A DNA stretch of 64,000 nt from Aureimonas sp. Leaf324 (GTDB lineage: Bacteria; Pseudomonadota; Alphaproteobacteria; Rhizobiales; Rhizobiaceae): the NCBI RefSeq assembly GCF_001423245.1, contig NZ_LMOH01000025.1, forward strand, positions 187,329 to 251,328, in the 5' to 3' direction. The position numbers and the translations under genes were made by a program. Below are positions 1 through 64,000 of this stretch, in pieces; the first letter of the stretch is position 1, and each line of letters begins with the position of its first letter. The notes under the pieces are model-generated. The model saw only the letters and a list, made by a program, of their open reading frames with translations, had not been told where the DNA came from and did not search any database.

Positions 1-40
1 CTGGCGTCTTCGGCTGATCGCAGTCCCTCTAAGCGATATC

Positions 41-68
41 GAACGGCCCGCCTTCGCGCGGGCCGTTC
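41..68. terminator. hairpin downstream of glcF
   Basis: An 11-bp perfect stem (GAACGGCCCGC, 41-51, with GCGGGCCGTTC, 58-68) and a 6-base loop lie just past the minus-strand stop of glcF. No clear U-tract follows on the minus strand, so strong intrinsic termination is not assured, but the position fits transcript-end stabilisation or termination. Confidence 0.55.
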
Positions 69-75
69 GCCGTTC

Positions 76-1398
76 CTACTCCGCCGCGACGGCCGCGGGG
101 CGCGGCGTGAACCCTTCGAGCGCGGCGGGCCTCTCGCCGCCGAAGGCCCAGTCGAGAAGCTCGACCGTGTGGACGATCGGGATCGCGGTGGCCGAGCCGA
201 TCTGCGTCATGCAGCCGATATTGCCGGTCGCGATGATGTCGGGCCGGATGCTCTCGATGTTGGCGACCTTGCGGTCGCGGAGCTTCGCCGAAATCTCCGG
301 CTGCAGGATGTTGTAGGTCCCGGCCGAGCCGCAGCACAGGTGTCCCTCCGGCACGTCGCGCACCGTGAAGCCGGCCTGCGCCAGAAGCACCTTCGGCGCT
401 TGGCCGATCTTCTGCCCGTGCTGCATCGAGCAGGCGGAATGATAGGCGACGACGGCGTCCACCGGCCGCTCGGGCAACGGCAGGTCGAGCGTCGCCAGAT
501 ACTCCGTCACGTCCGTCGCCAGCGCCGAGACGCGCGCGGCCTTCTCGGCATAGGCCGGATCGAGCCGTAGCATATGGCCGTAGTCCTTGATCGTCGTGCC
601 GCAGCCCGACGCCGTGATCACGATGGCTTCGAGCCCCCGCCCCTCGATCTCGGCGGTCCAGGCGTCGACGAGGCGCCGCGCGAAGCCGAGCGCCTCGTCC
701 TCGCGCCCCATGTGGTGGACGAGCGCGCCGCAGCACCCCTCGCCCGGCGGCGAGACGACCTCGATGCCGAGCCGCCCCAAGAGCCGGACGGTCGCCGCGT
801 TGATGCCGGGATCGAGCACCGACTGGGCGCAGCCGGCGAGGATCGCGACGCGCCGCCCTGCAGACGCGGGCGCGACGGGCCGCACCGGCACGGCCGGCAG
901 ATGCGTCGGCGCGAGCCTCAGCATGGCCGCAAGGGGTTTGAGCGGCTTGATCCCGTCGAGCGCGCCCGCCAGCGGCCGCCCGAGCCGCGCGGCCTGGAGC
1001 GCCAGGCGGAAGCGGCCGGGATAGGGCAGCACCTTGGCGAGAAGCCACCGGATCAGCCGGTCGGGGAGCGGACGCCGATAGGTCCGCTCGATATGCACCC
1101 GCGCATGGTCCACGAGATGCATGTAGTTCACGCCGGACGGGCAGGTGGTCATGCAGGCGAGGCAGGAGAGGCAGCGGTCGATGTGGGTGACGGTCTTCTC
1201 GTCCGCCGGCCGGTTGTTCTCCAGCATCTCCTTGACGAGGTAGATGCGCCCGCGAGGGCTGTCGAGTTCGTTGCCGAGCGTGACATAGGTCGGACAGGTC
1301 GCCGTGCAGAAGCCGCAATGCACGCACTTGCGCACGATGCCTTCCGTATGGGCCGTGTCCGGATCGCGCAGGGCTTCGGGGGAGAAGGCGGTTTGCAT
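76..1398 (-). CDS. glcF: glycolate oxidase iron-sulfur subunit GlcF
   Basis: A 440-residue protein, normal length for GlcF, the electron-transfer subunit of membrane-associated glycolate dehydrogenase, which oxidises glycolate to glyoxylate. Two 4Fe-4S ferredoxin motifs are visible: Cys25, 28, 31, 35 and Cys76, 79, 82, 86. Two cysteine-rich CCG domains follow, one with CCG at 222-224 and one as HLCCGSAGTYN near residue 355. It is the last gene of the minus-strand glcD-glcE-DUF433-glcF cluster, starting 57 bases after the DUF433 stop. Family assignment is firm from both motif sets and the neighbouring GlcD and GlcE subunits. Confidence 0.95.
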   Translation of the reverse strand: MQTAFSPEALRDPDTAHTEGIVRKCVHCGFCTATCPTYVTLGNELDSPRGRIYLVKEMLENNRPADEKTVTHIDRCLSCLACMTTCPSGVNYMHLVDHARVHIERTYRRPLPDRLIRWLLAKVLPYPGRFRLALQAARLGRPLAGALDGIKPLKPLAAMLRLAPTHLPAVPVRPVAPASAGRRVAILAGCAQSVLDPGINAATVRLLGRLGIEVVSPPGEGCCGALVHHMGREDEALGFARRLVDAWTAEIEGRGLEAIVITASGCGTTIKDYGHMLRLDPAYAEKAARVSALATDVTEYLATLDLPLPERPVDAVVAYHSACSMQHGQKIGQAPKVLLAQAGFTVRDVPEGHLCCGSAGTYNILQPEISAKLRDRKVANIESIRPDIIATGNIGCMTQIGSATAIPIVHTVELLDWAFGGERPAALEGFTPRPAAVAAE

Positions 1399-1455
1399 GG
1401 GGCTTTCATCTTTCGAAGAGCGTGTGCAGCCTTCGGCCGAACGATATTGATACCG

Positions 1456-1707
1456 CTATTCGGCCTGGCTCGCGCCGGCTCCCAGCGATCGTGCGCCGAA
1501 CCGGATTGCGGTGACGACCTGCCATCGCTCCACCGTCGGGAAGTTTTCCAAAAACTCGTCGATCGACATGTTGTCGATGAGATGGTCGATCAGAGCATCG
1601 ACGGGAACACGGGTCCCCGCGAAGACGGGGGTTCCCGACAAAATATCGGAGTCGCACGAGATCGCTTGATCGATCGTCATCTCGCTCATCTCGTTTTCGG
1701 CGGACAT
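1456..1707 (-). CDS. DUF433 domain protein
   Basis: An 83-residue protein with a DUF433-like core (ISCDSDILSGTPVFAGTRVP, residues 16-35, then a helical segment around IDHLIDNMSIDEFLENFPTV). DUF433 proteins are small winged-helix-like proteins often paired with DUF5615 PIN-like toxins. No DUF5615 partner is present here. The ATG follows the glcE stop after a single base, so translation is probably coupled to glcE, and glcF follows 57 bases later. This is an unusual place for the family. It could be an orphan antitoxin or a DNA-binding regulator; its target is unknown. Confidence 0.8.
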   Translation of the reverse strand: MSAENEMSEMTIDQAISCDSDILSGTPVFAGTRVPVDALIDHLIDNMSIDEFLENFPTVERWQVVTAIRFGARSLGAGASQAE

Positions 1708-1708
1708 A

Positions 1709-2941
1709 TCAGCCCATCCGTCCGGGATTGAGGATGCCCTTGGGGTCGAACTGGTCCTTCAGGCGCTGCGACAGGGCCGCGAGCGGGCCAGGCTGGGGCT
1801 GGAACACCGGGACGGCCGCACGCTCGGCGAGGCTCGCGCGCACGAGGGTCGCGTGGCCGCCGCCGTGGCGGGCGAGCTCGGTGCGGACCGTCTCGGCTTG
1901 CGGTCCTCCATCGAGGCGCAGCCAGACGAGACCACCCTGCCAGTCGTAGAAGGCGTCGGCGGCGAGCCGCATCCGCAGCGCCATGACGAAACCCGGCGCG
2001 CGCGTCGGCGTCATCGAGATGCGCCAGACCGGTCGCTCGGTGCCGTCCGCAAAGGGCATGACATCGCGCACGTCGCGCCAGAAGGCGGCGGACGCCTCGC
2101 CCTCCAGCCGCTCGAGCGACCCGACGCGCTGGAGACCCACGCCGAGGTGCGCGGCGCGCGCCTCGACCGACGGGCCGAACCCGTCGAGCCGGATAGCGGT
2201 GGCCGCCTCCCGCCCGAGCGCGCCCTCGGCAACGCGCGCCGGAATGCCGTAGGGCAGGTGCGCGGCGCCGGACGCCTCCGCCGAGGAGCCCATCGCCGCG
2301 GCCATCGCGCCGGCCGCCGCCTCGTCGTCGAGCCCGCGCACCACCAGCGTCGTCTCGGCCGGGGGCTTCGGCATCACCTTGATCGTCAGGTCGGTAAGGA
2401 CGGCGAGCGTGCCGAAGGAGCCGGTCATCCCCTTGGACAGGTCGTAGCCCGTCACGTTCTTGACGACGCGCCCGCCCGCCTTGAAGGCCTCGGCCCGGCC
2501 CGAGACGGCCGACAGGCCGAGGATGTGGTCGCGCGCCGCTCCCTGCTTCAGCCGGCGCGGACCGGACAGGTTGCAGGCGATCGCGCCGCCGAGCGTGCCG
2601 AGGCCACGCGGGCGGCCGTGCAGCGGGCCGTAGTCCATCGGCTCGAAGTCGAGGCGCTGCCCCTTCGCCTCGACCAGCGCCTCGATCTCGGTGATCGGCG
2701 TGCCCGCTCGGGCCGACAGGACGAGCTCTTCTGGCTCATAGAAATGGAGGCCGGACAGCGCCGACAGCGAGAGCGTGCGGGCCGCCTGGACCGGGCGCCC
2801 GAACCCGGCCTTGGACCCCGAGCCCTCGACGGCGAGCGGTGTCTCGTCGGCGAGCGCCGCGGCGACGATCTCGAGGACCTCCTCCGGCGAGCGGGGACGA
2901 AGCGTGTCGCCGGACGGGCGCGCATGGGATGCTGAGGACAT
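1709..2941 (-). CDS. glcE: glycolate oxidase FAD-binding subunit GlcE
   Basis: A 410-residue protein with an FAD-binding type 4 (PCMH-like) fold: EGSGSKAGFGRP near residue 42, a TLGGAIACNLSGPRRLKQG segment around 113-131, and a C-terminal tail FDPKGILNPGRMG shared with GlcD-type oxidases. GlcE is the second flavin-fold subunit of glycolate dehydrogenase. The open frame extends far upstream, but the ATG at 2939-2941 begins a plausible N-terminus and shares its A with the glcD stop (TGATG), so this start is preferred. Translation is likely coupled to glcD. Confidence 0.93.
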   Translation of the reverse strand: MSSASHARPSGDTLRPRSPEEVLEIVAAALADETPLAVEGSGSKAGFGRPVQAARTLSLSALSGLHFYEPEELVLSARAGTPITEIEALVEAKGQRLDFEPMDYGPLHGRPRGLGTLGGAIACNLSGPRRLKQGAARDHILGLSAVSGRAEAFKAGGRVVKNVTGYDLSKGMTGSFGTLAVLTDLTIKVMPKPPAETTLVVRGLDDEAAAGAMAAAMGSSAEASGAAHLPYGIPARVAEGALGREAATAIRLDGFGPSVEARAAHLGVGLQRVGSLERLEGEASAAFWRDVRDVMPFADGTERPVWRISMTPTRAPGFVMALRMRLAADAFYDWQGGLVWLRLDGGPQAETVRTELARHGGGHATLVRASLAERAAVPVFQPQPGPLAALSQRLKDQFDPKGILNPGRMG

Positions 2942-4434
2942 CAGAACCGCGGCAGTTCGGGGAAGGGCAACTGCCCTTTGTGGACATGGAGCCGGCCGAG
3001 TTCGGCGCAGCGGTGCAGCACCGGGAACATCTTGCCGGGATTGAGAAGGTGCTTGGGGTCGAAGGCGCATTTCACCCGCTGCTGGTGCCGCAGGTCGTCC
3101 TCGCCGAACATCTCGGGCATCAGGTCGCGCTTCTCGATGCCGACGCCGTGCTCGCCGGTCAGAACGCCGCCGACCGCAACGCACAGGCGCAGGATGTCGG
3201 CGCCGAAGTCCTCGGCGCGCTGCAGTTCGTCGTCCTTCGAGGCGTCGTAGAGGATCAGGGGGTGGAGATTGCCGTCGCCGGCATGGAAGACGTTGGCCAC
3301 CGCCAGGCGGTGCTTCTGCGACAGGGCGCGCATGCCGGCCAGCACCCGCGGCAGTTCCTTGCGCGGGATCGTGCCGTCCATGCAGAGATAGTCCGGCGAG
3401 ATGCGGCCCACCGCCGGGAAGGCCGCCTTGCGTCCCGCCCAGAAGGTCATGCGCTCGGCATCCGACTGCGAGACGCGCGCGGTGGTCGCGCCGTTGCCCT
3501 GCGCGATGCCCTCGACTTCCCGCAGGAGATGGTCGACCTCGGCGCCCGGCCCGTCGAGTTCGACGATCAGGAGCGCCTCGACGTCGAGCGGGTATCCCGC
3601 ATGGACGAAATCCTCCGCCGCGCGGATCGCGGGCGCGTCCATCATCTCCATGCCGCCGGGAATGATGCCGCGCGCGATGATCGCGGCGACGCAGGCCCCG
3701 GCCTGCTCCGATGTCGGGAAGCCGATCAGGACGGCGCGCGCCGTCTCCGGCTTTTGCAGGATGCGCACGGTGACCTCGGTGACGACGCCGAGCAAGCCTT
3801 CCGAGCCCGTCAGGAGGCCGAGGAGGTCGTAGCCTTCCGAATCGAGGTGCTTGCCGCCGAGGCGGATCACCTCGCCCTCGATGGTGACGAACTCGACGCC
3901 GAGAACGTTGTTGGCCGTCAGGCCGTACTTCAGGCAGTGCACGCCGCCCGAGTTCTCCGCGACATTGCCGCCGATCGAGCAGGCGATCTGCGAGGACGGG
4001 TCGGGCGCGTAGTAGAAGCCGGCGTGTTCGACCGCCTTGGTGATCCCGAGGTTCGTCACGCCCGGCTGCACCACGGCGCAGCGGTTGTCGAAGTCGACCT
4101 CGAGGATGCGGTTGAACCGCGACAGGACGAGGAGCACCCCGTCTTCCAGCGGCAGCGAGCCGCCGGACAGCGACGTGCCGGCGCCGCGCGGCACGACGGG
4201 GACCTCGGTCTCGTGGCAGTAGCGCAGCACGGCGGCCACCTGCGCCACGGTCTCGGGCAGCACCACGACGAGCGGCATCTGGCGATAGGCGGTCAAGGCG
4301 TCGGTCTCGAAGACGCGCATCTCGACGCCGGCGTCGACCACGCCCTCGCCCGGCACGATGGCGCGCATGGCGGCCACGATCGCGGCCCGCCGGGCCATGA
4401 TCTCGGGCCGCGGCTTCGGCATCGCGATGGTCAT
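2941..4434 (-). CDS. glcD: glycolate oxidase catalytic subunit GlcD
   Basis: A 497-residue FAD-linked oxidase of the GlcD family. The FAD-binding domain shows PRGAGTSLSGGSLP (about 97-110) and SIGGNVAENSGGVHCLKYG (about 152-170). The C-terminal substrate and cap region has HAGDGNLHPLILYD and GEHGVGIEKRDLM, both typical of GlcD/D-lactate dehydrogenase relatives. It is the first gene of the glc cluster and should oxidise glycolate, for example from phosphoglycolate salvage or environmental glycolate. No GlcC-type regulator is adjacent. The 131-bp gap to the divergent macro-domain gene must hold its promoter. Confidence 0.95.
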   Translation of the reverse strand: MTIAMPKPRPEIMARRAAIVAAMRAIVPGEGVVDAGVEMRVFETDALTAYRQMPLVVVLPETVAQVAAVLRYCHETEVPVVPRGAGTSLSGGSLPLEDGVLLVLSRFNRILEVDFDNRCAVVQPGVTNLGITKAVEHAGFYYAPDPSSQIACSIGGNVAENSGGVHCLKYGLTANNVLGVEFVTIEGEVIRLGGKHLDSEGYDLLGLLTGSEGLLGVVTEVTVRILQKPETARAVLIGFPTSEQAGACVAAIIARGIIPGGMEMMDAPAIRAAEDFVHAGYPLDVEALLIVELDGPGAEVDHLLREVEGIAQGNGATTARVSQSDAERMTFWAGRKAAFPAVGRISPDYLCMDGTIPRKELPRVLAGMRALSQKHRLAVANVFHAGDGNLHPLILYDASKDDELQRAEDFGADILRLCVAVGGVLTGEHGVGIEKRDLMPEMFGEDDLRHQQRVKCAFDPKHLLNPGKMFPVLHRCAELGRLHVHKGQLPFPELPRF

Positions 4435-4565
4435 CGGCGCCTCCCGTGATTATGTTGTCGATTGGTCTTGGACGCAGATTAGAGCAATTCCGAGCCTCCA
4501 CGAAACCCGGACGCCGCAATTTGTGACGGGAGATACGGGAGGACCCGGCGGCCGAGGAGGACGTC

Positions 4566-5108
4566 ATGGTGCGGATCGAGCGGGCCGGCACGGTGATCGA
4601 GGTCACGGTCGACGACATCACGGAATGCAAGCTCGACGCGATCGTCACCGCAGCCAACCCGAGCCTTCTCGGCGGCGGGGGTGTCGACGGGGCGATCCAT
4701 CGCGCGGCCGGTCCCGAGCTTCTGGAGGAATGCCGCACGATCGGCGACTGTCCGCCGGGCGAGGCGCGGATCACCTTCGGCTACCATCTGGCCGCCGCTC
4801 GCGTCATCCACACGGTCGGCCCGGTCTGGCACGGCGGCACGCAGGGCGAGGACGAGGTGCTGGCGAGCGCCTACCGGGCGTCGTTCGCGCTGGCGCACGA
4901 GAACGGCCTCCGCTCGATCGCCTTCCCGGCGATCTCCACCGGCGTCCACGGCTTCCCGAAATGCCGGGCCGCCCGCATCGCGGCGCGCGAGGCGCTGGCG
5001 GCGGCCGACACCGGCCATTTCCGGCGCATCGTCCTCGTCTGCTTTTCCCCAGCGGATGCGGCGACCTACGGCCGTGCGCTTGAGGTGGCCGAAAACAAAG
5101 ATAGTTGA
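4566..5108 (+). CDS. macro domain protein, O-acetyl-ADP-ribose deacetylase-like
   Basis: A 180-residue single macro domain. The ADP-ribose-binding signature is clear: AANPSLLGGGGVDGAIHRAAG at residues 29-49, including Asn31 and Asp41 and the glycine-rich loop. The second phosphate-binding loop AISTGVHGFP lies near residue 120. Members such as YmdB remove acetyl from O-acetyl-ADP-ribose or hydrolyse mono-ADP-ribosyl groups. The gene is divergent from glcD and precedes the PAP2 gene by 57 bases. A link to glycolate metabolism is not evident. Confidence 0.9.
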   Translation: MVRIERAGTVIEVTVDDITECKLDAIVTAANPSLLGGGGVDGAIHRAAGPELLEECRTIGDCPPGEARITFGYHLAAARVIHTVGPVWHGGTQGEDEVLASAYRASFALAHENGLRSIAFPAISTGVHGFPKCRAARIAAREALAAADTGHFRRIVLVCFSPADAATYGRALEVAENKDS

Positions 5109-5165
5109 GCCGGGAGGCGCCGGGCTTCATCGGTTTGAAACGGAGGCGACCTAGCGTCCGCGCCC

Positions 5166-6122
5166 ATGAAGCTGACCCGCCTCTTCGCCCGTCCCGGCGA
5201 GCGCATCCTTGCGATGTCCATTTTGTGCGTGTCCCTCGTGATCGCAACGATTACGTCGGTGCGACATACGCCGATCGACTGGTCCGGCTACGCGCTGCAG
5301 GCGGCGCTCGTCCTGGCGGTAGGCTTGGTCGGAGCCGCCTATCGCTTCAGCGGGAGGGACGAGCGCCTCGCTTCCGCAGCGCTCTCGACGGCCCTGCTCC
5401 TGCAGTTCACATCGGTCCTTGCGACGTACAACTACCTTCTTCTGCCCAACTCCGGTTTCGCGCTCGATCCATGGCTGGCGCGAAGCGATGCGCTGATCGG
5501 CTATCGTTGGAGCGACTGGGTGGAGTGGAGTGCCGGCTGGCCGCACCTCGCGAGGCTTCTGGGATGGATCTACGCCTCGACCCTGGCTCAGATCGCAGTG
5601 CTTATTCTGGCACTGGCCGGACTGCGTCTCTGGACAATGCTGGACCGGATGCAGGTGACGCTCGTCTTCGCGGCGATCGCGACCGTCGTCTTCTGGGGTG
5701 CCTTCCCCTCGATCAGCATTTCCGCCTTCCAGACGATCTCAGCGGAAGCCGCCCGCATCGTAGCGCCGATGGTGGGGCCGGACGTCGGCTCCATGCTCCT
5801 TCATCTGCTCCGGCACGGGCCCGATAGGATTTCTCCTGACGAGATGACCGGCGTTATCGGCTTCCCGTCGTTCCACACCGTGCTGGCGCTCTTGTGCACG
5901 CGATTCGCCTGGCCTGTTCGTGCTCTGAGATATCCGTTCCTAGCGATCAATCTCGCGATGGTCCCCGCAATCCTGCTGCACGGCTCCCATTACGTTCTGG
6001 ATCTCTTCGGCGGCCTCCTATTTTTCGTGGTGGCGAACGCGGCGGCCCGCAGAACGGTCGCCGCGCTGGATGCAACGTCCGGCGCCAACCGCGTGGAGAC
6101 GGCGCTCGCCCCCAGTCTCTAG
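5166..6122 (+). CDS. PAP2-superfamily integral membrane phosphatase/transferase
   Basis: A 318-residue polytopic membrane protein with about six hydrophobic segments. Two PAP2 motifs are present: GFPSFHT (232-238) and HGSHYVLDLFGG (272-283), which supply the catalytic histidines and aspartate. The layout resembles inositolphosphotransferase-like PAP2 proteins, so lipid phosphate hydrolysis or head-group transfer at the inner membrane is likely; the substrate is unknown. The stop codon TAG (6120-6122) lies in the palindrome CTAG shared with the stop of the opposing SDR pseudogene. Confidence 0.82.
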   Translation: MKLTRLFARPGERILAMSILCVSLVIATITSVRHTPIDWSGYALQAALVLAVGLVGAAYRFSGRDERLASAALSTALLLQFTSVLATYNYLLLPNSGFALDPWLARSDALIGYRWSDWVEWSAGWPHLARLLGWIYASTLAQIAVLILALAGLRLWTMLDRMQVTLVFAAIATVVFWGAFPSISISAFQTISAEAARIVAPMVGPDVGSMLLHLLRHGPDRISPDEMTGVIGFPSFHTVLALLCTRFAWPVRALRYPFLAINLAMVPAILLHGSHYVLDLFGGLLFFVVANAAARRTVAALDATSGANRVETALAPSL

Positions 6123-6901
6123 TTCTGCACGGCCTGCACCGATCCGCCTTCGACGCGCATGTTCGCGCCGTTGACGAAGGACGCGCGCTCCGAGACGAGG
6201 AGCGCGATCGCGGCGGCGACCTCCTCGGCCTCGCCGCGCCGCTTCTGGACGATGCCGGGTCGCTCCTCCTCGAGGGAGGTTCGATCGCCTCCTCGAAGAA
6301 GACGCCCTTTTCCTCCGCTCGCTTCTTCATCATCTCGTCGGTCATTGGCGTCGCGATGAAGGCGGGCGCGACCGTGTTGACGAGGACGCCGTCGGCCGCG
6401 AGTTTGTAGGATAAGCCTTTCACAAAGACGGCTAACGCCGCCTTGGCTGTATTGTATGTCGCTTCCTCCGAGCAGGGCTGCACGACGTTTTCCGACGCGA
6501 CACAGACGAAGCGCCCTCAGCCGCCCCGCTTCATCACCGGCACGGCGGCCCGCGCCACGCGCACGGCCGACAGAAATCGGTCCGGCAGGCCTCCTCGTCG
6601 TCCGCGTCGGTCATCTCGAGCGGGTCGCCCTTGGCGCCGGTGTTGACCCCGACGTCGACCGTTTCGAAACGCTCGACCGCCGCTGCGACGAGCGCATCGA
6701 CCTCGCCTGGCTCGTCACGTCCGCCTTCACCCCGATCGCCTCGCCGCCGAGCGTGGCGACCTCGCGTTCCAGCACGTCGGTCTTGACGTCGCTGACGACG
6801 AGCCGCACGCCCTCCTGCGTCAAGAGCCTGGCCGTCGCCCAGCCCATGCCGTCGCTGGCGCCGGTGATGATGGCGACGCGCCCGCCGATCCGAGGATCCA
6901 T
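6119..6901 (-). pseudogene. short-chain dehydrogenase/reductase, frameshifted and nonsense-mutated
   Basis: Reading the minus strand from ATG 6899-6901 gives a Rossmann start GRVAIITGASDGMGWATARLL. The reading then passes through three frames. The second frame gives ALVAAAVERFETVDVGVNTG; the third gives AVRVARAAVPVMKRGG, a TGA stop (6517-6519), GRFVCVASENVV, the catalytic-type YNTAK, and VNTVAPAFIATPM. The last stretch returns to the first frame with GEAEEVAAAIALLVSERASFVNG and ends at TAG 6119-6121. The total span of 261 codons matches an intact SDR. At least three indels, each of the same phase as a one-base loss, and one W-to-stop change show a decayed gene. Confidence 0.85.
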
Positions 6902-7055
6902 GTCGAGTTCCTCGAAGGGTTTCCCGCGCGCGCCCGGCGGCGCGGGTGGAAATCGCCGGGCGGCTCGCTACAACGAAGGAAGCCGGCGCGCTCGATGAAG
7001 CCACGGCGAACCGTCCGCAGCCCGTCGGGCGCCGCCCGACGCCTCGAGGAATTGC

Positions 7056-7802
7056 ATGCCCGACTACGATTTTTCCGGCCAGCGCCTGTTCCTCGATGCA
7101 CCCCTTGCCGCGGGCGAGGCGGTCGAGGCGGATGCCGGCCAGACGAACTACCTTCTGAATGTCCTGCGCCTTGACGACGGCGCGGGCGTCCTCGTCTTCA
7201 ACGGACGCGACGGCGAATGGCGCGCGCGGCTGAAGCGCGAGGGCAAGAAGCGCCTGTCGCTCGTTCCCGAAAGCCAAGTCCGCGAGCAGACCCGGGCCGC
7301 CGACCTCCACTACTGCTTCGCCCCGCTGAAGAGCGCGCGCCTCGACTACATGGTCCAGAAGGCGGTGGAGATGGGCGCCGGCGTCCTGCAGCCAGTCCTG
7401 ACGCAGCACTGCCAGGCGCCGCGCGTCAACGTCGAACGCATGGCGGCCAACGCCGTGGAGGCGGCCGAGCAGTGCGGCATCCTGTCCGTGCCCGAATGCC
7501 GCGAGGTGCTGCGATTCGATCGGTTCCTCGCGGAGCGGGACAGCGCACGGGCCCTGATCTTCTGCGACGAGCGCGCGGACGCTGCGAGCCCGCTCGAGAC
7601 GCTCGGGGCGCTGAAAGGGCAGCCGCTCGCGCTCCTGATCGGCCCGGAAGGCGGGTTCTCGGCAGGCGAACGGGCCAGCCTCCTCGCGCTGCCGAACGTT
7701 CATCGCATCTCGCTCGGCCCCCGCATCCTGCGCGCCGATACCGCGGCGGTGGCAGCCCTTGCCGCCATCCAGGCGAGCGCGGGCGACTGGATCGCCGCGT
7801 GA
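7056..7802 (+). CDS. rsmE: 16S rRNA (uracil1498-N3)-methyltransferase RsmE
   Basis: A 248-residue SPOUT-class methyltransferase of normal RsmE length. The N-terminal PUA-like RNA-binding region includes NYLLNVLRLDDGAGVLVFNG. The C-terminal trefoil-knot domain has LLIGPEGGFSAGE (about 189-201) and LGPRILRADTAAVAALAAIQ (about 221-240), which form the S-adenosylmethionine site. It methylates U1498 in helix 44 of 16S rRNA. It lies 118 bases upstream of gshA on the same strand, an arrangement seen in other alphaproteobacteria, and may be co-transcribed with it. Confidence 0.95.
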   Translation: MPDYDFSGQRLFLDAPLAAGEAVEADAGQTNYLLNVLRLDDGAGVLVFNGRDGEWRARLKREGKKRLSLVPESQVREQTRAADLHYCFAPLKSARLDYMVQKAVEMGAGVLQPVLTQHCQAPRVNVERMAANAVEAAEQCGILSVPECREVLRFDRFLAERDSARALIFCDERADAASPLETLGALKGQPLALLIGPEGGFSAGERASLLALPNVHRISLGPRILRADTAAVAALAAIQASAGDWIAA

Positions 7803-7920
7803 CGCGGCCGCACCGTTCACCGGATGCCCCTTGCCTGCCGCCCGGAAAGCGGACAGACACCGCCCCTATATGCAGGGGTCCTACGACCCCGGCGATCCCG
7901 ACTTCTGCCCGGAGCCTCCG

Positions 7921-9294
7921 ATGGCGCGCGACACCACCGACCTGACCCCGATCCGCTCCGTCGACGAACTGGTCGCCCATATCGCCGAGGGCGAGAAGCC
8001 GCCGCAGGATTTCCGGATCGGCACCGAGCACGAAAAGTTCGGCTTCTACACGGCCGACCTGTCGCCCGTGCCCTACGAGGGCGATCGCGGCATCCGTCGC
8101 CTTCTGGAGGGCATGGCCGCGCTGTCGGGCTGGGAGCCGATCCTCGACGAGGGGCGGATCATCGGGCTGGCGGGCGCCAGCGGCCAGGGCGCGATCTCGC
8201 TGGAGCCCGGCGGGCAGTTCGAGCTGTCGGGCGCCCCGCTGGAGACGCTGCACGAGACGTGCATCGAGACCGGCCGCCATCTCGCCGATGTCAGAGAGAT
8301 CGCCGATCCCCTCGGCATCCGCTTCCTCGGGATCGGATCGAGCCCGCTCTGGCGGCTCGACGAGACGCCGGTCATGCCGAAATCGCGCTACGCCATCATG
8401 GCGCGCTACATGCCCAAGGTCGGCACGCGCGGCCTCGACATGATGTTCCGCACCACCACCATCCAGGTGAATCTCGACTTCGCCTCGGAAGCCGACATGC
8501 GCGCCAAGATGCAGGTCGGCATGCGCCTGCAGGCCGTCGCCTCGGCGCTGTTCGCCAACTCGCCCTTCACCGAGGGGCAGCCGAACGGGCTCCTGTCCTG
8601 GCGCTCCGACGTCTGGTCCGACGTCGACAACCAGCGCTCCGGCCTCCTGCCCTTCGTGTTCGAGGAGAGCTTCGGCTATCGCGACTATGTCGAGTGGGCG
8701 CTGGACGTTCCGATGTATTTCGTGATGCGCGAGGGGCGCTACCACGACGCGACCGACATCACCTTCCGCCAGTTCCTCGACGGCGCGCTCAAGGGCCGGG
8801 TCGCACAGCCCGAACCCAACATGGGCGACTGGGCGAACCACCTGTCGACGCTGTTCCCGGACGTGCGCCTCAAGCGCTTCATCGAGATGCGCGGCGCCGA
8901 CGGCGGGCCGTGGCGCGGCATCTGCGCCCTGCCCGCCTACTGGACCGGCCTTCTCTACGACGAGGGCGCGCTCGACGCCGCGATGGAACTGACGCGCGAC
9001 ATCGACTTCGACGAGGCCTCGCGCCTGCGGGCGGGCGTGCCCCGCCTCGGCCTCGCGACCCCGTTCCGGGACGGCACCGTCCTCGATCTCGCGCGCGAGA
9101 CGCTGGAGATCGCCCGGCAGGGTCTTGCTGCGCGCGCGCGCCTCAACGAGGACGGCCACGACGAGACGATCTTCCTCGCGCCGCTCGCCGACATCCTGGC
9201 GCGCGGCGAGACGGCGGCCGAGGAGCTTCTGCGCCTCCATCGCGGGCCCTGGGGCGGGCGGATCGATCCCCTGTTCCAGCATCTCGCCTACTGA
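7921..9294 (+). CDS. gshA: glutamate-cysteine ligase, plant/alphaproteobacterial class
   Basis: A 457-residue enzyme catalysing ATP-dependent gamma-glutamylcysteine formation, the first step of glutathione synthesis. It belongs to the plant-type class common in alphaproteobacteria: FRIGTEHEKFGFY near residue 30, and GQGAISLEPGGQFELSGAP near residue 90. The ATG at 7921 has GGAG eight bases upstream and begins MARDTTDLTP, a typical N-terminus; an open frame upstream to 7759 has no matching sequence and is rejected. It follows rsmE and precedes the DUF937 gene. Confidence 0.94.
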   Translation: MARDTTDLTPIRSVDELVAHIAEGEKPPQDFRIGTEHEKFGFYTADLSPVPYEGDRGIRRLLEGMAALSGWEPILDEGRIIGLAGASGQGAISLEPGGQFELSGAPLETLHETCIETGRHLADVREIADPLGIRFLGIGSSPLWRLDETPVMPKSRYAIMARYMPKVGTRGLDMMFRTTTIQVNLDFASEADMRAKMQVGMRLQAVASALFANSPFTEGQPNGLLSWRSDVWSDVDNQRSGLLPFVFEESFGYRDYVEWALDVPMYFVMREGRYHDATDITFRQFLDGALKGRVAQPEPNMGDWANHLSTLFPDVRLKRFIEMRGADGGPWRGICALPAYWTGLLYDEGALDAAMELTRDIDFDEASRLRAGVPRLGLATPFRDGTVLDLARETLEIARQGLAARARLNEDGHDETIFLAPLADILARGETAAEELLRLHRGPWGGRIDPLFQHLAY

Positions 9295-9408
9295 AACGGG
9301 GCGAACGGCGGCGACATGCCGCCAACCGGCTTGGCAGCGCCGCCAGGGCGCGTCATGTTGCCCCTTCGCGCCGTGCGGCGTCTCGCACGGGGGAATACGG
9401 GGACCGGA

Positions 9409-10251
9409 ATGACCGATTTCTTCGACTGGCTCACCGCCACCGACGCGGGCGTCCTGGCCGACCGGCTGGCGACGCAGTTCCGTCTCAGCCAGGAGGAAAT
9501 GCGCCGCACGACGGACGCGCTGGTGCCGGCCTTCATGCTGGGCTTCCAGCGCTCGATGCTCGACCCCGATGCCTGGGGCAAGCTCCTGCGCGGTTTCGCA
9601 CCGTCGTTGCCCTTCGGCACGGCGTCCCCCCTGCCCTCGCAGGAAGCGGGCGAAGCCTTCGTGCGCACCCTGTTCGGACCCGAGCTCGCCGGTGCGGTGG
9701 CGCGCCAGGCCTCGCTCCTCAGCGGTCAGGCGCCGGACGTGATCGAGAAGATGATGCCGGCCCTCGGGCTCCTGTCGTTCCAGTCGATGCTGCAGACCAT
9801 GGCCGCCTTCGGCCGGCAGGCGCCGGGCTCCTATCCGAGCGACCCGGCGGGGCAGGCGATGGCGGAAGCCATGCGCCGGTCGGCCAACGCGCTGGAAGCC
9901 TTCAGCCGCCCCGCCGACGCGCCACGCTCGCAGCAGCAGGCGATGACCGATCTCTTCGCCGGCGCCTTGCGCGGCTGGCCCTGGATGAACGCGGCGGCCG
10001 CCCAGCTGATGGACCCAATGGCGCTGATGACGGCCTGGACCACCGGCTGGATGCGCCCGTCGGCGCCCGCCGCACCCCCGCCGCCGCGCCAGCCCGCCCC
10101 GGCGCCCGAGCGAGGGAGCACCGCGCCGTCCGGTCCCTTCGCGTTCGCCGGGATGCTGGCCAACGCGCAGTCGCTGCAGGCGGAGTACATGCGCGAGATG
10201 CTCGGGCTGTTCGATCGGTACGGCGCCGGCCCGCGCGCGCCCGGAAGCTGA
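9409..10251 (+). CDS. DUF937-like protein with proline-rich C-terminal region
   Basis: A 280-residue protein. Residues 5-150 resemble DUF937 proteins: a helical domain with repeated patterns of the type LADRLATQFRLSQEEMRRTTDALVPAFMLGF. An alanine/proline-rich linker (APAAPPPPRQPAPAPERG, about 223-240) separates a final helical segment. No signal peptide or enzymatic motif is seen. The function of DUF937 proteins is unknown. The start at 9409 is chosen because MTDFFDWL begins the recognisable domain and GGGG/GGAC-rich sequence precedes it. Confidence 0.7.
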   Translation: MTDFFDWLTATDAGVLADRLATQFRLSQEEMRRTTDALVPAFMLGFQRSMLDPDAWGKLLRGFAPSLPFGTASPLPSQEAGEAFVRTLFGPELAGAVARQASLLSGQAPDVIEKMMPALGLLSFQSMLQTMAAFGRQAPGSYPSDPAGQAMAEAMRRSANALEAFSRPADAPRSQQQAMTDLFAGALRGWPWMNAAAAQLMDPMALMTAWTTGWMRPSAPAAPPPPRQPAPAPERGSTAPSGPFAFAGMLANAQSLQAEYMREMLGLFDRYGAGPRAPGS

Positions 10252-10319
10252 ACGGAGCGGCGGAGGCCCGATCCTGCAAGGCTTGGGGCGCGCCGACGCA
10301 AGTTTGCACGCGAACGCTA

Positions 10320-10349
10320 TTGGAAGAGCGGGGCCCTGCCGCCTATAAT
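10320..10349 (+). promoter_or_regulatory. candidate sigma-70 promoter for the CNNM/CBS gene
   Basis: TTGGAA (10320-10325) and TATAAT (10344-10349) are separated by 18 bases, 47 bases before the start codon at 10397. The -10 is perfect and the -35 matches TTGACA at four of six positions. No experiment is implied; the match stands out in an otherwise GC-rich gap. Confidence 0.55.
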
Positions 10350-10396
10350 CCCGCGCATCGTCAATCGAGGGACTCGAGGTCCCTCACGGATACCGG

Positions 10397-11710
10397 ATGC
10401 TAGTCGCTAACCTTCTGATCGTCGTCTTCCTGATTCTTCTCAACGGCTTTTTTGCGATGTCGGAACTGGCGGTGGTCTCATCCCGCCGCGCCCGTCTCCA
10501 GCAGATGGCACAAAGCGGGAAGCGAGGGGCGGAAGGGGCGATCAAGCTGATCGACGACCCGACGAGCTTCCTGTCCACCGTCCAGATCGGCATCACGCTC
10601 GTCGGCATCTTCGCCGGCGCCTACGGTGGCTCGGTGTTCGCCGGCCCGCTGGCCGAGTTCCTGGCGCCGCTTCCGGTGATCGGCGCCTATGCGGAAGGCT
10701 TCGCCTTCGGCCTCGTGGTCGTCCTCATCACCTATTTCTCGCTGATCCTCGGCGAGTTGGTCCCCAAACGCTTCGCGCTGGCCAATCCGGAGGCGATCGC
10801 CTGCTTCGTGTCGTCGCCGATGCGTGCGCTCGCCAAGATCGGAGCGCCGATCGTCTGGTTCCTGCGCGTCTCGACCGAGACCGTGGGCAAGCTCGTCGGC
10901 GCCAACGAGAAGAACGAGAACGCCGTGACCGAGGAAGAGGTCAAGGCGATGATCGCCGAGGGCACCGAATCGGGCGTCTTCGAGGAGAAGGAGCGCGAGA
11001 TGATCGAGGGGGTGCTGCGCATCGCCGATCGCAACGTGCGTTCCATCATGGTGCCGCGTCCCGACGTCGCCTGGATCTCGCTGGCCGATTCGCCGGACGC
11101 GATCCTCGACGAGATCCATTCGAGCGGCCACTCGCGCTTCCCCGTCGCCTCCGAGGACGTCGACGACCTCGTCGGCGTGGTGCAGGCCAAGGAACTCCTG
11201 GAGCAGTACCGCCAGACCGGCTCGATCGACGTGCGCACCGCCGTGCGCGAGCCGCTCTACGTCAACGAGACCATGCCGGTCCTCAAGCTTCTCGACCGGT
11301 TCCGCGCGGTCAACATCCACATGGCGATCGTGCTCGACGAGTACGGCTCGTTCGAGGGCGTGGTGACGCCGACCGACATCCTCGCCGCCATCGCGGGCTC
11401 GCTGCCCGAGGGCGCCGAGGAGGACTATTCGGCCGTGCGCCGCGACGACGGCTCCTATCTCATCGACGCCGGCATGCCGATCGACGACGTCGAGCGGACG
11501 CTCGGCTCGGCACAGCTGCCGCGCGAGCGCGACTACGAAACGCTGGCCGGCTTCATCCTCGACCAGTTCGGCCACATCCCCGAGGTCGGCGAATCGATCC
11601 AGTACGGTGCCTGGCGCTTCGAGGTGGTCGATCTCGACGGGCGGCGCGTCGACAAGATCCTCGCGGTGCAGACCGGCGAACTCGTGGGCGCGATGCGCGA
11701 GGACGCCTGA
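10397..11710 (+). CDS. hemolysin family protein, CNNM (DUF21)-CBS-CorC domain transporter-like
   Basis: A 437-residue protein with the classical three-part layout: an N-terminal DUF21/CNNM membrane domain with about four hydrophobic segments (residues 1-190, including GSVFAGPLAEF and SLILGELVPKRFAL), a CBS pair (about 215-335, with VMVPRPDVAWISL and VVTPTDILAAIAG), and a C-terminal CorC_HlyC domain (about 350-430). The family includes Mg2+/Co2+ transporters and efflux-related proteins. Despite the name, direct haemolytic activity is not established. A strong hairpin terminator follows at 11743-11776. Confidence 0.92.
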   Translation: MLVANLLIVVFLILLNGFFAMSELAVVSSRRARLQQMAQSGKRGAEGAIKLIDDPTSFLSTVQIGITLVGIFAGAYGGSVFAGPLAEFLAPLPVIGAYAEGFAFGLVVVLITYFSLILGELVPKRFALANPEAIACFVSSPMRALAKIGAPIVWFLRVSTETVGKLVGANEKNENAVTEEEVKAMIAEGTESGVFEEKEREMIEGVLRIADRNVRSIMVPRPDVAWISLADSPDAILDEIHSSGHSRFPVASEDVDDLVGVVQAKELLEQYRQTGSIDVRTAVREPLYVNETMPVLKLLDRFRAVNIHMAIVLDEYGSFEGVVTPTDILAAIAGSLPEGAEEDYSAVRRDDGSYLIDAGMPIDDVERTLGSAQLPRERDYETLAGFILDQFGHIPEVGESIQYGAWRFEVVDLDGRRVDKILAVQTGELVGAMREDA

Positions 11711-11742
11711 CCGCGCCGGCGCAGCTTGACGCCCGGACATGA

Positions 11743-11776
11743 AAAAGGCCGCCGCGGTTCCTCGCGGCGGCCTTTT
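11743..11776. terminator. bidirectional intrinsic terminator
   Basis: A 14-bp perfect stem AAAAGGCCGCCGCG (11743-11756) pairs with CGCGGCGGCCTTTT (11763-11776) around a 6-base loop, with T-runs on both sides. It lies between convergent genes (CNNM and DUF1127) and should work in both directions. Confidence 0.92.
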
Positions 11777-11795
11777 CTGTTGGGGCTTGCGACGC

Positions 11796-12080
11796 TCAGT
11801 CCCGGCGGGGGCTGACGCGGCCGCGCCGGCGGGCGGCGGCGAGCGCCAGCTTGAAGGTCGGGTCCTCGCGCCAGTCGGCGTGCAGCGCCTCGTGCACGTC
11901 GTCCCGCTTCAGACCGATGTCCTTCAGGAGGTGGTCGGGAAGCTCGGACACGCGATAGGCGGCGCGGCGATTGAGGAGCGTGCGGACGATCGCGCGGAAG
12001 GCGGGAAAGGCCAGGCCACCCTTGGTCGGGGCGAGCATGTCCATCACGGACGGGCGGGGCGTCTTCGTAGCGAGCGTCAT
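11796..12080 (-). CDS. DUF1127 domain protein
   Basis: A 94-residue basic protein. The DUF1127 core is YRVSELPDHLLKDIGLKRDDV (about residues 43-63), a small arginine-rich motif widespread in alphaproteobacteria and linked in some to RNA binding or phosphate/nitrogen responses. The ATG at 12078-12080 is preceded by AGGAG on the minus strand, so this start is chosen over a longer open frame. It is divergent from the LysR gene and ends at the shared terminator. Its specific role is unknown. Confidence 0.85.
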   Translation of the reverse strand: MTLATKTPRPSVMDMLAPTKGGLAFPAFRAIVRTLLNRRAAYRVSELPDHLLKDIGLKRDDVHEALHADWREDPTFKLALAAARRRGRVSPRRD

Positions 12081-12223
12081 GGCGAGGTCTCCTTTCGAGG
12101 GCCATACGGTGCGTCGGGACAAGGCGGGGCCGTTCCGCCGGACGGAGGGTCCGGCGGCGGAAACGATCGGCGCGGTGTTGACGAGGATGGAGATAGATCG
12201 GCTTGACGGATCAGGCCAACGAA

Positions 12224-12255
12224 TGTTCCTTATGAACAGCATCATCAATCCTGAT
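12224..12255. promoter_or_regulatory. candidate LysR-type operator dyads
   Basis: Two inverted repeats lie in the DUF1127-LysR intergenic region: TGTTC-CTTAT-GAACA (12224-12238) and ATC-N9-GAT (12241-12255), the second fitting the loose T-N11-A LysR-type rule. Both sit within 45 bases of the LysR start. Autoregulation is an inference only. Confidence 0.35.
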
Positions 12256-12266
12256 GGGTCGCCGCC

Positions 12267-13220
12267 ATGGCCTCGCCGCTCGATCTCGACCAGCTCCGCA
12301 CCTTCGTCGCCATCGTCGACACCGGAAGCTTCACCCGCGCGGCGGAGGAGGTGTTCAAGACGCAGTCCGCCGTCTCCATGCAGGTGCGCCGGCTGGAGGA
12401 GCGGCTCGGCGCCGATCTCTTCGAGCGCAACGGGCGGACCGTGAAGCTTACCGACGACGGGGCACGGCTCCTGACCTATGCGCGGCGGATGCTCTGCCTC
12501 AGCCAGGAAACCCTATCGGCCTTCGACGAGGAGACGATCGAGGGCCACGTGCGCATCGGCCTGCCGGACGACTATGCCGAGCGCTTCCTGCCGGAGATCA
12601 TGGCCCGCTTCGTGCGGTCCAACCCGAGAGTGGAACTGCAGATCGCCTGCGAGACGACCTCGAGCCTGATCGAGCACGTCGAGAAGAACCATCTCGACGT
12701 CGCCCTCGTCTGCCCGACCAAGACCCATGCCTGGTCCGAGATCGTGCGCACCGAACCGCTGCACTTCGTCACCTCGGCCGCCCATTCGGTGCACGAGGAG
12801 CCCGTGCTGCCGCTGGCGATCGGCCGGCCGGACTGCGGCTGGCGCCAGCAGGGCATCGAGGCGCTGCGGCGCGTCGGGCGCGAGCACCGCATCCTCTTCA
12901 CCTCGTGGTCGGCGCAGATCGTCACCTCCGCCGTGCTCGCCGGGCTGGCGGTCAGCGTGCTGCCGGAATGCGCGCTGCGGCCGGGCATGCGCGTCCTCAC
13001 CGAGGCCGAAGGCTTCCCGCGGCTCACCGACGCCCAGATCGCCCTCATGCGTGGGCGCAACAGCCAGTCCTCGGCGGTCGCGGCGCTCGTCCAGCACATC
13101 CGCGAGAGCCTGCAGAACCTGCCGGTAACGCCGCGCGAGACCATCGCGTCGCGCCTGCCGGAAACGCGGATGATCCGCTCGCAGCGCCTGCGTCCGGGCG
13201 TGGGGCTTGCCGGATGGTGA
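12267..13220 (+). CDS. LysR family transcriptional regulator
   Basis: A 317-residue regulator. The N-terminal winged helix-turn-helix (about 5-65) includes [36 protein letters not shown], the typical LysR recognition region, followed by a linker helix and a periplasmic-binding-protein-like effector domain (about 95-300). The effector is unknown. The stop overlaps the start of xseA (ATGGTGA), so the two are translationally coupled, which is unusual for an exonuclease VII gene and probably reflects compaction rather than shared function. Confidence 0.92.
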
Positions 13221-14833
13221 AGCGTGCACGCGCGGCGATCGCGCCGGTCGAGGACGTCGTGGAAGCCAAGGCCGGCAGCAACGTCGCGGAATATTCCGTC
13301 TCGGAGATTTCCGGCGCGCTGAAGCGAACGGTCGAGGACACGTACGGGCACGTGCGGGTGCGCGGCGAGGTGTCGGGCTATCGCGGGCCGCATTCGTCGG
13401 GCCACGCCTATTTCGCCCTCAAGGACGACCGCTCGCGGCTCGAGGCCGTGGTCTGGCGCACGACCTTCTCCAAGCTTGCCTTCAAGCCCGAGGAAGGGCT
13501 CGAGGTCGTCGTCACCGGCAAGCTGACGACATTCCCGGGCTCGTCGAAATACCAGATCGTGGTGGAGGCGATGCAGCCGGCCGGGGCCGGCGCGCTGATG
13601 GCGCTCCTCAACGAGCGCCGGCTGAAGCTGGAGGCCGAGGGGTTGTTCGCGGCGGACCGGAAACGCCCGCTGCCCTTCATGCCGCGCGTCATCGGCGTCG
13701 TGACCTCGCCGACCGGCGCGGTGATCCGCGACATCCGGCATCGCATCGCCGACCGCTTCCCGCTCCACGTCCTCGTCTGGCCGGTGCGCGTGCAGGGCGA
13801 GACCTGCGGCGAGGAGGTCGCGGCCGCAATCGACGGGTTCAACGCCATCGAGCCGGGCGGCCCGGTTCCGCGGCCGGACGTCCTCATCGTGGCGCGCGGC
13901 GGCGGCAGCCTCGAGGATCTCTGGGGCTTCAACGACGAGGGCGTGGTGCGCGCTGCCGCCCGCTCCGCCATCCCGTTGATCTCGGCGGTCGGGCACGAGA
14001 CGGACTGGACGCTGATCGACCATGCGGCCGACCGCCGGGCGCCGACGCCGACCGGGGCCGCCGAGATGGCCGTGCCGGTGCGCGCCGACCTCGTGGCGAC
14101 GCTCGCCGCAATGGACGCGCGCGCCTCGGCCGCGGTCTCGCGCACCCTGCAGGCCGAGCGCCGCGCCGTTGCCCACCTCGCCCGCGCCCTGCCCTCGCCC
14201 GACCTCCTCCTGTCGCTGCCGCGCCGCCGGCTGGACGAGGCCGAGACCGGGCTTGGACGCGCGCTGCGCTTCTACACCGCCGAGCGCCGGCGGATGCTCG
14301 GCGACGCGGCGGCCGAACTCTCGCCCACCCGCCTCGAAGCGGCGATCCGCGACCGCCGCGCCGACCTGCGCCACGCCGAGGCCGGCATCTTCCACGCCCT
14401 CACCCGTGCGCTCACGCGGCGCCGCCACCAGCTGGAACGACTGGAAGGATCGCTCCGCCCGCATGTCGTCGCCGCGCGCTCCGACCAGGCGCGCCTGCGT
14501 CTCGCGCAGGCTGGCGAGCGCATGGACCGGGCGTTCGGCGATCTCGTCTCGCGCCGCAAGGTGGCGCTCTCGGGAGCCTGGCGCGTCGCCGCCAGCCTCG
14601 ACCCCCGGCAGGTGCTGGAGCGGGGATACGCCATCGTGCGCGGGGCCGACAACACGCCGATCACGAGAGCCGAGGACCTGAAGCCCGGCACCGCGTTCGA
14701 GGTGGAGTTCGCCCACGGCCACCGCCGCGCGGCCGTCGCGACCGAGGGGGACGGCGAGGCACCGCGCCCTGCCAGGCCGGGACGGCGCAAGTCCGTGCTT
14801 GCGACGGCGACGGACCAGGGCGACCTGTTCTGA
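13214..14833 (+). CDS. xseA: exodeoxyribonuclease VII large subunit
   Basis: A 539-residue protein. An N-terminal OB-fold (about 25-120: [20 protein letters not shown]) precedes the catalytic domain with [14 protein letters not shown] (161-174), [10 protein letters not shown] (228-237), [10 protein letters not shown] (260-269) and APTPTGAAE (276-284), followed by a long alpha-helical, arginine-rich region. With the small subunit XseB (not in this window) it degrades single-stranded DNA to oligonucleotides. The ATG at 13214 overlaps the LysR stop by 7 bases; continuing open frame upstream belongs to no recognisable domain. Confidence 0.95.
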
Positions 14834-15035
14834 TCGCCCGCTATGCGGTCAGTGCATCGATGTTGTGCCGTTCAGCGATCTTGAATTGAAAAGTTGATTC
14901 CCATACGCGTGATAGTTGACGGCTGAACACCCGATCGATCAAATCAGTCCCGAAACGATTCTCGTTTGTCCGGAGCCTGCGTTGTCCGCCCAGCTGCCTC
15001 CCCAACATCAGCCGAGCGGTCGGGGTTCGAGGCGG

Positions 15036-15503
15036 ATGCTGACCGGGGAAATCATCTGGGAGTTCGGGCAGAACACCATGTCGGTCAGTCCGGAGCTCGC
15101 CGAGCGGCTGGGTTTCGAGCGCACCAGTGCTCATGCGGTCGAGATCACGAGCTTTCGCGATCGCGTCGTCCGCGAGGACCTTGTCGTCCTCTACGAGCGC
15201 ATGTCGCGCAGCTTCCTGCGCTCGGAACCGATGGTCAACGTCTACGGGCTCCATCTCGCCGACGGGACGGTCCGCCGGGTGCGCAGCCTCAGCCAGTGGA
15301 AGATGAGCGACGCCGGCCAGCCGACGCTCTACACGGCCTCCATCGCGGAGGTGCAGAGCCGGCTCCACAGCGGGATCGAGGACGAGTTCATCGAACGCAT
15401 GATCGACCTGCGCTTCCTCGCCGAGCGGGCCGAGGACGACCGCTACCGGCAGATCGTCGACCGGATGCTGCGCGAGATCTGGACGCACCGCCGCCCGACT
15501 TGA
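15036..15503 (+). CDS. PAS-like sensory domain protein, hypothetical
   Basis: A 155-residue protein from the ATG at 15036, which has GAGG just upstream; in-frame TTG starts at 14982 (GGAG upstream) or 14916 would add 18 or 40 residues of low-complexity sequence. The body resembles a PAS fold: WEFGQNTMSVSPELAERLGF, then REDLVVLYERMSRSFL, VYGLHLADGTVRRVRSLSQW and YTASIAEVQ, matching the alternation of the PAS_3 type. No output domain is attached, and a charged helical tail follows. The ligand and partner are unknown. It ends inside a bidirectional hairpin before the convergent alcohol dehydrogenase gene. Confidence 0.6.
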   Translation: MLTGEIIWEFGQNTMSVSPELAERLGFERTSAHAVEITSFRDRVVREDLVVLYERMSRSFLRSEPMVNVYGLHLADGTVRRVRSLSQWKMSDAGQPTLYTASIAEVQSRLHSGIEDEFIERMIDLRFLAERAEDDRYRQIVDRMLREIWTHRRPT

Positions 15504-15518
15504 GGCCGGGCGGCGGTG
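15486..15518. terminator. bidirectional hairpin overlapping a stop codon
   Basis: A 12-bp perfect stem CACCGCCGCCCG (15486-15497) pairs with CGGGCGGCGGTG (15507-15518) around a 9-base loop that contains the TGA stop of the PAS-like gene. It separates that gene from the convergent alcohol dehydrogenase. There is no T-run, so it may also act in mRNA 3-prime stability. Confidence 0.65.
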
Positions 15519-15524
15519 CGGCGA

Positions 15525-16580
15525 TCAGGCGGCCTTCTTCAGGGTCGCCATGTCGATCACGAAGCGGTACTTCACGTCGCTCTTCAGCATCCGCGCATAG
15601 GCCGCCTCGATATCCTTGATGTCGATCATCTCGATGTCCGAGGTGATGTTGTGCTCGGCGCAGAAGTCGAGCATCTCCTGCGTCTCCGCGATGCCGCCGA
15701 TCAAGGATCCCGCGAACGAGCGGCGCTTCCAGATCACCGAGAAGGCGGCGACCGAGAGCGGCTTCTCCGGGGCGCCGACCTGGCACATCGTGCCGTCGCG
15801 CTTCAGGAGGTTGAGGTAGGCGTTGACGTCGTGGTCGGCGGCGACGCAATCGAGGATGAAGTCGAAGGAGGTCGCGTGCGCCTCCATCTGCTTCGGATCG
15901 GTCGAGACGATCACCTCGTCGGCGCCCAGACGCTTGGCGTCGTCGGCCTTCTTCGGCGAGGTCGTGAACAGGACGACATGCGCGCCCATCGCATGGGCGA
16001 GCTTCACGCCCATATGGCCAAGACCGCCGAGACCCACGATGCCGACCTTCTGGCCCGGCTGGACGTTCCAGCGGCGCAGCGGCGAATAGGTCGTGATCCC
16101 CGCGCACAGGAGCGGCGCGACGGCGGCGAGCTCGAGGTTCTCCGGGATGCGCAGCGTGAAGCCCTCGTCCACCACGATGGCGTCGGAATAGCCGCCCATC
16201 GTGACCTTGCCGGTTTCCTTCTCGATGCCGTTGTAGGTGCCGACGAAGCCGTTGTCGCAATACTGCTCGAGGCCGTCGGCGCAGTTCGGGCAGTTCTGGC
16301 ACGAGCCGACCATGCAGCCGACGCCGGCGAGGTCGCCGACCTTGAACTTGGTGACGGCGGAGCCGACCTCCGACACGCGGCCGACGATCTCGTGGCCGGG
16401 CAGGCAGGGGTAGATCGTGTTCTGCCACTCGTTGCGGGCCTGGTGCAGGTCGGAATGGCAGACGCCGCAGAACAGGATGTCGATCTTGACGTCCCGCTCG
16501 CCGACGTCGCGGCGCTCGAACGTCGTGCGCGACAGCGGCTTGTCGGCGGAGTCCGTGGCAAAGCCTTCGCAGCGGAACAT
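15525..16580 (-). CDS. zinc-dependent NAD(P) alcohol dehydrogenase, CAD-like
   Basis: A 351-residue medium-chain dehydrogenase of the cinnamyl-alcohol dehydrogenase/YahK class. Catalytic zinc ligands: Cys38 in CGVCHSD, His63-Glu64 in GHEIVG and Cys159. Structural zinc: Cys94, 97, 100 and 108. The Rossmann motif GLGGLG is at 183-188, and the following TTSPKK (206-211) suggests a preference for NADPH. It should reduce aldehydes or oxidise alcohols of broad range. The ATG at 16578-16580 is preceded by GGAGAA; longer upstream frame is rejected. It is divergent from the hydrolase-fusion gene. Confidence 0.93.
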   Translation of the reverse strand: MFRCEGFATDSADKPLSRTTFERRDVGERDVKIDILFCGVCHSDLHQARNEWQNTIYPCLPGHEIVGRVSEVGSAVTKFKVGDLAGVGCMVGSCQNCPNCADGLEQYCDNGFVGTYNGIEKETGKVTMGGYSDAIVVDEGFTLRIPENLELAAVAPLLCAGITTYSPLRRWNVQPGQKVGIVGLGGLGHMGVKLAHAMGAHVVLFTTSPKKADDAKRLGADEVIVSTDPKQMEAHATSFDFILDCVAADHDVNAYLNLLKRDGTMCQVGAPEKPLSVAAFSVIWKRRSFAGSLIGGIAETQEMLDFCAEHNITSDIEMIDIKDIEAAYARMLKSDVKYRFVIDMATLKKAA

Positions 16581-16774
16581 GGGCAATTCTCCGTTGATGG
16601 GTATGGGCGCGCAAATAGGTCCGACCGGTCGCGCGCAAAGGGTCATGGCGCGATGGCGCCGACAGGGGCGTGACAGCCGTGCGGGGCGACAGTTTGCAGC
16701 AGGCGCAGGCGGAACCCGTTGGCCGCCCAAACTTTAGACGGGCTCGAAGATTCCATTTCGGTCCTGCGGAGCCC

Positions 16775-18142
16775 ATGCCCCCATCATCTTCAGCCGACCG
16801 CCCGGCGCTGGTCTTCCTCCACGCCCTCGGCTCGAGCCGCCACGCCATCGACGGCGTCGCCGCGCGTCTTGCCGACCGTTTCGACGTCATCGGCATCGAC
16901 CTGCCGGGTTTCGGCGAAACCCCGCTCAGCCGAGGCACCAGCGTCGAGGACATGGTCCGCCACGTGGCGGGCGAGGTGTCCGGACGCCTGCCCTCCCGCT
17001 GGCTGCTGGCCGGCCACTCGATGGGCGGAAAGATCGCCACCGTGCTCGCCGCGCGCACGCTCGCCGGCGAGGAGCCGCTGTTCGGCCTCTCCGGCATCGT
17101 TCTCCTGGCGGGCTCGCCGCCGTCACCTGAGCCGATGGACGAGGCGCGGCGCGAGGACATGCTGGCTTGGGTCCGCGGCGGAGAGACGCTCGGCGACGAG
17201 GCCATCCGCCAGTTCATCGACGCCAATGTCGGCGCGCCGCTGGCCGCCGAGGACGACGCACGGATGGAACAGGACCTTCGCCGCACGACGGGGGAAGCCT
17301 GGGCCGCCTGGCTCGAGCGCGGCAGCCGCGAGGACTGGTCAGAGATGGTCGGGACCCTGCCGCTGCCCGCCCTGATCCTCGCCGGCGGCGCGGACGGCGA
17401 CCTCGGGCCCGACGGGCAGCGCGAGACCAACGCGCGCGTCTATCCGCAGGCGGTGATGGAGGTGCTCGACGGCGCCGGACACCTCCTGCCGCTGGAGCGC
17501 ACGGGAGAGGTGGCGGACGCCATCATCCGCTTCTGGGACGAGCGCGCGGGGCTCGGGCCGACGGTTCCCCGGGAAATGACGCAGCTTATCGCCTCGCCGC
17601 GCGTCAGCGCGCGCACCCGGGGCATCTTGGCCCGCCGGCTGCTTCCGGCCGACGCCGCGCCACGGTTCCTGAGCGACGCGCAGCGCCGGACGTTGCGGGC
17701 GCTCGCCACGCGCGTCGTGCCGCAGGACGGCCCGCCGATCGACCTTGCGACCCTCGTCGAGGGGCAGATCGTGGAGGGCAAGGGCGATGGCTGGCGCCCC
17801 GCCGTTCTGCCGAACGACAGGGAGGCCTACACCCGCGCGCTCGATGCGCTGGAGGGGCTCGACGCCCTGCCGGAAGCGGAACAGGACGCGCGTATCACTG
17901 ACGTCGCCGAGGGGCGCTTCGCACCGCCGGCCGGGGGTTTGAGCGCCGATCAGATGTCGGCGTGGTTCGAGGACGCGCGGGTCGATCTCGTGCGCCACTG
18001 GCTCGCCCATCCCGCCACGATGGCGCGGATCGGCTTCGATGGATTTGCCAACGGCGGCGACGGCGCGCGCAAGCAGGGCTTCGAGCGCCTCGGCGCCGGC
18101 GAGCGCGAAGGCTGGGAACCGGTTTTGGAGACGGCCCGATGA
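16775..18142 (+). CDS. alpha/beta hydrolase fused to gluconate 2-dehydrogenase subunit 3-like domain
   Basis: A 455-residue protein with two parts. Residues 8-260 form an alpha/beta hydrolase: oxyanion segment LHALGSS, nucleophile elbow GHSMGG (Ser82), a candidate acid Asp207 and GAGHLLPLE (His236). Residues 297-455 resemble the small subunit 3 of gluconate 2-dehydrogenase-type complexes: FLSDAQRRTLRALATRVVPQ, then a helical region ending in DGFANGGDGARKQGFERLG. That subunit normally pairs with a GMC oxidoreductase, and one follows directly with an ATGA overlap. No Tat signal is seen on the N-terminus. The fusion suggests that substrate release by hydrolysis and oxidation are linked. Confidence 0.82.
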   Translation: MPPSSSADRPALVFLHALGSSRHAIDGVAARLADRFDVIGIDLPGFGETPLSRGTSVEDMVRHVAGEVSGRLPSRWLLAGHSMGGKIATVLAARTLAGEEPLFGLSGIVLLAGSPPSPEPMDEARREDMLAWVRGGETLGDEAIRQFIDANVGAPLAAEDDARMEQDLRRTTGEAWAAWLERGSREDWSEMVGTLPLPALILAGGADGDLGPDGQRETNARVYPQAVMEVLDGAGHLLPLERTGEVADAIIRFWDERAGLGPTVPREMTQLIASPRVSARTRGILARRLLPADAAPRFLSDAQRRTLRALATRVVPQDGPPIDLATLVEGQIVEGKGDGWRPAVLPNDREAYTRALDALEGLDALPEAEQDARITDVAEGRFAPPAGGLSADQMSAWFEDARVDLVRHWLAHPATMARIGFDGFANGGDGARKQGFERLGAGEREGWEPVLETAR

Positions 18143-19686
18143 AGCTTGACAACATGCGCACCCACGGCGTCAACGACACGGTCGATGTCGTGGTCGTCGG
18201 CACGGGTGCGGGCGGCGCGCCGCTCCTCGCCATGCTGGCCGCCAAGGGCCTCAGCGTCGTGGCGCTGGAGGCCGGCCGCAATTTCGAGCCCGGCGAGCAT
18301 ACGCCGGACGAGATGGAAGGCTCCGACATCAACTGGATGGAGGAGCGCCTGTCGGGCGGCGACACGCCGACCGCCTTCGGCCCCAACAATTCAGGCATGG
18401 GCGTCGGCGGCTCGACGCTGCACTGGGGCGCCTTCACACCCCGCCCGAGCGAAGCCGACCTGACGCTGCGGTCGGGCAGCGGCGAGGGCCTCGACTGGCC
18501 GATCGTCCATGCCGAGGTGATCCGCTACATCGAACGGGTCGAGCGCTTCATCGGCGTGTCCGGCCCGGCGGACTACCCGTGGGACCCGGCGCGCCGCTAT
18601 CCCCTGCCGCCGGCCAAGCGCAACGCCTCGGCCGACATGATGGCGCGCGGCTGCGAGGCGCTCGGCATCCGCGCCACCGACGCGCCCGCCGCCCTCGTCT
18701 CGCGCGACTGGGCCCAGGAGGCGGCGCCGCTCCGGCAGGCCTGCGTCAACTGCGGCTCGTGCCACCAGGGATGCCGCAACGGCTCCAAGGCGAGCATGGA
18801 CACGACCTACCTGCCTCTCGCCGTCTCGATGGGCGCCGAGATCCGGCCGGAGGCGCGCGTCCACACGATCGAGCGCGATGCCGCGGGCCGTGTCACGGCT
18901 GTCGTCTACCGCCGCAACGGGCGCGACGAGCGCCAGCGCTGCCGGCACTTGATCCTGGCCGCCGGCGGCGTCGAGACGCCGCGCCTTCTCCTCCACACGG
19001 GGATCGCCAACGGCAGCGGCCAGGTCGGGCGCAACTTCATGGCGCACGGCGCGACGCAGGTCTGGGGTCGTTTCGATACCGAGATGCGCGGCTGGCGCGG
19101 CTATCCATCCTCGCTCCTGACCGAGGACACGATCCGGCCCGAGGACGCGGATTTTGCCGGCGGCTACCTCATCCAGAGCCTCGGCGTCATGCCGCTGACG
19201 ATCGCGACGACGATGACGCGCGGCGCCGGCCTCTGGGGCAAAAAGCTCGTCGAGGCGATGGACCAGTACCGCTTCATGGCGGGCGTCGGGATCAACACCG
19301 AGTGCCTACCCTACGACGACAACCGCCTGGAGCTCTCGGACGAGGTCGACGACTTCGGCGTGCCCAAGGCGAAGGTCACCTTCAGTCTCAAGGACAACGA
19401 GCAGCGGATCGACCGGCACGCCGTGCGCACGATGAAGGCCATCGTGGAGGCGGCCGGCGGACGCGACATCCGCGTCCTGCCGCGCACGGCCCACACGATC
19501 GGGACCTGCCGGATGGGCACCGACCCGTCCGCGTCGGTGGTCGATCCGGACGGTCGCAGTCACGAGATCGAGAATCTCTGGATCTGCGACAACTCGATCT
19601 TCCCGAGCGCGGTGATCGCCAATCCGGCCCTCACCATCATGGCCCTGTCGCTGCGGACCGCCGAGCGGTTCCTCGCACGAGCCTGA
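18139..19686 (+). CDS. GMC family oxidoreductase, gluconate 2-dehydrogenase large-subunit-like
   Basis: A 515-residue FAD enzyme. The Rossmann FAD motif is VVVVGTGAGGAPLLAMLAAKG (17-37, written here by position and key glycines), with a second GMC segment GMGVGGSTLHWG (87-98). Four cysteines, 202, 205, 208 and 212, form CVNCGSCHQGC, similar to the cysteine-rich insert of iron-sulfur-carrying members such as bacterial FAD glucose dehydrogenase. The C-terminal GMC_oxred_C domain ends with HTIGTCRMG and NPALTIMALSLRTAE. It is translationally coupled to the preceding fusion, which carries the small-subunit-like domain. Substrate, probably a sugar or alcohol, is unknown; the electron acceptor is not encoded nearby. 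Confidence 0.9.
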   Translation: MKLDNMRTHGVNDTVDVVVVGTGAGGAPLLAMLAAKGLSVVALEAGRNFEPGEHTPDEMEGSDINWMEERLSGGDTPTAFGPNNSGMGVGGSTLHWGAFTPRPSEADLTLRSGSGEGLDWPIVHAEVIRYIERVERFIGVSGPADYPWDPARRYPLPPAKRNASADMMARGCEALGIRATDAPAALVSRDWAQEAAPLRQACVNCGSCHQGCRNGSKASMDTTYLPLAVSMGAEIRPEARVHTIERDAAGRVTAVVYRRNGRDERQRCRHLILAAGGVETPRLLLHTGIANGSGQVGRNFMAHGATQVWGRFDTEMRGWRGYPSSLLTEDTIRPEDADFAGGYLIQSLGVMPLTIATTMTRGAGLWGKKLVEAMDQYRFMAGVGINTECLPYDDNRLELSDEVDDFGVPKAKVTFSLKDNEQRIDRHAVRTMKAIVEAAGGRDIRVLPRTAHTIGTCRMGTDPSASVVDPDGRSHEIENLWICDNSIFPSAVIANPALTIMALSLRTAERFLARA

Positions 19687-21027
19687 TCAGGCGGTCGCCG
19701 CGATCACCTCGGCAAGCGTTGCCGCCATCTCGTCGATCTGCCCTGCCTCCACGATGAGCGGCGGGGACAGGGCGATGATGTCGCCGGTCACGCGGATCAG
19801 GAGACCGCGTGCCAAGCACTCTGTGAAGACGTCGTAGGCGCGCGTGCCCGGCGCGCCGTCGCGGGGCTGGAGCTCGATGCCGGCGACGAGGCCGATCGTG
19901 CGCACGTCGACGACATGCGGCGCATCGGCCAAGGCGTGCATCGCGTTGGCGAAGTGATCGGCGAGTTCCCCCGCCCGGGTCAGGAGGCCTTCGCTCTCGT
20001 AGATGTCGAGGGTCGCAAGGCCTGCGGCGCAGGCGGCCGGATGCCCGGAATAGGTGTAGCCGTGGAAGAGCTCGATCGCGCCCTCCGGCCCGTGCATCAG
20101 GGCGTCGTGGACATGGCGCCCGGCAAACACGGCGCCCATCGGGATGACGCCGTTGGTGAGGCCCTTGGCGGTCGTCACGAGGTCGGGCACGACGCCGAAG
20201 TGGTCGGTCGCAAAGGGCGAGCCGAGACGGCCGAAGCCGGTGATCACCTCGTCGAAGATCAGAAGGATGCCGTGGCGCGTGGCAATCTCGCGCAGGCGCT
20301 GGAGGTAGCCCTCCGGCGGCAGGAGGACGCCGGTGGAGCCGGCCACCGGCTCGACGATCACCGCGGCGATCGTCTCCGCGCCGTGCAACGCGACGAGGCG
20401 CTCCAGATCGTCGGCAAGCTCGGCGCCGTGCTTCGGCAGGCCGTCCGTCGTGAAGGCGTTGCGGGCGATGTCGTGCGTGTGGCGGAGGTGATCGGTGCCC
20501 GGCAGGGTCGGAAAGACGCGGCGGTTGTTGACGAGACCGCCGACCGAGATGCCGCCGAAGCCGACGCCGTGATAGCCGCGCTCACGCCCGATGAGCCGCG
20601 TGCGCGTGCCCTGCCCGATCGCGCGCTGGTAGGCGACCGCGATCTTCAGGGCGGTGTCGACGGACTCCGAGCCGGAGCCGGTGAAGAACACGCGGTCGAG
20701 CTTCTGGCCCTCCGGTCCCGGCGCGATGGCCGCGAGGCGTTCGGCGAACTCGAAGGCGATCGGGTGACCCATCTGGAAGGACGGCGCGTAGTCGAGCGTC
20801 ATCAGCTGGCGCTCCACCGCACTCGCGATCTCGCGGCGCCCGTGCCCGGCATTGACGCACCAGAGGCCGGCCGTGCCGTCGAGGACGCTTCGCCCGTCCA
20901 TGTCGGCGTAGTACATGCCGCTCGCGCTCGCGAGGAGCCGCGGCGCCTGCTTGAACTGCCGGTTGGCCGTGAACGGCATCCAGTAGCTGTCGAGGGCGGG
21001 CATGTTCGGGCGGGCGTGATGGTTCAT
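19687..21027 (-). CDS. omega-amino acid:pyruvate aminotransferase, class III
   Basis: A 446-residue PLP-dependent class III aminotransferase, closest in motif pattern to beta-alanine:pyruvate/omega-amino acid transaminases: MPFTANRQFKQAPR (17-30), LWCVNAGHGR (55-64), GSGSESVDTALK, IFDEVITGFGRLG and the PLP lysine Lys288 in TTAKGLTNG. It would move the amino group of beta-alanine, GABA or similar omega-amines to pyruvate. The ATG at 21025-21027 has AGGAG upstream on the minus strand. It is divergent from an XRE-cupin regulator and near gabD, which fits omega-amino acid or polyamine catabolism. The stop adjoins the GMC gene stop with no gap. Confidence 0.92.
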   Translation of the reverse strand: MNHHARPNMPALDSYWMPFTANRQFKQAPRLLASASGMYYADMDGRSVLDGTAGLWCVNAGHGRREIASAVERQLMTLDYAPSFQMGHPIAFEFAERLAAIAPGPEGQKLDRVFFTGSGSESVDTALKIAVAYQRAIGQGTRTRLIGRERGYHGVGFGGISVGGLVNNRRVFPTLPGTDHLRHTHDIARNAFTTDGLPKHGAELADDLERLVALHGAETIAAVIVEPVAGSTGVLLPPEGYLQRLREIATRHGILLIFDEVITGFGRLGSPFATDHFGVVPDLVTTAKGLTNGVIPMGAVFAGRHVHDALMHGPEGAIELFHGYTYSGHPAACAAGLATLDIYESEGLLTRAGELADHFANAMHALADAPHVVDVRTIGLVAGIELQPRDGAPGTRAYDVFTECLARGLLIRVTGDIIALSPPLIVEAGQIDEMAATLAEVIAATA

Positions 21028-21135
21028 GGGATCGGCTCCTGACGATGCCGAAGGGAAACCCGGATCGCTCGCCGCAACAAGTCCTTTTCTGGCGGTCGCC
21101 AAGACCTTGATCGCGTTGACCCGGCCCGCCGGCAT

Positions 21136-21151
21136 GTTCGATATGTCGAAC
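21136..21151. promoter_or_regulatory. candidate operator of the XRE-cupin regulator
   Basis: A perfect inverted repeat GTTCGA-TATG-TCGAAC lies in the 140-bp divergent region between the aminotransferase and the XRE regulator, 17 bases before the regulator start. TTGACC at 21116-21121 could serve as a -35 with this palindrome over the -10. Its symmetry and position suit binding by a dimeric XRE repressor that controls both genes. Confidence 0.6.
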
Positions 21152-21167
21152 GGCTGCAACGGGGAGA

Positions 21168-21725
21168 ATGGTCGTGGATGCAATCGATATCGGCGGCCGG
21201 CTGCGCCAGCTCCGCCTCGCTCACGGCCTGTCGCAGCGCCAGCTCGCCAAGCGCGCCGGGGTGACCAACTCCACCGTTTCGCTGATCGAGGCGAACGCCA
21301 CGAACCCGTCGGTCGGGGCGCTGAAGCGCATCCTCGACGGGCTGCCGGTGGGTCTCGCGGAATTCTTCGCCTTCGAGCCGGCGCCCGACGCGCGCGTCTT
21401 CTTCCGCGCGGACGAGCTCGTCGAGATCGGCAAGGGCCCGATCTCCTACCGCCAGGTCGGCGAGAGCCTGTTCGGCCGGGCGCTGCAGATCCTGAAGGAA
21501 TGCTACCAGCCGGGCGCCGACACCGGACAGGTGCTCCTCGTCCACGAGGGCGAGGAGGGCGGCATCGTCCTGTCCGGGCGGCTGGAGGTGACGGTGGGCG
21601 AGGAGCGCCGGATCCTCGGACCCGGCGACGCCTATTATTTCGAGAGCCGCAGGCCGCACCGCTTCCGCTGCGTCGGTCCCAACCCTTGCGAGGTCGTCAG
21701 CGCCTGCACGCCGCCGACCTTCTGA
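21168..21725 (+). CDS. XRE family regulator with C-terminal cupin domain
   Basis: A 185-residue regulator of the PuuR-like architecture. The helix-turn-helix (about 10-65) reads LRLAHGLSQRQLAKRAGVTN with STVSLIEANATNPSVG, and a cupin_2 domain fills about 110-182 (LLVHEGEEGGIVLSGRLEVTVG, GPGDAYYFESRRPHRF). Such proteins often sense small amine or acid metabolites and repress catabolic genes. The ATG at 21168 lies immediately after GGGGAG, so the GTG at 21174, with better spacing, may be the real start. It is divergent from the aminotransferase and convergent with gabD. Confidence 0.9.
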   Translation: MVVDAIDIGGRLRQLRLAHGLSQRQLAKRAGVTNSTVSLIEANATNPSVGALKRILDGLPVGLAEFFAFEPAPDARVFFRADELVEIGKGPISYRQVGESLFGRALQILKECYQPGADTGQVLLVHEGEEGGIVLSGRLEVTVGEERRILGPGDAYYFESRRPHRFRCVGPNPCEVVSACTPPTF

Positions 21726-21734
21726 CGACGGGCG

Positions 21735-23189
21735 TTACAGACCGCCCATGTGGAGAGACTTCAGCTCCAGGTACTCGTCGATGCCGTAGGCCGAGCCTTC
21801 GCGCCCGAGGCCCGACTGCTTCACGCCGCCGAACGGCGCCGATTCCATCGACACGGTGCCCGTGTTGAGGCCCACCATGCCGAACTCCAGCGCCTCGCCG
21901 ACGCGCCACGCGCGGCCGATGTCGCGCGTGTAGAAGTACGACGCGAGGCCGAAGGGCGTGTCGTTGGCGATCCGCACCGCCTCGTCCTCGGCGCCGAAGC
22001 GGATCAGCGGGGCGAGCGGTCCGAACGTCTCCTCGTTGGCGATCAGCATCGAGGTGTCGGCACCGGTCAGAACGGTCGGGGCGACGAAACGGCCCTTCGT
22101 GGCGTCGCGGCCGCCGGTCACGAGCTTCGCTCCCTTCGACAGCGCGTCCTCCATGTGGCGGACCACCTTCTCGGCCGCCGCATCGTTGATCAGCGGGCCG
22201 ACGGTCACGCCGTCGTCGAAGCCGTTGCCGAGCTTCAGCTTGGCGGTCTCGGCGCCCAAGCGTTCGGCGAAGCGGTCGTAGATCCCGTCCTGCACCAGGA
22301 TGCGGTTGGCGCAGACGCAGGTCTGGCCGGCATTGCGGAACTTCGACATCATCGCGCCGGCCACCGCCTGGTCGAGGTCGGCATCGTCGAAGACGATGAA
22401 GGGCGCGTTGCCGCCAAGTTCGAGCGAAAGCCGCTTCAGCGTCTTGGCGGACTGCTCCATCAGGAGGCGGCCAACCGGGGTCGAGCCGGTGAAGGAGAGC
22501 TTGCGCACCGTCTCGTTGCCGGTCATCTCGCCGCCGATCGGCGCGGCCTTGCCGGTGACGACGCTGAAGACGCCCTTCGGGATGCCGGCGCGCTCGGCGA
22601 GGACCGCCAGCGCCAGCGCACAGAAGGGCGTGAGGTCGGCGGGCTTCAGGACGATCGGACAGCCGGCGGCAAAGGCCGGGGCGGCCTTGCGGGTGATCAT
22701 CGCGATCGGAAAGTTCCACGGGGTGATCGCGACGCAGACGCCCACCGGCTCGCGCAGCACGAGGATGCGCCGGTCGCCCGTCGGGCCGGTGAAGGCGTCG
22801 CCGTAGATCCGCCGGGCTTCTTCCGCGAACCACTTGGCGAAGCTCGCGCCGTAGGCCACCTCGCCCCGCGCCTCGGCGAGCGGCTTGCCCTGCTCGGCCG
22901 TCATGATGGCGGCGAGGTCGTCGGCGTTCTCGAGAATGAGGTCGTTCCAGCGCTCCAAAATCGCGGCGCGCTTGGCCGGCGGCGTGCGGCGCCACGCCGG
23001 AAACGCCTCGTTCGCCGCCTCGATCGCAGCCCGCGTCTCGGCCGCGCCGCAGTCGGGCACCGTGGCGATCACCTCGCCGGTCGCGGGGTCGACGACGTCG
23101 ATCGTTCCGGCCGTGTCGATCCATTCGCCGGCAACGAGAGCCTGCGTGCGCAGGAGGGACGGGTCTTTCAGACGGCTCTGGAGCTGCAT
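21735..23189 (-). CDS. gabD: succinate-semialdehyde dehydrogenase (NAD(P)+)
   Basis: A 484-residue aldehyde dehydrogenase of the GabD type. Key elements: ITPWNFPIAMITRK (155-168), FTGSTPVGR (233-241), ELGGNAPF with general base Glu257, and the nucleophile Cys291 in NAGQTCVCANR. Length and motif pattern match GabD, which oxidises succinate semialdehyde to succinate. With the nearby omega-transaminase it would finish GABA or putrescine breakdown; malonate semialdehyde cannot be ruled out as substrate. The ATG at 23187-23189 has GGAAGGAAAG upstream. It converges on the XRE gene. Confidence 0.9.
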   Translation of the reverse strand: MQLQSRLKDPSLLRTQALVAGEWIDTAGTIDVVDPATGEVIATVPDCGAAETRAAIEAANEAFPAWRRTPPAKRAAILERWNDLILENADDLAAIMTAEQGKPLAEARGEVAYGASFAKWFAEEARRIYGDAFTGPTGDRRILVLREPVGVCVAITPWNFPIAMITRKAAPAFAAGCPIVLKPADLTPFCALALAVLAERAGIPKGVFSVVTGKAAPIGGEMTGNETVRKLSFTGSTPVGRLLMEQSAKTLKRLSLELGGNAPFIVFDDADLDQAVAGAMMSKFRNAGQTCVCANRILVQDGIYDRFAERLGAETAKLKLGNGFDDGVTVGPLINDAAAEKVVRHMEDALSKGAKLVTGGRDATKGRFVAPTVLTGADTSMLIANEETFGPLAPLIRFGAEDEAVRIANDTPFGLASYFYTRDIGRAWRVGEALEFGMVGLNTGTVSMESAPFGGVKQSGLGREGSAYGIDEYLELKSLHMGGL

Positions 23190-23496
23190 GCCGGCTTTCC
23201 TTCCAAGTCTGTTCACAACGAGATGCGGGACGCGGGCGCCGATCTTGCCCTTTCGCAGGCGCATCGCAAGCGCGAAAGCGGTGCGATGCGCGGGCCGGCG
23301 TCGGCAAGGCCGCGGCACACGACGCATGCCGGATCGGTCTCCGATCCACCGGCGCCTGGATACAGTCGATGTCCAATCCATACGGCACGACGAAATCGCG
23401 CGGCCGGCACGCAACCAATCGACCTCACGCGGACTTGATAGCCGGCTGAACGCAGGCGGCGCGCACGTGCGCCCAGGTCACCGGGGACGAAACCGC
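23190..23496. other. 307-bp divergent intergenic region (gabD / MFS)
   Basis: No gene is supported here. Short open stretches lack ribosome-binding sites and domain similarity. The region must hold the gabD promoter and probably the MFS promoter. No copy of the GTTCGA-N4-TCGAAC palindrome was seen. Confidence 0.5.
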
Positions 23497-24900
23497 ATGA
23501 GCACCATCGCCGCCGCGCCGGGCGCGCAGGTCAAGTCCACGCCCTCGCGCTCGATCCGGGCGCTGGGGGCGGTCAACTTCTTCCTGGCAGACGTCCGGGA
23601 TGGTCTCGGGCCGTTCCTCGGTATCTTCCTGGTCGGTCAGGGCTGGAGCGCCGCGGAGATCGGCCTTGTCATGACGATCGGCGGCATCGCCGGCATGCTG
23701 GCGACGACGCCGCTCGGGGCGCTGGCCGACGCCTCGCGCGCCAAGCGCTTCATGGTCGGCTTCTGCGCCGCCCTCGTGATCGTCGCATCGCTCGCCATCC
23801 TCTTCGTGCCGACCTTCGCCTTCGTGACCGCCTCGCAGATCGCGACCGGCATCGCGGGCGCCGCGATCGGCCCGGCGCTTGCCGGCCTGACGCTCGGCCT
23901 CGTCGGCCAGAAGGGCCTTGCCCCGCAGCTCGGGCGCAACGAAGCCTGGAACCACGGCGGCAACGTTTTTGCCGCCGCCGGCGCCGGTTTCTTCGGCTAC
24001 GAGTTCGGCCTGCCCGCCGTGTTCATCCTGATGACGATGATGGCGGTCGGATCGATCGTCGCCGTCCTGATGATCCGCCCGGACGACATCGACCACGACG
24101 TGGCGCGCGGTCTCGACCGCAAGGAGGGCGCCGAGCGCGAGGCGCCGTCGGGCTTCAGCGTCCTGTGGAAGTCGCGCCCGCTCCTGATCCTCGCCGCGAC
24201 CCTCATGCTCTTCCACTTCGGCAACGGTGCGATGCTGCCGCTTCTCGGCCAGCAGGTGGCAGCCCAAGCCGAGCAGGATACGACCATGGGAGCGGCAACC
24301 GGCACCGCCAGCGCAACGCCGAACGCCGCAGCCGACACGACCACGACGGCCGTCTCGCCGGGTCAGTCCACCGCCGGTCGCCCGGCTTCGGAGCCGGTGC
24401 GCCAGCCCTCGACGCTGCAGACGCTCCTCTCCGATCCCGTGTCCTACACGGCGGCCACCGTCATCATCGCGCAGCTGACCATGATCCCGATCGCGCTGGT
24501 CGCTGCCGGGTTCGCCAGCCGGCGCGGCTACTTCCTGCTGCTGGTGGCCGCCCTCGTGGCGCTGCCGGTCCGCGGGCTGATCGCGGGCCTCTGGCCGAAC
24601 CCCTATGCGCTGATCCCGGTGCAGATGCTGGATGGCGTCGGCGCCGGCCTCCTCGGCGTCGCGGTGCCCGGCCTCGTCGCGCGGATGCTGCGCGGCACCG
24701 GGCACATCAATGCGGGTCTCGGCGCTGTCATGACGGTCCAGGGCGTCGGCGCGTCGCTGAGCCCCGCGATCGCCGGCGCGATCGTCACGAGTTTCGGCTA
24801 TTCCACCGCCTATCTGTCGCTCGCGGCCTTTGCGATGTGCGGATTGGTGCTATGGCTCGTCTCCTCGCCCAAGGTCGCCGCCGCCTGTTCGGGCGACTGA
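23497..24900 (+). CDS. MFS family permease
   Basis: A 467-residue protein with about twelve hydrophobic segments in two halves. The first half starts at AVNFFLADVRDGLGPFLGIFL and contains the cytoplasmic loop GALADASRAKR typical of MFS loop 2-3. A long hydrophilic, Ala/Thr/Pro-rich insertion (about residues 255-305) lies just before transmembrane segments 8-12, which is unusual. GGGGA precedes the ATG. The substrate is unknown. Its neighbour downstream is a second permease, of a different family. Confidence 0.87.
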   Translation: MSTIAAAPGAQVKSTPSRSIRALGAVNFFLADVRDGLGPFLGIFLVGQGWSAAEIGLVMTIGGIAGMLATTPLGALADASRAKRFMVGFCAALVIVASLAILFVPTFAFVTASQIATGIAGAAIGPALAGLTLGLVGQKGLAPQLGRNEAWNHGGNVFAAAGAGFFGYEFGLPAVFILMTMMAVGSIVAVLMIRPDDIDHDVARGLDRKEGAEREAPSGFSVLWKSRPLLILAATLMLFHFGNGAMLPLLGQQVAAQAEQDTTMGAATGTASATPNAAADTTTTAVSPGQSTAGRPASEPVRQPSTLQTLLSDPVSYTAATVIIAQLTMIPIALVAAGFASRRGYFLLLVAALVALPVRGLIAGLWPNPYALIPVQMLDGVGAGLLGVAVPGLVARMLRGTGHINAGLGAVMTVQGVGASLSPAIAGAIVTSFGYSTAYLSLAAFAMCGLVLWLVSSPKVAAACSGD

Positions 24901-24978
24901 CGACGAACCTGCAGCCATCGCCCGTTTTCGACCACCGCCTCGGGGCGTGCCGCCCGCGAGCCCAAGACCCTGCGGCCC

Positions 24979-26244
24979 ATGACCCAAAGCCTTCCCATCG
25001 CCATCTGGGTGGTCAGCGCCCTCACTGTCTTCGGCGTCATCTTCCGGCCGGGAAACTGGCCGGAGTGGATCTTCGCGGTGGCGGGCGCGGTGATCCTCGT
25101 CGTGCTCGGCCTCCTGCCCTGGCAGGAGGCGGCCCAGGGCGTCGAGATGGGGACCGACGTCTACCTGTTTCTTGCCGGCATGATGCTGCTCGCCGGCACC
25201 GCGCGGCGCGAGGGGCTGTTCGACTATCTCGCGGCCTTTGCGGCACGCTCGGCGAAGGGCTCGCCGCAGCGCTTGTTCCTTCTCGTCTACCTGATCGGCA
25301 CGCTCGTCACGGTGTTCCTGTCGAACGACGCGACGGCCGTGGTGCTGACCCCGGCGGTGATCGCGGTGGCGCGGGCCGCCAAGGTCGCCTCGCCGCTGCC
25401 CTATCTCCTGATCTGCGCCTTCGTCGCCAACGCCGCCTCGTTCGTGCTGCCGATCTCCAACCCCGCCAACCTCGTGGTGTTCGGCTCGGACATGCCGGCG
25501 CTCGGCGAATGGCTGGCGCGCTTCACGCTGCCGTCGATCCTGTCGATCCTTGCGACGTTCTGGCTCCTGCGCTGGACGCAGCGGAACGAACTCGTCGGCA
25601 CCACCGACACCGATGTCGCCATTCCGCGGCTCTCGGTCGGCGGCCGCATCGCGGCGATCGGCCTTGTCGCCGCCGCACTGGTGCTCCTCGTCTCCTCGGC
25701 GATCGGACTGGAGCTCGGACCGCCGACGCTGGTCGCGGGCCTCCTCACCGCCCTCGCGGTGACGATCGGCGAGCGCTCGAGCCCGCTGCCGCTCGTCCGG
25801 GAAGTGTCCTGGGACACGCTGGTGCTGGTGGCGGGCCTCTTCGTTATCGTGCGTGCGCTCGAGGTGAGCGGATTGCAGGCGACGCTGATCGACACGCTGC
25901 AGGGGCCGCTGAACGCAGCGCCCGATGCCGGCGCCTTCGCCTCCGGCGCCGCGCTCGCCTTCGGCACCAACCTCACCAACAACCTGCCGCTCGGCCTTCT
26001 CGCCGGCGCCTTCACGACCGCCGCGGACCTTCCGCAGAAGGTGGTGGACGCGATCCTCGTCGGCATCGACATCGGCCCGAACCTGTCGGTCACCGGGTCG
26101 CTCGCGACCATCCTCTGGCTGACGGCGCTGCGCCGCGAAAACCTCGATTTCGGGGCCATGGCCTTCCTGAGGCTCGGCTTCGTGGTCATGCCGCCCGCGC
26201 TCGTCCTCGCGCTCCTGGCGGTCGTCTACCAGCCTTGGGGCTGA
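24979..26244 (+). CDS. ArsB/NhaD-superfamily ion permease
   Basis: A 421-residue polytopic protein. The sequence SNDATAVVLTPAVIAVARA (about 115-133), NAASFVLPISNPANLVVFG (about 151-169) and FGTNLTNNLPLGLLAG fit the ArsB family of the ion-transporter superfamily, which exports arsenite or, in relatives, exchanges Na+/H+. No ArsR, ArsC or ArsH gene is adjacent, so arsenite specificity is not supported by context. It starts 78 bases after the MFS gene and may share its transcript. Confidence 0.87.
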   Translation: MTQSLPIAIWVVSALTVFGVIFRPGNWPEWIFAVAGAVILVVLGLLPWQEAAQGVEMGTDVYLFLAGMMLLAGTARREGLFDYLAAFAARSAKGSPQRLFLLVYLIGTLVTVFLSNDATAVVLTPAVIAVARAAKVASPLPYLLICAFVANAASFVLPISNPANLVVFGSDMPALGEWLARFTLPSILSILATFWLLRWTQRNELVGTTDTDVAIPRLSVGGRIAAIGLVAAALVLLVSSAIGLELGPPTLVAGLLTALAVTIGERSSPLPLVREVSWDTLVLVAGLFVIVRALEVSGLQATLIDTLQGPLNAAPDAGAFASGAALAFGTNLTNNLPLGLLAGAFTTAADLPQKVVDAILVGIDIGPNLSVTGSLATILWLTALRRENLDFGAMAFLRLGFVVMPPALVLALLAVVYQPWG

Positions 26245-26322
26245 TCGCCACAACGGGGCGGGTCCGGGTTGCGGGCCGCTCGAAGGAAGCGCATTCTCGA
26301 TCCCTCACCGGGGAGACCGTCG

Positions 26323-26502
26323 ATGTTCCTCGAATACCGAAACTGGCGACCGCCCGAGCCGATCAAGCCCACCCCCCGCCTGTCGAAGCGCGGGGAGCGG
26401 GTGCTCTTGTGGGTGCTCGGCGTGAATTTCGCGATGCTGCTCTTCGGCCCGCTAGCCGGGACCAGCGTCTTCCAGGGCCTCTGGGCGCTGGTCTTCGGCT
26501 GA
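26323..26502 (+). CDS. small single-pass membrane protein
   Basis: A 59-residue protein from the ATG at 26323, with GGGGAG upstream. The N-terminal half is polar and proline/arginine-rich (EYRNWRPPEPIKPTPRLSKRG), and residues 32-58 are hydrophobic (LLWVLGVNFAMLLFGPLAG). It looks like a small inner-membrane protein with a cytoplasmic positive N-terminus. Family not recognised. It ends in a 20-bp palindrome shared with the convergent DUF892 gene. Confidence 0.6.
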   Translation: MFLEYRNWRPPEPIKPTPRLSKRGERVLLWVLGVNFAMLLFGPLAGTSVFQGLWALVFG

Positions 26503-26518
26503 CGGCGCGCGCCGTCAG
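26499..26518. terminator. 20-bp perfect palindrome containing both stop codons
   Basis: CTGACGGCGC followed by GCGCCGTCAG is an uninterrupted palindrome. The TGA of the small membrane protein (26500-26502) and the TGA of the DUF892 gene (26515-26517 complement) sit symmetrically in it. It can form a hairpin in either transcript. Confidence 0.6.
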
Positions 26519-27009
26519 GCGTCGCTCGCCTGCGCGTTGACCGAGCTTTCGGCAAGGTCCGACAGGATATCGTCGGTGTTCTCCTCCTCGATCAGCGTTT
26601 CCTTGAGGAGATCGGCAGCTTCGTCGAGGCCGAGCTGGCCGGCCCAGGCGTAGAGCGTGCCGTAGCGCGTGATCTCGTAGTGCTCGACAGCCTGCGCGGC
26701 GGCGATGATCCCGGCGTCGAGCGCCTCGGACCCCGCGAACTCCTCCATCACCTCCTGCCCTTCCGCGATGATGCCGAGGATCGCCTGGCATTCGACGCCC
26801 TCGGGCTTGGTGTCCAGAAGCCCGAACACCTCGTCGAGGCGCGCGACCTGCCCCTCGGTCTCATCGAGATGGACGCCGAGCGCCGACTTGAGATCGGTGG
26901 AGACGGCAGCTTCCATCATCTTCGGCAGCGCCTTCAGGATCTGGTTCTCCGCGAAGTAGGTGTCCTTCAGCTGATGGAGGAAGAGGTCGTGCAGCGTCTT
27001 GTCGGCCAT
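26515..27009 (-). CDS. DUF892 (YciF/YciE-type) ferritin-like protein
   Basis: A 164-residue protein of the DUF892 ferritin-like four-helix-bundle family: LHDLFLHQLKDTYFAENQIL near the N-terminus (5-24), HLDETEGQVARLDEVFGLL (about 46-64) and EHYEITRYGTLYAWAGQLG (about 111-129), with Glu and His residues placed like di-iron ligands. Family members are induced by general, osmotic or oxidative stress; enzymatic activity is unknown. The ATG at 27007-27009 begins the family-typical MADKTLHDL. A possible EcfG-type promoter lies 59 bases upstream. Confidence 0.9.
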   Translation of the reverse strand: MADKTLHDLFLHQLKDTYFAENQILKALPKMMEAAVSTDLKSALGVHLDETEGQVARLDEVFGLLDTKPEGVECQAILGIIAEGQEVMEEFAGSEALDAGIIAAAQAVEHYEITRYGTLYAWAGQLGLDEAADLLKETLIEEENTDDILSDLAESSVNAQASDA

Positions 27010-27067
27010 GGGGCGCCCTCGATGTCGGTTGCGGACCGGGCGTTGTCGCCGGGATCCTCGGCGGGTG

Positions 27068-27093
27068 AAGCCGCCGTCCGCCGCCCGCGTTCC
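27068..27093 (-). promoter_or_regulatory. weak candidate EcfG (general stress) promoter
   Basis: On the minus strand GGAAC (27093-27089), 17 bases, then GCTT (27071-27068). The -35 matches the alphaproteobacterial EcfG consensus; the -10 differs from CGTT at two positions. The expected stress role of DUF892 proteins prompted the search. Confidence 0.25.
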
Positions 27094-27213
27094 CCGCCGT
27101 CTTCGTAGCCGTCTGCCAACATGGGCGGCCCTGCGACATTCCGGCCCGTGCCCGATCGCCGTGCCCTGGCGTTGCCTCATGAGCCAATTCCGCATGACCC
27201 GAAGAGATCCGCC

Positions 27214-28059
27214 TTGCCCCTTCGCTTCCTGATCGTCGCCAGCGAGACCCCCGACCAGCGGGAGGCCCGGCGAAAGGACGTCGGCGCCGCGTCCGACGAG
27301 ACCTATGCCGACACGCTGCGGACGATCGAACCGGAGATCGTGTGCGAGACCGTCTCCTGCGTCGACGGGACGACACCGCCCTCGCCCGAGACTCTCCGCG
27401 CGTTCCACGGCATCGTCCTGTCGGGATCGCCGATCCAGATGCACGCCGACACGCCGGAAACGCGCTCGGCGGCCGCGTTCATGACGCGCGTCTTCGAGGC
27501 GGGCGTACCCGCATTCGGCTCCTGCGCGGGTCTTCAGATCGCAAGTGTCGCGGCTGGGGGACGGTGCCAGCCGCGCTCGCCGCGCATGGAGGCCGGGTTC
27601 GTGCGCGGCATCGTCGCGACCGATGCCGGGCGCGTCCATCCGCTGCTCGCCGGGCGCCCGCTGACCTGGGACGCGCCGGCCATGCATTCCGACGAAGTGT
27701 CCGTCCTGCCCGACGGGGCGAGGATCCTTGCCGGCACCCGCACGACGCCCGTCCAGGCGGTCGAGATCCGCCACGGGGCCGGCACGTTCTGGGGCGTCCA
27801 GTATCACCCCGAACTCTCGCTTGCCGAGATCGCCGCCGCGCTTCGCCGCCAGAAGGAGGACCTTCTGGAGGAAAAGCTCGTCGCCGACGAGGCGGCGCTG
27901 GAGGCCCATGCCCGGCGGATCGAGGCGCTCGATGCCGAGCCGGAGCGGCGCGATCTCGCCTGGCAGCTGGGTCTCGACCGGGAGGTGACGGAGCCCGGGC
28001 GTCGCATGCGCGAGATCGGCAATTTCATTGCCCACGCGGCGTCTCGGAAAGCCTCATAA
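27214..28059 (+). CDS. class I glutamine amidotransferase-like protein
   Basis: A 281-residue protein in the GMP-synthase-like amidotransferase group. The nucleophile elbow is FGSCAGLQIA (Cys104), and the His-Glu pair lies in WGVQYHPELSL. After the domain, a charged helical extension follows. There is no synthetase domain, so it is a stand-alone amidotransferase that may hydrolyse gamma-glutamyl compounds or serve an unknown partner. The start is uncertain: TTG 27214, with a purine-rich AGAGA upstream, gives MPLRFLIVASETP, the natural start of the domain; an in-frame ATG at 27121 would add 31 unconvincing residues. Confidence 0.8.
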   Translation: MPLRFLIVASETPDQREARRKDVGAASDETYADTLRTIEPEIVCETVSCVDGTTPPSPETLRAFHGIVLSGSPIQMHADTPETRSAAAFMTRVFEAGVPAFGSCAGLQIASVAAGGRCQPRSPRMEAGFVRGIVATDAGRVHPLLAGRPLTWDAPAMHSDEVSVLPDGARILAGTRTTPVQAVEIRHGAGTFWGVQYHPELSLAEIAAALRRQKEDLLEEKLVADEAALEAHARRIEALDAEPERRDLAWQLGLDREVTEPGRRMREIGNFIAHAASRKAS

Positions 28060-28121
28060 CCGTTGTAGATCAAGGGCTTGATACCCATATCAGGGAGGCG
28101 AAACAAACCCCCGGAACCCTG

Positions 28122-28427
28122 ATGAAACCCGACCTTCTCCATGCCCTTTTCCACGACCTTCAGGCCTATGGCTCTGTGCGCCTCAAGAAGTCGAAGCTCC
28201 TCTGGATGCTCGGCCGCGTGCTTGAGACGCCGACCGTCTGGGACATGCTGATGCGCGAATGGGCCGAGTTCGGCCAGACGAAGCCGCTTTACGGCTTCCA
28301 GCACGGCGACGAGATCACGCTCGCGGTGCAGGCGAGCGAGGACATCGGCGCGCGCTGGACGACGCGGCGCGAGCCGGCCCATCGTCCCGTCCCGCTCCTT
28401 CAGCATCTCGAGCCGGCGGCGGCCTGA
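28122..28427 (+). CDS. hypothetical protein, 101 residues
   Basis: A 101-residue soluble protein from the ATG at 28122, 62 bases after the amidotransferase. It starts MKPDLLHALFHDLQAYGSVR, has a predicted helix-rich middle (KLLWMLGRVLETPTVWDMLMREWAEFG) and a proline/histidine-rich end. No family recognised and no signal peptide. Codon use looks like its neighbours. Its TGA stop forms the loop of a terminator hairpin shared with the convergent glycerate kinase gene. Confidence 0.6.
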   Translation: MKPDLLHALFHDLQAYGSVRLKKSKLLWMLGRVLETPTVWDMLMREWAEFGQTKPLYGFQHGDEITLAVQASEDIGARWTTRREPAHRPVPLLQHLEPAAA

Positions 28428-28435
28428 GGCCGCCG
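28417..28435. terminator. hairpin with a stop codon as its loop
   Basis: CGGCGGCC (28417-28424) pairs with GGCCGCCG (28428-28435); the 3-base loop TGA is the stop codon of the preceding gene. It lies 2 bases from the end of the convergent glycerate kinase gene. Confidence 0.55.
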
Positions 28436-28436
28436 T

Positions 28437-29678
28437 TCAGCGCACGAGGATCGCGCGGAAGTCGTTGACGTTGGTGAAGGTCGGACCCGTCACGACCAGC
28501 CGATCCAGCGCCGCGAACGGCGTGTAGGCGTCGTGGTCGGAGAGGTGCCGCGCGAGATCGATCCCGCGCCGTGCGGCGTCCGCCGCCAGCGAGGCGTCGA
28601 ACCAGGCGCCGGCATTGTCCTCCGACCCGTCGATCCCGTCCGTGTCGCAGGCGATCGCGGACATGCCGGGTTGCCCGTCGAGGGCATGAGCCAGCGACAG
28701 GAGATACTCGCTGTTGCGCCCACCACGCCCGCCCTTCTTGTCGGCTCCCACCGTCACCGTGGTCTCGCCGCCCGACAGGAAGAGGGTCGGCCGGCTGACA
28801 TGCGCGGCGCGAACGCGGGCCGCATGCTCGGCCCCGACCGCGCTCGCCTCCCCCTCGATCGCATCACCCCAGATCACCGGCTCGAGCCCGAGGCCGCGCG
28901 CCGCCTCGGCCGCCGCCTCCAGCGCCATCATCGGCGTCGCCAGCATGTGGAAATCGCCGTAATCCTCGCGCAGCGCCGTGTCCGCATTGGCGAGGATCGC
29001 ATCGCGGATGCGGTCGTCCACCGCGATCTTGTATCGGTCGAGGATCACGAAGGCCTCGTCGGGACCGCTCGCTGTCGCGACGGTCGGTCCCGAACCGATC
29101 GTGCCGGGATCATCGCCCGGGACGTCCGAGATCGCATAGGTCACGAGGCGCGCCGGGGAAACGGCCCGGGCGAGACGCCCGCCCTTGATCCGTGAAAGCG
29201 CCTTGCGGACGGTGTTCATCGCATCGATCGGGGCGCCGCTCAGAAGCAGCGCGCGGTTGATCGCCTGCTTGTCGGCGAGCGTCACGCCGGGCGCCGGCAG
29301 GGCGAGGAGCGACGACGCGCCACCCGAGATCAGGACCACCACGAGATCGTCGGCACCTGCGCCTTCGGCGAGGTCGAGGATGCGCCGTGCGGCCGCCTCA
29401 CCGGCCGCGTCCGGCACGGGATGGGAGGCCTCGACGACCTCGATCCGACGGGTCGGGACCGCATGGCGGTAGCGGGTGACGACCAGCCCCTCGCAAGGGC
29501 CGTCCCAGACGTCCTCGAACGCGGCGGCCATGGACGCCGCAGCCTTGCCGGCGCCCAGCACCAGCGTGCGCCCGCGCGGGCGCTCCGGCAGGCGCCCCTC
29601 GAACCGTCCGGCCGGCATCGCATGGCGCAGCGCCGCCTCGAAGACCTCGCGCAGGATCGCGCCGTCACCCTCGGTCAT
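28437..29678 (-). CDS. glycerate kinase type-2 (GckA/TtuD family, MOFRL domain)
   Basis: A 413-residue protein with an N-terminal DUF4147 domain (VLGAGKAAASMAAAFE near 41; LISGGASSLLALPAPGVTL; NTVRKALSRIKGGRLA; ISDVPGDDPGTIGSGPTV) and a C-terminal MOFRL domain (about 295-405: LFLSGGETTVTVG, GRGGRNSEYLLSLA, DTDGIDGSEDNAGA). These enzymes phosphorylate D-glycerate to 2-phosphoglycerate; older annotations call them hydroxypyruvate reductase. It fits downstream use of glyoxylate, which GlcDEF would make from glycolate. Its start overlaps the TetR gene by 14 bases. Confidence 0.92.
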   Translation of the reverse strand: MTEGDGAILREVFEAALRHAMPAGRFEGRLPERPRGRTLVLGAGKAAASMAAAFEDVWDGPCEGLVVTRYRHAVPTRRIEVVEASHPVPDAAGEAAARRILDLAEGAGADDLVVVLISGGASSLLALPAPGVTLADKQAINRALLLSGAPIDAMNTVRKALSRIKGGRLARAVSPARLVTYAISDVPGDDPGTIGSGPTVATASGPDEAFVILDRYKIAVDDRIRDAILANADTALREDYGDFHMLATPMMALEAAAEAARGLGLEPVIWGDAIEGEASAVGAEHAARVRAAHVSRPTLFLSGGETTVTVGADKKGGRGGRNSEYLLSLAHALDGQPGMSAIACDTDGIDGSEDNAGAWFDASLAADAARRGIDLARHLSDHDAYTPFAALDRLVVTGPTFTNVNDFRAILVR

Positions 29679-30276
29679 GAATGCCCTCCCCCTTCCGCCC
29701 GCCGGCCCGCATGCCGTCGACGAAGACGTCCATCAGGCGGATCACGTTGTCCTCCCAGTCCGGCTGCTTGGCCATCAGGCAGAGGCCGATCAGCGTCTGG
29801 AGAAGGTCTTCCGCGCCGACGTCGTCCCGGATCTCGCCGGCCTCGACGCAGCGCTGGAGCAGCATGCCGACGGCGCGCGTCAGGTGCCGGAAGGAGAACG
29901 CGTAGATCTCCGAGCCGCTGTCGATGGCGAGCGCCAGCGTCGTCAGCATGCCACGCTTGGTGGCGACGAGGCGAACCTCCTCGCGCAGCCACAGGCGGAG
30001 CGCAGGCAGCGGCGGCTCGCTTAAAGCCAGCGTCTCGGCGAGTTGCGCGAGCTGCTCGACCTCGCGGCGGTAGACCGCCTCGAACAAGGCTTCGCGCGTC
30101 GGGAAATGGCGATAGAGCGTCCCGATGCCCAGCCCCGCGCGGCGCGCCACGGCCTCGAGGCTCGCGCTCCCGTCGGCGACGCGGAAGACCTCCGCCGCAG
30201 CCGTCAGCAGGCGATCGCGGTTTTTCGCCGCGTCCGCCCGGACCTTGCGCGTTGCCTTCGGAGCGTCAGTTTCCAT
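29665..30276 (-). CDS. TetR family transcriptional regulator
   Basis: A 203-residue regulator. The N-terminal helix-turn-helix (about 18-66) reads NRDRLLTAAAEVFRVADGSASLEAVARRAGLG with GTLYRHFPTREALFEAVYRR. The C-terminal ligand domain has no named subfamily match. The ATG at 30274-30276 is preferred over a longer upstream frame, which would run through a likely promoter and operator. It overlaps the glycerate kinase gene by 14 bases and is divergent from the molybdenum hydroxylase operon, whose promoter contains a matching palindrome. Confidence 0.9.
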   Translation of the reverse strand: METDAPKATRKVRADAAKNRDRLLTAAAEVFRVADGSASLEAVARRAGLGIGTLYRHFPTREALFEAVYRREVEQLAQLAETLALSEPPLPALRLWLREEVRLVATKRGMLTTLALAIDSGSEIYAFSFRHLTRAVGMLLQRCVEAGEIRDDVGAEDLLQTLIGLCLMAKQPDWEDNVIRLMDVFVDGMRAGGRKGEGIHDRG

Positions 30277-30301
30277 TTCCGGAATTGGAATGCCTCCAGT
30301 C

Positions 30302-30329
30302 TTGTAAACGGAGGCTGCCTCCGTATAAT
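30302..30329 (+). promoter_or_regulatory. promoter with palindromic operator filling the spacer
   Basis: TTGTAA (30302-30307) and TATAAT (30324-30329) are 16 bases apart. The spacer is occupied by the palindrome ACGGAGGC-T-GCCTCCGT (30308-30324), whose last base is the first base of the -10. It points toward the molybdenum hydroxylase operon starting at 30449. This is the classical layout of a TetR-type operator that blocks polymerase; the divergent TetR is the obvious candidate. Confidence 0.65.
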
Positions 30330-30448
30330 TGGCGTGCGGCGCATCGGCCTCTGAAACCGGCCGGCCCGCCTCAGCCTGATCGGCGCCGAGCCCTGCAGCC
30401 CCCGGTTCCGACACATCCGGTTCGACATATCACCGAAAGGGTGACGGC

Positions 30449-30946
30449 ATGAACCACTCGATTCAACTGACCATCAACGGGGAACGGCGCGAGGTGATCC
30501 TCGACGATCCGCGCGTCACCCTCCTCGACCTCCTGCGCGAGCGAGAGGGCCTGACCGGCACCAAGAAGGGCTGCGATCGCGGCCAGTGCGGCGCCTGCAC
30601 CATCCTCGTCGACGGGCGGCGCGTCGTGTCCTGCCTGTCGCTCGCCCTCTCCCACGACGGCGCCGACATCGTCACCATCGAGGGCCTGGCAAAAGACGGC
30701 GAGCTGCATCCCGTCCAGGCCGCCTTCATCGCCCATGACGGCTTCCAGTGCGGCTACTGCACGCCCGGCCAGATCATGAGCGCAGTGGGCCTCATCGCCG
30801 AAGGCCAGACCGACGGCGACCCCGAGCGCATCCGCGAGGGGATGAGCGGAAACCTCTGCCGTTGCGGCGCGTATGCCGGCATCACCGAGGCGGTGATCGA
30901 GGCAGAGGCCACGATCGCGGGCCCGCGTCAGGAGAAGGCGGCATGA
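30449..30946 (+). CDS. molybdenum hydroxylase 2Fe-2S subunit (PaoA/YagT-like)
   Basis: A 165-residue protein with two 2Fe-2S clusters. The plant-ferredoxin-like cluster uses Cys42, 47, 50 and 62 (GCDRGQCGAC...SC), and the second uses Cys101, 104, 137 and 139 (CGYC...CRC). It passes electrons from the molybdenum site to the FAD subunit. E. coli PaoA carries a Tat signal, but this protein begins directly with MNHSIQLTING, so the complex should be cytoplasmic. First gene of a three-gene operon; its stop overlaps the next start (ATGA). Confidence 0.94.
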   Translation: MNHSIQLTINGERREVILDDPRVTLLDLLREREGLTGTKKGCDRGQCGACTILVDGRRVVSCLSLALSHDGADIVTIEGLAKDGELHPVQAAFIAHDGFQCGYCTPGQIMSAVGLIAEGQTDGDPERIREGMSGNLCRCGAYAGITEAVIEAEATIAGPRQEKAA

Positions 30947-32001
30947 ACCGCTTCGACTACATTCGCCCCGAGACCGTCGCCGAAGCGGTGGCGGCCGCCG
31001 CCCGGCCGGGCTCGGCGTGCCTTGCCGGCGGCACCAACCTCCTCGACCTGATGAAGGGCGGCGTCACGCTTCCCGAACGGATCGTCGATCTCACGTGCCT
31101 GCCGGGCCTGTCGGCGGTCGAGACCCTGGGCGACGGCAGCGTGCGGATCGGCGCCCTCGTGCGCAACGCCGATCTCGCGCACGACCGCGCCTTCGCCGCG
31201 CGCTTCCCGGCCGTCGCCGAGGCGCTGCTGTCGGGCGCCTCGGGACAGTTGCGCAATGCGGCGACCGCCGGCGGCAACATCCTGCAACGCACGCGCTGCC
31301 CCTATTTCGCCGACACCGCGAGCGCCTGCAACAAGCGCGAGCCCGGCTCCGGCTGCGATGCGCGGGGCGGCGAGAACCGCTCGCACGCCATCCTCGGATG
31401 GAGCGACAGCTGCATCGCCACCCACCCGTCGGACTTCTGCGTACCGCTGGCAGCGCTCGGTGCCGTGGTCGAGCTCGAAGGGCCGGAGGGCCGGCGCGAG
31501 GTGCCGCTCGTCGACTTCCACCGCCTGCCCGGCGACACGCCCGAGATCGAGACCGAGCGGCGCGCGGGCGAGATCGTCACGGCGCTGCGTCTGCCGGCGG
31601 ACGCCGCCGGCTTTGCCGCGCACGCCCGCTATCTGAAGCTGCGCGAGCGCACCTCCTACGCCTTTGCCGTGGTCTCCACCGCCGCCATGCTGCGGATCGA
31701 GAACGGGCGGATCGCGGAGGCGCGGATCGCGCTCGGCGGCGTCGCCCTGAAGCCGTGGCGCGCGGTCGAGGCGGAAACGCGTCTCCACGGCACCGAGCCC
31801 GGCATTGCGGCCTTCGAGCAAGCCGCCGAAGCGGCGCTCGCGGGCGCCCGCCCCTCCGGCGACAACGCGCACAAGATCGAACTCGCCCGCCGCCTCGTGG
31901 CGCGGGCCCTGCAGCTGGCGGCTGCCGGCACGCCCGAGCGCGTGCCCGCCCTGCCCGGCTCTCCCTTCGCCCCGGTTCCGGAAGGAATGCTCCATGTCTG
32001 A
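30943..32001 (+). CDS. molybdenum hydroxylase FAD subunit with extra 4Fe-4S segment (PaoB/YagS-like)
   Basis: A 352-residue FAD-binding subunit (FAD_binding_5 about 1-215, CO dehydrogenase flavoprotein C-terminal domain about 225-330). FAD contacts are in LAGGTNLLDLMKGG (27-40). An insert holds Cys119, 129, 138 and 157 (TRCPYFADTASACNKREPGS onward), the pattern that binds an additional 4Fe-4S cluster in PaoB-type subunits. This marks the enzyme as PaoABC-like aldehyde oxidoreductase rather than plain xanthine dehydrogenase. The ATG overlaps the previous stop and its own stop overlaps the next start by 8 bases. Confidence 0.93.
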   Translation: MNRFDYIRPETVAEAVAAAARPGSACLAGGTNLLDLMKGGVTLPERIVDLTCLPGLSAVETLGDGSVRIGALVRNADLAHDRAFAARFPAVAEALLSGASGQLRNAATAGGNILQRTRCPYFADTASACNKREPGSGCDARGGENRSHAILGWSDSCIATHPSDFCVPLAALGAVVELEGPEGRREVPLVDFHRLPGDTPEIETERRAGEIVTALRLPADAAGFAAHARYLKLRERTSYAFAVVSTAAMLRIENGRIAEARIALGGVALKPWRAVEAETRLHGTEPGIAAFEQAAEAALAGARPSGDNAHKIELARRLVARALQLAAAGTPERVPALPGSPFAPVPEGMLHV

Positions 32002-34249
32002 GATCGGCCTCACCAACGATCCGGCGCGCATGCGCCATGGCTCCAACATCGGCCAGCCGATGACGCGCCGCGAGGGCGTCCTGAAGGTGACGGGCGCCGC
32101 GACGTTTGCCGCCGACAACCATCCGCCCGGCATGCTCTACGCCGTGCCGGCCACCGCCACGGTGGCGCGCGGGCGGCTCGTCTTCCTGGACGAGGCGGCG
32201 GCGCGCGCCCATCCCGGCGTCGTCGACGTGATGACCACCGCCAACCGGCCAAAGCTGGCGATGGACCCGGACGCCAAGACCAACCCGTTCATGTTCCGGC
32301 TCGACCTCCTGCAGAACGATCACGTGCGCTATGCCGGCCAGCCGATCGCGGTGGTGATCGCCGAGACGCTGGAAGCCGCGTCGGAAGGCGCGCGGCTCCT
32401 GAAGCCGCGCTTCGAGGCCGAGCCGGCGCGCGTGACCCTCGACGACGCCGAGAGCTTCGTGCCCGAGGTCGTCGGCGCCGGAAACCCGGCCGAGGCGGCG
32501 ATCGGCGACGTCGAGGCCGGGATCGGCGAGGCCGCGCTCGTGGTGGACACGACCTACGAGACGCCCGCCCAGTACCACAATGCGATGGAGCCGCATGGGG
32601 TCGTCGCGCGCTGGGAGGGCGACAAGCTCATCCTCGACATGCCGACGCAGGCGCTCGCCATGGCCCAGCAACGTCTTGCCGGCCTCTTCGGCATCGCGCC
32701 GACCGACATCCATATCCGCAGCCCGTATCTCGGCGGCGGTTTCGGCTCCAAGGGCTTTCCGGCCGGTCCCCAGGTACTCGGCATCATGGCGGCGCGCATG
32801 ACCGGGCGACCGGTCAAGCTGGTTCTCCGCCGCGACCAGATGTACGGCCCCGTCGGCCATCGCGGACCGACCCGCCAGCACATCCGCGTCGGCCTCCAGT
32901 CCGACGGCGCACTGACGGCGATCGAGAACCGCACCCGCACGGCGTCCTCGACCTTCGACGACTTCTTCGAGCCGGCGGCCGACGTCGCCCATACGCTCTA
33001 CGCCGCCCCAGCGATCCGCACCGCGCACGAGGGCGTGCGCCTCGACACCGGCACGCCGCTCTTCATGCGTGCGCCGGGCGAAGCGTCGGGCTCGATCGCG
33101 CTCGAATGCGCCATCGACGAGGCCGCGGAGGCTGCGGGGATGGATCCGCTGGCCTTCCGGCTGAAGAACTACGCCGAGCGCGAGCCCATTTCCGGCAAGC
33201 CCTTCTCCTCGAAGGCGCTGCGCACCTGCTACGAGGAGGGCGCCCGCCGCTTCGGCTGGGCAGGGCGGCCGTCGGAGCCCCGTTCGATGCGCGACAAGGC
33301 GGGACGGCTTCTCGGCTGGGGCATGGGCACGGCGACCTTCCCGGCGCTGATGTTCCAGGCCAAGGCTCGCGCCACCCTGCGCGCCGACGGCTCGGGGCTT
33401 CTCGAAACGGGCGCCCACGACATGGGCCAGGGTGCCTGGACGGCGCTGGCACAGATCGCGGCCGACGCCGTCGGGCTGCCGATCGAGCGCGTCGAGTTCC
33501 GCGCCGGCACGTCGGACCTGCCGGACGCCGGCATCGCGGGTGGTTCGGGCCACACGGCGACCGCCGGCATGGCGCTCCATTCGGCCGGTCAGGCGGTGAT
33601 CGCCAAGCTTGCCGAGATCGCCACCGCCGACGAGGCCTCGCCGCTGTTCGGGGCGGGCAATATCGGCACGCTCGCGCGTGACGGTCGCCTCGTGCGCCGG
33701 GACGACGAGAGCCGGGGCGAAGAGTTCGCCGTGATCCTCAGCCGGGCCGGTCTGGAGACGATCGAGGCCGACGGCCAGGCGGCCGCCGACCCCGCCGCCC
33801 AGGAGACCTACGCCATGCACGCTCACGGCGCGGTGTTCGCCGAGGTCAGCGTCGATCCCGACCTCGGCCAGATCCGGGTAACGCGCCTTGTCGGCGCGTT
33901 CGCCGCCGGCCGCGTGATCAACCCGCGCATGGTGCAGAGCCAGCTTTATGGCGGCATGATCTGGGGCCTGTCCTTCGCCCTGCACGAGCACGCGGTGATG
34001 GATCGCCGGACGGGCCGTGTCATGAATGCAGACCTTGCCGAGTATCGCATTCCGGTGAATGCCGACGTGCCGCCGATGGAGGCGATCCTCGTCCACGAGG
34101 ACGACCCGCACGTGAACGCGCTCGGCATCAAGGGTGTCGGCGAGATCGGCATCACCGGCACCGGGGGCGCCATCGCCAACGCGGTGCGCCACGCCACCGG
34201 TCGCCGCATCCGCCGCTTCCCGATCGGCCTCGCCGATCTCGTCGGCTAG
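31994..34249 (+). CDS. molybdenum hydroxylase molybdopterin-binding subunit (PaoC/YagR-like)
   Basis: A 751-residue catalytic subunit. An aldehyde oxidase a/b hammerhead domain (about 17-125) precedes the molybdopterin-cytosine-dinucleotide-binding domain with GGGFGSKGF (about 248-256), SGSIALECAIDEAAE and GSGHTATAG. The catalytic glutamate is Glu717 in GVGEIG. It hydroxylates aldehydes, likely aromatic, to acids using water. An XdhC/PaoD-type cofactor insertion chaperone, normally beside such operons, is not present in the window. Confidence 0.94.
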   Translation: MSEIGLTNDPARMRHGSNIGQPMTRREGVLKVTGAATFAADNHPPGMLYAVPATATVARGRLVFLDEAAARAHPGVVDVMTTANRPKLAMDPDAKTNPFMFRLDLLQNDHVRYAGQPIAVVIAETLEAASEGARLLKPRFEAEPARVTLDDAESFVPEVVGAGNPAEAAIGDVEAGIGEAALVVDTTYETPAQYHNAMEPHGVVARWEGDKLILDMPTQALAMAQQRLAGLFGIAPTDIHIRSPYLGGGFGSKGFPAGPQVLGIMAARMTGRPVKLVLRRDQMYGPVGHRGPTRQHIRVGLQSDGALTAIENRTRTASSTFDDFFEPAADVAHTLYAAPAIRTAHEGVRLDTGTPLFMRAPGEASGSIALECAIDEAAEAAGMDPLAFRLKNYAEREPISGKPFSSKALRTCYEEGARRFGWAGRPSEPRSMRDKAGRLLGWGMGTATFPALMFQAKARATLRADGSGLLETGAHDMGQGAWTALAQIAADAVGLPIERVEFRAGTSDLPDAGIAGGSGHTATAGMALHSAGQAVIAKLAEIATADEASPLFGAGNIGTLARDGRLVRRDDESRGEEFAVILSRAGLETIEADGQAAADPAAQETYAMHAHGAVFAEVSVDPDLGQIRVTRLVGAFAAGRVINPRMVQSQLYGGMIWGLSFALHEHAVMDRRTGRVMNADLAEYRIPVNADVPPMEAILVHEDDPHVNALGIKGVGEIGITGTGGAIANAVRHATGRRIRRFPIGLADLVG

Positions 34250-34272
34250 CCGTCCAGCGGCCAAGGAACGGC

Positions 34273-34322
34273 CGCCCCCGCCTTGCCGTTGGCATCCTGG
34301 ATGCAACGGGATGGCGGGGGCG
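34273..34322. terminator. long imperfect hairpin between PaoC-like and MgtC-like genes
   Basis: CGCCCCCGCC (34273-34282) pairs with GGCGGGGGCG (34313-34322); inside, CCGTTGGCATCC and GGATGCAACGG pair with one bulged base around a single T. The structure ends 4 bases before the MgtC-like start codon. It could end the molybdenum hydroxylase transcript or act as a leader structure for the next gene. Confidence 0.55.
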
Positions 34323-34326
34323 ACCC

Positions 34327-34812
34327 ATGACGGACTGGAACATCGTCTGGCGGCTCGGGCTGGCGTCGCTCTCGGGGCTGGCGCTCGGTCTCGACCGCGA
34401 GTTGCGCGGCATCTCGGCCGGCGTGCGCACCCATGCCCTTGTCGCCCTCAGTTCCGCCCTCATCACCATCTCGGCGCTCGAGCTCCAGGCCAGCCTTTCG
34501 GCCCGGGGCGAAAGCGGGCTCGACCCTTTGCGGGTGATCCAGGGATTGGCGCAGGCCGTCGGCTTCGTCGCGGCCGGCGCGATCTTCGTCTCGCGCGGCA
34601 GCGTGCACAATCTTACCTCGGCCGCCAACATCTGGCTCGCCGCGGCACTCGGCATCGCATCGGGCGCCGGCCAGTTCCGGCTCGTCGCCATCGGGCTGGC
34701 GTTCGGGACCGTGATCCTGACCGTCGTGCGCATGTCTGAACGCTTTCTCCCCCGCCGTGACAGACGAAAAGGAGGTGCAGGGGACGAAACGCGAGGCCCG
34801 GACCGGGGCTGA
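34327..34812 (+). CDS. MgtC/SapB family membrane protein
   Basis: A 161-residue protein with about four hydrophobic segments. The MgtC core is seen in GLALGLDRELRGISAGVRTHALVALSSALIT (about 17-47) and QAVGFVAAGAIFVSRGSVHNLTSAANIWLAAALG, including the conserved GLDRE and AGVRTH patterns. Members support growth at low magnesium or modulate ATP synthase; some are of unknown role. The start codon directly follows a strong hairpin, so its ribosome-binding site may be masked. It converges on the metallo-hydrolase gene with a 3-base gap. Confidence 0.85.
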   Translation: MTDWNIVWRLGLASLSGLALGLDRELRGISAGVRTHALVALSSALITISALELQASLSARGESGLDPLRVIQGLAQAVGFVAAGAIFVSRGSVHNLTSAANIWLAAALGIASGAGQFRLVAIGLAFGTVILTVVRMSERFLPRRDRRKGGAGDETRGPDRG

Positions 34813-34815
34813 CCG

Positions 34816-35886
34816 TCAAGCCATCGGCACGTCCCAGACCTCGCCCGGCAGCATGGGGCGAAAGCGCTCGCGCGCGATGTCGCGGTTGCGCAGCGTCTCG
34901 GCGAGAAGCCGGCCGGGCTCGTCGATCGGCTCGTCGGTCAGCTGGAAGGTCGACCAGTGGTGGCCGGCCGCATACTGCGCCTTCGCCAACACCATGCCCG
35001 CCACGGCGTCTTCCGGCCCCTGGTGCTGGCCGGCCATAAACCAGCGGGGCTCGTAGGCGCCGATCGGCAGGATGGCGAGGCGAAAATCGCCGTGCTTGGC
35101 AGCGGCCGCGCGGTAGTTGATGCCCTCGTGGAAGCCAGTGTCGCCGATATGGTAGATCCGGCCGGCCGCCGTCTCGACGACGAACGCTGCCCACAGCGCC
35201 ATGCGCCGGTCGCGAAGGCCCCGCGCCGACCAGTGATGCGCGGGCTCGACATGGATCACCGCACCTGGCGTCTCGATCCGGTCGCCCCAGTCCCCGACCT
35301 GAAGCCGCATGCCCGGCACCGCGTCGAGCACGATCCGATCGTTGCCGAGCGGCGTGACCACCAGCGGATCGTGCTCGGCCTTCAGCCGCGCCAGCGTGTC
35401 GACGTCGAGATGGTCATAGTGGTTGTGGCTGAGAAGGATGAGGTCGATCTTCGGCAGGCGCTCGAAGGCGATCCCCGGCTCGACCACGCGCCTTGGGCCG
35501 AGGAAGGAAACCGGTGAGACGCGCTCCGACCAGACCGGGTCCGTCAGGATGTTGAGACCGGCGACCTGCAAGAGAAGCGTCGCATGCCCGACCATGGTCA
35601 GCCTGAGGTCCTCGACCCGGGCGTCGGGCACGGCCGCCGGGAACGGGCTTTCGACCCGCTCCGGCCAAGCGGCGCGCTCGCTGCCCCCGCCGAAGCGCCA
35701 GCGCAGGACGTCGGTGAAGGGGCGCGGCTCGATGCCGCCCGGATTGAAGAAGCGCGTCCCGTCGAAATGGTCGCTCGGTGGGCCGTCGTAATAGCGGTTG
35801 CCGGCCATCGCGGTCCTCGTGCCTGCGACCGTGGCGGTCGCCGCGGCGCCGAGCCCCAGGAGCTGAAAGATCTGTCTTCGGTTCAT
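34816..35886 (-). CDS. Tat-exported metallo-beta-lactamase-fold hydrolase
   Basis: A 356-residue protein with an MBL fold of the UlaG/N-acyl-phosphatidylethanolamine phospholipase D-like group. Zinc ligands lie in HNHYDHLD (154-161), GHATLLL (100-106), EPAHHWSARG and GDTGFHEG. The N-terminus MNRRQIFQLLG with a hydrophobic stretch and AMA (26-28) is a likely Tat signal with cleavage after the second alanine, so it should act outside the cytoplasm. The ATG at 35884-35886 is chosen because it starts the signal. Substrate unknown; a phosphodiester or lipid is possible. Confidence 0.87.
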   Translation of the reverse strand: MNRRQIFQLLGLGAAATATVAGTRTAMAGNRYYDGPPSDHFDGTRFFNPGGIEPRPFTDVLRWRFGGGSERAAWPERVESPFPAAVPDARVEDLRLTMVGHATLLLQVAGLNILTDPVWSERVSPVSFLGPRRVVEPGIAFERLPKIDLILLSHNHYDHLDVDTLARLKAEHDPLVVTPLGNDRIVLDAVPGMRLQVGDWGDRIETPGAVIHVEPAHHWSARGLRDRRMALWAAFVVETAAGRIYHIGDTGFHEGINYRAAAAKHGDFRLAILPIGAYEPRWFMAGQHQGPEDAVAGMVLAKAQYAAGHHWSTFQLTDEPIDEPGRLLAETLRNRDIARERFRPMLPGEVWDVPMA

Positions 35887-36187
35887 CGGGGGCAAGATGA
35901 GGCGCGCCCGGCCATCGAACAAGGTCGCCGGAGCCACCGACCGGCACGATCACGCGAACGCGTCGAGCCGAACGAACGCCGGCGCGTCGTGATGCCTTTA
36001 AGGCGGCGAGAGTTCAGTGGGGCGGATGCGGACCCCGCAGCATCGGAATGGGCCGGCGGCGAGCTTGCGGACGATCGACGATCATCCCTGCGGCTCGGTG
36101 GTCGCCGGCAGCATCAGCCGGTTCCCGATCCCCTGGGTCGATCGTCAGATGCCGGACGCCACCCTGAGGATGCGCCTTGCCCCTCGC
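35887..36187. other. 301-bp intergenic region with nothing recognised
   Basis: Between the metallo-hydrolase start and the response-regulator stop, both on the minus strand. It must hold the metallo-hydrolase promoter. No RNA gene, repeat or convincing small gene was seen. Confidence 0.45.
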
Positions 36188-36568
36188 CTATTCGCCGCTC
36201 GTGACGGCGGCGCGCCCCACCGCCATCGCATCCTCGATCGCGGCCTGCAGCGACGAGGGCGAGGAGGGCTTCGAGCAGATCCGGGCCGAGGGATAGCGCT
36301 GGCGAAGCTGCTGGTCGTCGGCGTGGCCGGAATGGAAGATGATGGGAACCGCGGCGGCATGCAGCGCGTCTGCCACCGGAAACACGTCGCCGTCCTTCAG
36401 GCGGACGTCGAGGATCGCGCAGTCGGGGGTCTTAGCCGAGAGCCCGTCCCCGGCCTCACGCACGGTCGGATAGGGACCGTCCATCTCGTAGCCCATTCCG
36501 GTCAGCACATCCTCGATATCCAGCGCCACGAAGAACTCGTCTTCCACCACCATCACGACGCTAGACAC
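36188..36568 (-). CDS. single-domain response regulator
   Basis: A 126-residue receiver domain without output domain. Acid pocket Glu9-Asp10, phosphoacceptor Asp54 in CAILDVRLKDGD, Ser80 and Lys100 are all present. The chosen start is GTG at 36566-36568, preceded by GGAGG at good spacing and overlapping the kinase stop (GTGTCTAG); the internal ATG would cut into the first strand. It is the last gene of the LOV-kinase-regulator operon, so it most likely takes the phosphoryl group from the HWE kinase and works by protein contact or as a phosphate sink. Confidence 0.87.
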   Translation of the reverse strand: MSSVVMVVEDEFFVALDIEDVLTGMGYEMDGPYPTVREAGDGLSAKTPDCAILDVRLKDGDVFPVADALHAAAVPIIFHSGHADDQQLRQRYPSARICSKPSSPSSLQAAIEDAMAVGRAAVTSGE

Positions 36569-39500
36569 GAGCAAGAACCTCCGCGGGCAAACGCATCTCG
36601 ATCTGGAAACGCCCCTCGCCCGTCGAACGGCGGATCTGCGTGTCCAATTGACGAGAAGACGTTTGAACCAGAAGGGTTCCAAATCCCGGCTCGCCATCAT
36701 CGGCCTTGGTTCGGTCGGATTGTTCCAGCCAGGAGAAGTCCAGCCCGTCGTCCTGCAAGGTCCACGACACGAGAAGCCGCCCGCTATCTGCTCCGAGCGC
36801 CCCGTATTTGTAGGAATTGGTCGCCCATTCGTGGAGAAGGAGGGCGAGCGGCGAAAGGTAGCGCCCGTCGATCGTGGCGCTCGGGCCTTCGAGTTCGATA
36901 TCGGCCTGCCCGCGATAGGCCGCCAGCGTCGTCTCGAGAAGTTCGCCGAGATCGATCGCGTACTGCTCGCCCGAGGGGGCGGCCAGCGAATGGGCCCGGC
37001 CGAGCGCCGCGATCCGCTCGCGCATCCCGCGCGAGAAGGCCCGCACGTCGGAATGGGTGCGCGAACCTGCCGTGATCATCCCGCCGATGATGGCGAAGAG
37101 GTTCTTCACCCGGTGGTTCATCTCGCGCAGCATGATCTCGCGCGTGTTGGTCGCCTCGCGCTCGGTGGTCACGTCGATCGAGACGCCGACGAGGCGCCGG
37201 GGCGCAGAATCGGCGACGAGACGTCCGAACCCCTTGAGGTAGCGCGTCTCGCCGTCCTGCGCGGCCACGCGAAAACTCGCCTCGAAGTCCGCCTCGCCCG
37301 AGGCCGCGCGCCCGAGTTCCTCCTCGATGCGCTCGCGGTCCTCCGGCTCGATCGTCGCCAGGAGGTTCTCGATGCGATGCGTCTCGGCATCGTCCGCCCC
37401 GAAGAGGTCGCGCTCGGTGGGGTCGAGGATCACCTGGCCGCTGTCGGGCAGATATTCCCAGATGCCGATGCCGCCGGCCTTCACCGCCAGATCCAGGCGC
37501 TCGCGCTCGGCGGTCAGTTCGCGCTCCAGCGACAGGGCGTCGGTGATGTCGGTGAAGACCAGCGTCACGCCGTCGACGCTGTCGGTCTGCGTGCGGTAGG
37601 GCATGATGCGCAAGGACAGCGTCCGGTCGGCCTTGCGCAGCGTGACGCGCCTTTGCATCGGCGCATTCCCCTCGAGCACGGCCTCGGCGTCGCCGAGATA
37701 GGCGTCGTCGTCGAGGCGGCTCGTCATGTCGGCGAGCGGGCGACCGCGGTCGGAGGGCTGGAACGGAAAGAGCTTGAGCGCGGCGGCCGTGAACGAGCGC
37801 AGGCACAGGTTGCGATCGAGGACGACCACGGCGAGCTCGGTCGATTCGAAGAAGTTGCGAAGGTCGGCGTTGGCGACGGTGATCTGGTCGACCTTGCCCT
37901 TCAGCTCGTCGTTGACGGTGGACAGCTCCTCGTTCGTCGACTGAAGCTCCTCGTTCATCGACATCATTTCTTCATTGGAGCTTTTGAGCTCCTCGTTCGC
38001 CGTCTCCAGCTCCTCCACGGTCGAACGCAGGCGATGGCGCGTCGAGCGCAGCTCGTGCTCCAGCGTCTCCAGGTGATCGTCGCCGTCGCTCATCGCCACG
38101 AGGTCGGGGTCCGAGGCCGCGTGGAAAGGCGCCGTCTCGCGAAACACGAAGAGGAACGTGCCGTCCGGCATCGGATCGCACACGACCTGCACCTCCTGGG
38201 TGCCGTATTCGGACTTCACCTCGACCGCGTTCACGACGAGCCGCTTGCCGTTGTCGCGGACCTGACGAAGGAGCGGGCCGACGACGCTGCGAAGGCCCGG
38301 CTTGGCGAGCGAGGTCGCGCTGGAGCCGCCCGCCCGCGAGACGGGGAAGTCGAAGAAGCGGCTGAGCGGCCCGTGCGCGGCGGCGATGTTGCCGTCCTGA
38401 TCCAGCACCAGCGTCGCCGGGGCGTAGCGGTCGACGATCCGGCGCAGGAGCGCCGTCTCGTCGCTGTCCTGACCGCCGAGCCGTCGCCCGCCGGCGTCGG
38501 CGGAGCGCACCGGGCGGCGCATGCCGCTGCCCGGCAGGTCGATCGGATATTGCGGCGCGCCGGGCGAGCGCTCGAAGAGGCGCGCCTGATGGTCGATCGC
38601 CGGAAACAGGTATTCGAATCGGCTGACGCTCTCGGACGGACCGAGGAAGAGGTATCCGCCCGGCCGCACGGCGTAGTGCATCAGCGGGATCACCGACTGC
38701 TGCAGGCGATCGTCGAAGTAGATGAGGAGGTTCCGGCACGACAGAAGGTCGATGCGCGAGAACGGCGGATCCTTGACGAGGCTGTGCGGCGAGAAGCGGA
38801 TAAGGTCGCGGATCGCCGGGACGATCGCGAAGCTTTCCGCATGGGGCACGACGTAGCGCTCGCGCCAGTCGGCGGGAATGTCGGCGAGCGCGGAGGCGGG
38901 ATAGATCCCGTCGCGGGCGATGCGCAGCATGCGCTCGTCGATGTCGGTGGCGAAGATCTGGACGCCGAGCGGCTGGCCGGTCTCGCGCGCGACCTCCGCA
39001 AAGATCATCGCGATCGAATAGGCCTCCTCACCGCTCGAGCAGCCGGGCACCCAGACGCGCAGGTCCTCCTCGCCCGCGTGCTCGCGCATCAGGAGCTCGA
39101 TCGCCTTCTCGCGCAGGACCTTGAAATGTTCGGCGTCGCGGAAGAAGCGCGTGACGTTGATCAGGAGATCGCGAAACAGCGCCTCGCATTCGGCGCCGTC
39201 GGCGCGAAGGCGCGCGACGTAGCTGCGGCCCGTGTCGAGGCCGAGGACATGCATGCGGCGCTCCACCCGACGCACCAGGGTCGAGCGCTTGTAGCCGGAA
39301 AAGTCGTGCCCCACCGCGCTGCGCAGGACGCGCGTCAGGTCGCCCACGAGATCGGCGCCGAAGCCGGCCTCGGTTTCCGTCGTCTCGCTCTCGCGCCGGC
39401 GGAAGAACGAGGAGAGGCAGGCAAGGATCTCGCCCGGCGATTTGATGAAGTCGACGAGGCCCGTGCCGACCGCCGAGACCGGCATGCCGTCGTATTTCGC

Positions 39501-40031
39501 GGTCGAGGGATCCTGCACGACGCAGAGGCCGCCGTGCTCCTTGACGGCGCGCAGGCCCGTCGTGCCGTCCCCCCCGGTCCCCGACAGGATCACGCAGGCC
39601 GCGCGGGTCTGCTGGTCGCCGGCCAGCGAGACGAAGAAATCGTCGATCGGACGCCGCAGTCCCCGTGGCTGGGCGAACTCGGTCAGCTCCAGCACCCCGT
39701 CGCTGACGATGAGCCCGTGGCCGGGCGGGATGATGTAGACGGTTTCCGCCTGCAGACGCTCGCCGCCCTCGCTCTGCACGACGGTCAGCGGCGTGTGGCG
39801 GTCGAGAAGCTGGGCCAGCATGCTCTCATGATAGGGGTCGAGGTGCTGCACCACGACGAAGGCCATGCCGGTCGGCACCTTGGCCGCGCCCAGCATCTCG
39901 CGCAGCGCTTCGAGACCACCCGCCGACGCGCCCACCCCGATGATCGGCAGAAAGGGAATACCCTCCTGCCCCTCGTTGTCGGTCGTTATCCCGGACGATT
40001 GGCGATCCATGTCCTGCGACGCGTCATCCAT
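36561..40031 (-). CDS. CheB-CheR-PAS-HWE hybrid signalling kinase
   Basis: A 1156-residue fusion. CheB methylesterase domain at about 28-210 with the triad Ser36, His63 and Asp155 in place; CheR methyltransferase domain at about 225-490 (FATDIDERMLRIARDGIYP); a long coiled coil at about 660-725 rich in EEL/NEEL repeats; two PAS domains at about 725-960; an HWE kinase core with phosphoacceptor His973 (MNHRVKNLFAII), N-box HEWATNSYKYGAL near 1067, and WLE near 1129. Known CheB-CheR-PAS-kinase fusions lack clear chemotaxis links. It overlaps the LOV gene and the response regulator by 8 bases each, so the three should be made together. Confidence 0.93.
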   Translation of the reverse strand: MDDASQDMDRQSSGITTDNEGQEGIPFLPIIGVGASAGGLEALREMLGAAKVPTGMAFVVVQHLDPYHESMLAQLLDRHTPLTVVQSEGGERLQAETVYIIPPGHGLIVSDGVLELTEFAQPRGLRRPIDDFFVSLAGDQQTRAACVILSGTGGDGTTGLRAVKEHGGLCVVQDPSTAKYDGMPVSAVGTGLVDFIKSPGEILACLSSFFRRRESETTETEAGFGADLVGDLTRVLRSAVGHDFSGYKRSTLVRRVERRMHVLGLDTGRSYVARLRADGAECEALFRDLLINVTRFFRDAEHFKVLREKAIELLMREHAGEEDLRVWVPGCSSGEEAYSIAMIFAEVARETGQPLGVQIFATDIDERMLRIARDGIYPASALADIPADWRERYVVPHAESFAIVPAIRDLIRFSPHSLVKDPPFSRIDLLSCRNLLIYFDDRLQQSVIPLMHYAVRPGGYLFLGPSESVSRFEYLFPAIDHQARLFERSPGAPQYPIDLPGSGMRRPVRSADAGGRRLGGQDSDETALLRRIVDRYAPATLVLDQDGNIAAAHGPLSRFFDFPVSRAGGSSATSLAKPGLRSVVGPLLRQVRDNGKRLVVNAVEVKSEYGTQEVQVVCDPMPDGTFLFVFRETAPFHAASDPDLVAMSDGDDHLETLEHELRSTRHRLRSTVEELETANEELKSSNEEMMSMNEELQSTNEELSTVNDELKGKVDQITVANADLRNFFESTELAVVVLDRNLCLRSFTAAALKLFPFQPSDRGRPLADMTSRLDDDAYLGDAEAVLEGNAPMQRRVTLRKADRTLSLRIMPYRTQTDSVDGVTLVFTDITDALSLERELTAERERLDLAVKAGGIGIWEYLPDSGQVILDPTERDLFGADDAETHRIENLLATIEPEDRERIEEELGRAASGEADFEASFRVAAQDGETRYLKGFGRLVADSAPRRLVGVSIDVTTEREATNTREIMLREMNHRVKNLFAIIGGMITAGSRTHSDVRAFSRGMRERIAALGRAHSLAAPSGEQYAIDLGELLETTLAAYRGQADIELEGPSATIDGRYLSPLALLLHEWATNSYKYGALGADSGRLLVSWTLQDDGLDFSWLEQSDRTKADDGEPGFGTLLVQTSSRQLDTQIRRSTGEGRFQIEMRLPAEVLARV

Positions 40032-40572
40032 CGAGTTCGGCGAGCCTCAGCTTGGCCTGGGCGACCGTGGCGGCCGTGTTGGCGATCGTCATCAAGGTGC
40101 CTTCGATGACGATTCCCGTGTCGGCAAGCTTCGGCTTCAGTTCGAGAAGCGTACGCGCGAGCTCGCGGTCGTAGGCGGCCAGAAGCTCCGGCTGCGAGCG
40201 GCTGACGTCGAACTGCGAGGCGAAAATGAAGTCGCAGCGGCCGGACTGATTGCGCAGCTTCGACATGAAAAGAAGATTGACGAAGGGATGGCCGTCCTTG
40301 TGGAAGTTCACGATCGGCGTGCGGACGGTGTCCTGCGTGTCGGAAGCGAGGAACATGCGGATGCGCTCGCGCGCCTCGCTGTTGTCGGCGTCCCGCTGGA
40401 GCATGCGGCAATTGCGCCCGACGACATCGGCCGCCGTATAGCCGGTCAGTTCCTCGAAGGCGTCGTTCACGCGCAGGAGCGGATTGTCTTCGCCGCAGGC
40501 CGCCAGCGCGATGGCCACGCTGGCCCGCTCGAAATAGGTTTCGAGCTGCGGCGGAATGGAGTGCGACTGCAA
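40024..40572 (-). CDS. stand-alone LOV-domain blue-light photoreceptor
   Basis: A 182-residue protein. A LOV-type PAS domain fills about 10-125 and keeps the photochemical motif GRNCRMLQ (52-59) with adduct-forming Cys55, plus flavin contacts Asn54, Gln59, Asn89 (NFHKDG), Asn99 and Gln120. A helical C-terminal extension (about 126-182) probably mediates dimerisation or contact with the kinase. Flavin (FMN) binding and blue-light adduct formation are expected for such a site. It is the first gene of the operon, overlapping the kinase start (GGATGA) by 8 bases. Confidence 0.92.
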   Translation of the reverse strand: MQSHSIPPQLETYFERASVAIALAACGEDNPLLRVNDAFEELTGYTAADVVGRNCRMLQRDADNSEARERIRMFLASDTQDTVRTPIVNFHKDGHPFVNLLFMSKLRNQSGRCDFIFASQFDVSRSQPELLAAYDRELARTLLELKPKLADTGIVIEGTLMTIANTAATVAQAKLRLAELDG

Positions 40573-40805
40573 GTCAACGACCTTTCGGAACGGCGGCGCC
40601 TTCGCGCTGCCCTAGCATGGATGCGCACGGCAACCCATGCGGCCGAAGGCATCGCGCGCCAACACTTAAGGTCTTTCCCGATCGAATGCGAGAAGCGCCT
40701 CGGTCTCGAGGTCCGCCCGAAGCGTCTGACGACCACGATCGCAGCGCTCGCCACGGCCGTGCCGGTGCCCGCACCAAGGTTCCGACGCCCACTTTTTCCT
40801 TCGCT

Positions 40806-40970
40806 TCAGGCTGCTCCGTGGAGGCAGAGCACGAGAGCCGACAGCCAGACGATCGTCGACAGGATCATTCCGGTCGCGAGCCCGCGGGCCGGCGCGAGAG
40901 TGCCATGACGATCCTGCTGCCGGCGCCTGACCGTTCGAACCTGCTGGATGTGTCGGATTGCTCGAGCCAT
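40806..40970 (-). CDS. possible small single-pass membrane protein
   Basis: A 54-residue open frame from the ATG at 40968-40970, preceded by GAAGGGA on the minus strand. The N-terminal part is arginine-rich (VRTVRRRQQDR) and residues 31-52 are hydrophobic (LATGMILSTIVWLSALVLCL). That pattern is typical of small alphaproteobacterial membrane proteins, but the family is not recognised. The stretch 40573-41085 holds no other supported gene and must contain the promoter of the LOV operon. Confidence 0.4.
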   Translation of the reverse strand: MARAIRHIQQVRTVRRRQQDRHGTLAPARGLATGMILSTIVWLSALVLCLHGAA

Positions 40971-41085
40971 GCCATATTCCCTTCGCGAAAGGGAACGCAG
41001 CAACCCGCTCGCCGGGTTCAGGCCGAAATCCGTAGGCGGGATGATTTCCCGCCCGTCTCGAGTCGCCACACTGCCGAGGTGTTAC

Positions 41086-41280
41086 ATGGACCAGCACAGG
41101 GATGTCATCTGGAGCGAGGACGAGTGCGTCGCGAGGCTCCTCCAGCTTCTGCCGGACGAGGCGGCGAGAGAGGCGGTCCGGGCCCGCCGTGCCGACGTCG
41201 CGCAACTGTTCCGCGACGCCTATGCCGACGGCGTCGAGAACGGGATACTTGCAGCGCGCGCGGCCGATCCGCTCCTGTAG
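41086..41280 (+). CDS. hypothetical small acidic protein, 64 residues
   Basis: A 64-residue protein from the ATG at 41086 with GAGG upstream. It is helix-rich and alanine-rich (LLQLLPDEAAREAVRARRAD, then LFRDAYADGVENGILAARAAD). No signal or membrane segment. Family not recognised. Isolated between the LOV operon and the exopolysaccharide region, which runs on the other strand; function unknown. Confidence 0.5.
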   Translation: MDQHRDVIWSEDECVARLLQLLPDEAAREAVRARRADVAQLFRDAYADGVENGILAARAADPLL

Positions 41281-41325
41281 CGATCCGGCGGACCGGACCG
41301 CGGGAGACCCGCGAAGCCGCGCACG

Positions 41326-42369
41326 TCAGCGCAAGGGCTGGTCGGCACTCGCCAGGCCTCTGCGCCGGACCAGCGCATCGTTCAACGTCGATTTCAAACG
41401 CTGGCGAAGCGGGATGTCGTAGAAGCGGGTGATGATCGGCGTGACGCAGCAGAAGGCCGCGACCAGCCCGACCATGCCGATCCAGGGTGCGAGGCCGGCC
41501 TTGCCGGCAGCCAGACTGCCGATCGACAGAAGCGAGTAATGGAGCGCGTAGACGGGATAGGAGATCTCGCCGAGCCACCTGGCGCCGATGAAGGACCGGC
41601 TGTGGGCGCCGAGGATCACGAAGAGCGGCGTCAGGACGACCACGAAGACGAGGTCGTAGAGCGGGTGCTTGATCGGTGCGACGAGTGCCGCGAAGAGGAG
41701 GGCCGCCAGGAGATAGGGGTTGATCCGCCACTGCGGCAGGCGATCCAGGACGTCGTAGAGAAGCAGTCCCATCGAGAACGAGAAGACGACCCGCACGAGG
41801 CCGACCTGGAACGTGTCGATCGTTCCGCCCGCCCCGAACAGGCCGCCGTAAGCGATCGGCACAAGCATCGGGCCGGAGACGAGCAGGATGAGCATGAGCG
41901 CGCCTCTCGTCAGATGCCTCGCCCATTTCGCGTAGGCGAAGTTGGCGAGAAGCTCGAACATCAGCGACCAAGCGGGTACGTTCAGGAACATGTAGGCGCC
42001 GACGATGGGCGTCGGCAGAAGGAGGAGGTTCAGCGTGCCGCCGGATACGATCTCCTCGAGCGACGGGGCGCCCGGATCGTGCAGGACGAAGAGCGCCACG
42101 GCCCGCAGAAGCGCCAGGAGAAACCCGAGGAGCAGCACCGGATAAAGCCGCGCCACCCGCAGGATCGCGAATTGCGCGAAGGACATCCCGTCGACCAGCC
42201 GCTGGCGATAGGCGTGCGCGATCACGAAGCCGCTCAGCGCGAAGAAGAAGTCGACCGCGAGATAGCCGACCGGGGCCCTGAGGTAGGGAACGGTCGCGAT
42301 ATGATAAAGAACGACGGCGAGCGCGGCGATGCCGCGCATACCATCGAGAGCGACGTAGTGGCGGGTCAT
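41326..42369 (-). CDS. acyltransferase 3 family membrane protein
   Basis: A 347-residue polytopic protein with about ten hydrophobic segments. It starts MTRHYVALDGMRGIAALAVVLYH, the hallmark N-terminus of acyltransferase 3/OafA-like proteins, with the family-typical arginine at 13 and histidine at 23, and contains FFFALSGFVIAHAY. Such proteins O-acetylate or otherwise acylate exported polysaccharides. The start overlaps the upstream polymerase/ligase stop by ATGA, placing it in the same operon and suggesting it decorates the polymer made by this cluster. Confidence 0.9.
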   Translation of the reverse strand: MTRHYVALDGMRGIAALAVVLYHIATVPYLRAPVGYLAVDFFFALSGFVIAHAYRQRLVDGMSFAQFAILRVARLYPVLLLGFLLALLRAVALFVLHDPGAPSLEEIVSGGTLNLLLLPTPIVGAYMFLNVPAWSLMFELLANFAYAKWARHLTRGALMLILLVSGPMLVPIAYGGLFGAGGTIDTFQVGLVRVVFSFSMGLLLYDVLDRLPQWRINPYLLAALLFAALVAPIKHPLYDLVFVVVLTPLFVILGAHSRSFIGARWLGEISYPVYALHYSLLSIGSLAAGKAGLAPWIGMVGLVAAFCCVTPIITRFYDIPLRQRLKSTLNDALVRRRGLASADQPLR

Positions 42370-43589
42370 CGCGGCGCGGCTCCGGCGGCAACGATCCCCT
42401 CGGTCGCCCCGAAGCGCCGTCGGGGCTCCGTGTCCGCGCGGTTGCCGGCCGGGGCCGGCCCCGCCCTTCGACCCGCCTCGGCCGGAGCGCAGGCCGCGAA
42501 GATGCCGACGATCACGAGAAGGAAATGCGTCGGCGTGGCCAGCGCATTGTCGGTGATCGAGATGGCAAGAAACCCGATCAGCGCGAAGATCGGCGCGTTG
42601 TCGCCGCGTCCCCACTTCTGCTTCGCGTACCAGACCGTCGCCACAAGAAGGATGTAGAACACCCAGACCCCGACATGGCCAAGTTCCACGAGAAGCCGCA
42701 GATAGTCGTTGTGGGCAGCCATGGACTGGAACAGGATGTAAACCTCACGCGGGGTCGACCAGTACTGGTGACCGAAGCCGATCCCGAACTCGGGATACAT
42801 CGACGACAGTTCCTCCAGCCATGGCCACATGATCTCGCGCCCGCTGAGGCCGCTGCCCGTGGCCCGCGCGGCGTAGCGCATGTAGGCGAGCGGTCCGATG
42901 ACGCAGGCGGCCGCAACGCCGACGGCCAGTCCTGTGATCTTCTGGCTGATCGTCCGACGCCTGGAGAACAGGAAGGTCAGCGCGCAGACGCCGAGCGCGA
43001 CCGCGAAGGCGACGCGGGCGCTGGTCAGGATCATGATCCCGGCGTTCATCAGGAGGAGGACGTAATATTTCTGCCGGCCGAGTTCTGTGAGGAGTAGCGA
43101 GGCCAGCATGCCAGACATCGCAAGCCCGCCGAGGAACGCCGCGTTCAGCGAACCGCCGAAGCGCGCCTGCCCCGTATTGAACTCGACCGAAAACGCCGAC
43201 CGCAACCCGACGACCTGATAGGCGAACCCGATGACCGCGCAGGCCACGGCGAACCAGGCGGCGGAGATCAGGATCGTGTCGCGATCGGTGGCCGTCGGTC
43301 GGGCCGACAGGAGCAGATAGATCAGAATGTATTGGTTCAGAGCGTTGAGGAGATACGACCACTGGAAGTCGGGGTAGTCCGTCATCGCCCCGAGAAAAAA
43401 GATCATGACGGTGATGAACACGAGGTTCGCGAGCGCGAAAAGGTTCAACTCCCGCCCGACGAGGAACAGCCCGCCAGCCAGGAGGAACAGCGACTTCACC
43501 AGCGCGTTCGCCGCCTCGATCTTGAAGAGGTCACCGATGTTCAGGACGAAGGCCGCGTAGGCGGCCAGATACATCAGTCGAAATTGCAT
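42366..43589 (-). CDS. O-antigen ligase/polymerase (Wzy/WaaL-like) membrane protein
   Basis: A 407-residue protein with about ten to eleven hydrophobic segments and a large periplasmic loop around LSGREIMWPWLEELSSMYPEFGIGFGHQYWSTPREVYILFQSMAAHNDYLRLLVELGHVG, where GIGFG and AHNDYLRLLVELG match the Wzy_C/O-antigen-ligase pattern (positions about 265-325). The chosen ATG at 43587-43589 starts MQFRLMYLAAYAAF; an upstream GTG would add 19 residues. It likely polymerises or attaches repeat units. A second protein of this superfamily is encoded at 56456-58000. Confidence 0.85.
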   Translation of the reverse strand: MQFRLMYLAAYAAFVLNIGDLFKIEAANALVKSLFLLAGGLFLVGRELNLFALANLVFITVMIFFLGAMTDYPDFQWSYLLNALNQYILIYLLLSARPTATDRDTILISAAWFAVACAVIGFAYQVVGLRSAFSVEFNTGQARFGGSLNAAFLGGLAMSGMLASLLLTELGRQKYYVLLLMNAGIMILTSARVAFAVALGVCALTFLFSRRRTISQKITGLAVGVAAACVIGPLAYMRYAARATGSGLSGREIMWPWLEELSSMYPEFGIGFGHQYWSTPREVYILFQSMAAHNDYLRLLVELGHVGVWVFYILLVATVWYAKQKWGRGDNAPIFALIGFLAISITDNALATPTHFLLVIVGIFAACAPAEAGRRAGPAPAGNRADTEPRRRFGATEGIVAAGAAPR

Positions 43590-43741
43590 CGCTCGCAGGC
43601 CCTGATCGAAGTCGGTCGGACACTGCCCGATCGGTGCGCGCGTCACAAGGTCGGGTCGGGTCGACCACCCGAACCCGACCTGCGAAAACGGCCGCCGATG
43701 ATGACTCGCCAGCGGCCGCCGGAATGATCGATATCTCGCGC

Positions 43742-44770
43742 TCAGCCGACGAGGATATGAGCGTTGTCGAGGAAATCGAGGTTCTTGCCAACATAGGCGA
43801 TGTCCTGCGCCGCACCGCCGCCGGTGCCGTCCGCGTCGTAGGACAGGTAGCCGGTCGCCTTGTCGTAGATGACCTGGCCATGGTCGGCGTTCGCCGCGGT
43901 GCCCACGACGAAATCCGTCCCGGCGAGATGGCCGTCGACGGCCGTCAGGTTGGTGAAGACCGACTTGTTCAGCTTGATGAAGTCGTTGCCGTCGAAATCG
44001 AAGATCTGGTCGCGGTTCGACGCCCCGAAATGGCTGAAGGCGAAGGTGTCGGAACCGCCCTTGCCCCAGAGCTGGTCGTTGCCCGCGCCGCCGTCGATGA
44101 CGTTGTCGCCCTTCGAGCCGGTGATCAGGTTGTTGAGGTCGTTGCCCGTCCCGTCGATATTGCCGGTCTTGAGGCGCAGGTTCTCGACGCCCGCGCTGCG
44201 GTTGAGGTCGACCGAGGCGCTGGTCCAGATCGTGTCGATGCCGGCGTCGGGACCGGCGACATACTCGTCGCTGCTGTCGAACGTGTAGGCGTCGTTGCCG
44301 CTCGACCCCTGATAGGTGTCGACACCGCCGCGCCCGTCGAGGAAGTCGTTGCCGCTGCTGCCGACGAACGTGTCCACGTTGTCGCTGCCGTAGATCACGA
44401 AGCGCTCGACATGGCTGGCGACGATCGTGCCACCCGCGCCCACGGCGAGGTTGGCGCCGGTGTCGGTCGCGGTCATCGTGATGGTCGCGGTGTTGGAGGC
44501 GAGCTCCAAGCTGTCGGTGCCCGCGCCACCATTGTAGATCGTGGTGCCGACGACCGCGTCGTTCGCCTTGACGATCAGGCGGTCGTTGCCGTCGCCGCCC
44601 GAGAAGGCGGACGAGGCGAAGGTTCCGCCGGTCGGGACGGTGCGGAAAATGTCGTTGCCGGCCAGTCCGGCCACGAGCGCGTTCGTGTAGCCGGAGGCAG
44701 ACAGGGTATCGTCGCCCGTGGTCAGGGGCAGGTAGTCGTCGACGTTGCCGACAGTCACGATGTTCGCCAT
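43742..44770 (-). CDS. RTX (hemolysin-type calcium-binding repeat) protein
   Basis: A 342-residue protein without signal peptide, rich in Gly, Asp and Asn. RTX nonapeptide-like repeats occur at GGDGNDRLI, GSSGNDFLDGRGGVDTY, GSKGDNVIDGGAGNDQLWGKGGSDTF, about residues 58-66, 137-154 and 225-250. The C-terminal region FDFDGNDFIKL...LSYDADGTGG is typical of RTX secretion ends. Such proteins leave the cell through type I secretion and fold on binding Ca2+. No catalytic domain seen; a structural or adhesive matrix protein is plausible. AGAGGGA precedes the start. Confidence 0.88.
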   Translation of the reverse strand: MANIVTVGNVDDYLPLTTGDDTLSASGYTNALVAGLAGNDIFRTVPTGGTFASSAFSGGDGNDRLIVKANDAVVGTTIYNGGAGTDSLELASNTATITMTATDTGANLAVGAGGTIVASHVERFVIYGSDNVDTFVGSSGNDFLDGRGGVDTYQGSSGNDAYTFDSSDEYVAGPDAGIDTIWTSASVDLNRSAGVENLRLKTGNIDGTGNDLNNLITGSKGDNVIDGGAGNDQLWGKGGSDTFAFSHFGASNRDQIFDFDGNDFIKLNKSVFTNLTAVDGHLAGTDFVVGTAANADHGQVIYDKATGYLSYDADGTGGGAAQDIAYVGKNLDFLDNAHILVG

Positions 44771-44982
44771 GGATCCCTCTCGAGGCTCGAGCCGACGGGG
44801 TTTTCAGCCGAGAGGGTTTATGCCCTTGCTCCGATCTATCGTCAATTCTTCGTTATCTAAAGGAATGCGAAGAGTGCCGGCTTGGTGAATCCGCGCGGAG
44901 CGATCGGCAAGCCTCGATCCAGCGGTCCGGCCAGCGCTCGGGGACATCGCCGGCCGATAAGCGGTGCGACGCTCCTCCCCCC

Positions 44983-45507
44983 TTACGACGAGGGCGCTCC
45001 CGCCTGGGCCCGGGCTTCCCGCACGCGGGCCTCCTCGGCCTCCCACAGCGCGTTACCGGTGGCATTCGCGCTCGGGAAACGACCGTAGGGCCCCACTTCG
45101 ATGTCGCTGCGGATGATGCGGGCGGGATTGCCCGCGACGATCGAGCGGGGCGGGACGTCCTTCGTCACGACGCTGCCCGAACCGACGATGCTGCCGTCGC
45201 CGATCTGGATGCCCGGCATGATGATGCTGCGCGCTCCGATGAAGCAGTGCCGCCCGATCCGGGTGTGGAGGTAGAGACCGCGCGTCATGTCGTGAGTGAG
45301 GATCGAGACGTCGAAGGCGACGTAGCTCTTCTCGCCGACATGGACACCGCGCGGGAACGTCTTGTCGAAGCGGGCGCTGAGCGAGAAGTTGGCGGTGGGA
45401 TGAATGTCCATCTGCCAGACCCGGCAGTAGATCCACCATTTAGTCTTCACGATGAGCTTGCGCACGCCGAGGAAGCGGTTGAGGCTGGGCAGCGTTCGTT
45501 TGGACAT
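44983..45507 (-). CDS. left-handed beta-helix acyltransferase (WcaF-like)
   Basis: A 174-residue hexapeptide-repeat transferase. The N-terminus resembles WcaF/colanic acid acetyltransferases, and hexapeptide turns run through THDMTRGLYLHTRIGRHCFIGARSI with a conserved histidine near the active site, ending IIMPGIQIGDGSIVGSGSVV and AGNPARIIR (about residues 96-145). It would transfer acetyl from acetyl-CoA to a sugar during polymer assembly. It lies in the same-strand gene block as the two RTX proteins, with 212 bases to the next gene. Confidence 0.9.
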   Translation of the reverse strand: MSKRTLPSLNRFLGVRKLIVKTKWWIYCRVWQMDIHPTANFSLSARFDKTFPRGVHVGEKSYVAFDVSILTHDMTRGLYLHTRIGRHCFIGARSIIMPGIQIGDGSIVGSGSVVTKDVPPRSIVAGNPARIIRSDIEVGPYGRFPSANATGNALWEAEEARVREARAQAGAPSS

Positions 45508-45769
45508 TGTCGGACCGTTCTCCAGCGTCGCGCTCGGATCGAAATTCGTCGCCGCGTTCCACAGGGGAAAGCGGGTACCCGGATCGAGCGTCCAGGCACG
45601 CGCCCTTGTGCACCGCGGTGCCGACGACGTTTAGCCAGATGCAGACGGCTTGAACAGGGCGTGCTTGCCGATGGGCGGGGCCGGACGCTTGCGGGCAGGC
45701 GCCCCGTCCGACGGAAAGGCGCCCGCCCGCGGGAAGCTCGGGCCGGACCTCCCGACCTCCGCCTCCTTC

Positions 45770-48700
45770 TCAGGCGAAGAGGACGTTGGTTTCGGTGAGC
45801 GCCGCGAGCTTCGTGTTGAGAAGCGTCACGCTCGAATGATCGTCGATCTGGATCATCACGTCGGCTCCGACCTGGTGGGCGTCCGCCAGAAGCTCGTTCA
45901 GGCTGTGCAAGCCGGTCGCCTCGAAGCGCAGGACATCGCCGCCGGCCGACAAGGCGCCGGCCTTGAAGTCCCGCACCACGTCGTCGCCGCCGTTCTGCCG
46001 GAAGACGAAGGTGTCCGAACCGCCGTTGCCGATCATCACCTCGTGCGCCGAGGTGCCGACGATCCGATCGTTGCCGCTGGTGCCGAGAACATGACGCTCC
46101 TCGAGCGCGGTAACGTTACCCGCCGCATCCTTTGCCGAAAAATCGAACGTGTGGATCTTGGAGGGGTCGACGGCGAGCTTGGCCGTCCAGGCGCTCGACG
46201 TCGCGTTCAACGTCGTGGTCGCCACGCCATCCCGCACGACGCTGATCTGGCCCGGCGTCTCGCTGATCGTGCCCCGCAACTGGACCTCGCCGCCAGCGGT
46301 CGCCGTGATCCGCGAGACCGCGAGATCCGGGCCCGTCATGTCCACGACGACGTCCTTCGACTTGGAGAGGACGCCGGTGTTTCCGGCGGCGTCGGTGGCG
46401 GTCGCGGTCAGTCGGTGCGCGCCCTCATCGAGACCGGAGGCGAGATAGGACCACTTGCCGTCGGCCCCGGTGACCGCCCCGCCGATCCGCACACCGTTGT
46501 CGAAGACGTCGACCTTCGACAGGGCTTCGGCCGTGCCCTTCAGGAGAGCGGCATCCTCGCGGACATAGAGCTTCGTGGCGTCGCCCTCGAAGACGGGCCG
46601 CGCCGGCCCCTTGGTGTCGACGGTCATGGCGACGCCCGCCGATGTCGCGCTCTTGTTGCCGGCGACATCCGTCTCGATCACGGAGAAGACGTGCTGGCCG
46701 TCGGTGAGCGTCTTGGTCGAGAAAGTCCACTGGCCCGAGGCGTCGGCCACCACCGTGCCGAGGACACGCGAGCCGTCGAGGATCTTGACCGACGAGCCGG
46801 CGTCCGCCCGGCCCGACAGGTCGGCCGTCTGGGCATTGGTCACGCCGTCGCCGGCGACGCCGCTGTCGGCATAGCGGAGCGTCGGCTGGTCGACCACGGG
46901 GGCCTTGGTGTCGATGGCGAGCTTGTCGCCGAGATTGCCGCCCGCGGTGGTCGCATCGATTGCGACCCCCGTCTTGACGGACCGGATCGCCGCATCGCCG
47001 AGAGAGATCTTCGAGACGGACAGGTCCGAGACGTCCTGACCGTCCGCCACCTTGTAGGTGAAGACGAGCGTGTCGCGTCCGTTTCCGTAAGCGTAGTTGG
47101 CGACCGCGCCGTTGCTGAGCGTGACGGCGAGGCCACCGCCCTTGACGTTGACCAGCTCGTCGAAGCGCACGGCGACCGTCACCGTTTCGCCCGCCTTGGC
47201 CGACCCGTCCGAATTGAGAAAGCTGAAGCCGAGCGGCGTTGGACCGGCCGTCGGGGCGGCAGGGGTCGTTGGAGCTGTGACGGGAGGAGCGGCCACCCCT
47301 GCCGAGCCGCCGGGCGCAGCCGCCGCAGGGCCGGCCGAAAGGTCCGGCGCAGGAGCCTTGCCGGCGCCGAGCGCCGCCGTCGTGTCCGACATGCGCCACT
47401 GGACGTTGGCAGCGGAGAAATCGCCGGGTTTCACACCCTGCAGCGTTGCGAGCGTCGTCCAGCCGCCGTGGCCATCCGAAGCCTGCACCAGCGTACCGGC
47501 GCCGGCGGCCGAGACGCGCAGGTGACCGTCCGCCAGAGGATCGCCGCTGCCCCAGCCGAGGCGTACGGCCAGAACCGAGACGTCGAGGATGTCGCCCTTC
47601 GCTCCGGCCTGGAAGTCGGTGATCGTGTCCCCGCCTTCCGACAGTTCGTGATAGGCGAAGCGGTCGCGGCCCTCCCCGCCCGTCAGCTGGTCCACTCCGG
47701 CGCCGCCCCAGACATAGTCGTTGCCCACGCCGCCGTTGATGACGTCGCTGCCCTTGCCGCCGAGCAGCATGTCGGCCTTGGCCGTGCCCGTCAGGACGTC
47801 GTCGACCGTGTTGACCGTGTCGCGGATGGCGGAGTTCACCATCGACACGACGTCGGACTTGAAATTGTATCCCTTGCCGATGCTCTCGAAGACGCTGTCG
47901 GTGACCGTGTTGTTCTGCGTCTTCCCGGAGATCATGAAGGCGTATTGCCCGATCTCGCGCGCCACGACGTTGGACACGTTTGCGTCCCGCCCGTCGCCCT
48001 TGCCGTATTCGAAGAACTGCAGGGCGTAGCTGTTGTTGACGCCGCCGCTGTCCTTCAGGCCGTTCCCGATTCCGCGGAAATCGGCGATCATGCGGGAATC
48101 GAAGGCGAGCACGTTCTCGTAGAGACCGCCGCGGGACTCGGAGTGGAAATCGAAGGCGGCGCGGTCGGCGTCGTAGGCGACGGCATCCTTGGCATGAAGC
48201 TGGATGTCGGCGCCGTAGCTCGTGGCGCTCGTTCCGTTGGCGGCGGTGCCGACGCCATGCACGAGGACGGCATGGCTCGAGTGCTCGACGAACAGGCCCT
48301 TGATGTCGGTCGAGAAGGAGGCCGAGGACTGCACGCCGGCATAGACGTTGTGCGCGGCCACGTCGCGAACGTCGGCATTGACGCCGTTGACGATCTTCAG
48401 CCCAACGCTGCCGTTGCGCAGATCGACGTCGGTCACCGTCGGCTCGACGAGGTTGCGCAGATGGATGAGGTCGGCCGCCCCCTTGGCGGTGGCGAAATCG
48501 CCGCGTCCGCCGCCGATCGCACCGTTCTTGATCGTGAATTCGGCCGTCGAGAAGGTCGAGGCCCGCACGTTGGTATGATAGAGGCCCTGGTCGACCAGCG
48601 CCCCCTTCAGGATGACCGTGTTGCCCTGGATCGCCACGACCTCGGCCGCCTGGCCGAGCCGCGTCGGCTGGCCGCCGTCGCTCGCGTCGATGTGGTCGCC

Positions 48701-49054
48701 GAGCAGCGCGTCGTCGGAGACGACCTTGACCCAGCTGCCCACCTTCAGGTCGACCGGGATCTTGTCGTAGGTGATCGTCGCGTTGCCGTTCTGCGAGCCG
48801 AGCGCCACCGACGACAGGGCGGAGGCCTTGGCGTCGACGTAGAGGATGCTGTTAGCGCCTCCGCCGACCAGGGTGCTGCCGTTCAGATCGATCGTGATGT
48901 TCTGCTTCTCGAGGAACATGACGATCTGCTTCGTGACCGCGATGGTCTCGTCCTTCGGCAGCACGAGGGTGCCGCCCGTGGCGGTCAGAGCCTTCAGTCC
49001 CGTCTCGATGTCGGCCTGCGTCGCCTTGGGCCGAAGCTGGATGATCTGCGACAT
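45770..49054 (-). CDS. secreted RTX beta-helix protein, alginate C5-epimerase-like with Ig-like repeats
   Basis: A 1094-residue protein without signal peptide. Residues about 25-415 form a right-handed parallel beta-helix; AFDFHSESRGGLYENVLAFD (300-319) aligns with the FDPHE...NVAY active-site segment of alginate epimerases, keeping Asp302 and His304 but with Phe-for-Pro and Ser-for-Glu/Asp. RTX repeats follow at about 430-465 (GGKGSDVINGGVGNDYVWGG), then an Ala/Pro linker (about 545-600), several bacterial Ig-like domains (about 605-960) and a C-terminal RTX-like secretion region (about 975-1094). It likely acts on an extracellular polysaccharide after type I export. Lyase activity is an alternative to epimerase. 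Confidence 0.8.
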   Translation of the reverse strand: MSQIIQLRPKATQADIETGLKALTATGGTLVLPKDETIAVTKQIVMFLEKQNITIDLNGSTLVGGGANSILYVDAKASALSSVALGSQNGNATITYDKIPVDLKVGSWVKVVSDDALLGDHIDASDGGQPTRLGQAAEVVAIQGNTVILKGALVDQGLYHTNVRASTFSTAEFTIKNGAIGGGRGDFATAKGAADLIHLRNLVEPTVTDVDLRNGSVGLKIVNGVNADVRDVAAHNVYAGVQSSASFSTDIKGLFVEHSSHAVLVHGVGTAANGTSATSYGADIQLHAKDAVAYDADRAAFDFHSESRGGLYENVLAFDSRMIADFRGIGNGLKDSGGVNNSYALQFFEYGKGDGRDANVSNVVAREIGQYAFMISGKTQNNTVTDSVFESIGKGYNFKSDVVSMVNSAIRDTVNTVDDVLTGTAKADMLLGGKGSDVINGGVGNDYVWGGAGVDQLTGGEGRDRFAYHELSEGGDTITDFQAGAKGDILDVSVLAVRLGWGSGDPLADGHLRVSAAGAGTLVQASDGHGGWTTLATLQGVKPGDFSAANVQWRMSDTTAALGAGKAPAPDLSAGPAAAAPGGSAGVAAPPVTAPTTPAAPTAGPTPLGFSFLNSDGSAKAGETVTVAVRFDELVNVKGGGLAVTLSNGAVANYAYGNGRDTLVFTYKVADGQDVSDLSVSKISLGDAAIRSVKTGVAIDATTAGGNLGDKLAIDTKAPVVDQPTLRYADSGVAGDGVTNAQTADLSGRADAGSSVKILDGSRVLGTVVADASGQWTFSTKTLTDGQHVFSVIETDVAGNKSATSAGVAMTVDTKGPARPVFEGDATKLYVREDAALLKGTAEALSKVDVFDNGVRIGGAVTGADGKWSYLASGLDEGAHRLTATATDAAGNTGVLSKSKDVVVDMTGPDLAVSRITATAGGEVQLRGTISETPGQISVVRDGVATTTLNATSSAWTAKLAVDPSKIHTFDFSAKDAAGNVTALEERHVLGTSGNDRIVGTSAHEVMIGNGGSDTFVFRQNGGDDVVRDFKAGALSAGGDVLRFEATGLHSLNELLADAHQVGADVMIQIDDHSSVTLLNTKLAALTETNVLFA

Positions 49055-49491
49055 AATCTTCCCCGAAGTCTTCGCGTCGCTCGCATGGGTCGGCGACGAA
49101 CTGTAACTTCAAGGTACGAAAGAAAATTTCCTAATAACCTCACTCGAACGACTGTCTTTAATTCAAATTATATATTGCTCCGATCTTGGCATCCACTCAT
49201 AGCCTCGACGAACCGCCGGAGCGGCTCGACGACCGCGCAATCCCCGGCAGGGCGTGCTGTCGCAAGGGTCTTCGGTGGTATCCGGTTGAATCGAAGAAAG
49301 AATTTTGACGGCTTCACATCCGGGCTGGATCCGCGAAAAGCGTGCCGCCTCGCCGGACTGCAAGCCTCGCACGGGCCCGACGTTGCTGTCGGTGCCCCGG
49401 ATCGTTCTTCAAGTCGTCGTGAAGCGTCCCGACAGGATCGCTCCCGTGAGGCCGGCGCGTATCGGATCAGACGCGACGGCCTTGCCCGACC
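49055..49491. other. 437-bp intergenic region, partly AT-rich
   Basis: No supported gene. The part at about 49110-49190 is markedly AT-rich for this genome; a minus-strand TATAAT sits at 49172-49167, 113 bases before the epimerase-like start, but no good -35 was seen. It probably holds the promoter of the epimerase-like gene. Confidence 0.45.
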
Positions 49492-50658
49492 TTACGGCGG
49501 GCAGGCCTTCGCCAGGGGCGGGCCGACGCGCGCGGTGATGTTCAGCGCAATGAACTGCGAGGACACCGGCCCCGATCGCGCCGAGGCGCATTCCAACCGC
49601 TTCGAGAGCGCCGGATCGTCATGGCGGAAATGATCCCGGAGGAGTTCCACGAACGGCGGCAGGGCCTTCGGCATTTCCTGCGGCCGGGTCGTGTAGGGCT
49701 TGAGGATCGACGGGTCGTCCAGGGCGTCGAGCGTGAAACGCGTGACGTTCGCAAGCCGGCGGTCCTGTTCGCGTGTGAGAGGACGCCCGTTCGCCTCGAC
49801 GATGCGCACGAGGATCGCCATCGGGTTGAGCGCGAAGATCTGGTAATGGAGCGCCTTGCCGCCCCGGCGCAATTCCTGCGGCATGGCACCGTCGGGCGTT
49901 GCGGTCTTGAGGGCGCGATCGAGCTGATACGCGGCAAGATCGACGCCGTCCGCCTCGCCGCGTGCGATCGCCAGCATGGACAGGGCGGCCGCGCCCCAGT
50001 GGGCGTGGTTCGTCGTGGGCTTGTCCCATCCCAGCGCGCGCGGCGACGGCGGCAGTTCGGGATAGCCGCCTTCGATCGCCTGCGAGAGACGGGCGAACCA
50101 GTCGACGACCGCCGCCCGGTCGCCGGTCTGCCAGGGGGCCATGTCGGCGGCCTGGAAGGCGTTCACCGCCGCGATCGCGGTCCAGCTCGTCAGAAGCGCT
50201 GCCTGCCGGCGCCCGTTCCGGTCGTTGTCGTCGAGCCCGTCGAGCATCGCGCCGGCTCTAGCCCAGGCGACCAGCGTGCGCTGCAGGCATTCGGCGGCCT
50301 CCGCGCGGCGCGCCGGTTCGTTTTCGTATCGCGTCAGCCACAGGAGGATCGACGTCTTGAACCGCTCGGTCGCGCCGATGCGGCGCGAATAGGCCGCCAT
50401 CTTGCCGCGATCGACGACCGACTGGGTGGCGCCCGGTGCGTAGAAGGTGAACATGCCGGACATGTCGACGAGCGGCGGGACGATGTGGCGGCAGGACGCC
50501 TTCTGCGACGCCTGCGAGGGATCACCGATCCGGTCGGTCAGTTCGAAAGGGTAGCGCAGATCGGCGTTCGCCGCGCCGGCCTGGAGGACGACGGCCAGGC
50601 CGGCGGAGAACGCCAGGGCCCGCAGGGCGTGGTCGATCCGACCCAACTTCGGCTTCAT
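49492..50658 (-). CDS. PL5-like alginate (polymannuronate) lyase, periplasmic
   Basis: A 388-residue protein with a signal peptide (hydrophobic 11-30, AGAANA before Asp33). The fold is an alpha/alpha-toroid rich in helices. Active-site motifs match AlgL: TTNHAHWGAAALSM with Asn217 and His218, then MPQELRRGGKALHYQIFAL with Arg264/265 and Tyr272, in the same order and spacing as the AlgL NNH-R-Y set. It would cleave beta-1,4-linked uronates by beta-elimination in the periplasm, as AlgL does during alginate export. AAGGAAGGA precedes the ATG at 50656-50658. Confidence 0.85.
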   Translation of the reverse strand: MKPKLGRIDHALRALAFSAGLAVVLQAGAANADLRYPFELTDRIGDPSQASQKASCRHIVPPLVDMSGMFTFYAPGATQSVVDRGKMAAYSRRIGATERFKTSILLWLTRYENEPARRAEAAECLQRTLVAWARAGAMLDGLDDNDRNGRRQAALLTSWTAIAAVNAFQAADMAPWQTGDRAAVVDWFARLSQAIEGGYPELPPSPRALGWDKPTTNHAHWGAAALSMLAIARGEADGVDLAAYQLDRALKTATPDGAMPQELRRGGKALHYQIFALNPMAILVRIVEANGRPLTREQDRRLANVTRFTLDALDDPSILKPYTTRPQEMPKALPPFVELLRDHFRHDDPALSKRLECASARSGPVSSQFIALNITARVGPPLAKACPP

Positions 50659-51029
50659 GGCACGATCCTTCCTTGATCGAGAGCTCGACCGGATGCGGCC
50701 GGGACAGGTGGCGACCGCGTGCGCGAGCCCAGGCAATGGGCGACGGCCGGCACCGACAAGTCGATCGTCCGAGCCATCGGACTTAAGATCGACGGGTGAT
50801 TTGCGCGGCCCCAATACAACCATGGCGTGCAGTTGACTCGTCCTCGCGATTTCGGTCTAAGCCGCTCCGCCCGGACCGACGCGACCTGCAAATGTGCAGT
50901 TCTCCCTGCTCGATCCTTGTGTCCGGAATGCGAATTACAGAAAATTTTGCAGTGCAGCGAGGAATTGTGCAATGATTCATCGCTATGTCGTGATCGGCGT
51001 CTTCGTCGGCCGTTCCAACGGGAACGACG
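50659..51029. other. 371-bp divergent promoter region
   Basis: No supported gene. It holds the promoters of the lyase and of the flippase operon. A rightward candidate is TTGACT (50833-50838), 17 bases, TCTAAG (50856-50861). The part at about 50895-50985 is AT-rich. A perfect inverted repeat CGTTCC-AACG-GGAACG (51011-51026) lies just before the flippase start. Confidence 0.45.
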
Positions 51030-52490
51030 ATGCGGCACGGTTTCGTCAGGAATTCGCGGGGACACGTGACGTCAGTCAGAACTAGCCTGATCTGGTCCGC
51101 CGCGCGCAATTGGGGGACGCGGCTCGGATCGGTGATCGTCTTCATCGTGGTCGCGCGCGTCCTGCCTCCGAGCCAGCTCGGCCTCTTCGCGACCGCCGCG
51201 ACCGTGATCGCCGTGGCGGAGCTCGTCGCCGAGAACGGCCTCGGGGAGGCGGTGGTCCAGGCGCCGGAACTCGACGATCGTCTCCTGTCGGCCGCGATGA
51301 TCGTCAACGTCATCCTCGCCATGGTGGTGGCGGGCGCCCTCCTCGCTATCGGTCCATGGCTCGAGACCGCGCTGGAGGCCTCGGGGCTCGAGGCGATCCT
51401 CAGCGTCGTCGTTCTCGTCATCCTGTTCAACGCCTTCAGCTACGTGCCGCAGGCCTATCTCCGGCGCCGGTTCGAGTTTCGCTGGCTGGCCTTCCGGGCG
51501 CTCGTCGCGACCGTGGTCTCGGGCGGCGTCGGCATCACCATGGCCCTGACCGGCTTCGGCGTCTGGAGCCTCGTCGCGCAGGCGCTGCTCGCGGCCTTCC
51601 TCAATCTCGTCCTGGTCTGGCGCGCCAAGCCCTGGCACCTGCACCTCGTGAACCCCATGGCCGCCGCGCCGCTGTTCAGGGTCAGCGGCCACATCTTCGG
51701 CTCCAAGCTCGTCGACTTCGTGGCCAATCGGGGGATCGAGCTGGCCATCGCAGCGGGCGCGGGTCCCGCCGCCCTGGCGCTCTGGGTGATGGCCTCGCGC
51801 CCCTGGGCGGTGCTGATGCAGCTCGTCTCGGCTGTGACGATGGACGTGGCGCTTCCGAGCTTCGCGCGGCTCGCCTCCGACCGCGAGGCGCTCCTGCGCG
51901 CCTACTACACGTCGATCCAGACGACGGTCGCCATCGGCACCCCGATCTTCGTCCTCCTCGCGATGGTCGCGCCGGAGGTCATGAACGTCCTCTTCGGCGA
52001 GAACGGGCGCGACGGCGGCTACGTGCTGATGCTTCTGTCGCTGCTCGGCGCGATGCAACTCATGCAGTACTACAACGGGACGCTGCTCAACGCCGTCGGC
52101 CTGTCGCACAAGTCGTTCATGATCTCGATCGTGAAGGCGGCCGCGATCAGCATCGCCTTGGCGGTCACATTCGGCCAAAGCCTCTGGAACGTCGCTCTCG
52201 GCTTCACGATCGCGCAGTTCCTGATCACGCCGCTGAGCTTCGCGGTGGCCAGCCACGCGCTCGACTACTCGATCCGGCACCTCCTGAAGCTGATGGCGCC
52301 GTTCCTCATCGCCGAGGCCGTCGCCTGCGCGGCGATCCTCGCACTGCGCGAGATCGCGCTGCCGTTCGAAGCCGCGTTCCTGCGCGGCGCGTGCCTCGGA
52401 CTGGCGGGCGGCGTCGTCTATCTCGTCGTCGCCTTCCTGATCGACCGCCGCACGACGCGGCGCATCCTGACCAACATCGTAAAGCGATAG
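51030..52490 (+). CDS. lipopolysaccharide/exopolysaccharide flippase (Wzx-like)
   Basis: A 486-residue protein with about fourteen hydrophobic segments, in the MATE/MOP-type polysaccharide transporter family. The N-terminus SLIWSAARNWGTRLGSVIVFIVVARVLPPSQLGLFATA is typical of Wzx/WzxC proteins, with conserved polar residues in the first helices. It should flip lipid-linked repeat units across the inner membrane. The ATG at 51030 is used; a GTG at 51066 with a GGGG upstream is an alternative. It heads a plus-strand operon with the pyruvyltransferase and a glycosyltransferase. Confidence 0.9.
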   Translation: MRHGFVRNSRGHVTSVRTSLIWSAARNWGTRLGSVIVFIVVARVLPPSQLGLFATAATVIAVAELVAENGLGEAVVQAPELDDRLLSAAMIVNVILAMVVAGALLAIGPWLETALEASGLEAILSVVVLVILFNAFSYVPQAYLRRRFEFRWLAFRALVATVVSGGVGITMALTGFGVWSLVAQALLAAFLNLVLVWRAKPWHLHLVNPMAAAPLFRVSGHIFGSKLVDFVANRGIELAIAAGAGPAALALWVMASRPWAVLMQLVSAVTMDVALPSFARLASDREALLRAYYTSIQTTVAIGTPIFVLLAMVAPEVMNVLFGENGRDGGYVLMLLSLLGAMQLMQYYNGTLLNAVGLSHKSFMISIVKAAAISIALAVTFGQSLWNVALGFTIAQFLITPLSFAVASHALDYSIRHLLKLMAPFLIAEAVACAAILALREIALPFEAAFLRGACLGLAGGVVYLVVAFLIDRRTTRRILTNIVKR

Positions 52491-52507
52491 GACTGAGGCC
52501 TTTATCC

Positions 52508-53794
52508 ATGGCGGACGGTAACAAGAAGGCGCTCCGGGAACTGGCGCGCGAGGTCATCGTGGCGCCGCGGATGTTTCGCGAGTGGCGCAAGCTGACGAAG
52601 GCGCCCGTGCGCAAGGTGGCGCCCGGCGCCGCGACGCGCGTCGCGATCGTCCCTTGCGTCCCGCGCAATCCGTTCGGCTCGCGCGGCGACGAGGCGATGA
52701 TCCAGGCCGTGATCGACGCCCTGCGCCAGAACGGCATCGCCGGGTCGATCGGCATCGTCACCGAGACCGACGCGCTCCCACCCCATATGGCGTCGCAGGG
52801 TCTCGTGGCCGAGCCCTGCTGGGGGGCGCCGTGGCGGCTCGCCAAGGTCTTCGATCGCATCAGGGACTACGACGCCGTCGTGGTCATCGGCGCCGACCTG
52901 ATGGACGGCTATTATTCCAGCATCTCCTCGCTTCGCCTCTGGATGGTGGCCGATCTCTTCAGCCGCGTCCGGACCGCCGGCATCATCACCGGCTTCTCGT
53001 TCAACGCCGCGCCGCGCTGGCCGGTCCGTGCGTTCCTGAAGCTTCGGGGCCGCTCGCCGCTGGTGGTCAACCTGCGCGATCCCGTTTCGCTGAAGCGGTT
53101 CGAGGAGGCAGCCCCCGGCGTCGGCCGGCTCGTCGCCGACTGCGCGTTCCTCCTGAAGCCCGAAGCCGGAGCCGACACCGCCTCGACGATGGAGTGGATC
53201 GCCGCCCAGCGCGCCAGCACCAACGTCGTCGGTCTCAACGTCCACCCCATGCTGTCGCCTGACCGCGATCCGGCGGCGATCGAGCGGATCGTCCAGGCGA
53301 CCGCCGAAGCGACCCGCACCCTGATCGACCGTCGCGGTGTTTCGGTCCTGCTGCTTCCGCACGACTTCCGTCCGGGCAACAACGGCGACGTCGCGATGCT
53401 GGAGCGCGTCGCCGCCGCGGTCGACCGCCCGGACCGGGTGCGGCTCCAGGCCGGCGAAATCTCGGCTGCCGAAATCAAGGGTCTTGCGGCCGAAACGGAA
53501 CTCGTGATCTCGGCACGCATGCACTTGGCCATCGCAGCGCTCGGCGCCGGCGTGCCTGTCGTCGGCATCACCTACCAGGACAAGTTCGAAGGCCTTTTCG
53601 AGCACTTCTCGCTGCCCAAATCCTACCTGATCGATCGTACGAAGGCTGGGGACGCCGCCCTGATGACGCGCGTCTTCGACGACGCGTTCATGGCCCGCGG
53701 CGACCTTCGCGCTTCGGTCGAGGCCCATGTCGGCGACGTGAAGGCCAAGTCCCGCTCGACCTTCGACGCGCTCGGCTCGGCCATCGCCGGATGA
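52508..53794 (+). CDS. polysaccharide pyruvyl transferase family protein
   Basis: A 428-residue protein of the polysaccharide pyruvyltransferase family. Recognisable elements are NPFGSRGDEAMIQAVIDAL (about 56-74), VVVIGADLMDGYYSS and SARMHLAIAALGAGVPVVGI (about 337-356). These enzymes transfer pyruvate from phosphoenolpyruvate to sugar hydroxyls as a ketal, adding negative charge to the polymer. The start at 52508, 17 bases after the flippase stop, is the first in-frame ATG. Its stop overlaps the next gene by ATGA. Confidence 0.9.
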   Translation: MADGNKKALRELAREVIVAPRMFREWRKLTKAPVRKVAPGAATRVAIVPCVPRNPFGSRGDEAMIQAVIDALRQNGIAGSIGIVTETDALPPHMASQGLVAEPCWGAPWRLAKVFDRIRDYDAVVVIGADLMDGYYSSISSLRLWMVADLFSRVRTAGIITGFSFNAAPRWPVRAFLKLRGRSPLVVNLRDPVSLKRFEEAAPGVGRLVADCAFLLKPEAGADTASTMEWIAAQRASTNVVGLNVHPMLSPDRDPAAIERIVQATAEATRTLIDRRGVSVLLLPHDFRPGNNGDVAMLERVAAAVDRPDRVRLQAGEISAAEIKGLAAETELVISARMHLAIAALGAGVPVVGITYQDKFEGLFEHFSLPKSYLIDRTKAGDAALMTRVFDDAFMARGDLRASVEAHVGDVKAKSRSTFDALGSAIAG

Positions 53795-55017
53795 CCGGTT
53801 CCGCCCCGCCGTCGAACGCCGCCCGCAGAGCCGTCCTCGTCTGCGAGGAGGTGCCGGTCGCCGGCACCAACGGCGCGGGGAGCTACAATCTGACGGTCCT
53901 GCGCGCGCTGCGGGCGCTGGGCTGGCGGATCGATCTTCTGGTCACCGGCCGGCGCGTGCCGGAACGGATGCCGGAGACCGACTTCGGCGGACGGGTCGAC
54001 TTCCTCCATGCGCGGCAGGTCGGACCGTTTCTGGTGCCGACCTCGCCGGGCGCCGTGGCGCGATCGGTCCATCGCTTCCTGAAGCGGGTCCGGCCCTCGG
54101 GGCAGGGCCCGGCACAGGGCCGACAGATCGCCATCGGCCGTTTCCTGAGCGACGCCGAAGTCCGCGCTGCCGGACGGCGCCTTGCGGCCACGCCGCCGGA
54201 CGCGGTCTTCGCGGACACGATCTTTCGCAGCGGCGTTCTCGCCGCGATCCCGCCGGAGGTGCGCCATCGCATTCTGATCGGCCACGACGTCTTCCACCAC
54301 CGCGTCGCCTCGCTGCGCGCCAACGGCTTCGAGGCGACGCCCGCGGTCGACCGCGCGATGGAGGAACGTCTCTACCGGCAGTTCACCGGCGTCGTCTCGA
54401 TCAACGCCAGCGACGACCGCACCGCGCGCGAGATGGCGCCGGGCGCCCGGCACGCCACGGTTCTGCCGAGCGCCGGCGGCGCGCAGCTCGCCGCGGACGG
54501 GCGTCCGCATGCGGGCCACCGTCTCTTCTATCTCGGCAGCCTCGGCGCCCATAATGTCGACGGACTGGCCTGGTTTCTGGAACACGTCTGGCCCGCGATC
54601 CGCCTCCGCCTCCCCGACGCGACGCTGGACGTGGCGGGCGCGATCGCCGAGCGCTTCCCCGATCCGGTCGTGGGCGTCACATTCCACGGGCGCGTCCGGG
54701 ATCTCGAGGCGCTCGCCTCGCGGTGCGCGGCCGCCGTCAATCCGGTGCGGATGGGCAGCGGCATCAAGATCAAGATGGTCGACTATTTCGGTCTCGGCCT
54801 GACCTGCGTCGCGACGCCGAAGGCCGCGGAAGGGTTCCCGCAGGATCCCGCACCACCGTTCGAGGTGGCCGGCGAGGACGCGTTCGGCGATGCGGTGGTC
54901 ACCCACCTCACCGATATCGACGCGAGGGTGGCGATGGCGAGCCGGGTACCCGCCTACCTAACCTTGTTCTCGGATGCAGCCGCCGCCGAGCGGGTCTCGA
55001 GCCTTCTCGCGGACTGA
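53791..55017 (+). CDS. glycosyltransferase, GT4-like (GT-B fold)
   Basis: A 408-residue cytosolic GT-B enzyme. The N-terminal half begins RRAVLVCEEVPVAGTNGAGS, and the nucleotide-sugar half includes RLFYLGSLGAHNVDGLAWFLEHVWP and VNPVRMGSGIKIKMVDYFGLGLTCVATPKAAEGF, typical of family 1/4 glycosyltransferases (positions about 243-350). It likely adds one sugar to the growing repeat unit. The start overlaps the pyruvyltransferase stop (ATGA). The gene ends at a perfect 10-bp hairpin facing the convergent second glycosyltransferase. Confidence 0.9.
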   Translation: MTGSAPPSNAARRAVLVCEEVPVAGTNGAGSYNLTVLRALRALGWRIDLLVTGRRVPERMPETDFGGRVDFLHARQVGPFLVPTSPGAVARSVHRFLKRVRPSGQGPAQGRQIAIGRFLSDAEVRAAGRRLAATPPDAVFADTIFRSGVLAAIPPEVRHRILIGHDVFHHRVASLRANGFEATPAVDRAMEERLYRQFTGVVSINASDDRTAREMAPGARHATVLPSAGGAQLAADGRPHAGHRLFYLGSLGAHNVDGLAWFLEHVWPAIRLRLPDATLDVAGAIAERFPDPVVGVTFHGRVRDLEALASRCAAAVNPVRMGSGIKIKMVDYFGLGLTCVATPKAAEGFPQDPAPPFEVAGEDAFGDAVVTHLTDIDARVAMASRVPAYLTLFSDAAAAERVSSLLAD

Positions 55018-55021
55018 TCCC

Positions 55022-55047
55022 AGCGGCACGGTCCGGGCCGTGCCGCT
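55022..55047. terminator. bidirectional hairpin
   Basis: AGCGGCACGG (55022-55031) pairs perfectly with CCGTGCCGCT (55038-55047) around a 6-base loop between the convergent glycosyltransferase genes. There is no T-run. Confidence 0.65.
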
Positions 55048-55068
55048 CGCCTTCGCCTCCCCGGCCGG

Positions 55069-56277
55069 TCAGGCGCCGGCGAGCCCCTTGGTGCGCGCCG
55101 ATGCCGCCAGGCGCGCATAGGCTGCGACGTAGCGCTCGGCCTCGCGGTCCCAGTCGAACTGGGCGTCCGCCAGTGCCTTGGCGCGCAAGCCCGCCGCGCG
55201 GCGAAGCTCCAGATCCTCGATCAGCGGGCGGGCGGCGGCGGCGAGCCCCGCCGGCGTCGCGTCGGCGGCGTAGCGGCCGGCATCGCCGAGCAGGCGCCGC
55301 GTCTCGGTGAGGTCGTAGGAGACCGACGGGATGCCGAGCGCGGAATACTCGAACACCTTGTTCATGCTGATCTTGTCGTTGTACTCGTTCACCGGGTCCG
55401 GAATGATGCCGATGTCGAAGGTCGACAGCGCCGAGAGGAGATCCTCGCCGCGCAGGTAACCGGTGAAGGTGATGTGCTCGGCGACGCCGAGTTCGCCCGC
55501 CAGTTGCCGCACCGACGCCAGCGCCGGACCGTCGCCCACGACCACGGCCCGGATGTCGCGCTGCCCATGATCGGCGACGAGGTGATGGACGCAGCGCACG
55601 AGATGGTCGACGCCGTCCTGGTCCGCGATGATCCCGACATAGCCGAGGACGGTGCCGGCGCCCGCGCGCAGCGCCTCGTTGGGCGCCACGCGGCGGATGC
55701 GCGCCTTGTCCGGCACGCTGTAGACCGTGACGACGTCCTCCGGCTTCTTGCCACCGCGCGAGATGGCGAGGCTCCGATAGGTCTCGTTGGCCGAGATCAC
55801 GAGGTCGGCCGTGCGGAAGGTCGCCTTCTCCGCCATGAGGAGCAGGCTGTGGAAGAAGCCCTTACGCTCGAACTTGGCGACGAAAAGCTCCGGGCAGACG
55901 TCGTGATGGTCGAAGACGAACTTCTTGCCGAAGAGCTTGAAGGGCGCGGCGACGAGGAAGATGAGGTCCGGCGGATTGCACGCCTGGATCACGTCGAAGC
56001 TGCGGCGGCGGCTCACCTTCAGGAGGAGGCGCAACTCGTGGAACAGCGCTGCCGCATACTCATAGAGGAAGGCGAACTTGCCCGAGGCTTCCAGCGGCAG
56101 GTTGTGGCGGAAGATCTCGATGTCGTCGATCGTCTCGAAGGCGGCCGGGAACTGCTCGCTCTTCGGGCAGATCACCGAGACCGTCCAGCCGGCGTCGCGC
56201 AATGCGCATGCCTCCTGCCAGACGCGCCGGTCGAGCGGCACGGGAAGATTCTCGACGACGATTACGCAGGACGGCAT
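55069..56277 (-). CDS. glycosyltransferase family 4 protein
   Basis: A 402-residue GT4 enzyme. The acceptor half starts VVENLPVPLDRRVWQEACALRDAGWTVSVICP (about 7-38), and the donor half holds VLGYVGIIADQDGVDHLVRCV and the EX7E-like region KISMNKVFEYSALGIPSVSYDLTETRRLLGDAG (about 310-342). It should transfer a sugar to a lipid-linked intermediate. GAGGG precedes the ATG at 56275-56277. It and the Wzy-type gene next to it run on the minus strand, opposite to the flippase operon. Confidence 0.9.
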   Translation of the reverse strand: MPSCVIVVENLPVPLDRRVWQEACALRDAGWTVSVICPKSEQFPAAFETIDDIEIFRHNLPLEASGKFAFLYEYAAALFHELRLLLKVSRRRSFDVIQACNPPDLIFLVAAPFKLFGKKFVFDHHDVCPELFVAKFERKGFFHSLLLMAEKATFRTADLVISANETYRSLAISRGGKKPEDVVTVYSVPDKARIRRVAPNEALRAGAGTVLGYVGIIADQDGVDHLVRCVHHLVADHGQRDIRAVVVGDGPALASVRQLAGELGVAEHITFTGYLRGEDLLSALSTFDIGIIPDPVNEYNDKISMNKVFEYSALGIPSVSYDLTETRRLLGDAGRYAADATPAGLAAAARPLIEDLELRRAAGLRAKALADAQFDWDREAERYVAAYARLAASARTKGLAGA

Positions 56278-56455
56278 CGCAGGCCCTCAAACTCTTCGGG
56301 AACGATCGGCCGTGCGGCACAAACGCCAGCGTCGGCAACTATCTCATAGAGGATGAAGCTTGTATCTTGCTGCAGCGCACCAATCAAGGTTGGGGTCGGG
56401 TGTGCTCGTGTCATCATGGCGTATGGTGAAGACGACGGCGGCGCGTTCGGCCCCG

Positions 56456-58000
56456 TCATCCCGGCCGTTCGCCCCTCGACGTCGGGCGCGAGGGTGCATC
56501 CGCGCGGCGGCCGAGACTGACGGTCGTCGCCGCCGCGAGATAGGTTGCGAAATAGGCGGCCATGCCGGGAATCTGCAGAGAGAAGTCGACCAGTCCGTGG
56601 AGACTGACGAGGACCAGCGCACCGAGGGCCATGAGCGGAACCACCCGCATCCGGCGGCGGCTGCGCAGGCCCCGGACGAGATTGCCGACGATGTGGGCAT
56701 AGCCGAGGAGGACAGCGGGGATGAAGACGACCCCCAGTCCGACCAGCCCTTCGAGGTAGATGTTGTGGGCCCGCAGGAAGACGTCCCAGGGCGCGCCACA
56801 GCCCGGCGGCCGGTAGATCGGAAACACCGAGGCGAAGGTCGCGAACCCCGTTCCGAGCCGCCAGTTCTGCCCGAACGCGTCGAGGGCCGACCAGTAGAGG
56901 CAGAGGCGCACGTCGTCGATCCCGCGCGTCGCCATGCGCTGGATCGTCAGGCCGCCGAAGAGGCCGCCGACGACCAGCACCACGAGGGCGACGATGCCGT
57001 AGGCCACGAGCACGCGGCGCAGTGTCAGAGGCCGGCCACCTGCGGATCCGCCCGTAGCCCGGCTTCCGTCCAGCCAGAGAAAGGGCAGGACGAGGACGAA
57101 GGCGATCGATGTCGAGACGAGCGCGCCGCGCGATTTCGTCAGGAACAGCGCGAGAAGAACGACGAAGGCGGCGAAGAGCCAGGCCATCACGCGCCGCGAG
57201 CGCTCGGACGGCAGGCCCGGATCGGAGATCAGCGACCACAGGGAGAACCGTCCGCGCCGGTCGCGCGGCAGGGCAAGGACCGCGAGCGTCGCCAGAATGA
57301 GGCTCGCGACCCCAAGGAAGCTGCCGGCCGTGTTGCGATTGACGAAGACGCCGGTGAGACTGTCGAGATAGGCCGTCTTGGCGGTCAGGAGCAGGCTGTC
57401 CGGAAAGAACGCCACCTGGGCGATCCCGAACACGGCGAACGCGAGACCGAGGGCTCCTAGCCACGTCAGGAGCCTGAGGGCCCCATCGTCGCCCCGGAAG
57501 AGGCTGAGTCCGGCGCCATAGAAGACGAAGGGCAGGATCAGAAGGAAGATCGCATCCCGTGTCGCGGCCGGATCGACCGACACCGCGCCGCCGATCGGCC
57601 CGACGAGGCGGGCGACGGCCGACCAGAGCGGATTGGCGACCGGATTGCCCTCGAAGTTCCATGACTGGAAGAGGACATAGGCGACGAGGCCGCCGGCCAT
57701 GAGGAGCGCCCAACGCAGGGACCACCGAATCCTGGCATCCGGGGGCGATGACAGGGCGCCGACGAACAGCGCGCCGCCCACGAGGACCAAGGTCACGAGG
57801 AGCGCCGAGTAGGACACGGCCCCGCGCGAGCCGACGCAGACCGCGAGCGCCGCGACGAGGAGTGCGCGACCGAGCAGCGTGAGACGCGACGGCCTGCGCT
57901 CCGAACCATCGACGCCGGCGGCATGACCCGCGCGGCGATGGCCGGGCGACTCCTCGGTCTTGATCTCCAGATGGACGCTCTCGAACCCCGTTGCGGTCAT
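56456..58000 (-). CDS. O-antigen ligase/polymerase family membrane protein (Wzy-like)
   Basis: A 514-residue protein with about twelve hydrophobic segments. A hydrophilic N-terminus (about 1-38) precedes the first membrane helix; the Wzy_C signature region is FVNRNTAGSFLGVASLI (about 208-224) and GTGFATFASVFPIYRP with RAHNIYLEGLVGLGVVF (about 390-430). It resembles ExoQ-type polymerases of exopolysaccharide clusters. The ATG at 57998-58000 was chosen. With the protein at 42366-43589, the window encodes two members of this superfamily, probably one polymerase and one ligase or a polymer-specific second enzyme. Confidence 0.88.
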   Translation of the reverse strand: MTATGFESVHLEIKTEESPGHRRAGHAAGVDGSERRPSRLTLLGRALLVAALAVCVGSRGAVSYSALLVTLVLVGGALFVGALSSPPDARIRWSLRWALLMAGGLVAYVLFQSWNFEGNPVANPLWSAVARLVGPIGGAVSVDPAATRDAIFLLILPFVFYGAGLSLFRGDDGALRLLTWLGALGLAFAVFGIAQVAFFPDSLLLTAKTAYLDSLTGVFVNRNTAGSFLGVASLILATLAVLALPRDRRGRFSLWSLISDPGLPSERSRRVMAWLFAAFVVLLALFLTKSRGALVSTSIAFVLVLPFLWLDGSRATGGSAGGRPLTLRRVLVAYGIVALVVLVVGGLFGGLTIQRMATRGIDDVRLCLYWSALDAFGQNWRLGTGFATFASVFPIYRPPGCGAPWDVFLRAHNIYLEGLVGLGVVFIPAVLLGYAHIVGNLVRGLRSRRRMRVVPLMALGALVLVSLHGLVDFSLQIPGMAAYFATYLAAATTVSLGRRADAPSRPTSRGERPG

Positions 58001-58341
58001 GGCAGATCGGCCGTTACCGCGAGGATCGCGCATTCGACGGGATGATCAGGCCACCGCTGGGGACGGCGCGCCTGCAAGGTCTCCGCACCCGATCGGGAAC
58101 GCGCAGCGAACGACCATTCATGCATCCCCGTCCGCCTCGACAATCCGCCAGACCGCTCGCTGAGATGACGATCCGGCGTCGGCCGAATCGTCGGCAAGGC
58201 GGGCGCCGACCCAACTTGCCGTCAACGTTAACGAAATGCAGTTGCCGGGAGCGGCATCCGCGCTTTCTTATGATCATTGTTATATGCTAGTCAGGTCACG
58301 AGTAATAGATGACTTGTCCCGCGTCGAGGTCGAGGTTTGTG
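58001..58341. other. 341-bp divergent intergenic region
   Basis: No gene supported. Between the Wzy-like gene (minus) and the secreted hypothetical (plus). The part at about 58262-58315 is AT-rich (TATGATCATTGTTATATGCT) and is the likely promoter area; no clear -35/-10 pair with normal spacing was found. Confidence 0.45.
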
Positions 58342-59175
58342 ATGAAGGGGTTCTGGATCGGTGTGATGGGTCTGGCGCTGCTGGCGCCGGCAGGCAGCGC
58401 TCTTGCGCAGGATGGCGCCGCCGCGCCGGCCGGCGTGCAGATGCCTGCTCCATCCGAACAAGCGCCGGGCGCATCGACGATGCCGGATGCGCCGGCGTCC
58501 GGTGAAACCACCGCAGCGGGCCCGAATGCCACCGGCTGGGAGGGTCCCATCCCGGATGCGCCGATCGGCCTTCGCACCCGGCTGTCGGCGGACGCGGTGA
58601 ACGCTTGGCTGGCCCAGCCGCGCACCGTCCTCGACCAGAACCCGGACGGCGGACGCAACATGGCGCAGTACGTGCGCTCGCTCGCCGGCAGCGACAATCG
58701 GACGGTCACGGCGATGGTCTCGCTGGTCAGCCGCCCGGACGTGAACAGCGGGCAGGTCGGCTCGGCCGCGGAAGGCCTGGCCAGCGCGATGCGCGACGCG
58801 GAAAACGCAGCTCCGAGTTATGCGGCGTACATCCAGTGGGCCGTCGCCCAGTCCGGCTCCCCTCAGCTGATCGCCGCGTTCCAGCGCGCGTCCGGCGCCG
58901 ATGAGGATCGCACGGCCTCGATCGGGGCAGGCGGCGGTGGCGCTGGCGGCGGATCGCCCGGCAGCGGCTCGCTCTCGGGCGCCGGGGCGCCGGGCGTCTC
59001 GGGTCCCGTCGGCGGCAGCTCGACGGTTCCGACGTCGAGCGGTGGTCTGGCGTCGCGCGGTGGCAGCGGCAGCGTCGCCCTCAGCGAAGGAGATCGTCTC
59101 CTGGGCGGCACCTCGGGCCGCCTCGTCGTCTGCATCGTGGACGCGAGCACGACGGGTTGCCAGGACGTCTTTTGA
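58342..59175 (+). CDS. secreted hypothetical protein with Gly/Ser-rich region
   Basis: A 277-residue protein with a signal peptide (LGLALLAPAGSALA region, cleavage before Gln-Asp near residue 24). An alanine/proline-rich segment precedes a helical domain (about 75-185, LRTRLSADAVNAWLAQPRTVLDQNPDGG), then a Gly/Ser-rich linker (about 198-240) and a C-terminal part with two cysteines. No family is recognised. The position just upstream of the Wzc-like kinase and the export signal suggest a periplasmic or surface partner of polysaccharide export. GAGG precedes the ATG at 58342. Confidence 0.7.
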   Translation: MKGFWIGVMGLALLAPAGSALAQDGAAAPAGVQMPAPSEQAPGASTMPDAPASGETTAAGPNATGWEGPIPDAPIGLRTRLSADAVNAWLAQPRTVLDQNPDGGRNMAQYVRSLAGSDNRTVTAMVSLVSRPDVNSGQVGSAAEGLASAMRDAENAAPSYAAYIQWAVAQSGSPQLIAAFQRASGADEDRTASIGAGGGGAGGGSPGSGSLSGAGAPGVSGPVGGSSTVPTSSGGLASRGGSGSVALSEGDRLLGGTSGRLVVCIVDASTTGCQDVF

Positions 59176-59194
59176 CCGAGCCTTGCAAGATCGG

Positions 59195-59214
59195 GGCGCA
59201 AGCGCCTTGATTTT
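59195..59214 (+). terminator. short hairpin with T-rich tail
   Basis: GGCGC-AA-GCGCC (59195-59206) followed by TTGATTTT (59207-59214), 20 bases after the stop of the secreted hypothetical gene. A plausible intrinsic terminator with a short stem. Confidence 0.5.
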
Positions 59215-59249
59215 GACGCGGAATGGCTGAATGCCCAGATCAGCCGACG

Positions 59250-59276
59250 GAAGCGGGACCATGCTGCTCCCGCTTC
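59250..59276. terminator. second hairpin upstream of the Wzc-like gene
   Basis: GAAGCGGGA (59250-59258) pairs with TCCCGCTTC (59268-59276) around a 9-base loop, in the 291-bp gap before the Wzc-like gene. It could be a terminator or part of the leader of the next transcript. Confidence 0.5.
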
Positions 59277-59466
59277 TTGCATGAATGGCCTGTCGAAGAC
59301 CGCCGGTCCGATTGTGTCCGACTATGGGTCCGAGATCCGAAACCAGCCTCACCGAGCGTCGACCTCGGTCGACGACGGCGGGCCCGGACACCGGGCTGTG
59401 ATCCCATCGCATCCGTCGGTGCAGGCTCTTGCCGGGCCTGCGCCGACGTAACTTTATCGAGGCGTC

Positions 59467-61743
59467 ATGCTGCATTATCCCGAGATGGCCGCGCACGACA
59501 CGGCAGCGTCCAAGGCCGGCAAGGGCAGCTCGGGCGAGTTCCTCAACGTCGAGCGCATCCTGGCCATGGTGCGCCGGCAGATCGGCATCGTGATCGCAGC
59601 GGTCGTGGTGGGGATTGCGGTCGGCCTCGTGTTCCTGATCACGGCCGTCCCGACCTACACGGCCTCGACCGACATCCTGATCGATAAGGGCCAGTCGAAG
59701 CTCGTCGACGAACTCGCCAGCGCCAGCGGCGTGTTCCAGGACGAGGCGGAAATGCTGAGCCAGGTCGAGCTCCTGAAGTCCCAGCAGATCGCCAGCGCCG
59801 TGGTCGACCAGCTTAAGCTCGACCAGAACGACGCCTTCCTCGCCGGCTCGCCCTCGCTGATCCGCAGCGCGCGCGCAGCCGTCGGCAAGCTGATCGCCGT
59901 GATGCGCCCGGAGCTTCCCGTCGAGGAAGCCGACATGGCGGCGCGGCGGCGCGAGGCGGCGATCGACATCCTTCAGGGCGGTCTGGACGTCCAGCGCGTC
60001 GGCCGGACCTACGTGCTGCGCCTGACCTACGAGTCCCCCGATCCGGCGCTCGCCGCCAATATCGCGACCGCGTTCGGCAGCGCCTATCTCGACGACCAGC
60101 TGCAGGCGAAATACACCGCCACGCGCCGCGCCAGCACCTGGTTGCAGGACCGCATCGCCGAGCTTCGCCAGCAGTCCTACGACGCCGACCTCGCCGTCCA
60201 GAAGTTCCGCAACGAGAACGGCCTGCTGCAGACGGGCACCGGCCTCGTCTCCCAGCAGCAGCTCAGCGAGATCAACACCCAGCTGACCGCGGCGCGCGCG
60301 CAGACGGCCCAATCCAAGGCACAACTCGACCAGATCGAGCAGATCATCAAGGATGGGCGCACCGACGCCCTCGTCAACGACGCGCTCGTCAGCACGACGA
60401 TCAACACCCTGCGGGCCAAGTATCTCGACGCCGCGCGGCGCCAGAGCGAGATCGCCAGCAAGCTCGGGCCGGATCACATCCAGGCCGTGCGCCTGCGCGC
60501 CGAGATGCAGGAATACGAGCGGCTGATCTTCGGCGAGCTGCGCCGCATCGCGGAGAGCTATCGCAGCACCTACGCCGTGTCCCAGGAGCGCGAGCGCTCG
60601 CTGGAGGCGAGCCTGTCGGAGGTGACGGCCGTCAACGCCGACGACAACACGCTGCAGGTTCGCCTGCGCGAACTGGAGCGCGAGGCGGAAGCCTATCGCG
60701 CGCTCTACGACGACTTCCTGCAGCGCTACCAGCAGACGGTGCAGCAGCAGTCGTTCCCGATCACCGACGCGCGCGTCATCAGCACGGCGCAGGTCCCCGA
60801 CAAGCCGAGCGCGCCGCGCACGCCGCTGGTTCTCGCCCTGTTCGCGGTGATGGGCGCGGCCGCCGGCGCCGGCATCGCGGGCTTCCGCGAGTATCGCGAG
60901 CGCTTCTTCCGCGTCGGCAGCCAGGTGCGCAGCGAACTCGACATGGAGTTTCTCGGCTTCCTGCCGATCCTCGACCCGGCGGATGCCAAGACCGGGGAGC
61001 AGAAGGCGACGCCGTCGCAGATCTGGGGGCCCGGCGCGCTGGCGACCCACGTGCGGCGCCATCCCATGTCGTCGTTCGCCGAAACCCTGCGCAACATCAA
61101 GGTGGCCGCCGATCTCGGCATGCCGGACATCCCGTGCAAGGTTATCGGCGTCGTGTCCTGCGTGCCTGGCGAAGGCAAGTCGTCGGTGGCGGCGAGCTTC
61201 GGCAATCTCCTCGCGCTCCAGGGCATGCGCACGCTCTTGATCGACGGCGACATCCGCAATCCGGGCCTGACGCGCAGCCTGCAACGCAAGCCCGAACTCG
61301 GCCTCGTCGAGGTGATGCTCGAACAGGCCGAGGTCGACGACGTCGTCCTTCGCGACGAACCGACGCCGCTTGCTCTCCTGCCGACCGTGATGCGCAGCCG
61401 CGTGACGAACACGAGCGACCTCCTGGCCTCGGCCAGCATGGGGCGGCTTCTCCAGCGCTTCCGCGGCCAGTTCGACTATATCGTGGTCGATCTCCCCCCC
61501 GTCGGCCCGGTGGTGGACGCCAAGGCCTTCGCGCAGCGCGTCGATGCCTTCGTGTTCGTGGTGGAGTGGGGCAAGACCTCGCGTCAGCTGGTGCGCAGCG
61601 CGATCGCCAGCAATCCGGTGTTCCAGACCAAGTCTCTCGGCGTCATCCTGAACAAGGCCGATTCGAAGAAGATGCGGCTCTACCGCTCCTACGGATCGCC
61701 CGAGTACTACGCGTCCCGCTACGAGTCCTATTACCGGGACTGA
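59467..61743 (+). CDS. polysaccharide co-polymerase and BY-kinase (Wzc/ExoP-like)
   Basis: A 758-residue inner-membrane protein. A Wzz-type chain-length domain lies between membrane helices at about 40-62 and 455-475, with a long periplasmic coiled coil between. The cytosolic BY-kinase has Walker A VPGEGKSS from residue 566, Walker A-prime LLIDGD, Walker B VVDLPP, and a C-terminal cluster of seven tyrosines in the last 20 residues, the usual autophosphorylation site. It sets chain length and drives polymerisation with Wzy. The gene downstream starts only three bases after its stop. Confidence 0.94.
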   Translation: MLHYPEMAAHDTAASKAGKGSSGEFLNVERILAMVRRQIGIVIAAVVVGIAVGLVFLITAVPTYTASTDILIDKGQSKLVDELASASGVFQDEAEMLSQVELLKSQQIASAVVDQLKLDQNDAFLAGSPSLIRSARAAVGKLIAVMRPELPVEEADMAARRREAAIDILQGGLDVQRVGRTYVLRLTYESPDPALAANIATAFGSAYLDDQLQAKYTATRRASTWLQDRIAELRQQSYDADLAVQKFRNENGLLQTGTGLVSQQQLSEINTQLTAARAQTAQSKAQLDQIEQIIKDGRTDALVNDALVSTTINTLRAKYLDAARRQSEIASKLGPDHIQAVRLRAEMQEYERLIFGELRRIAESYRSTYAVSQERERSLEASLSEVTAVNADDNTLQVRLRELEREAEAYRALYDDFLQRYQQTVQQQSFPITDARVISTAQVPDKPSAPRTPLVLALFAVMGAAAGAGIAGFREYRERFFRVGSQVRSELDMEFLGFLPILDPADAKTGEQKATPSQIWGPGALATHVRRHPMSSFAETLRNIKVAADLGMPDIPCKVIGVVSCVPGEGKSSVAASFGNLLALQGMRTLLIDGDIRNPGLTRSLQRKPELGLVEVMLEQAEVDDVVLRDEPTPLALLPTVMRSRVTNTSDLLASASMGRLLQRFRGQFDYIVVDLPPVGPVVDAKAFAQRVDAFVFVVEWGKTSRQLVRSAIASNPVFQTKSLGVILNKADSKKMRLYRSYGSPEYYASRYESYYRD

Positions 61744-61746
61744 CCC

Positions 61747-62517
61747 ATGCAGCGACGTCGAGCCGATCCGTTGGCATGCCTGGCGGCTTTGGCGGTCATC
61801 GTTGCCAGCGGCTACGCGCTCGTCGGCGCCGTCGCGGCGGAGCCCTGGGTGCGGTACGCGCTGCGGCTGGAAACCGCGACCGAACCCGTCGCGCTCTCCG
61901 ACACCCTAAGGATGAGGCTGGCCGACGAACTCGCCCGCGGGACCGGCGCGTCCTGCGACTTCGACCTGCCGGAGGGGCACGTCACCGTGGCGATGGACCT
62001 CCTGCGCAGGAGTCTCGCCGACGGGCCGGACGCGCGCGCCGAGGCCGAGCGCGTCGCCCGCAAGACCGTCGGCAACGCGCTCGGCTGCAACGCCGCCGAC
62101 GGAAACCTCTGGTATCTCCTCGCCCTGCTCGAGGATCGGGCGGGAGCGGACCGGAGCCGAATTCGCGAACTCGTCCTTCTTTCCGCCGCTCTGTCGCCCT
62201 ACGAGGCCGACACGCTGGCCAAACGGGGGCTTTTCGTGGCGTGGCAGTTGTCACGCGATAGGATCGCACCGCCGCTCGACGTCCAGGCGGATCTCCGCCG
62301 AGCCGTCGCGACCGCCAAGGTCGAGCCGGCGGCCCAGATCCTGGCCTCGCTCCGGTCGTCAGGCCATGAGGCGCTCGCCGACGATCTCGTCGCGGATCTA
62401 CCCGAAGAGCGCCTGGAGGCGTTGCAGTCGGGGACGAGCTGGCGGCGGTCGACCTTCGGACGGGCCGACAGCTATCGGCGCTTCGAGTACCGCCCGTTCG
62501 GCGACTCGGATCGCTGA
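61747..62517 (+). CDS. exopolysaccharide-cluster hypothetical membrane-anchored protein
   Basis: A 256-residue protein with one N-terminal hydrophobic segment (about 9-30, LACLAALAVIVASGYALVGA), which is a signal anchor or uncleaved signal. The rest is helical, with spaced Ala/Leu pairs like tetratricopeptide repeats (LWYLLALLEDRAGADRSRIRELVLLSAALSPYEADTLAKRG, about 121-160). It starts three bases after the Wzc-like stop, so translation is probably coupled. Family not recognised; a periplasmic accessory protein of polysaccharide export is a reasonable guess. Confidence 0.7.
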   Translation: MQRRRADPLACLAALAVIVASGYALVGAVAAEPWVRYALRLETATEPVALSDTLRMRLADELARGTGASCDFDLPEGHVTVAMDLLRRSLADGPDARAEAERVARKTVGNALGCNAADGNLWYLLALLEDRAGADRSRIRELVLLSAALSPYEADTLAKRGLFVAWQLSRDRIAPPLDVQADLRRAVATAKVEPAAQILASLRSSGHEALADDLVADLPEERLEALQSGTSWRRSTFGRADSYRRFEYRPFGDSDR

Positions 62518-62679
62518 CGGCCGACGGAGGGGCCCGGTCCCGTCCGGGCAGGCGAATGGTCCCGATGTCGACGATCGGCTTGGGTTCATTCGGGAAATCG
62601 AAAGCGTGGCCGGTATAGGATCGAACGGCTCGCGGGGTTCCGATCGGGGGAACGGCGGGCTTCGAACGAGGTAGGGCGC

Positions 62680-64000
62680 ATGACGGAAGCATTCGGAACC
62701 ACGCGGCGCCTCGGTCCCGAGCGCGAGCTCTTCAAGGCGATCGCCGCCTGCCGCGGTGCGTTCGTCGGCATCGCGATCCTCAGTCTCGTCCTGAACGTCC
62801 TGTTCCTGACGGGCTCGTTCTACATGCTGGAGGTCTATGACCGCGTGCTGCCGAGCGGCAGCGTGCCGACCCTTGTCGGCCTCGCGATCATCGTCGCCGC
62901 CCTCTATCTCTTCCAGGGCGTCATCGACATCATCCGCGGCCGGCTCCTCGCCCGTGTCGGCACGGCGGTCGACGCGCAGATCAACGAGCGAACCCTTCAC
63001 GCGATCACGCGGCTTCCGCTCCTCACCTCGGGCATCGACAGCACGCAGCCGGCACGCGACCTCGACACGATCCGCGGTTTCCTGGCGAGCCCCGGCCCGA
63101 CGGCGGTGTTCGACCTGCCCTGGATTCCGTTCTACCTCGTGATCTGCTTCGCCTTCCATCCGGCGATCGGCTGGGCCGCGACGATCGGCGGCCTCGTTCT
63201 CGTCGCGATCGCCCTTTGCACCGAAATCTTCTCGCGCAAGCTGGTCGAGAGCACCTATGTCCTCGGACGCCAGCGCAACTCGCTGTCGGAGACGTTCCGG
63301 CGCAACGCCGAGGTGCTGCGCGCGATGGGCATGGAGGCGCGGCTCGGCCAGACGTGGACCGGCATCAACGACCAGCTCGCGACCGCGCAGCAGAAGAGCG
63401 CCGATCTCACGGCCGGGCTCGGGGCGATCTCCAAGGTCACGCGCATGATGCTCCAGTCCGCGGTCCTCACCGTTGGCGCCTATCTCGTGATCAACGGCCA
63501 GGCGACGGGCGGCATCATCATCGCGAGCTCAATCCTCAGCGCGCGGGCGCTCGCGCCGATCGAACTGGCGATCGGCCAGTGGCGCTCCTTCATCTCGGCC
63601 CGCACCAGCTGGCAGCGCCTCTCCAACATCCTCTCGCACATCCCGGTGCCGGCCGAGCCCCTCGACCTGCCCGCCCCGACCCGCCAGCTGTCGGTGGAAA
63701 ACCTCACCGTCGCCCCGCCGGCGAGCCGCATGCCCATCGTGCGCGACGCCAGCTTCCGGGCGCGGGCCGGCGACGGCATCGGCATCATCGGGCAGAGCGC
63801 CTCCGGCAAGTCGAGCCTGGTGCGGGCGATCGTCGGCGCCTGGACGCCGCTCAACGGCGCCATCCGCCTCGACGGCGCCTCGATCGACCAGTGGTCGCCC
63901 GACCGGCTCGGCGTCCATATCGGCTACTTACCCCAGGAGCTGCAGCTCTTCCCGGGCACCGTCGCGCAGAACATCGCCCGCTTCGACGCGAGCGCGACAT
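62680..64000 (+). CDS. type I secretion ABC permease/ATPase (PrtD/HlyB-like), 3-prime truncated by window end
   Basis: The first 440 residues are visible. Membrane region about 20-300 with helices at 30-50, 60-80, 140-175 and others, containing GSFYMLEVYDRVLPSGS (47-63), a hallmark of PrtD/AprD-type exporters. The nucleotide-binding domain begins near 335, with Walker A GQSASGKSS from residue 371 and Q-loop YLPQELQLFPG near 416. Signature and Walker B lie beyond the window. It probably exports RTX proteins such as the two encoded at 43742-49054. GAGG precedes the ATG. Confidence 0.93.
   Translation, partial: MTEAFGTTRRLGPERELFKAIAACRGAFVGIAILSLVLNVLFLTGSFYMLEVYDRVLPSGSVPTLVGLAIIVAALYLFQGVIDIIRGRLLARVGTAVDAQINERTLHAITRLPLLTSGIDSTQPARDLDTIRGFLASPGPTAVFDLPWIPFYLVICFAFHPAIGWAATIGGLVLVAIALCTEIFSRKLVESTYVLGRQRNSLSETFRRNAEVLRAMGMEARLGQTWTGINDQLATAQQKSADLTAGLGAISKVTRMMLQSAVLTVGAYLVINGQATGGIIIASSILSARALAPIELAIGQWRSFISARTSWQRLSNILSHIPVPAEPLDLPAPTRQLSVENLTVAPPASRMPIVRDASFRARAGDGIGIIGQSASGKSSLVRAIVGAWTPLNGAIRLDGASIDQWSPDRLGVHIGYLPQELQLFPGTVAQNIARFDASAT

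Follow-up and report, generated by a model that had tools for sequence, protein, structure and literature searches.

A stand-alone LOV photoreceptor gene paired with a gene for a CheB-CheR histidine kinase recurs across many alphaproteobacteria. We analysed one such pair, and the receiver gene that follows it, in a stretch of 64,000 nucleotides from Aureimonas sp. Leaf324 (the window), and we consider it probable that the locus encodes a conserved two-component module with light as its input, whose photoreceptor and kinase are separate proteins and in which the kinase's CheR and CheB domains provide adaptation.

Three overlapping genes encode a LOV protein, a CheB-CheR-HWE kinase and a receiver

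Open reading frame coordinates agree with the preliminary description of this DNA, in which three genes successively overlap by 8 bp (Table 1): the LOV and kinase genes share 40024-40031, and the kinase and receiver genes share 36561-36568. These overlaps suggest that the three genes are co-transcribed. Pfam matched a PAS domain in the LOV gene product, and Response_reg was the domain matched in the third product, which is thus the lone receiver that had been described. An Rfam scan of the whole window at gathering scores gave no match.

Table 1. Features of the LOV-kinase-receiver locus (window positions)
Feature	Position	Strand	Residues and remarks
LOV photoreceptor gene, stand-alone	40572..40024	minus	182 aa; TTG start
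LOV core	40201-40515	minus	aa ~20-124
Adduct Cys55 codon	40408-40410	minus	motif GRNCRMLQ
LOV helical C-terminal extension		minus	aa 128-181
CheB-CheR-(PAS-like)-coil-PAS-PAS-HWE histidine kinase gene	40031..36561	minus	1156 aa
CheB methylesterase domain	39420..39941	minus	aa 31-204; S36, H63, D155; Pfam
CheR_N and SAM-binding CheR domains	38592..39332	minus	aa 234-480 (CheR_N 234-278, CheR 292-480); Pfam
Possible third PAS-like domain	38136..38468	minus	aa ~522-632; strand/helix order in predicted model; no Pfam match
Signalling helix	37839..38072	minus	aa 654-731; E-E/D-E heptads aa 673-709; proposed methyl-accepting segment
PAS_10 domain	37542..37862	minus	aa 724-830; Pfam
PAS_3 domain	37182..37406	minus	aa 876-950; Pfam
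HWE kinase core	36612..37124	minus	aa 970-1140; His973, Asn1072, W1101-x-E1103, G1116/G1118; HWE_HK Pfam 970-1050
Single-domain receiver gene	36568..36188	minus	126 aa; GTG start; D10, D54, S80, K100

The kinase has the methylesterase triad in its CheB domain (PF01339, 175 bits), the SAM-binding fold and conserved residues of a methyltransferase in its CheR domain (PF01739, 179.5 bits), and the His, Asn box, WxE and G boxes of an HWE core (PF07536, 59.3 bits against a cut-off of 22.8). The active sites had been described as intact and the HWE core as present, and every residue that we checked bears this out: CheB S36/H63/D155, CheR C331/G334/E336/D363/N434 and HWE H973/N1072/W1101/E1103/G1116/G1118 are identical in all 40 kinases of an alignment (A5) that draws on 40 of 63 kinases and omits two with broken frames (L056 and L061) that were read as separate pieces. 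We take the Ser-His-Asp triad and the conserved CheR residues to have their usual roles. Neither Pfam nor NCBIfam gave a CheA, CheW or MCP domain match in the kinase.

The LOV protein belongs with RsLOV-type short LOV proteins

The LOV gene product combines a PAS fold with the adduct cysteine and the residues that presumably contact flavin, the combination that marks a LOV photoreceptor. The preliminary description had pointed to Cys55 and its flavin-contact residues, and N54, C55, R56, Q59, N89, N99 and Q120 proved identical in all 44 proteins of a LOV alignment (A4); in L036, one more LOV copy, which lies at a contig end, Ser replaces N89. With these residues, the protein should bind flavin and undergo LOV photochemistry. 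The predicted model (pLDDT 83.9, falling to 57-75 across the C-terminal extension) has RsLOV structures as its nine best structural matches (PDB 4hj3, 4hj6, 4hnb and others; TM-scores ~0.67). Like RsLOV of Rhodobacter sphaeroides, the window's LOV is stand-alone, carries a helical C-terminal extension and falls in a tree group that it shares with near-identical relatives of RsLOV, and it is thus an RsLOV-type short LOV, although the two proteins are only ~26-30% identical. They also differ in gene arrangement, since the window's LOV gene is the first of the overlapping genes whereas RsLOV relatives have their LOV and kinase genes in divergent orientation.

In a LOV tree (midpoint root, bootstrap not settled), in which the window's LOV is represented by its 80% identical relative L037, a branch with support 100/93 places all 62 kinase-linked LOVs on the same side, as it does the close RsLOV relatives. 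Of the 84 rows labelled as fused, 83 lie apart from the kinase-linked LOVs; the remaining one, L237, is really a stand-alone LOV, mislabelled because its open frame runs on. Two rows of this tree are the same gene (L157 and L208), L036 is the copy at a contig end, and L277-L282 were left out.

The host genome also encodes a fused LOV-HWE kinase. Such fusions, LovK and Brucella LOV-HK, share with the window a LOV input, an HWE kinase and a single-domain receiver, but they hold LOV and HWE domains in one polypeptide. In the window these lie in separate open reading frames, and the kinase adds CheB, CheR and extra PAS domains. We considered that the window might hold a LOV histidine kinase of the ordinary kind, divided between two genes, with the same logic and with CheB and CheR idle. 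The LOV protein and the kinase core do both score on the fused models NF052306 and NF010077, in keeping with a split, yet they stay below the cut-offs of these models (for NF052306, 96.3 and 116.7 for the separate ORFs against 450), as does the LOV protein with the NCBIfam blue-light kinase models in general; the fused kinase in the same genome also speaks for this reading. Against it stand the separation of kinase-linked LOVs from the fused-labelled rows of the tree, and the invariance of the CheB and CheR catalytic residues, which idle domains are not expected to keep. Thus, we regard a split LovK-like kinase as quite improbable.

The LOV gene is linked to the kinase gene across genomes

A genome search for conserved LOV-kinase linkage had been suggested, and it revealed that the linkage is deeply conserved. 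Scanning named genomes gave at least 570 relatives, of which the best 80 (79 loci) were used. Among these best 80, all 40 stand-alone LOV loci (L037-L076), picked by LOV alone, have the gene directly upstream of a like kinase on the same strand, and 30 of the 40 have a receiver; one of these kinases extends past the end of its contig, and the frames of two others are broken. Similarly, in a scan of 199 genomes of the family, 6/6 genomes with a strong LOV match have an adjacent kinase and receiver, with the LOV gene divergent in two of them, and in the genus nearest RsLOV four of five species have the LOV gene and an intact kinase gene of the CheB-CheR-HWE kind in divergent orientation, the kinase of the fifth being decayed. 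In the reverse direction, six kinase matches extended through the whole HWE core, and four of them adjoin a LOV gene (397 genomes of the order, two candidates scored per genome, E 1e-150 or better).

The linkage has exceptions. Six short LOVs, added to the first 13 of a family sample, comprised three with the kinase and three without (L277, L280 and L282), and five LOVs from a class sample (L209-L213) have no such kinase nearby. Two related kinases, L216 and L217, lack a LOV neighbour; we looked for a swapped sensor beside them and rejected this idea, as a receiver gene was seen but no sensor was recognised by eye among the listed ORFs.

Linkage is itself not the same as contact. LOV and kinase distances are strongly correlated (Pearson 0.93), which shared ancestry alone could produce. 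LOV and kinase may therefore be inherited and expressed together but work in parallel: the LOV protein would have the receiver or some other protein as its target, and the kinase would sense something else through its own PAS domains, which could carry the real input. This reading draws on three same-group LOVs that adjoin dynamin-like GTPase genes rather than the kinase (3 genomes), on one LOV and receiver pair that persists beside a decayed kinase, and on the LOV-less kinases L216 and L217. We think it unlikely, given that loci chosen by LOV alone carried the kinase without exception and the receiver in most cases, and that linkage is kept in both co-directional and divergent arrangements. 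We infer that the LOV protein contacts the kinase.

The preliminary description had proposed that light is sensed in trans for the CheB-CheR-HWE kinase and that this possibly bears on stress or on surface attachment, the latter because exopolysaccharide genes are close by. Linkage backs the first part. For the exopolysaccharide link we found no support, as the upstream acyltransferase and Wzy-type proteins were matched at 0 of 48 related loci (flanks up to 8-10 kb on each side).

The most conserved part of the kinase is a helix that resembles methylation sites

In alignment A5, the most conserved part of the kinase is the helix that follows CheR and precedes the annotated PAS domains: residues 673-711 are 79% invariant, compared to 25% for CheB, 20% for CheR and 12% for HWE. 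Neither this helix nor the possible third PAS-like domain figured in the preliminary description. The E-E-x-x-S/T heptads of the helix resemble the methylation sites of chemoreceptors, whose consensus has pairs of E/Q that recur every 7 residues, with small residues at +3, and the kinase has this pattern in a three-heptad form. The strict three-heptad pattern occurs in 119/139 CheR-containing open frames but in only 6 of 2615 others; the 2615 are stop-to-stop frames of at least 250 residues on both strands, not proven genes, in a count that omits loci L001-L030 and from L268 onward and in which L238-L267 contain repeats of one gene. Five of the six come from three genes and show a similar coil in frames that lack CheR, and the remaining one is a true chemoreceptor (PF00015, 186 bits). 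The 20 CheR frames without the strict pattern are mostly pieces or short loci that stop before the helix. All seven chemoreceptors examined from the host genome have a two-heptad form, twice in each, and none (0/7) has the strict three-heptad pattern; the two-heptad form is less specific, occurring in 40/2615 of the other frames. The helix is also present in a kinase with no adjacent LOV (G303, L217) and in many other CheB-CheR proteins, and its conservation thus need not concern light.

Bacillus cereus offers a precedent: there the CheR-type enzyme RsbM methylates the kinase RsbK on its signalling helix (PMC4574943). The two systems are alike in pairing a methyltransferase with a signalling-helix kinase, but RsbM is a separate protein with no cognate methylesterase known (PMC4574943), whereas the window's enzymes are fused to the kinase, and the known input of RsbK-RsbM is stress, not light. 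Because of the helix pattern, the fused enzymes and this precedent, we suggest that the CheR domain adds methyl groups to the kinase's own helix and the CheB domain takes them off, which would make a light-gated kinase with built-in adaptation.

We also considered a reading in which the kinase is still under the control of the LOV protein in trans, while CheB and CheR act on other targets, such as chemoreceptors or another protein, so that light would be coupled to chemotaxis adaptation rather than to self-adaptation. The host genome has 16 MCPsignal matches, the CheB and CheR residues are intact, and RsLOV has been reported to affect chemotaxis gene expression (PMC4335406), all of which fit action on other targets. 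In contrast, there is no MCPsignal or CheW match on the contig that holds the window, so that the module is not clustered with CheW or MCP genes, the kinase itself gave no CheA, CheW or MCP domain match, and the E-E helix lies within the kinase's own polypeptide as its most conserved segment. Action on other targets has a small but real chance of being right.

The receiver and a possible link to the stress response

Residues D10 and D54 are kept in 52/52 aligned receivers, and these residues together with the gene order suggest phosphotransfer from kinase to receiver. The receiver is absent beside 10 of the 62 linked kinases, all of them Methylobacterium-type or Paracoccus. Since the receiver scores against PhyR-type receiver models (NCBIfam) and the host genome encodes one PhyR, a link to the stress response is possible. 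FATGUY receivers (PhyR, SdrG and LovR type) have an F-A-T-G motif after strand 4; the window's receiver reads FHSGH and is not of this type. Of the 52 aligned receivers, 32 have H at position 79 and 9 have A. A consensus search for EcfG-type promoters upstream of the LOV gene found none in 41 loci, but with chance expectations of 0.22 (strict) and 0.58 (loose) loci this shows no more than the absence of such a signal.

Discussion

We propose that blue light would form a Cys55-flavin adduct in the stand-alone LOV protein, and that the altered protein would bind or release the kinase encoded by the adjacent gene and so set its autophosphorylation. The phosphoryl group would then be taken up by the adjacent single-domain receiver and perhaps by regulators of the PhyR type as well. 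CheR would methylate, and CheB demethylate, glutamates in the E-E heptads of their own kinase, and this methylation cycle would let kinase output adapt to steady light. A parallel is known from Pseudomonas mendocina, where the short LOV PmSB-LOV acts in trans on PmlR2, which is encoded next to it, although PmlR2 is a MerR-type transcription regulator and the window's candidate partner is a kinase (PMC9758184).

Among the open-access papers listed by our searches, none described LOV proteins with CheB/CheR or self-methylating CheB-CheR kinases; primary RsLOV papers might mention the neighbouring kinase. A term search of a signalling-helix paper (PMC1592074) found no mention of CheR, CheB or methylation. 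A broader proposal, which we offer tentatively and hold less firmly than the module itself, is that CheB-CheR-PAS kinases as a class adapt themselves, their CheR and CheB domains placing and erasing methyl groups on the E-E helix of the same protein, with no chemoreceptors or CheA, and that one branch has a LOV input with RsLOV as its photoreceptor.

As of 2022, the short LOVs RsLOV, DsLOV, PpSB1-LOV and PpSB2-LOV had no known binding partner (PMC9758184). The conserved linkage suggests the CheB-CheR-HWE kinase as the partner of LOVs on the RsLOV branch, which thereby gains a specific and testable candidate. If the kinase methylates itself, it would provide a ready-made light-controlled adapting kinase for engineering. 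Adaptation is best known from chemoreceptor arrays; if CheR and CheB act on their own helix, it would be a self-contained part of a kinase family that reaches well beyond light sensing.

Results

The open reading frames on the minus strand agree with the preliminary description of a three-gene set with an 8-bp overlap at each junction, and Pfam assigns the same domains that it had read in the stand-alone LOV photoreceptor, the CheB-CheR-PAS-PAS-HWE kinase and the single-domain receiver.

Genes of the LOV-kinase-receiver locus (window positions)
Gene	Position	Strand	Start codon	Basis
LOV	40572-40024	minus	TTG	ORF
Kinase	40031-36561	minus		ORF
Receiver	36568-36188	minus	GTG	ORF

The host genome (4.4 Mb; the window lies on contig C25) has 16 HWE_HK matches, 16 MCPsignal matches and one PhyR protein above the cut-off, and its nearest named relative, among the matches listed, is Aureimonas sp. 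ME7 (LOV 80%, kinase 83% identity), which suggests an Aureimonas-like host. It also encodes a fused LOV-HWE kinase, separate from the module (host contig C1, about 290169-290783; open frame of 372 aa), so that fused and split forms coexist in one cell. Window positions 41326-49054 form an envelope or exopolysaccharide region, with genes for acyltransferase, O-antigen-ligase-type (Wzy_C), RTX-repeat and Big-domain proteins; three of its products (acyltransferase, Wzy_C and the first RTX protein) were searched for beside LOV genes in 48 relatives and had no match.

Conserved linkage of the two genes, the check that the preliminary description itself proposed for light sensing in trans to the kinase, held in scans of both the family and named genomes. 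The LOV protein had some match in 62 of 199 genomes of the family and a strong match (E 3.6e-32 or better) in six, the window's genome among them; kinase and receiver adjoin LOV in all six, with LOV divergent from the kinase in two. One genome (G020) has two closely similar LOV genes (L034 and L036), L036 lying at a contig end. The named-genome scan (best 80 of at least 570 relatives) gave 79 loci among the matches listed. At all 40 loci from L037 to L076, the kinase follows a stand-alone LOV on the same strand, a count that includes one locus with the kinase off the contig end (L060) and two with a broken kinase frame (L056 and L061). In these last two, the frame is in two pieces, through mutation or sequencing error, and L061 is on a plasmid record. 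Among the other 39 listed loci, the divergent arrangement occurs at two (L096 and L114) and a different short LOV at one (L084); in the remaining 36, LOV is inside open frames of at least 351 aa. By record titles, the pair occurs, among the matches listed, in Aureimonas, Methylobacterium, Methylorubrum, Sphingomonas, Novosphingobium, Rhodobacter, Paracoccus, Palleronia, Neokomagataea and Erythrobacter. Several titles (Leaf9, Leaf22, phyllosphaerae) suggest leaf or plant isolates, which, as an uncounted impression, agrees with a light-exposed habitat.

A reverse search from the kinase in 397 genomes of the order, which scored two candidates per genome at E 1e-150 or better, found six kinases whose match extends through the HWE core. 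LOV lies beside four (the host genome, G020, G411 and G510) and was not found in the fetched flanks of two (G521 and G303).

We also examined the receiver. Beside the 62 linked kinases (window excluded), it was on the same strand at 47 and convergent at 4, with none within 700 bp at 11, one of which is at a contig end; for the 40 named loci, among the matches listed, these counts were 26, 4 and 10. Methylobacterium-type loci (L038-L044, L214) lack it in 8/8 cases. The best-scoring models for the window's receiver were PhyR-type receiver models and PDB 2lpm, which we take to be Sma0114. FATGUY receivers carry the motif FATG; since the window's receiver has FHSGH at this site, we rejected its assignment to that type.

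A midpoint-rooted LOV tree of 160 rows (bootstrap not settled) places 68 rows, including all 62 kinase-linked LOVs, together on one side of a branch with support 100/93. Of the remaining six, three are dynamin-linked LOVs and a fourth duplicates one of them; the other two are the contig-end copy (L036) and the LOV next to a decayed kinase (L237). The opposite side holds nine further short LOV rows, among them L209-L213, whose neighbourhoods contain no such kinase.

The predicted model of the window's LOV (pLDDT 83.9, with lower values in the C-terminal extension) has as its nine best PDB matches nine chains of RsLOV, the short LOV protein of Rhodobacter sphaeroides, with TM-scores of 0.66-0.68 and rmsd of 5-8 A over the whole length. 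Genes for photosynthesis, photo-oxidative stress and chemotaxis are affected by RsLOV (passages of PMC4335406 and PMC4844311), and, according to a passage of PMC9758184, neither RsLOV nor DsLOV nor the PpSB LOV proteins had an identified binding partner as of 2022. An RsLOV fragment matched 41 of 248 genomes in a family taken for Rhodobacteraceae (that of G832). Among 19 short-frame LOV loci there, the kinase was in the wide flanks of 13 and absent from 6. At three of these six (L208, L220 and L223), dynamin-like GTPase genes and a conserved segment of ~117 aa (72-88% identical) lie immediately upstream of an RsLOV-like LOV, so that short LOVs have a second context that recurs. L277, L280 and L282 have neither kinase nor dynamin-like GTPase genes nearby. 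All five species of a genus taken for Cereibacter (that of G1013) have LOV, 77-96% identical to the fragment. Since this fragment derives from an engineered variant chain, identities to wild-type RsLOV will be slightly different. Four have an intact, divergent CheB-CheR-PAS-HWE kinase, then a receiver. In the fifth (L237, genome G1209, about 8070-9000), the kinase has decayed to a remnant with a broken frame, flanked by open LOV and receiver genes; here the kinase was lost naturally and LOV was retained.

With a mean pLDDT of 78.5 and a pTM of 0.40, the full-length kinase model is usable for domain folds but not for their arrangement. It predicts a continuous helix (aa 654-731, pLDDT mostly 58-68) before PAS1, preceded by a region at aa 522-632 (window 38136-38468) whose strands and helices are ordered as in PAS domains; it has no Pfam match and is perhaps a third PAS domain. 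The helix core (aa 673-711) is 79% invariant among 40 aligned kinases, compared to 25% for CheB, 20% for CheR, 12% for HWE and 2% for each annotated PAS, and the segment NEEL[KR]SSNEEMMSMNEELQS is in 63/63 kinases examined. The helix has E-E pairs at seven-residue spacing, with S or T three residues further. A three-pair pattern, [EQD][EQ]xx[AST]xx, occurs in 119/139 CheR-containing open frames, compared to 6/2615 others: a chemoreceptor with HAMP and MCPsignal (L209), and five frames with the same kind of coil from three genes (in G249, at a contig start; in G073, in a broken frame; and in G264). In G264 (L246, L260), E-E coil and CheR are in two separate open frames, a split gene or frame break. 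The motif's DNA pattern matched 18 of 150 genomes of the order (reversed control, 0), and CheR is upstream in the same frame in 16 of 19 distinct motif genes with a locus. All seven fetched host chemoreceptors carry two copies of a two-heptad form (EQQAA[SN]LEETVA and QQNAAMVE[EQ]) and none has the three-heptad form; the two-heptad form is also in 40/2615 other open frames. Thus, the resemblance to chemoreceptors is real, though not exclusive.

Discussion

Short LOV, HWE kinase, CheB, CheR and receiver are individually known parts; we found no description of their combination or of the self-adaptation proposed here in the literature searched, and a term search of two HWE/LOV kinase papers (PMC10359499, PMC12148442) found no mention of CheB or CheR.

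RsbM is a CheR-type enzyme. It methylates the signalling helix of RsbK in trans, as needed to hold down sigma B, in a system with no cognate methylesterase (passages of PMC4574943). The likeness to the window's kinase would be a methylated signalling helix; in contrast to RsbK-RsbM, CheR and CheB are both fused to that kinase.

The genes, their conserved residues, the linkage, the grouping of the LOV proteins and the conservation of the helix are established here. We consider it probable that LOV acts on the kinase in trans: light would enter through the separate LOV protein by a flavin photocycle, followed by contact with the kinase and by phosphotransfer. From the fusion of CheR and CheB to the kinase, with the active-site residues of both intact, we tentatively infer reversible self-methylation, a possibility that we hold with rather less confidence. 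If so, the two domains would reversibly methylate their own kinase, and this may tune it, allowing adaptation.
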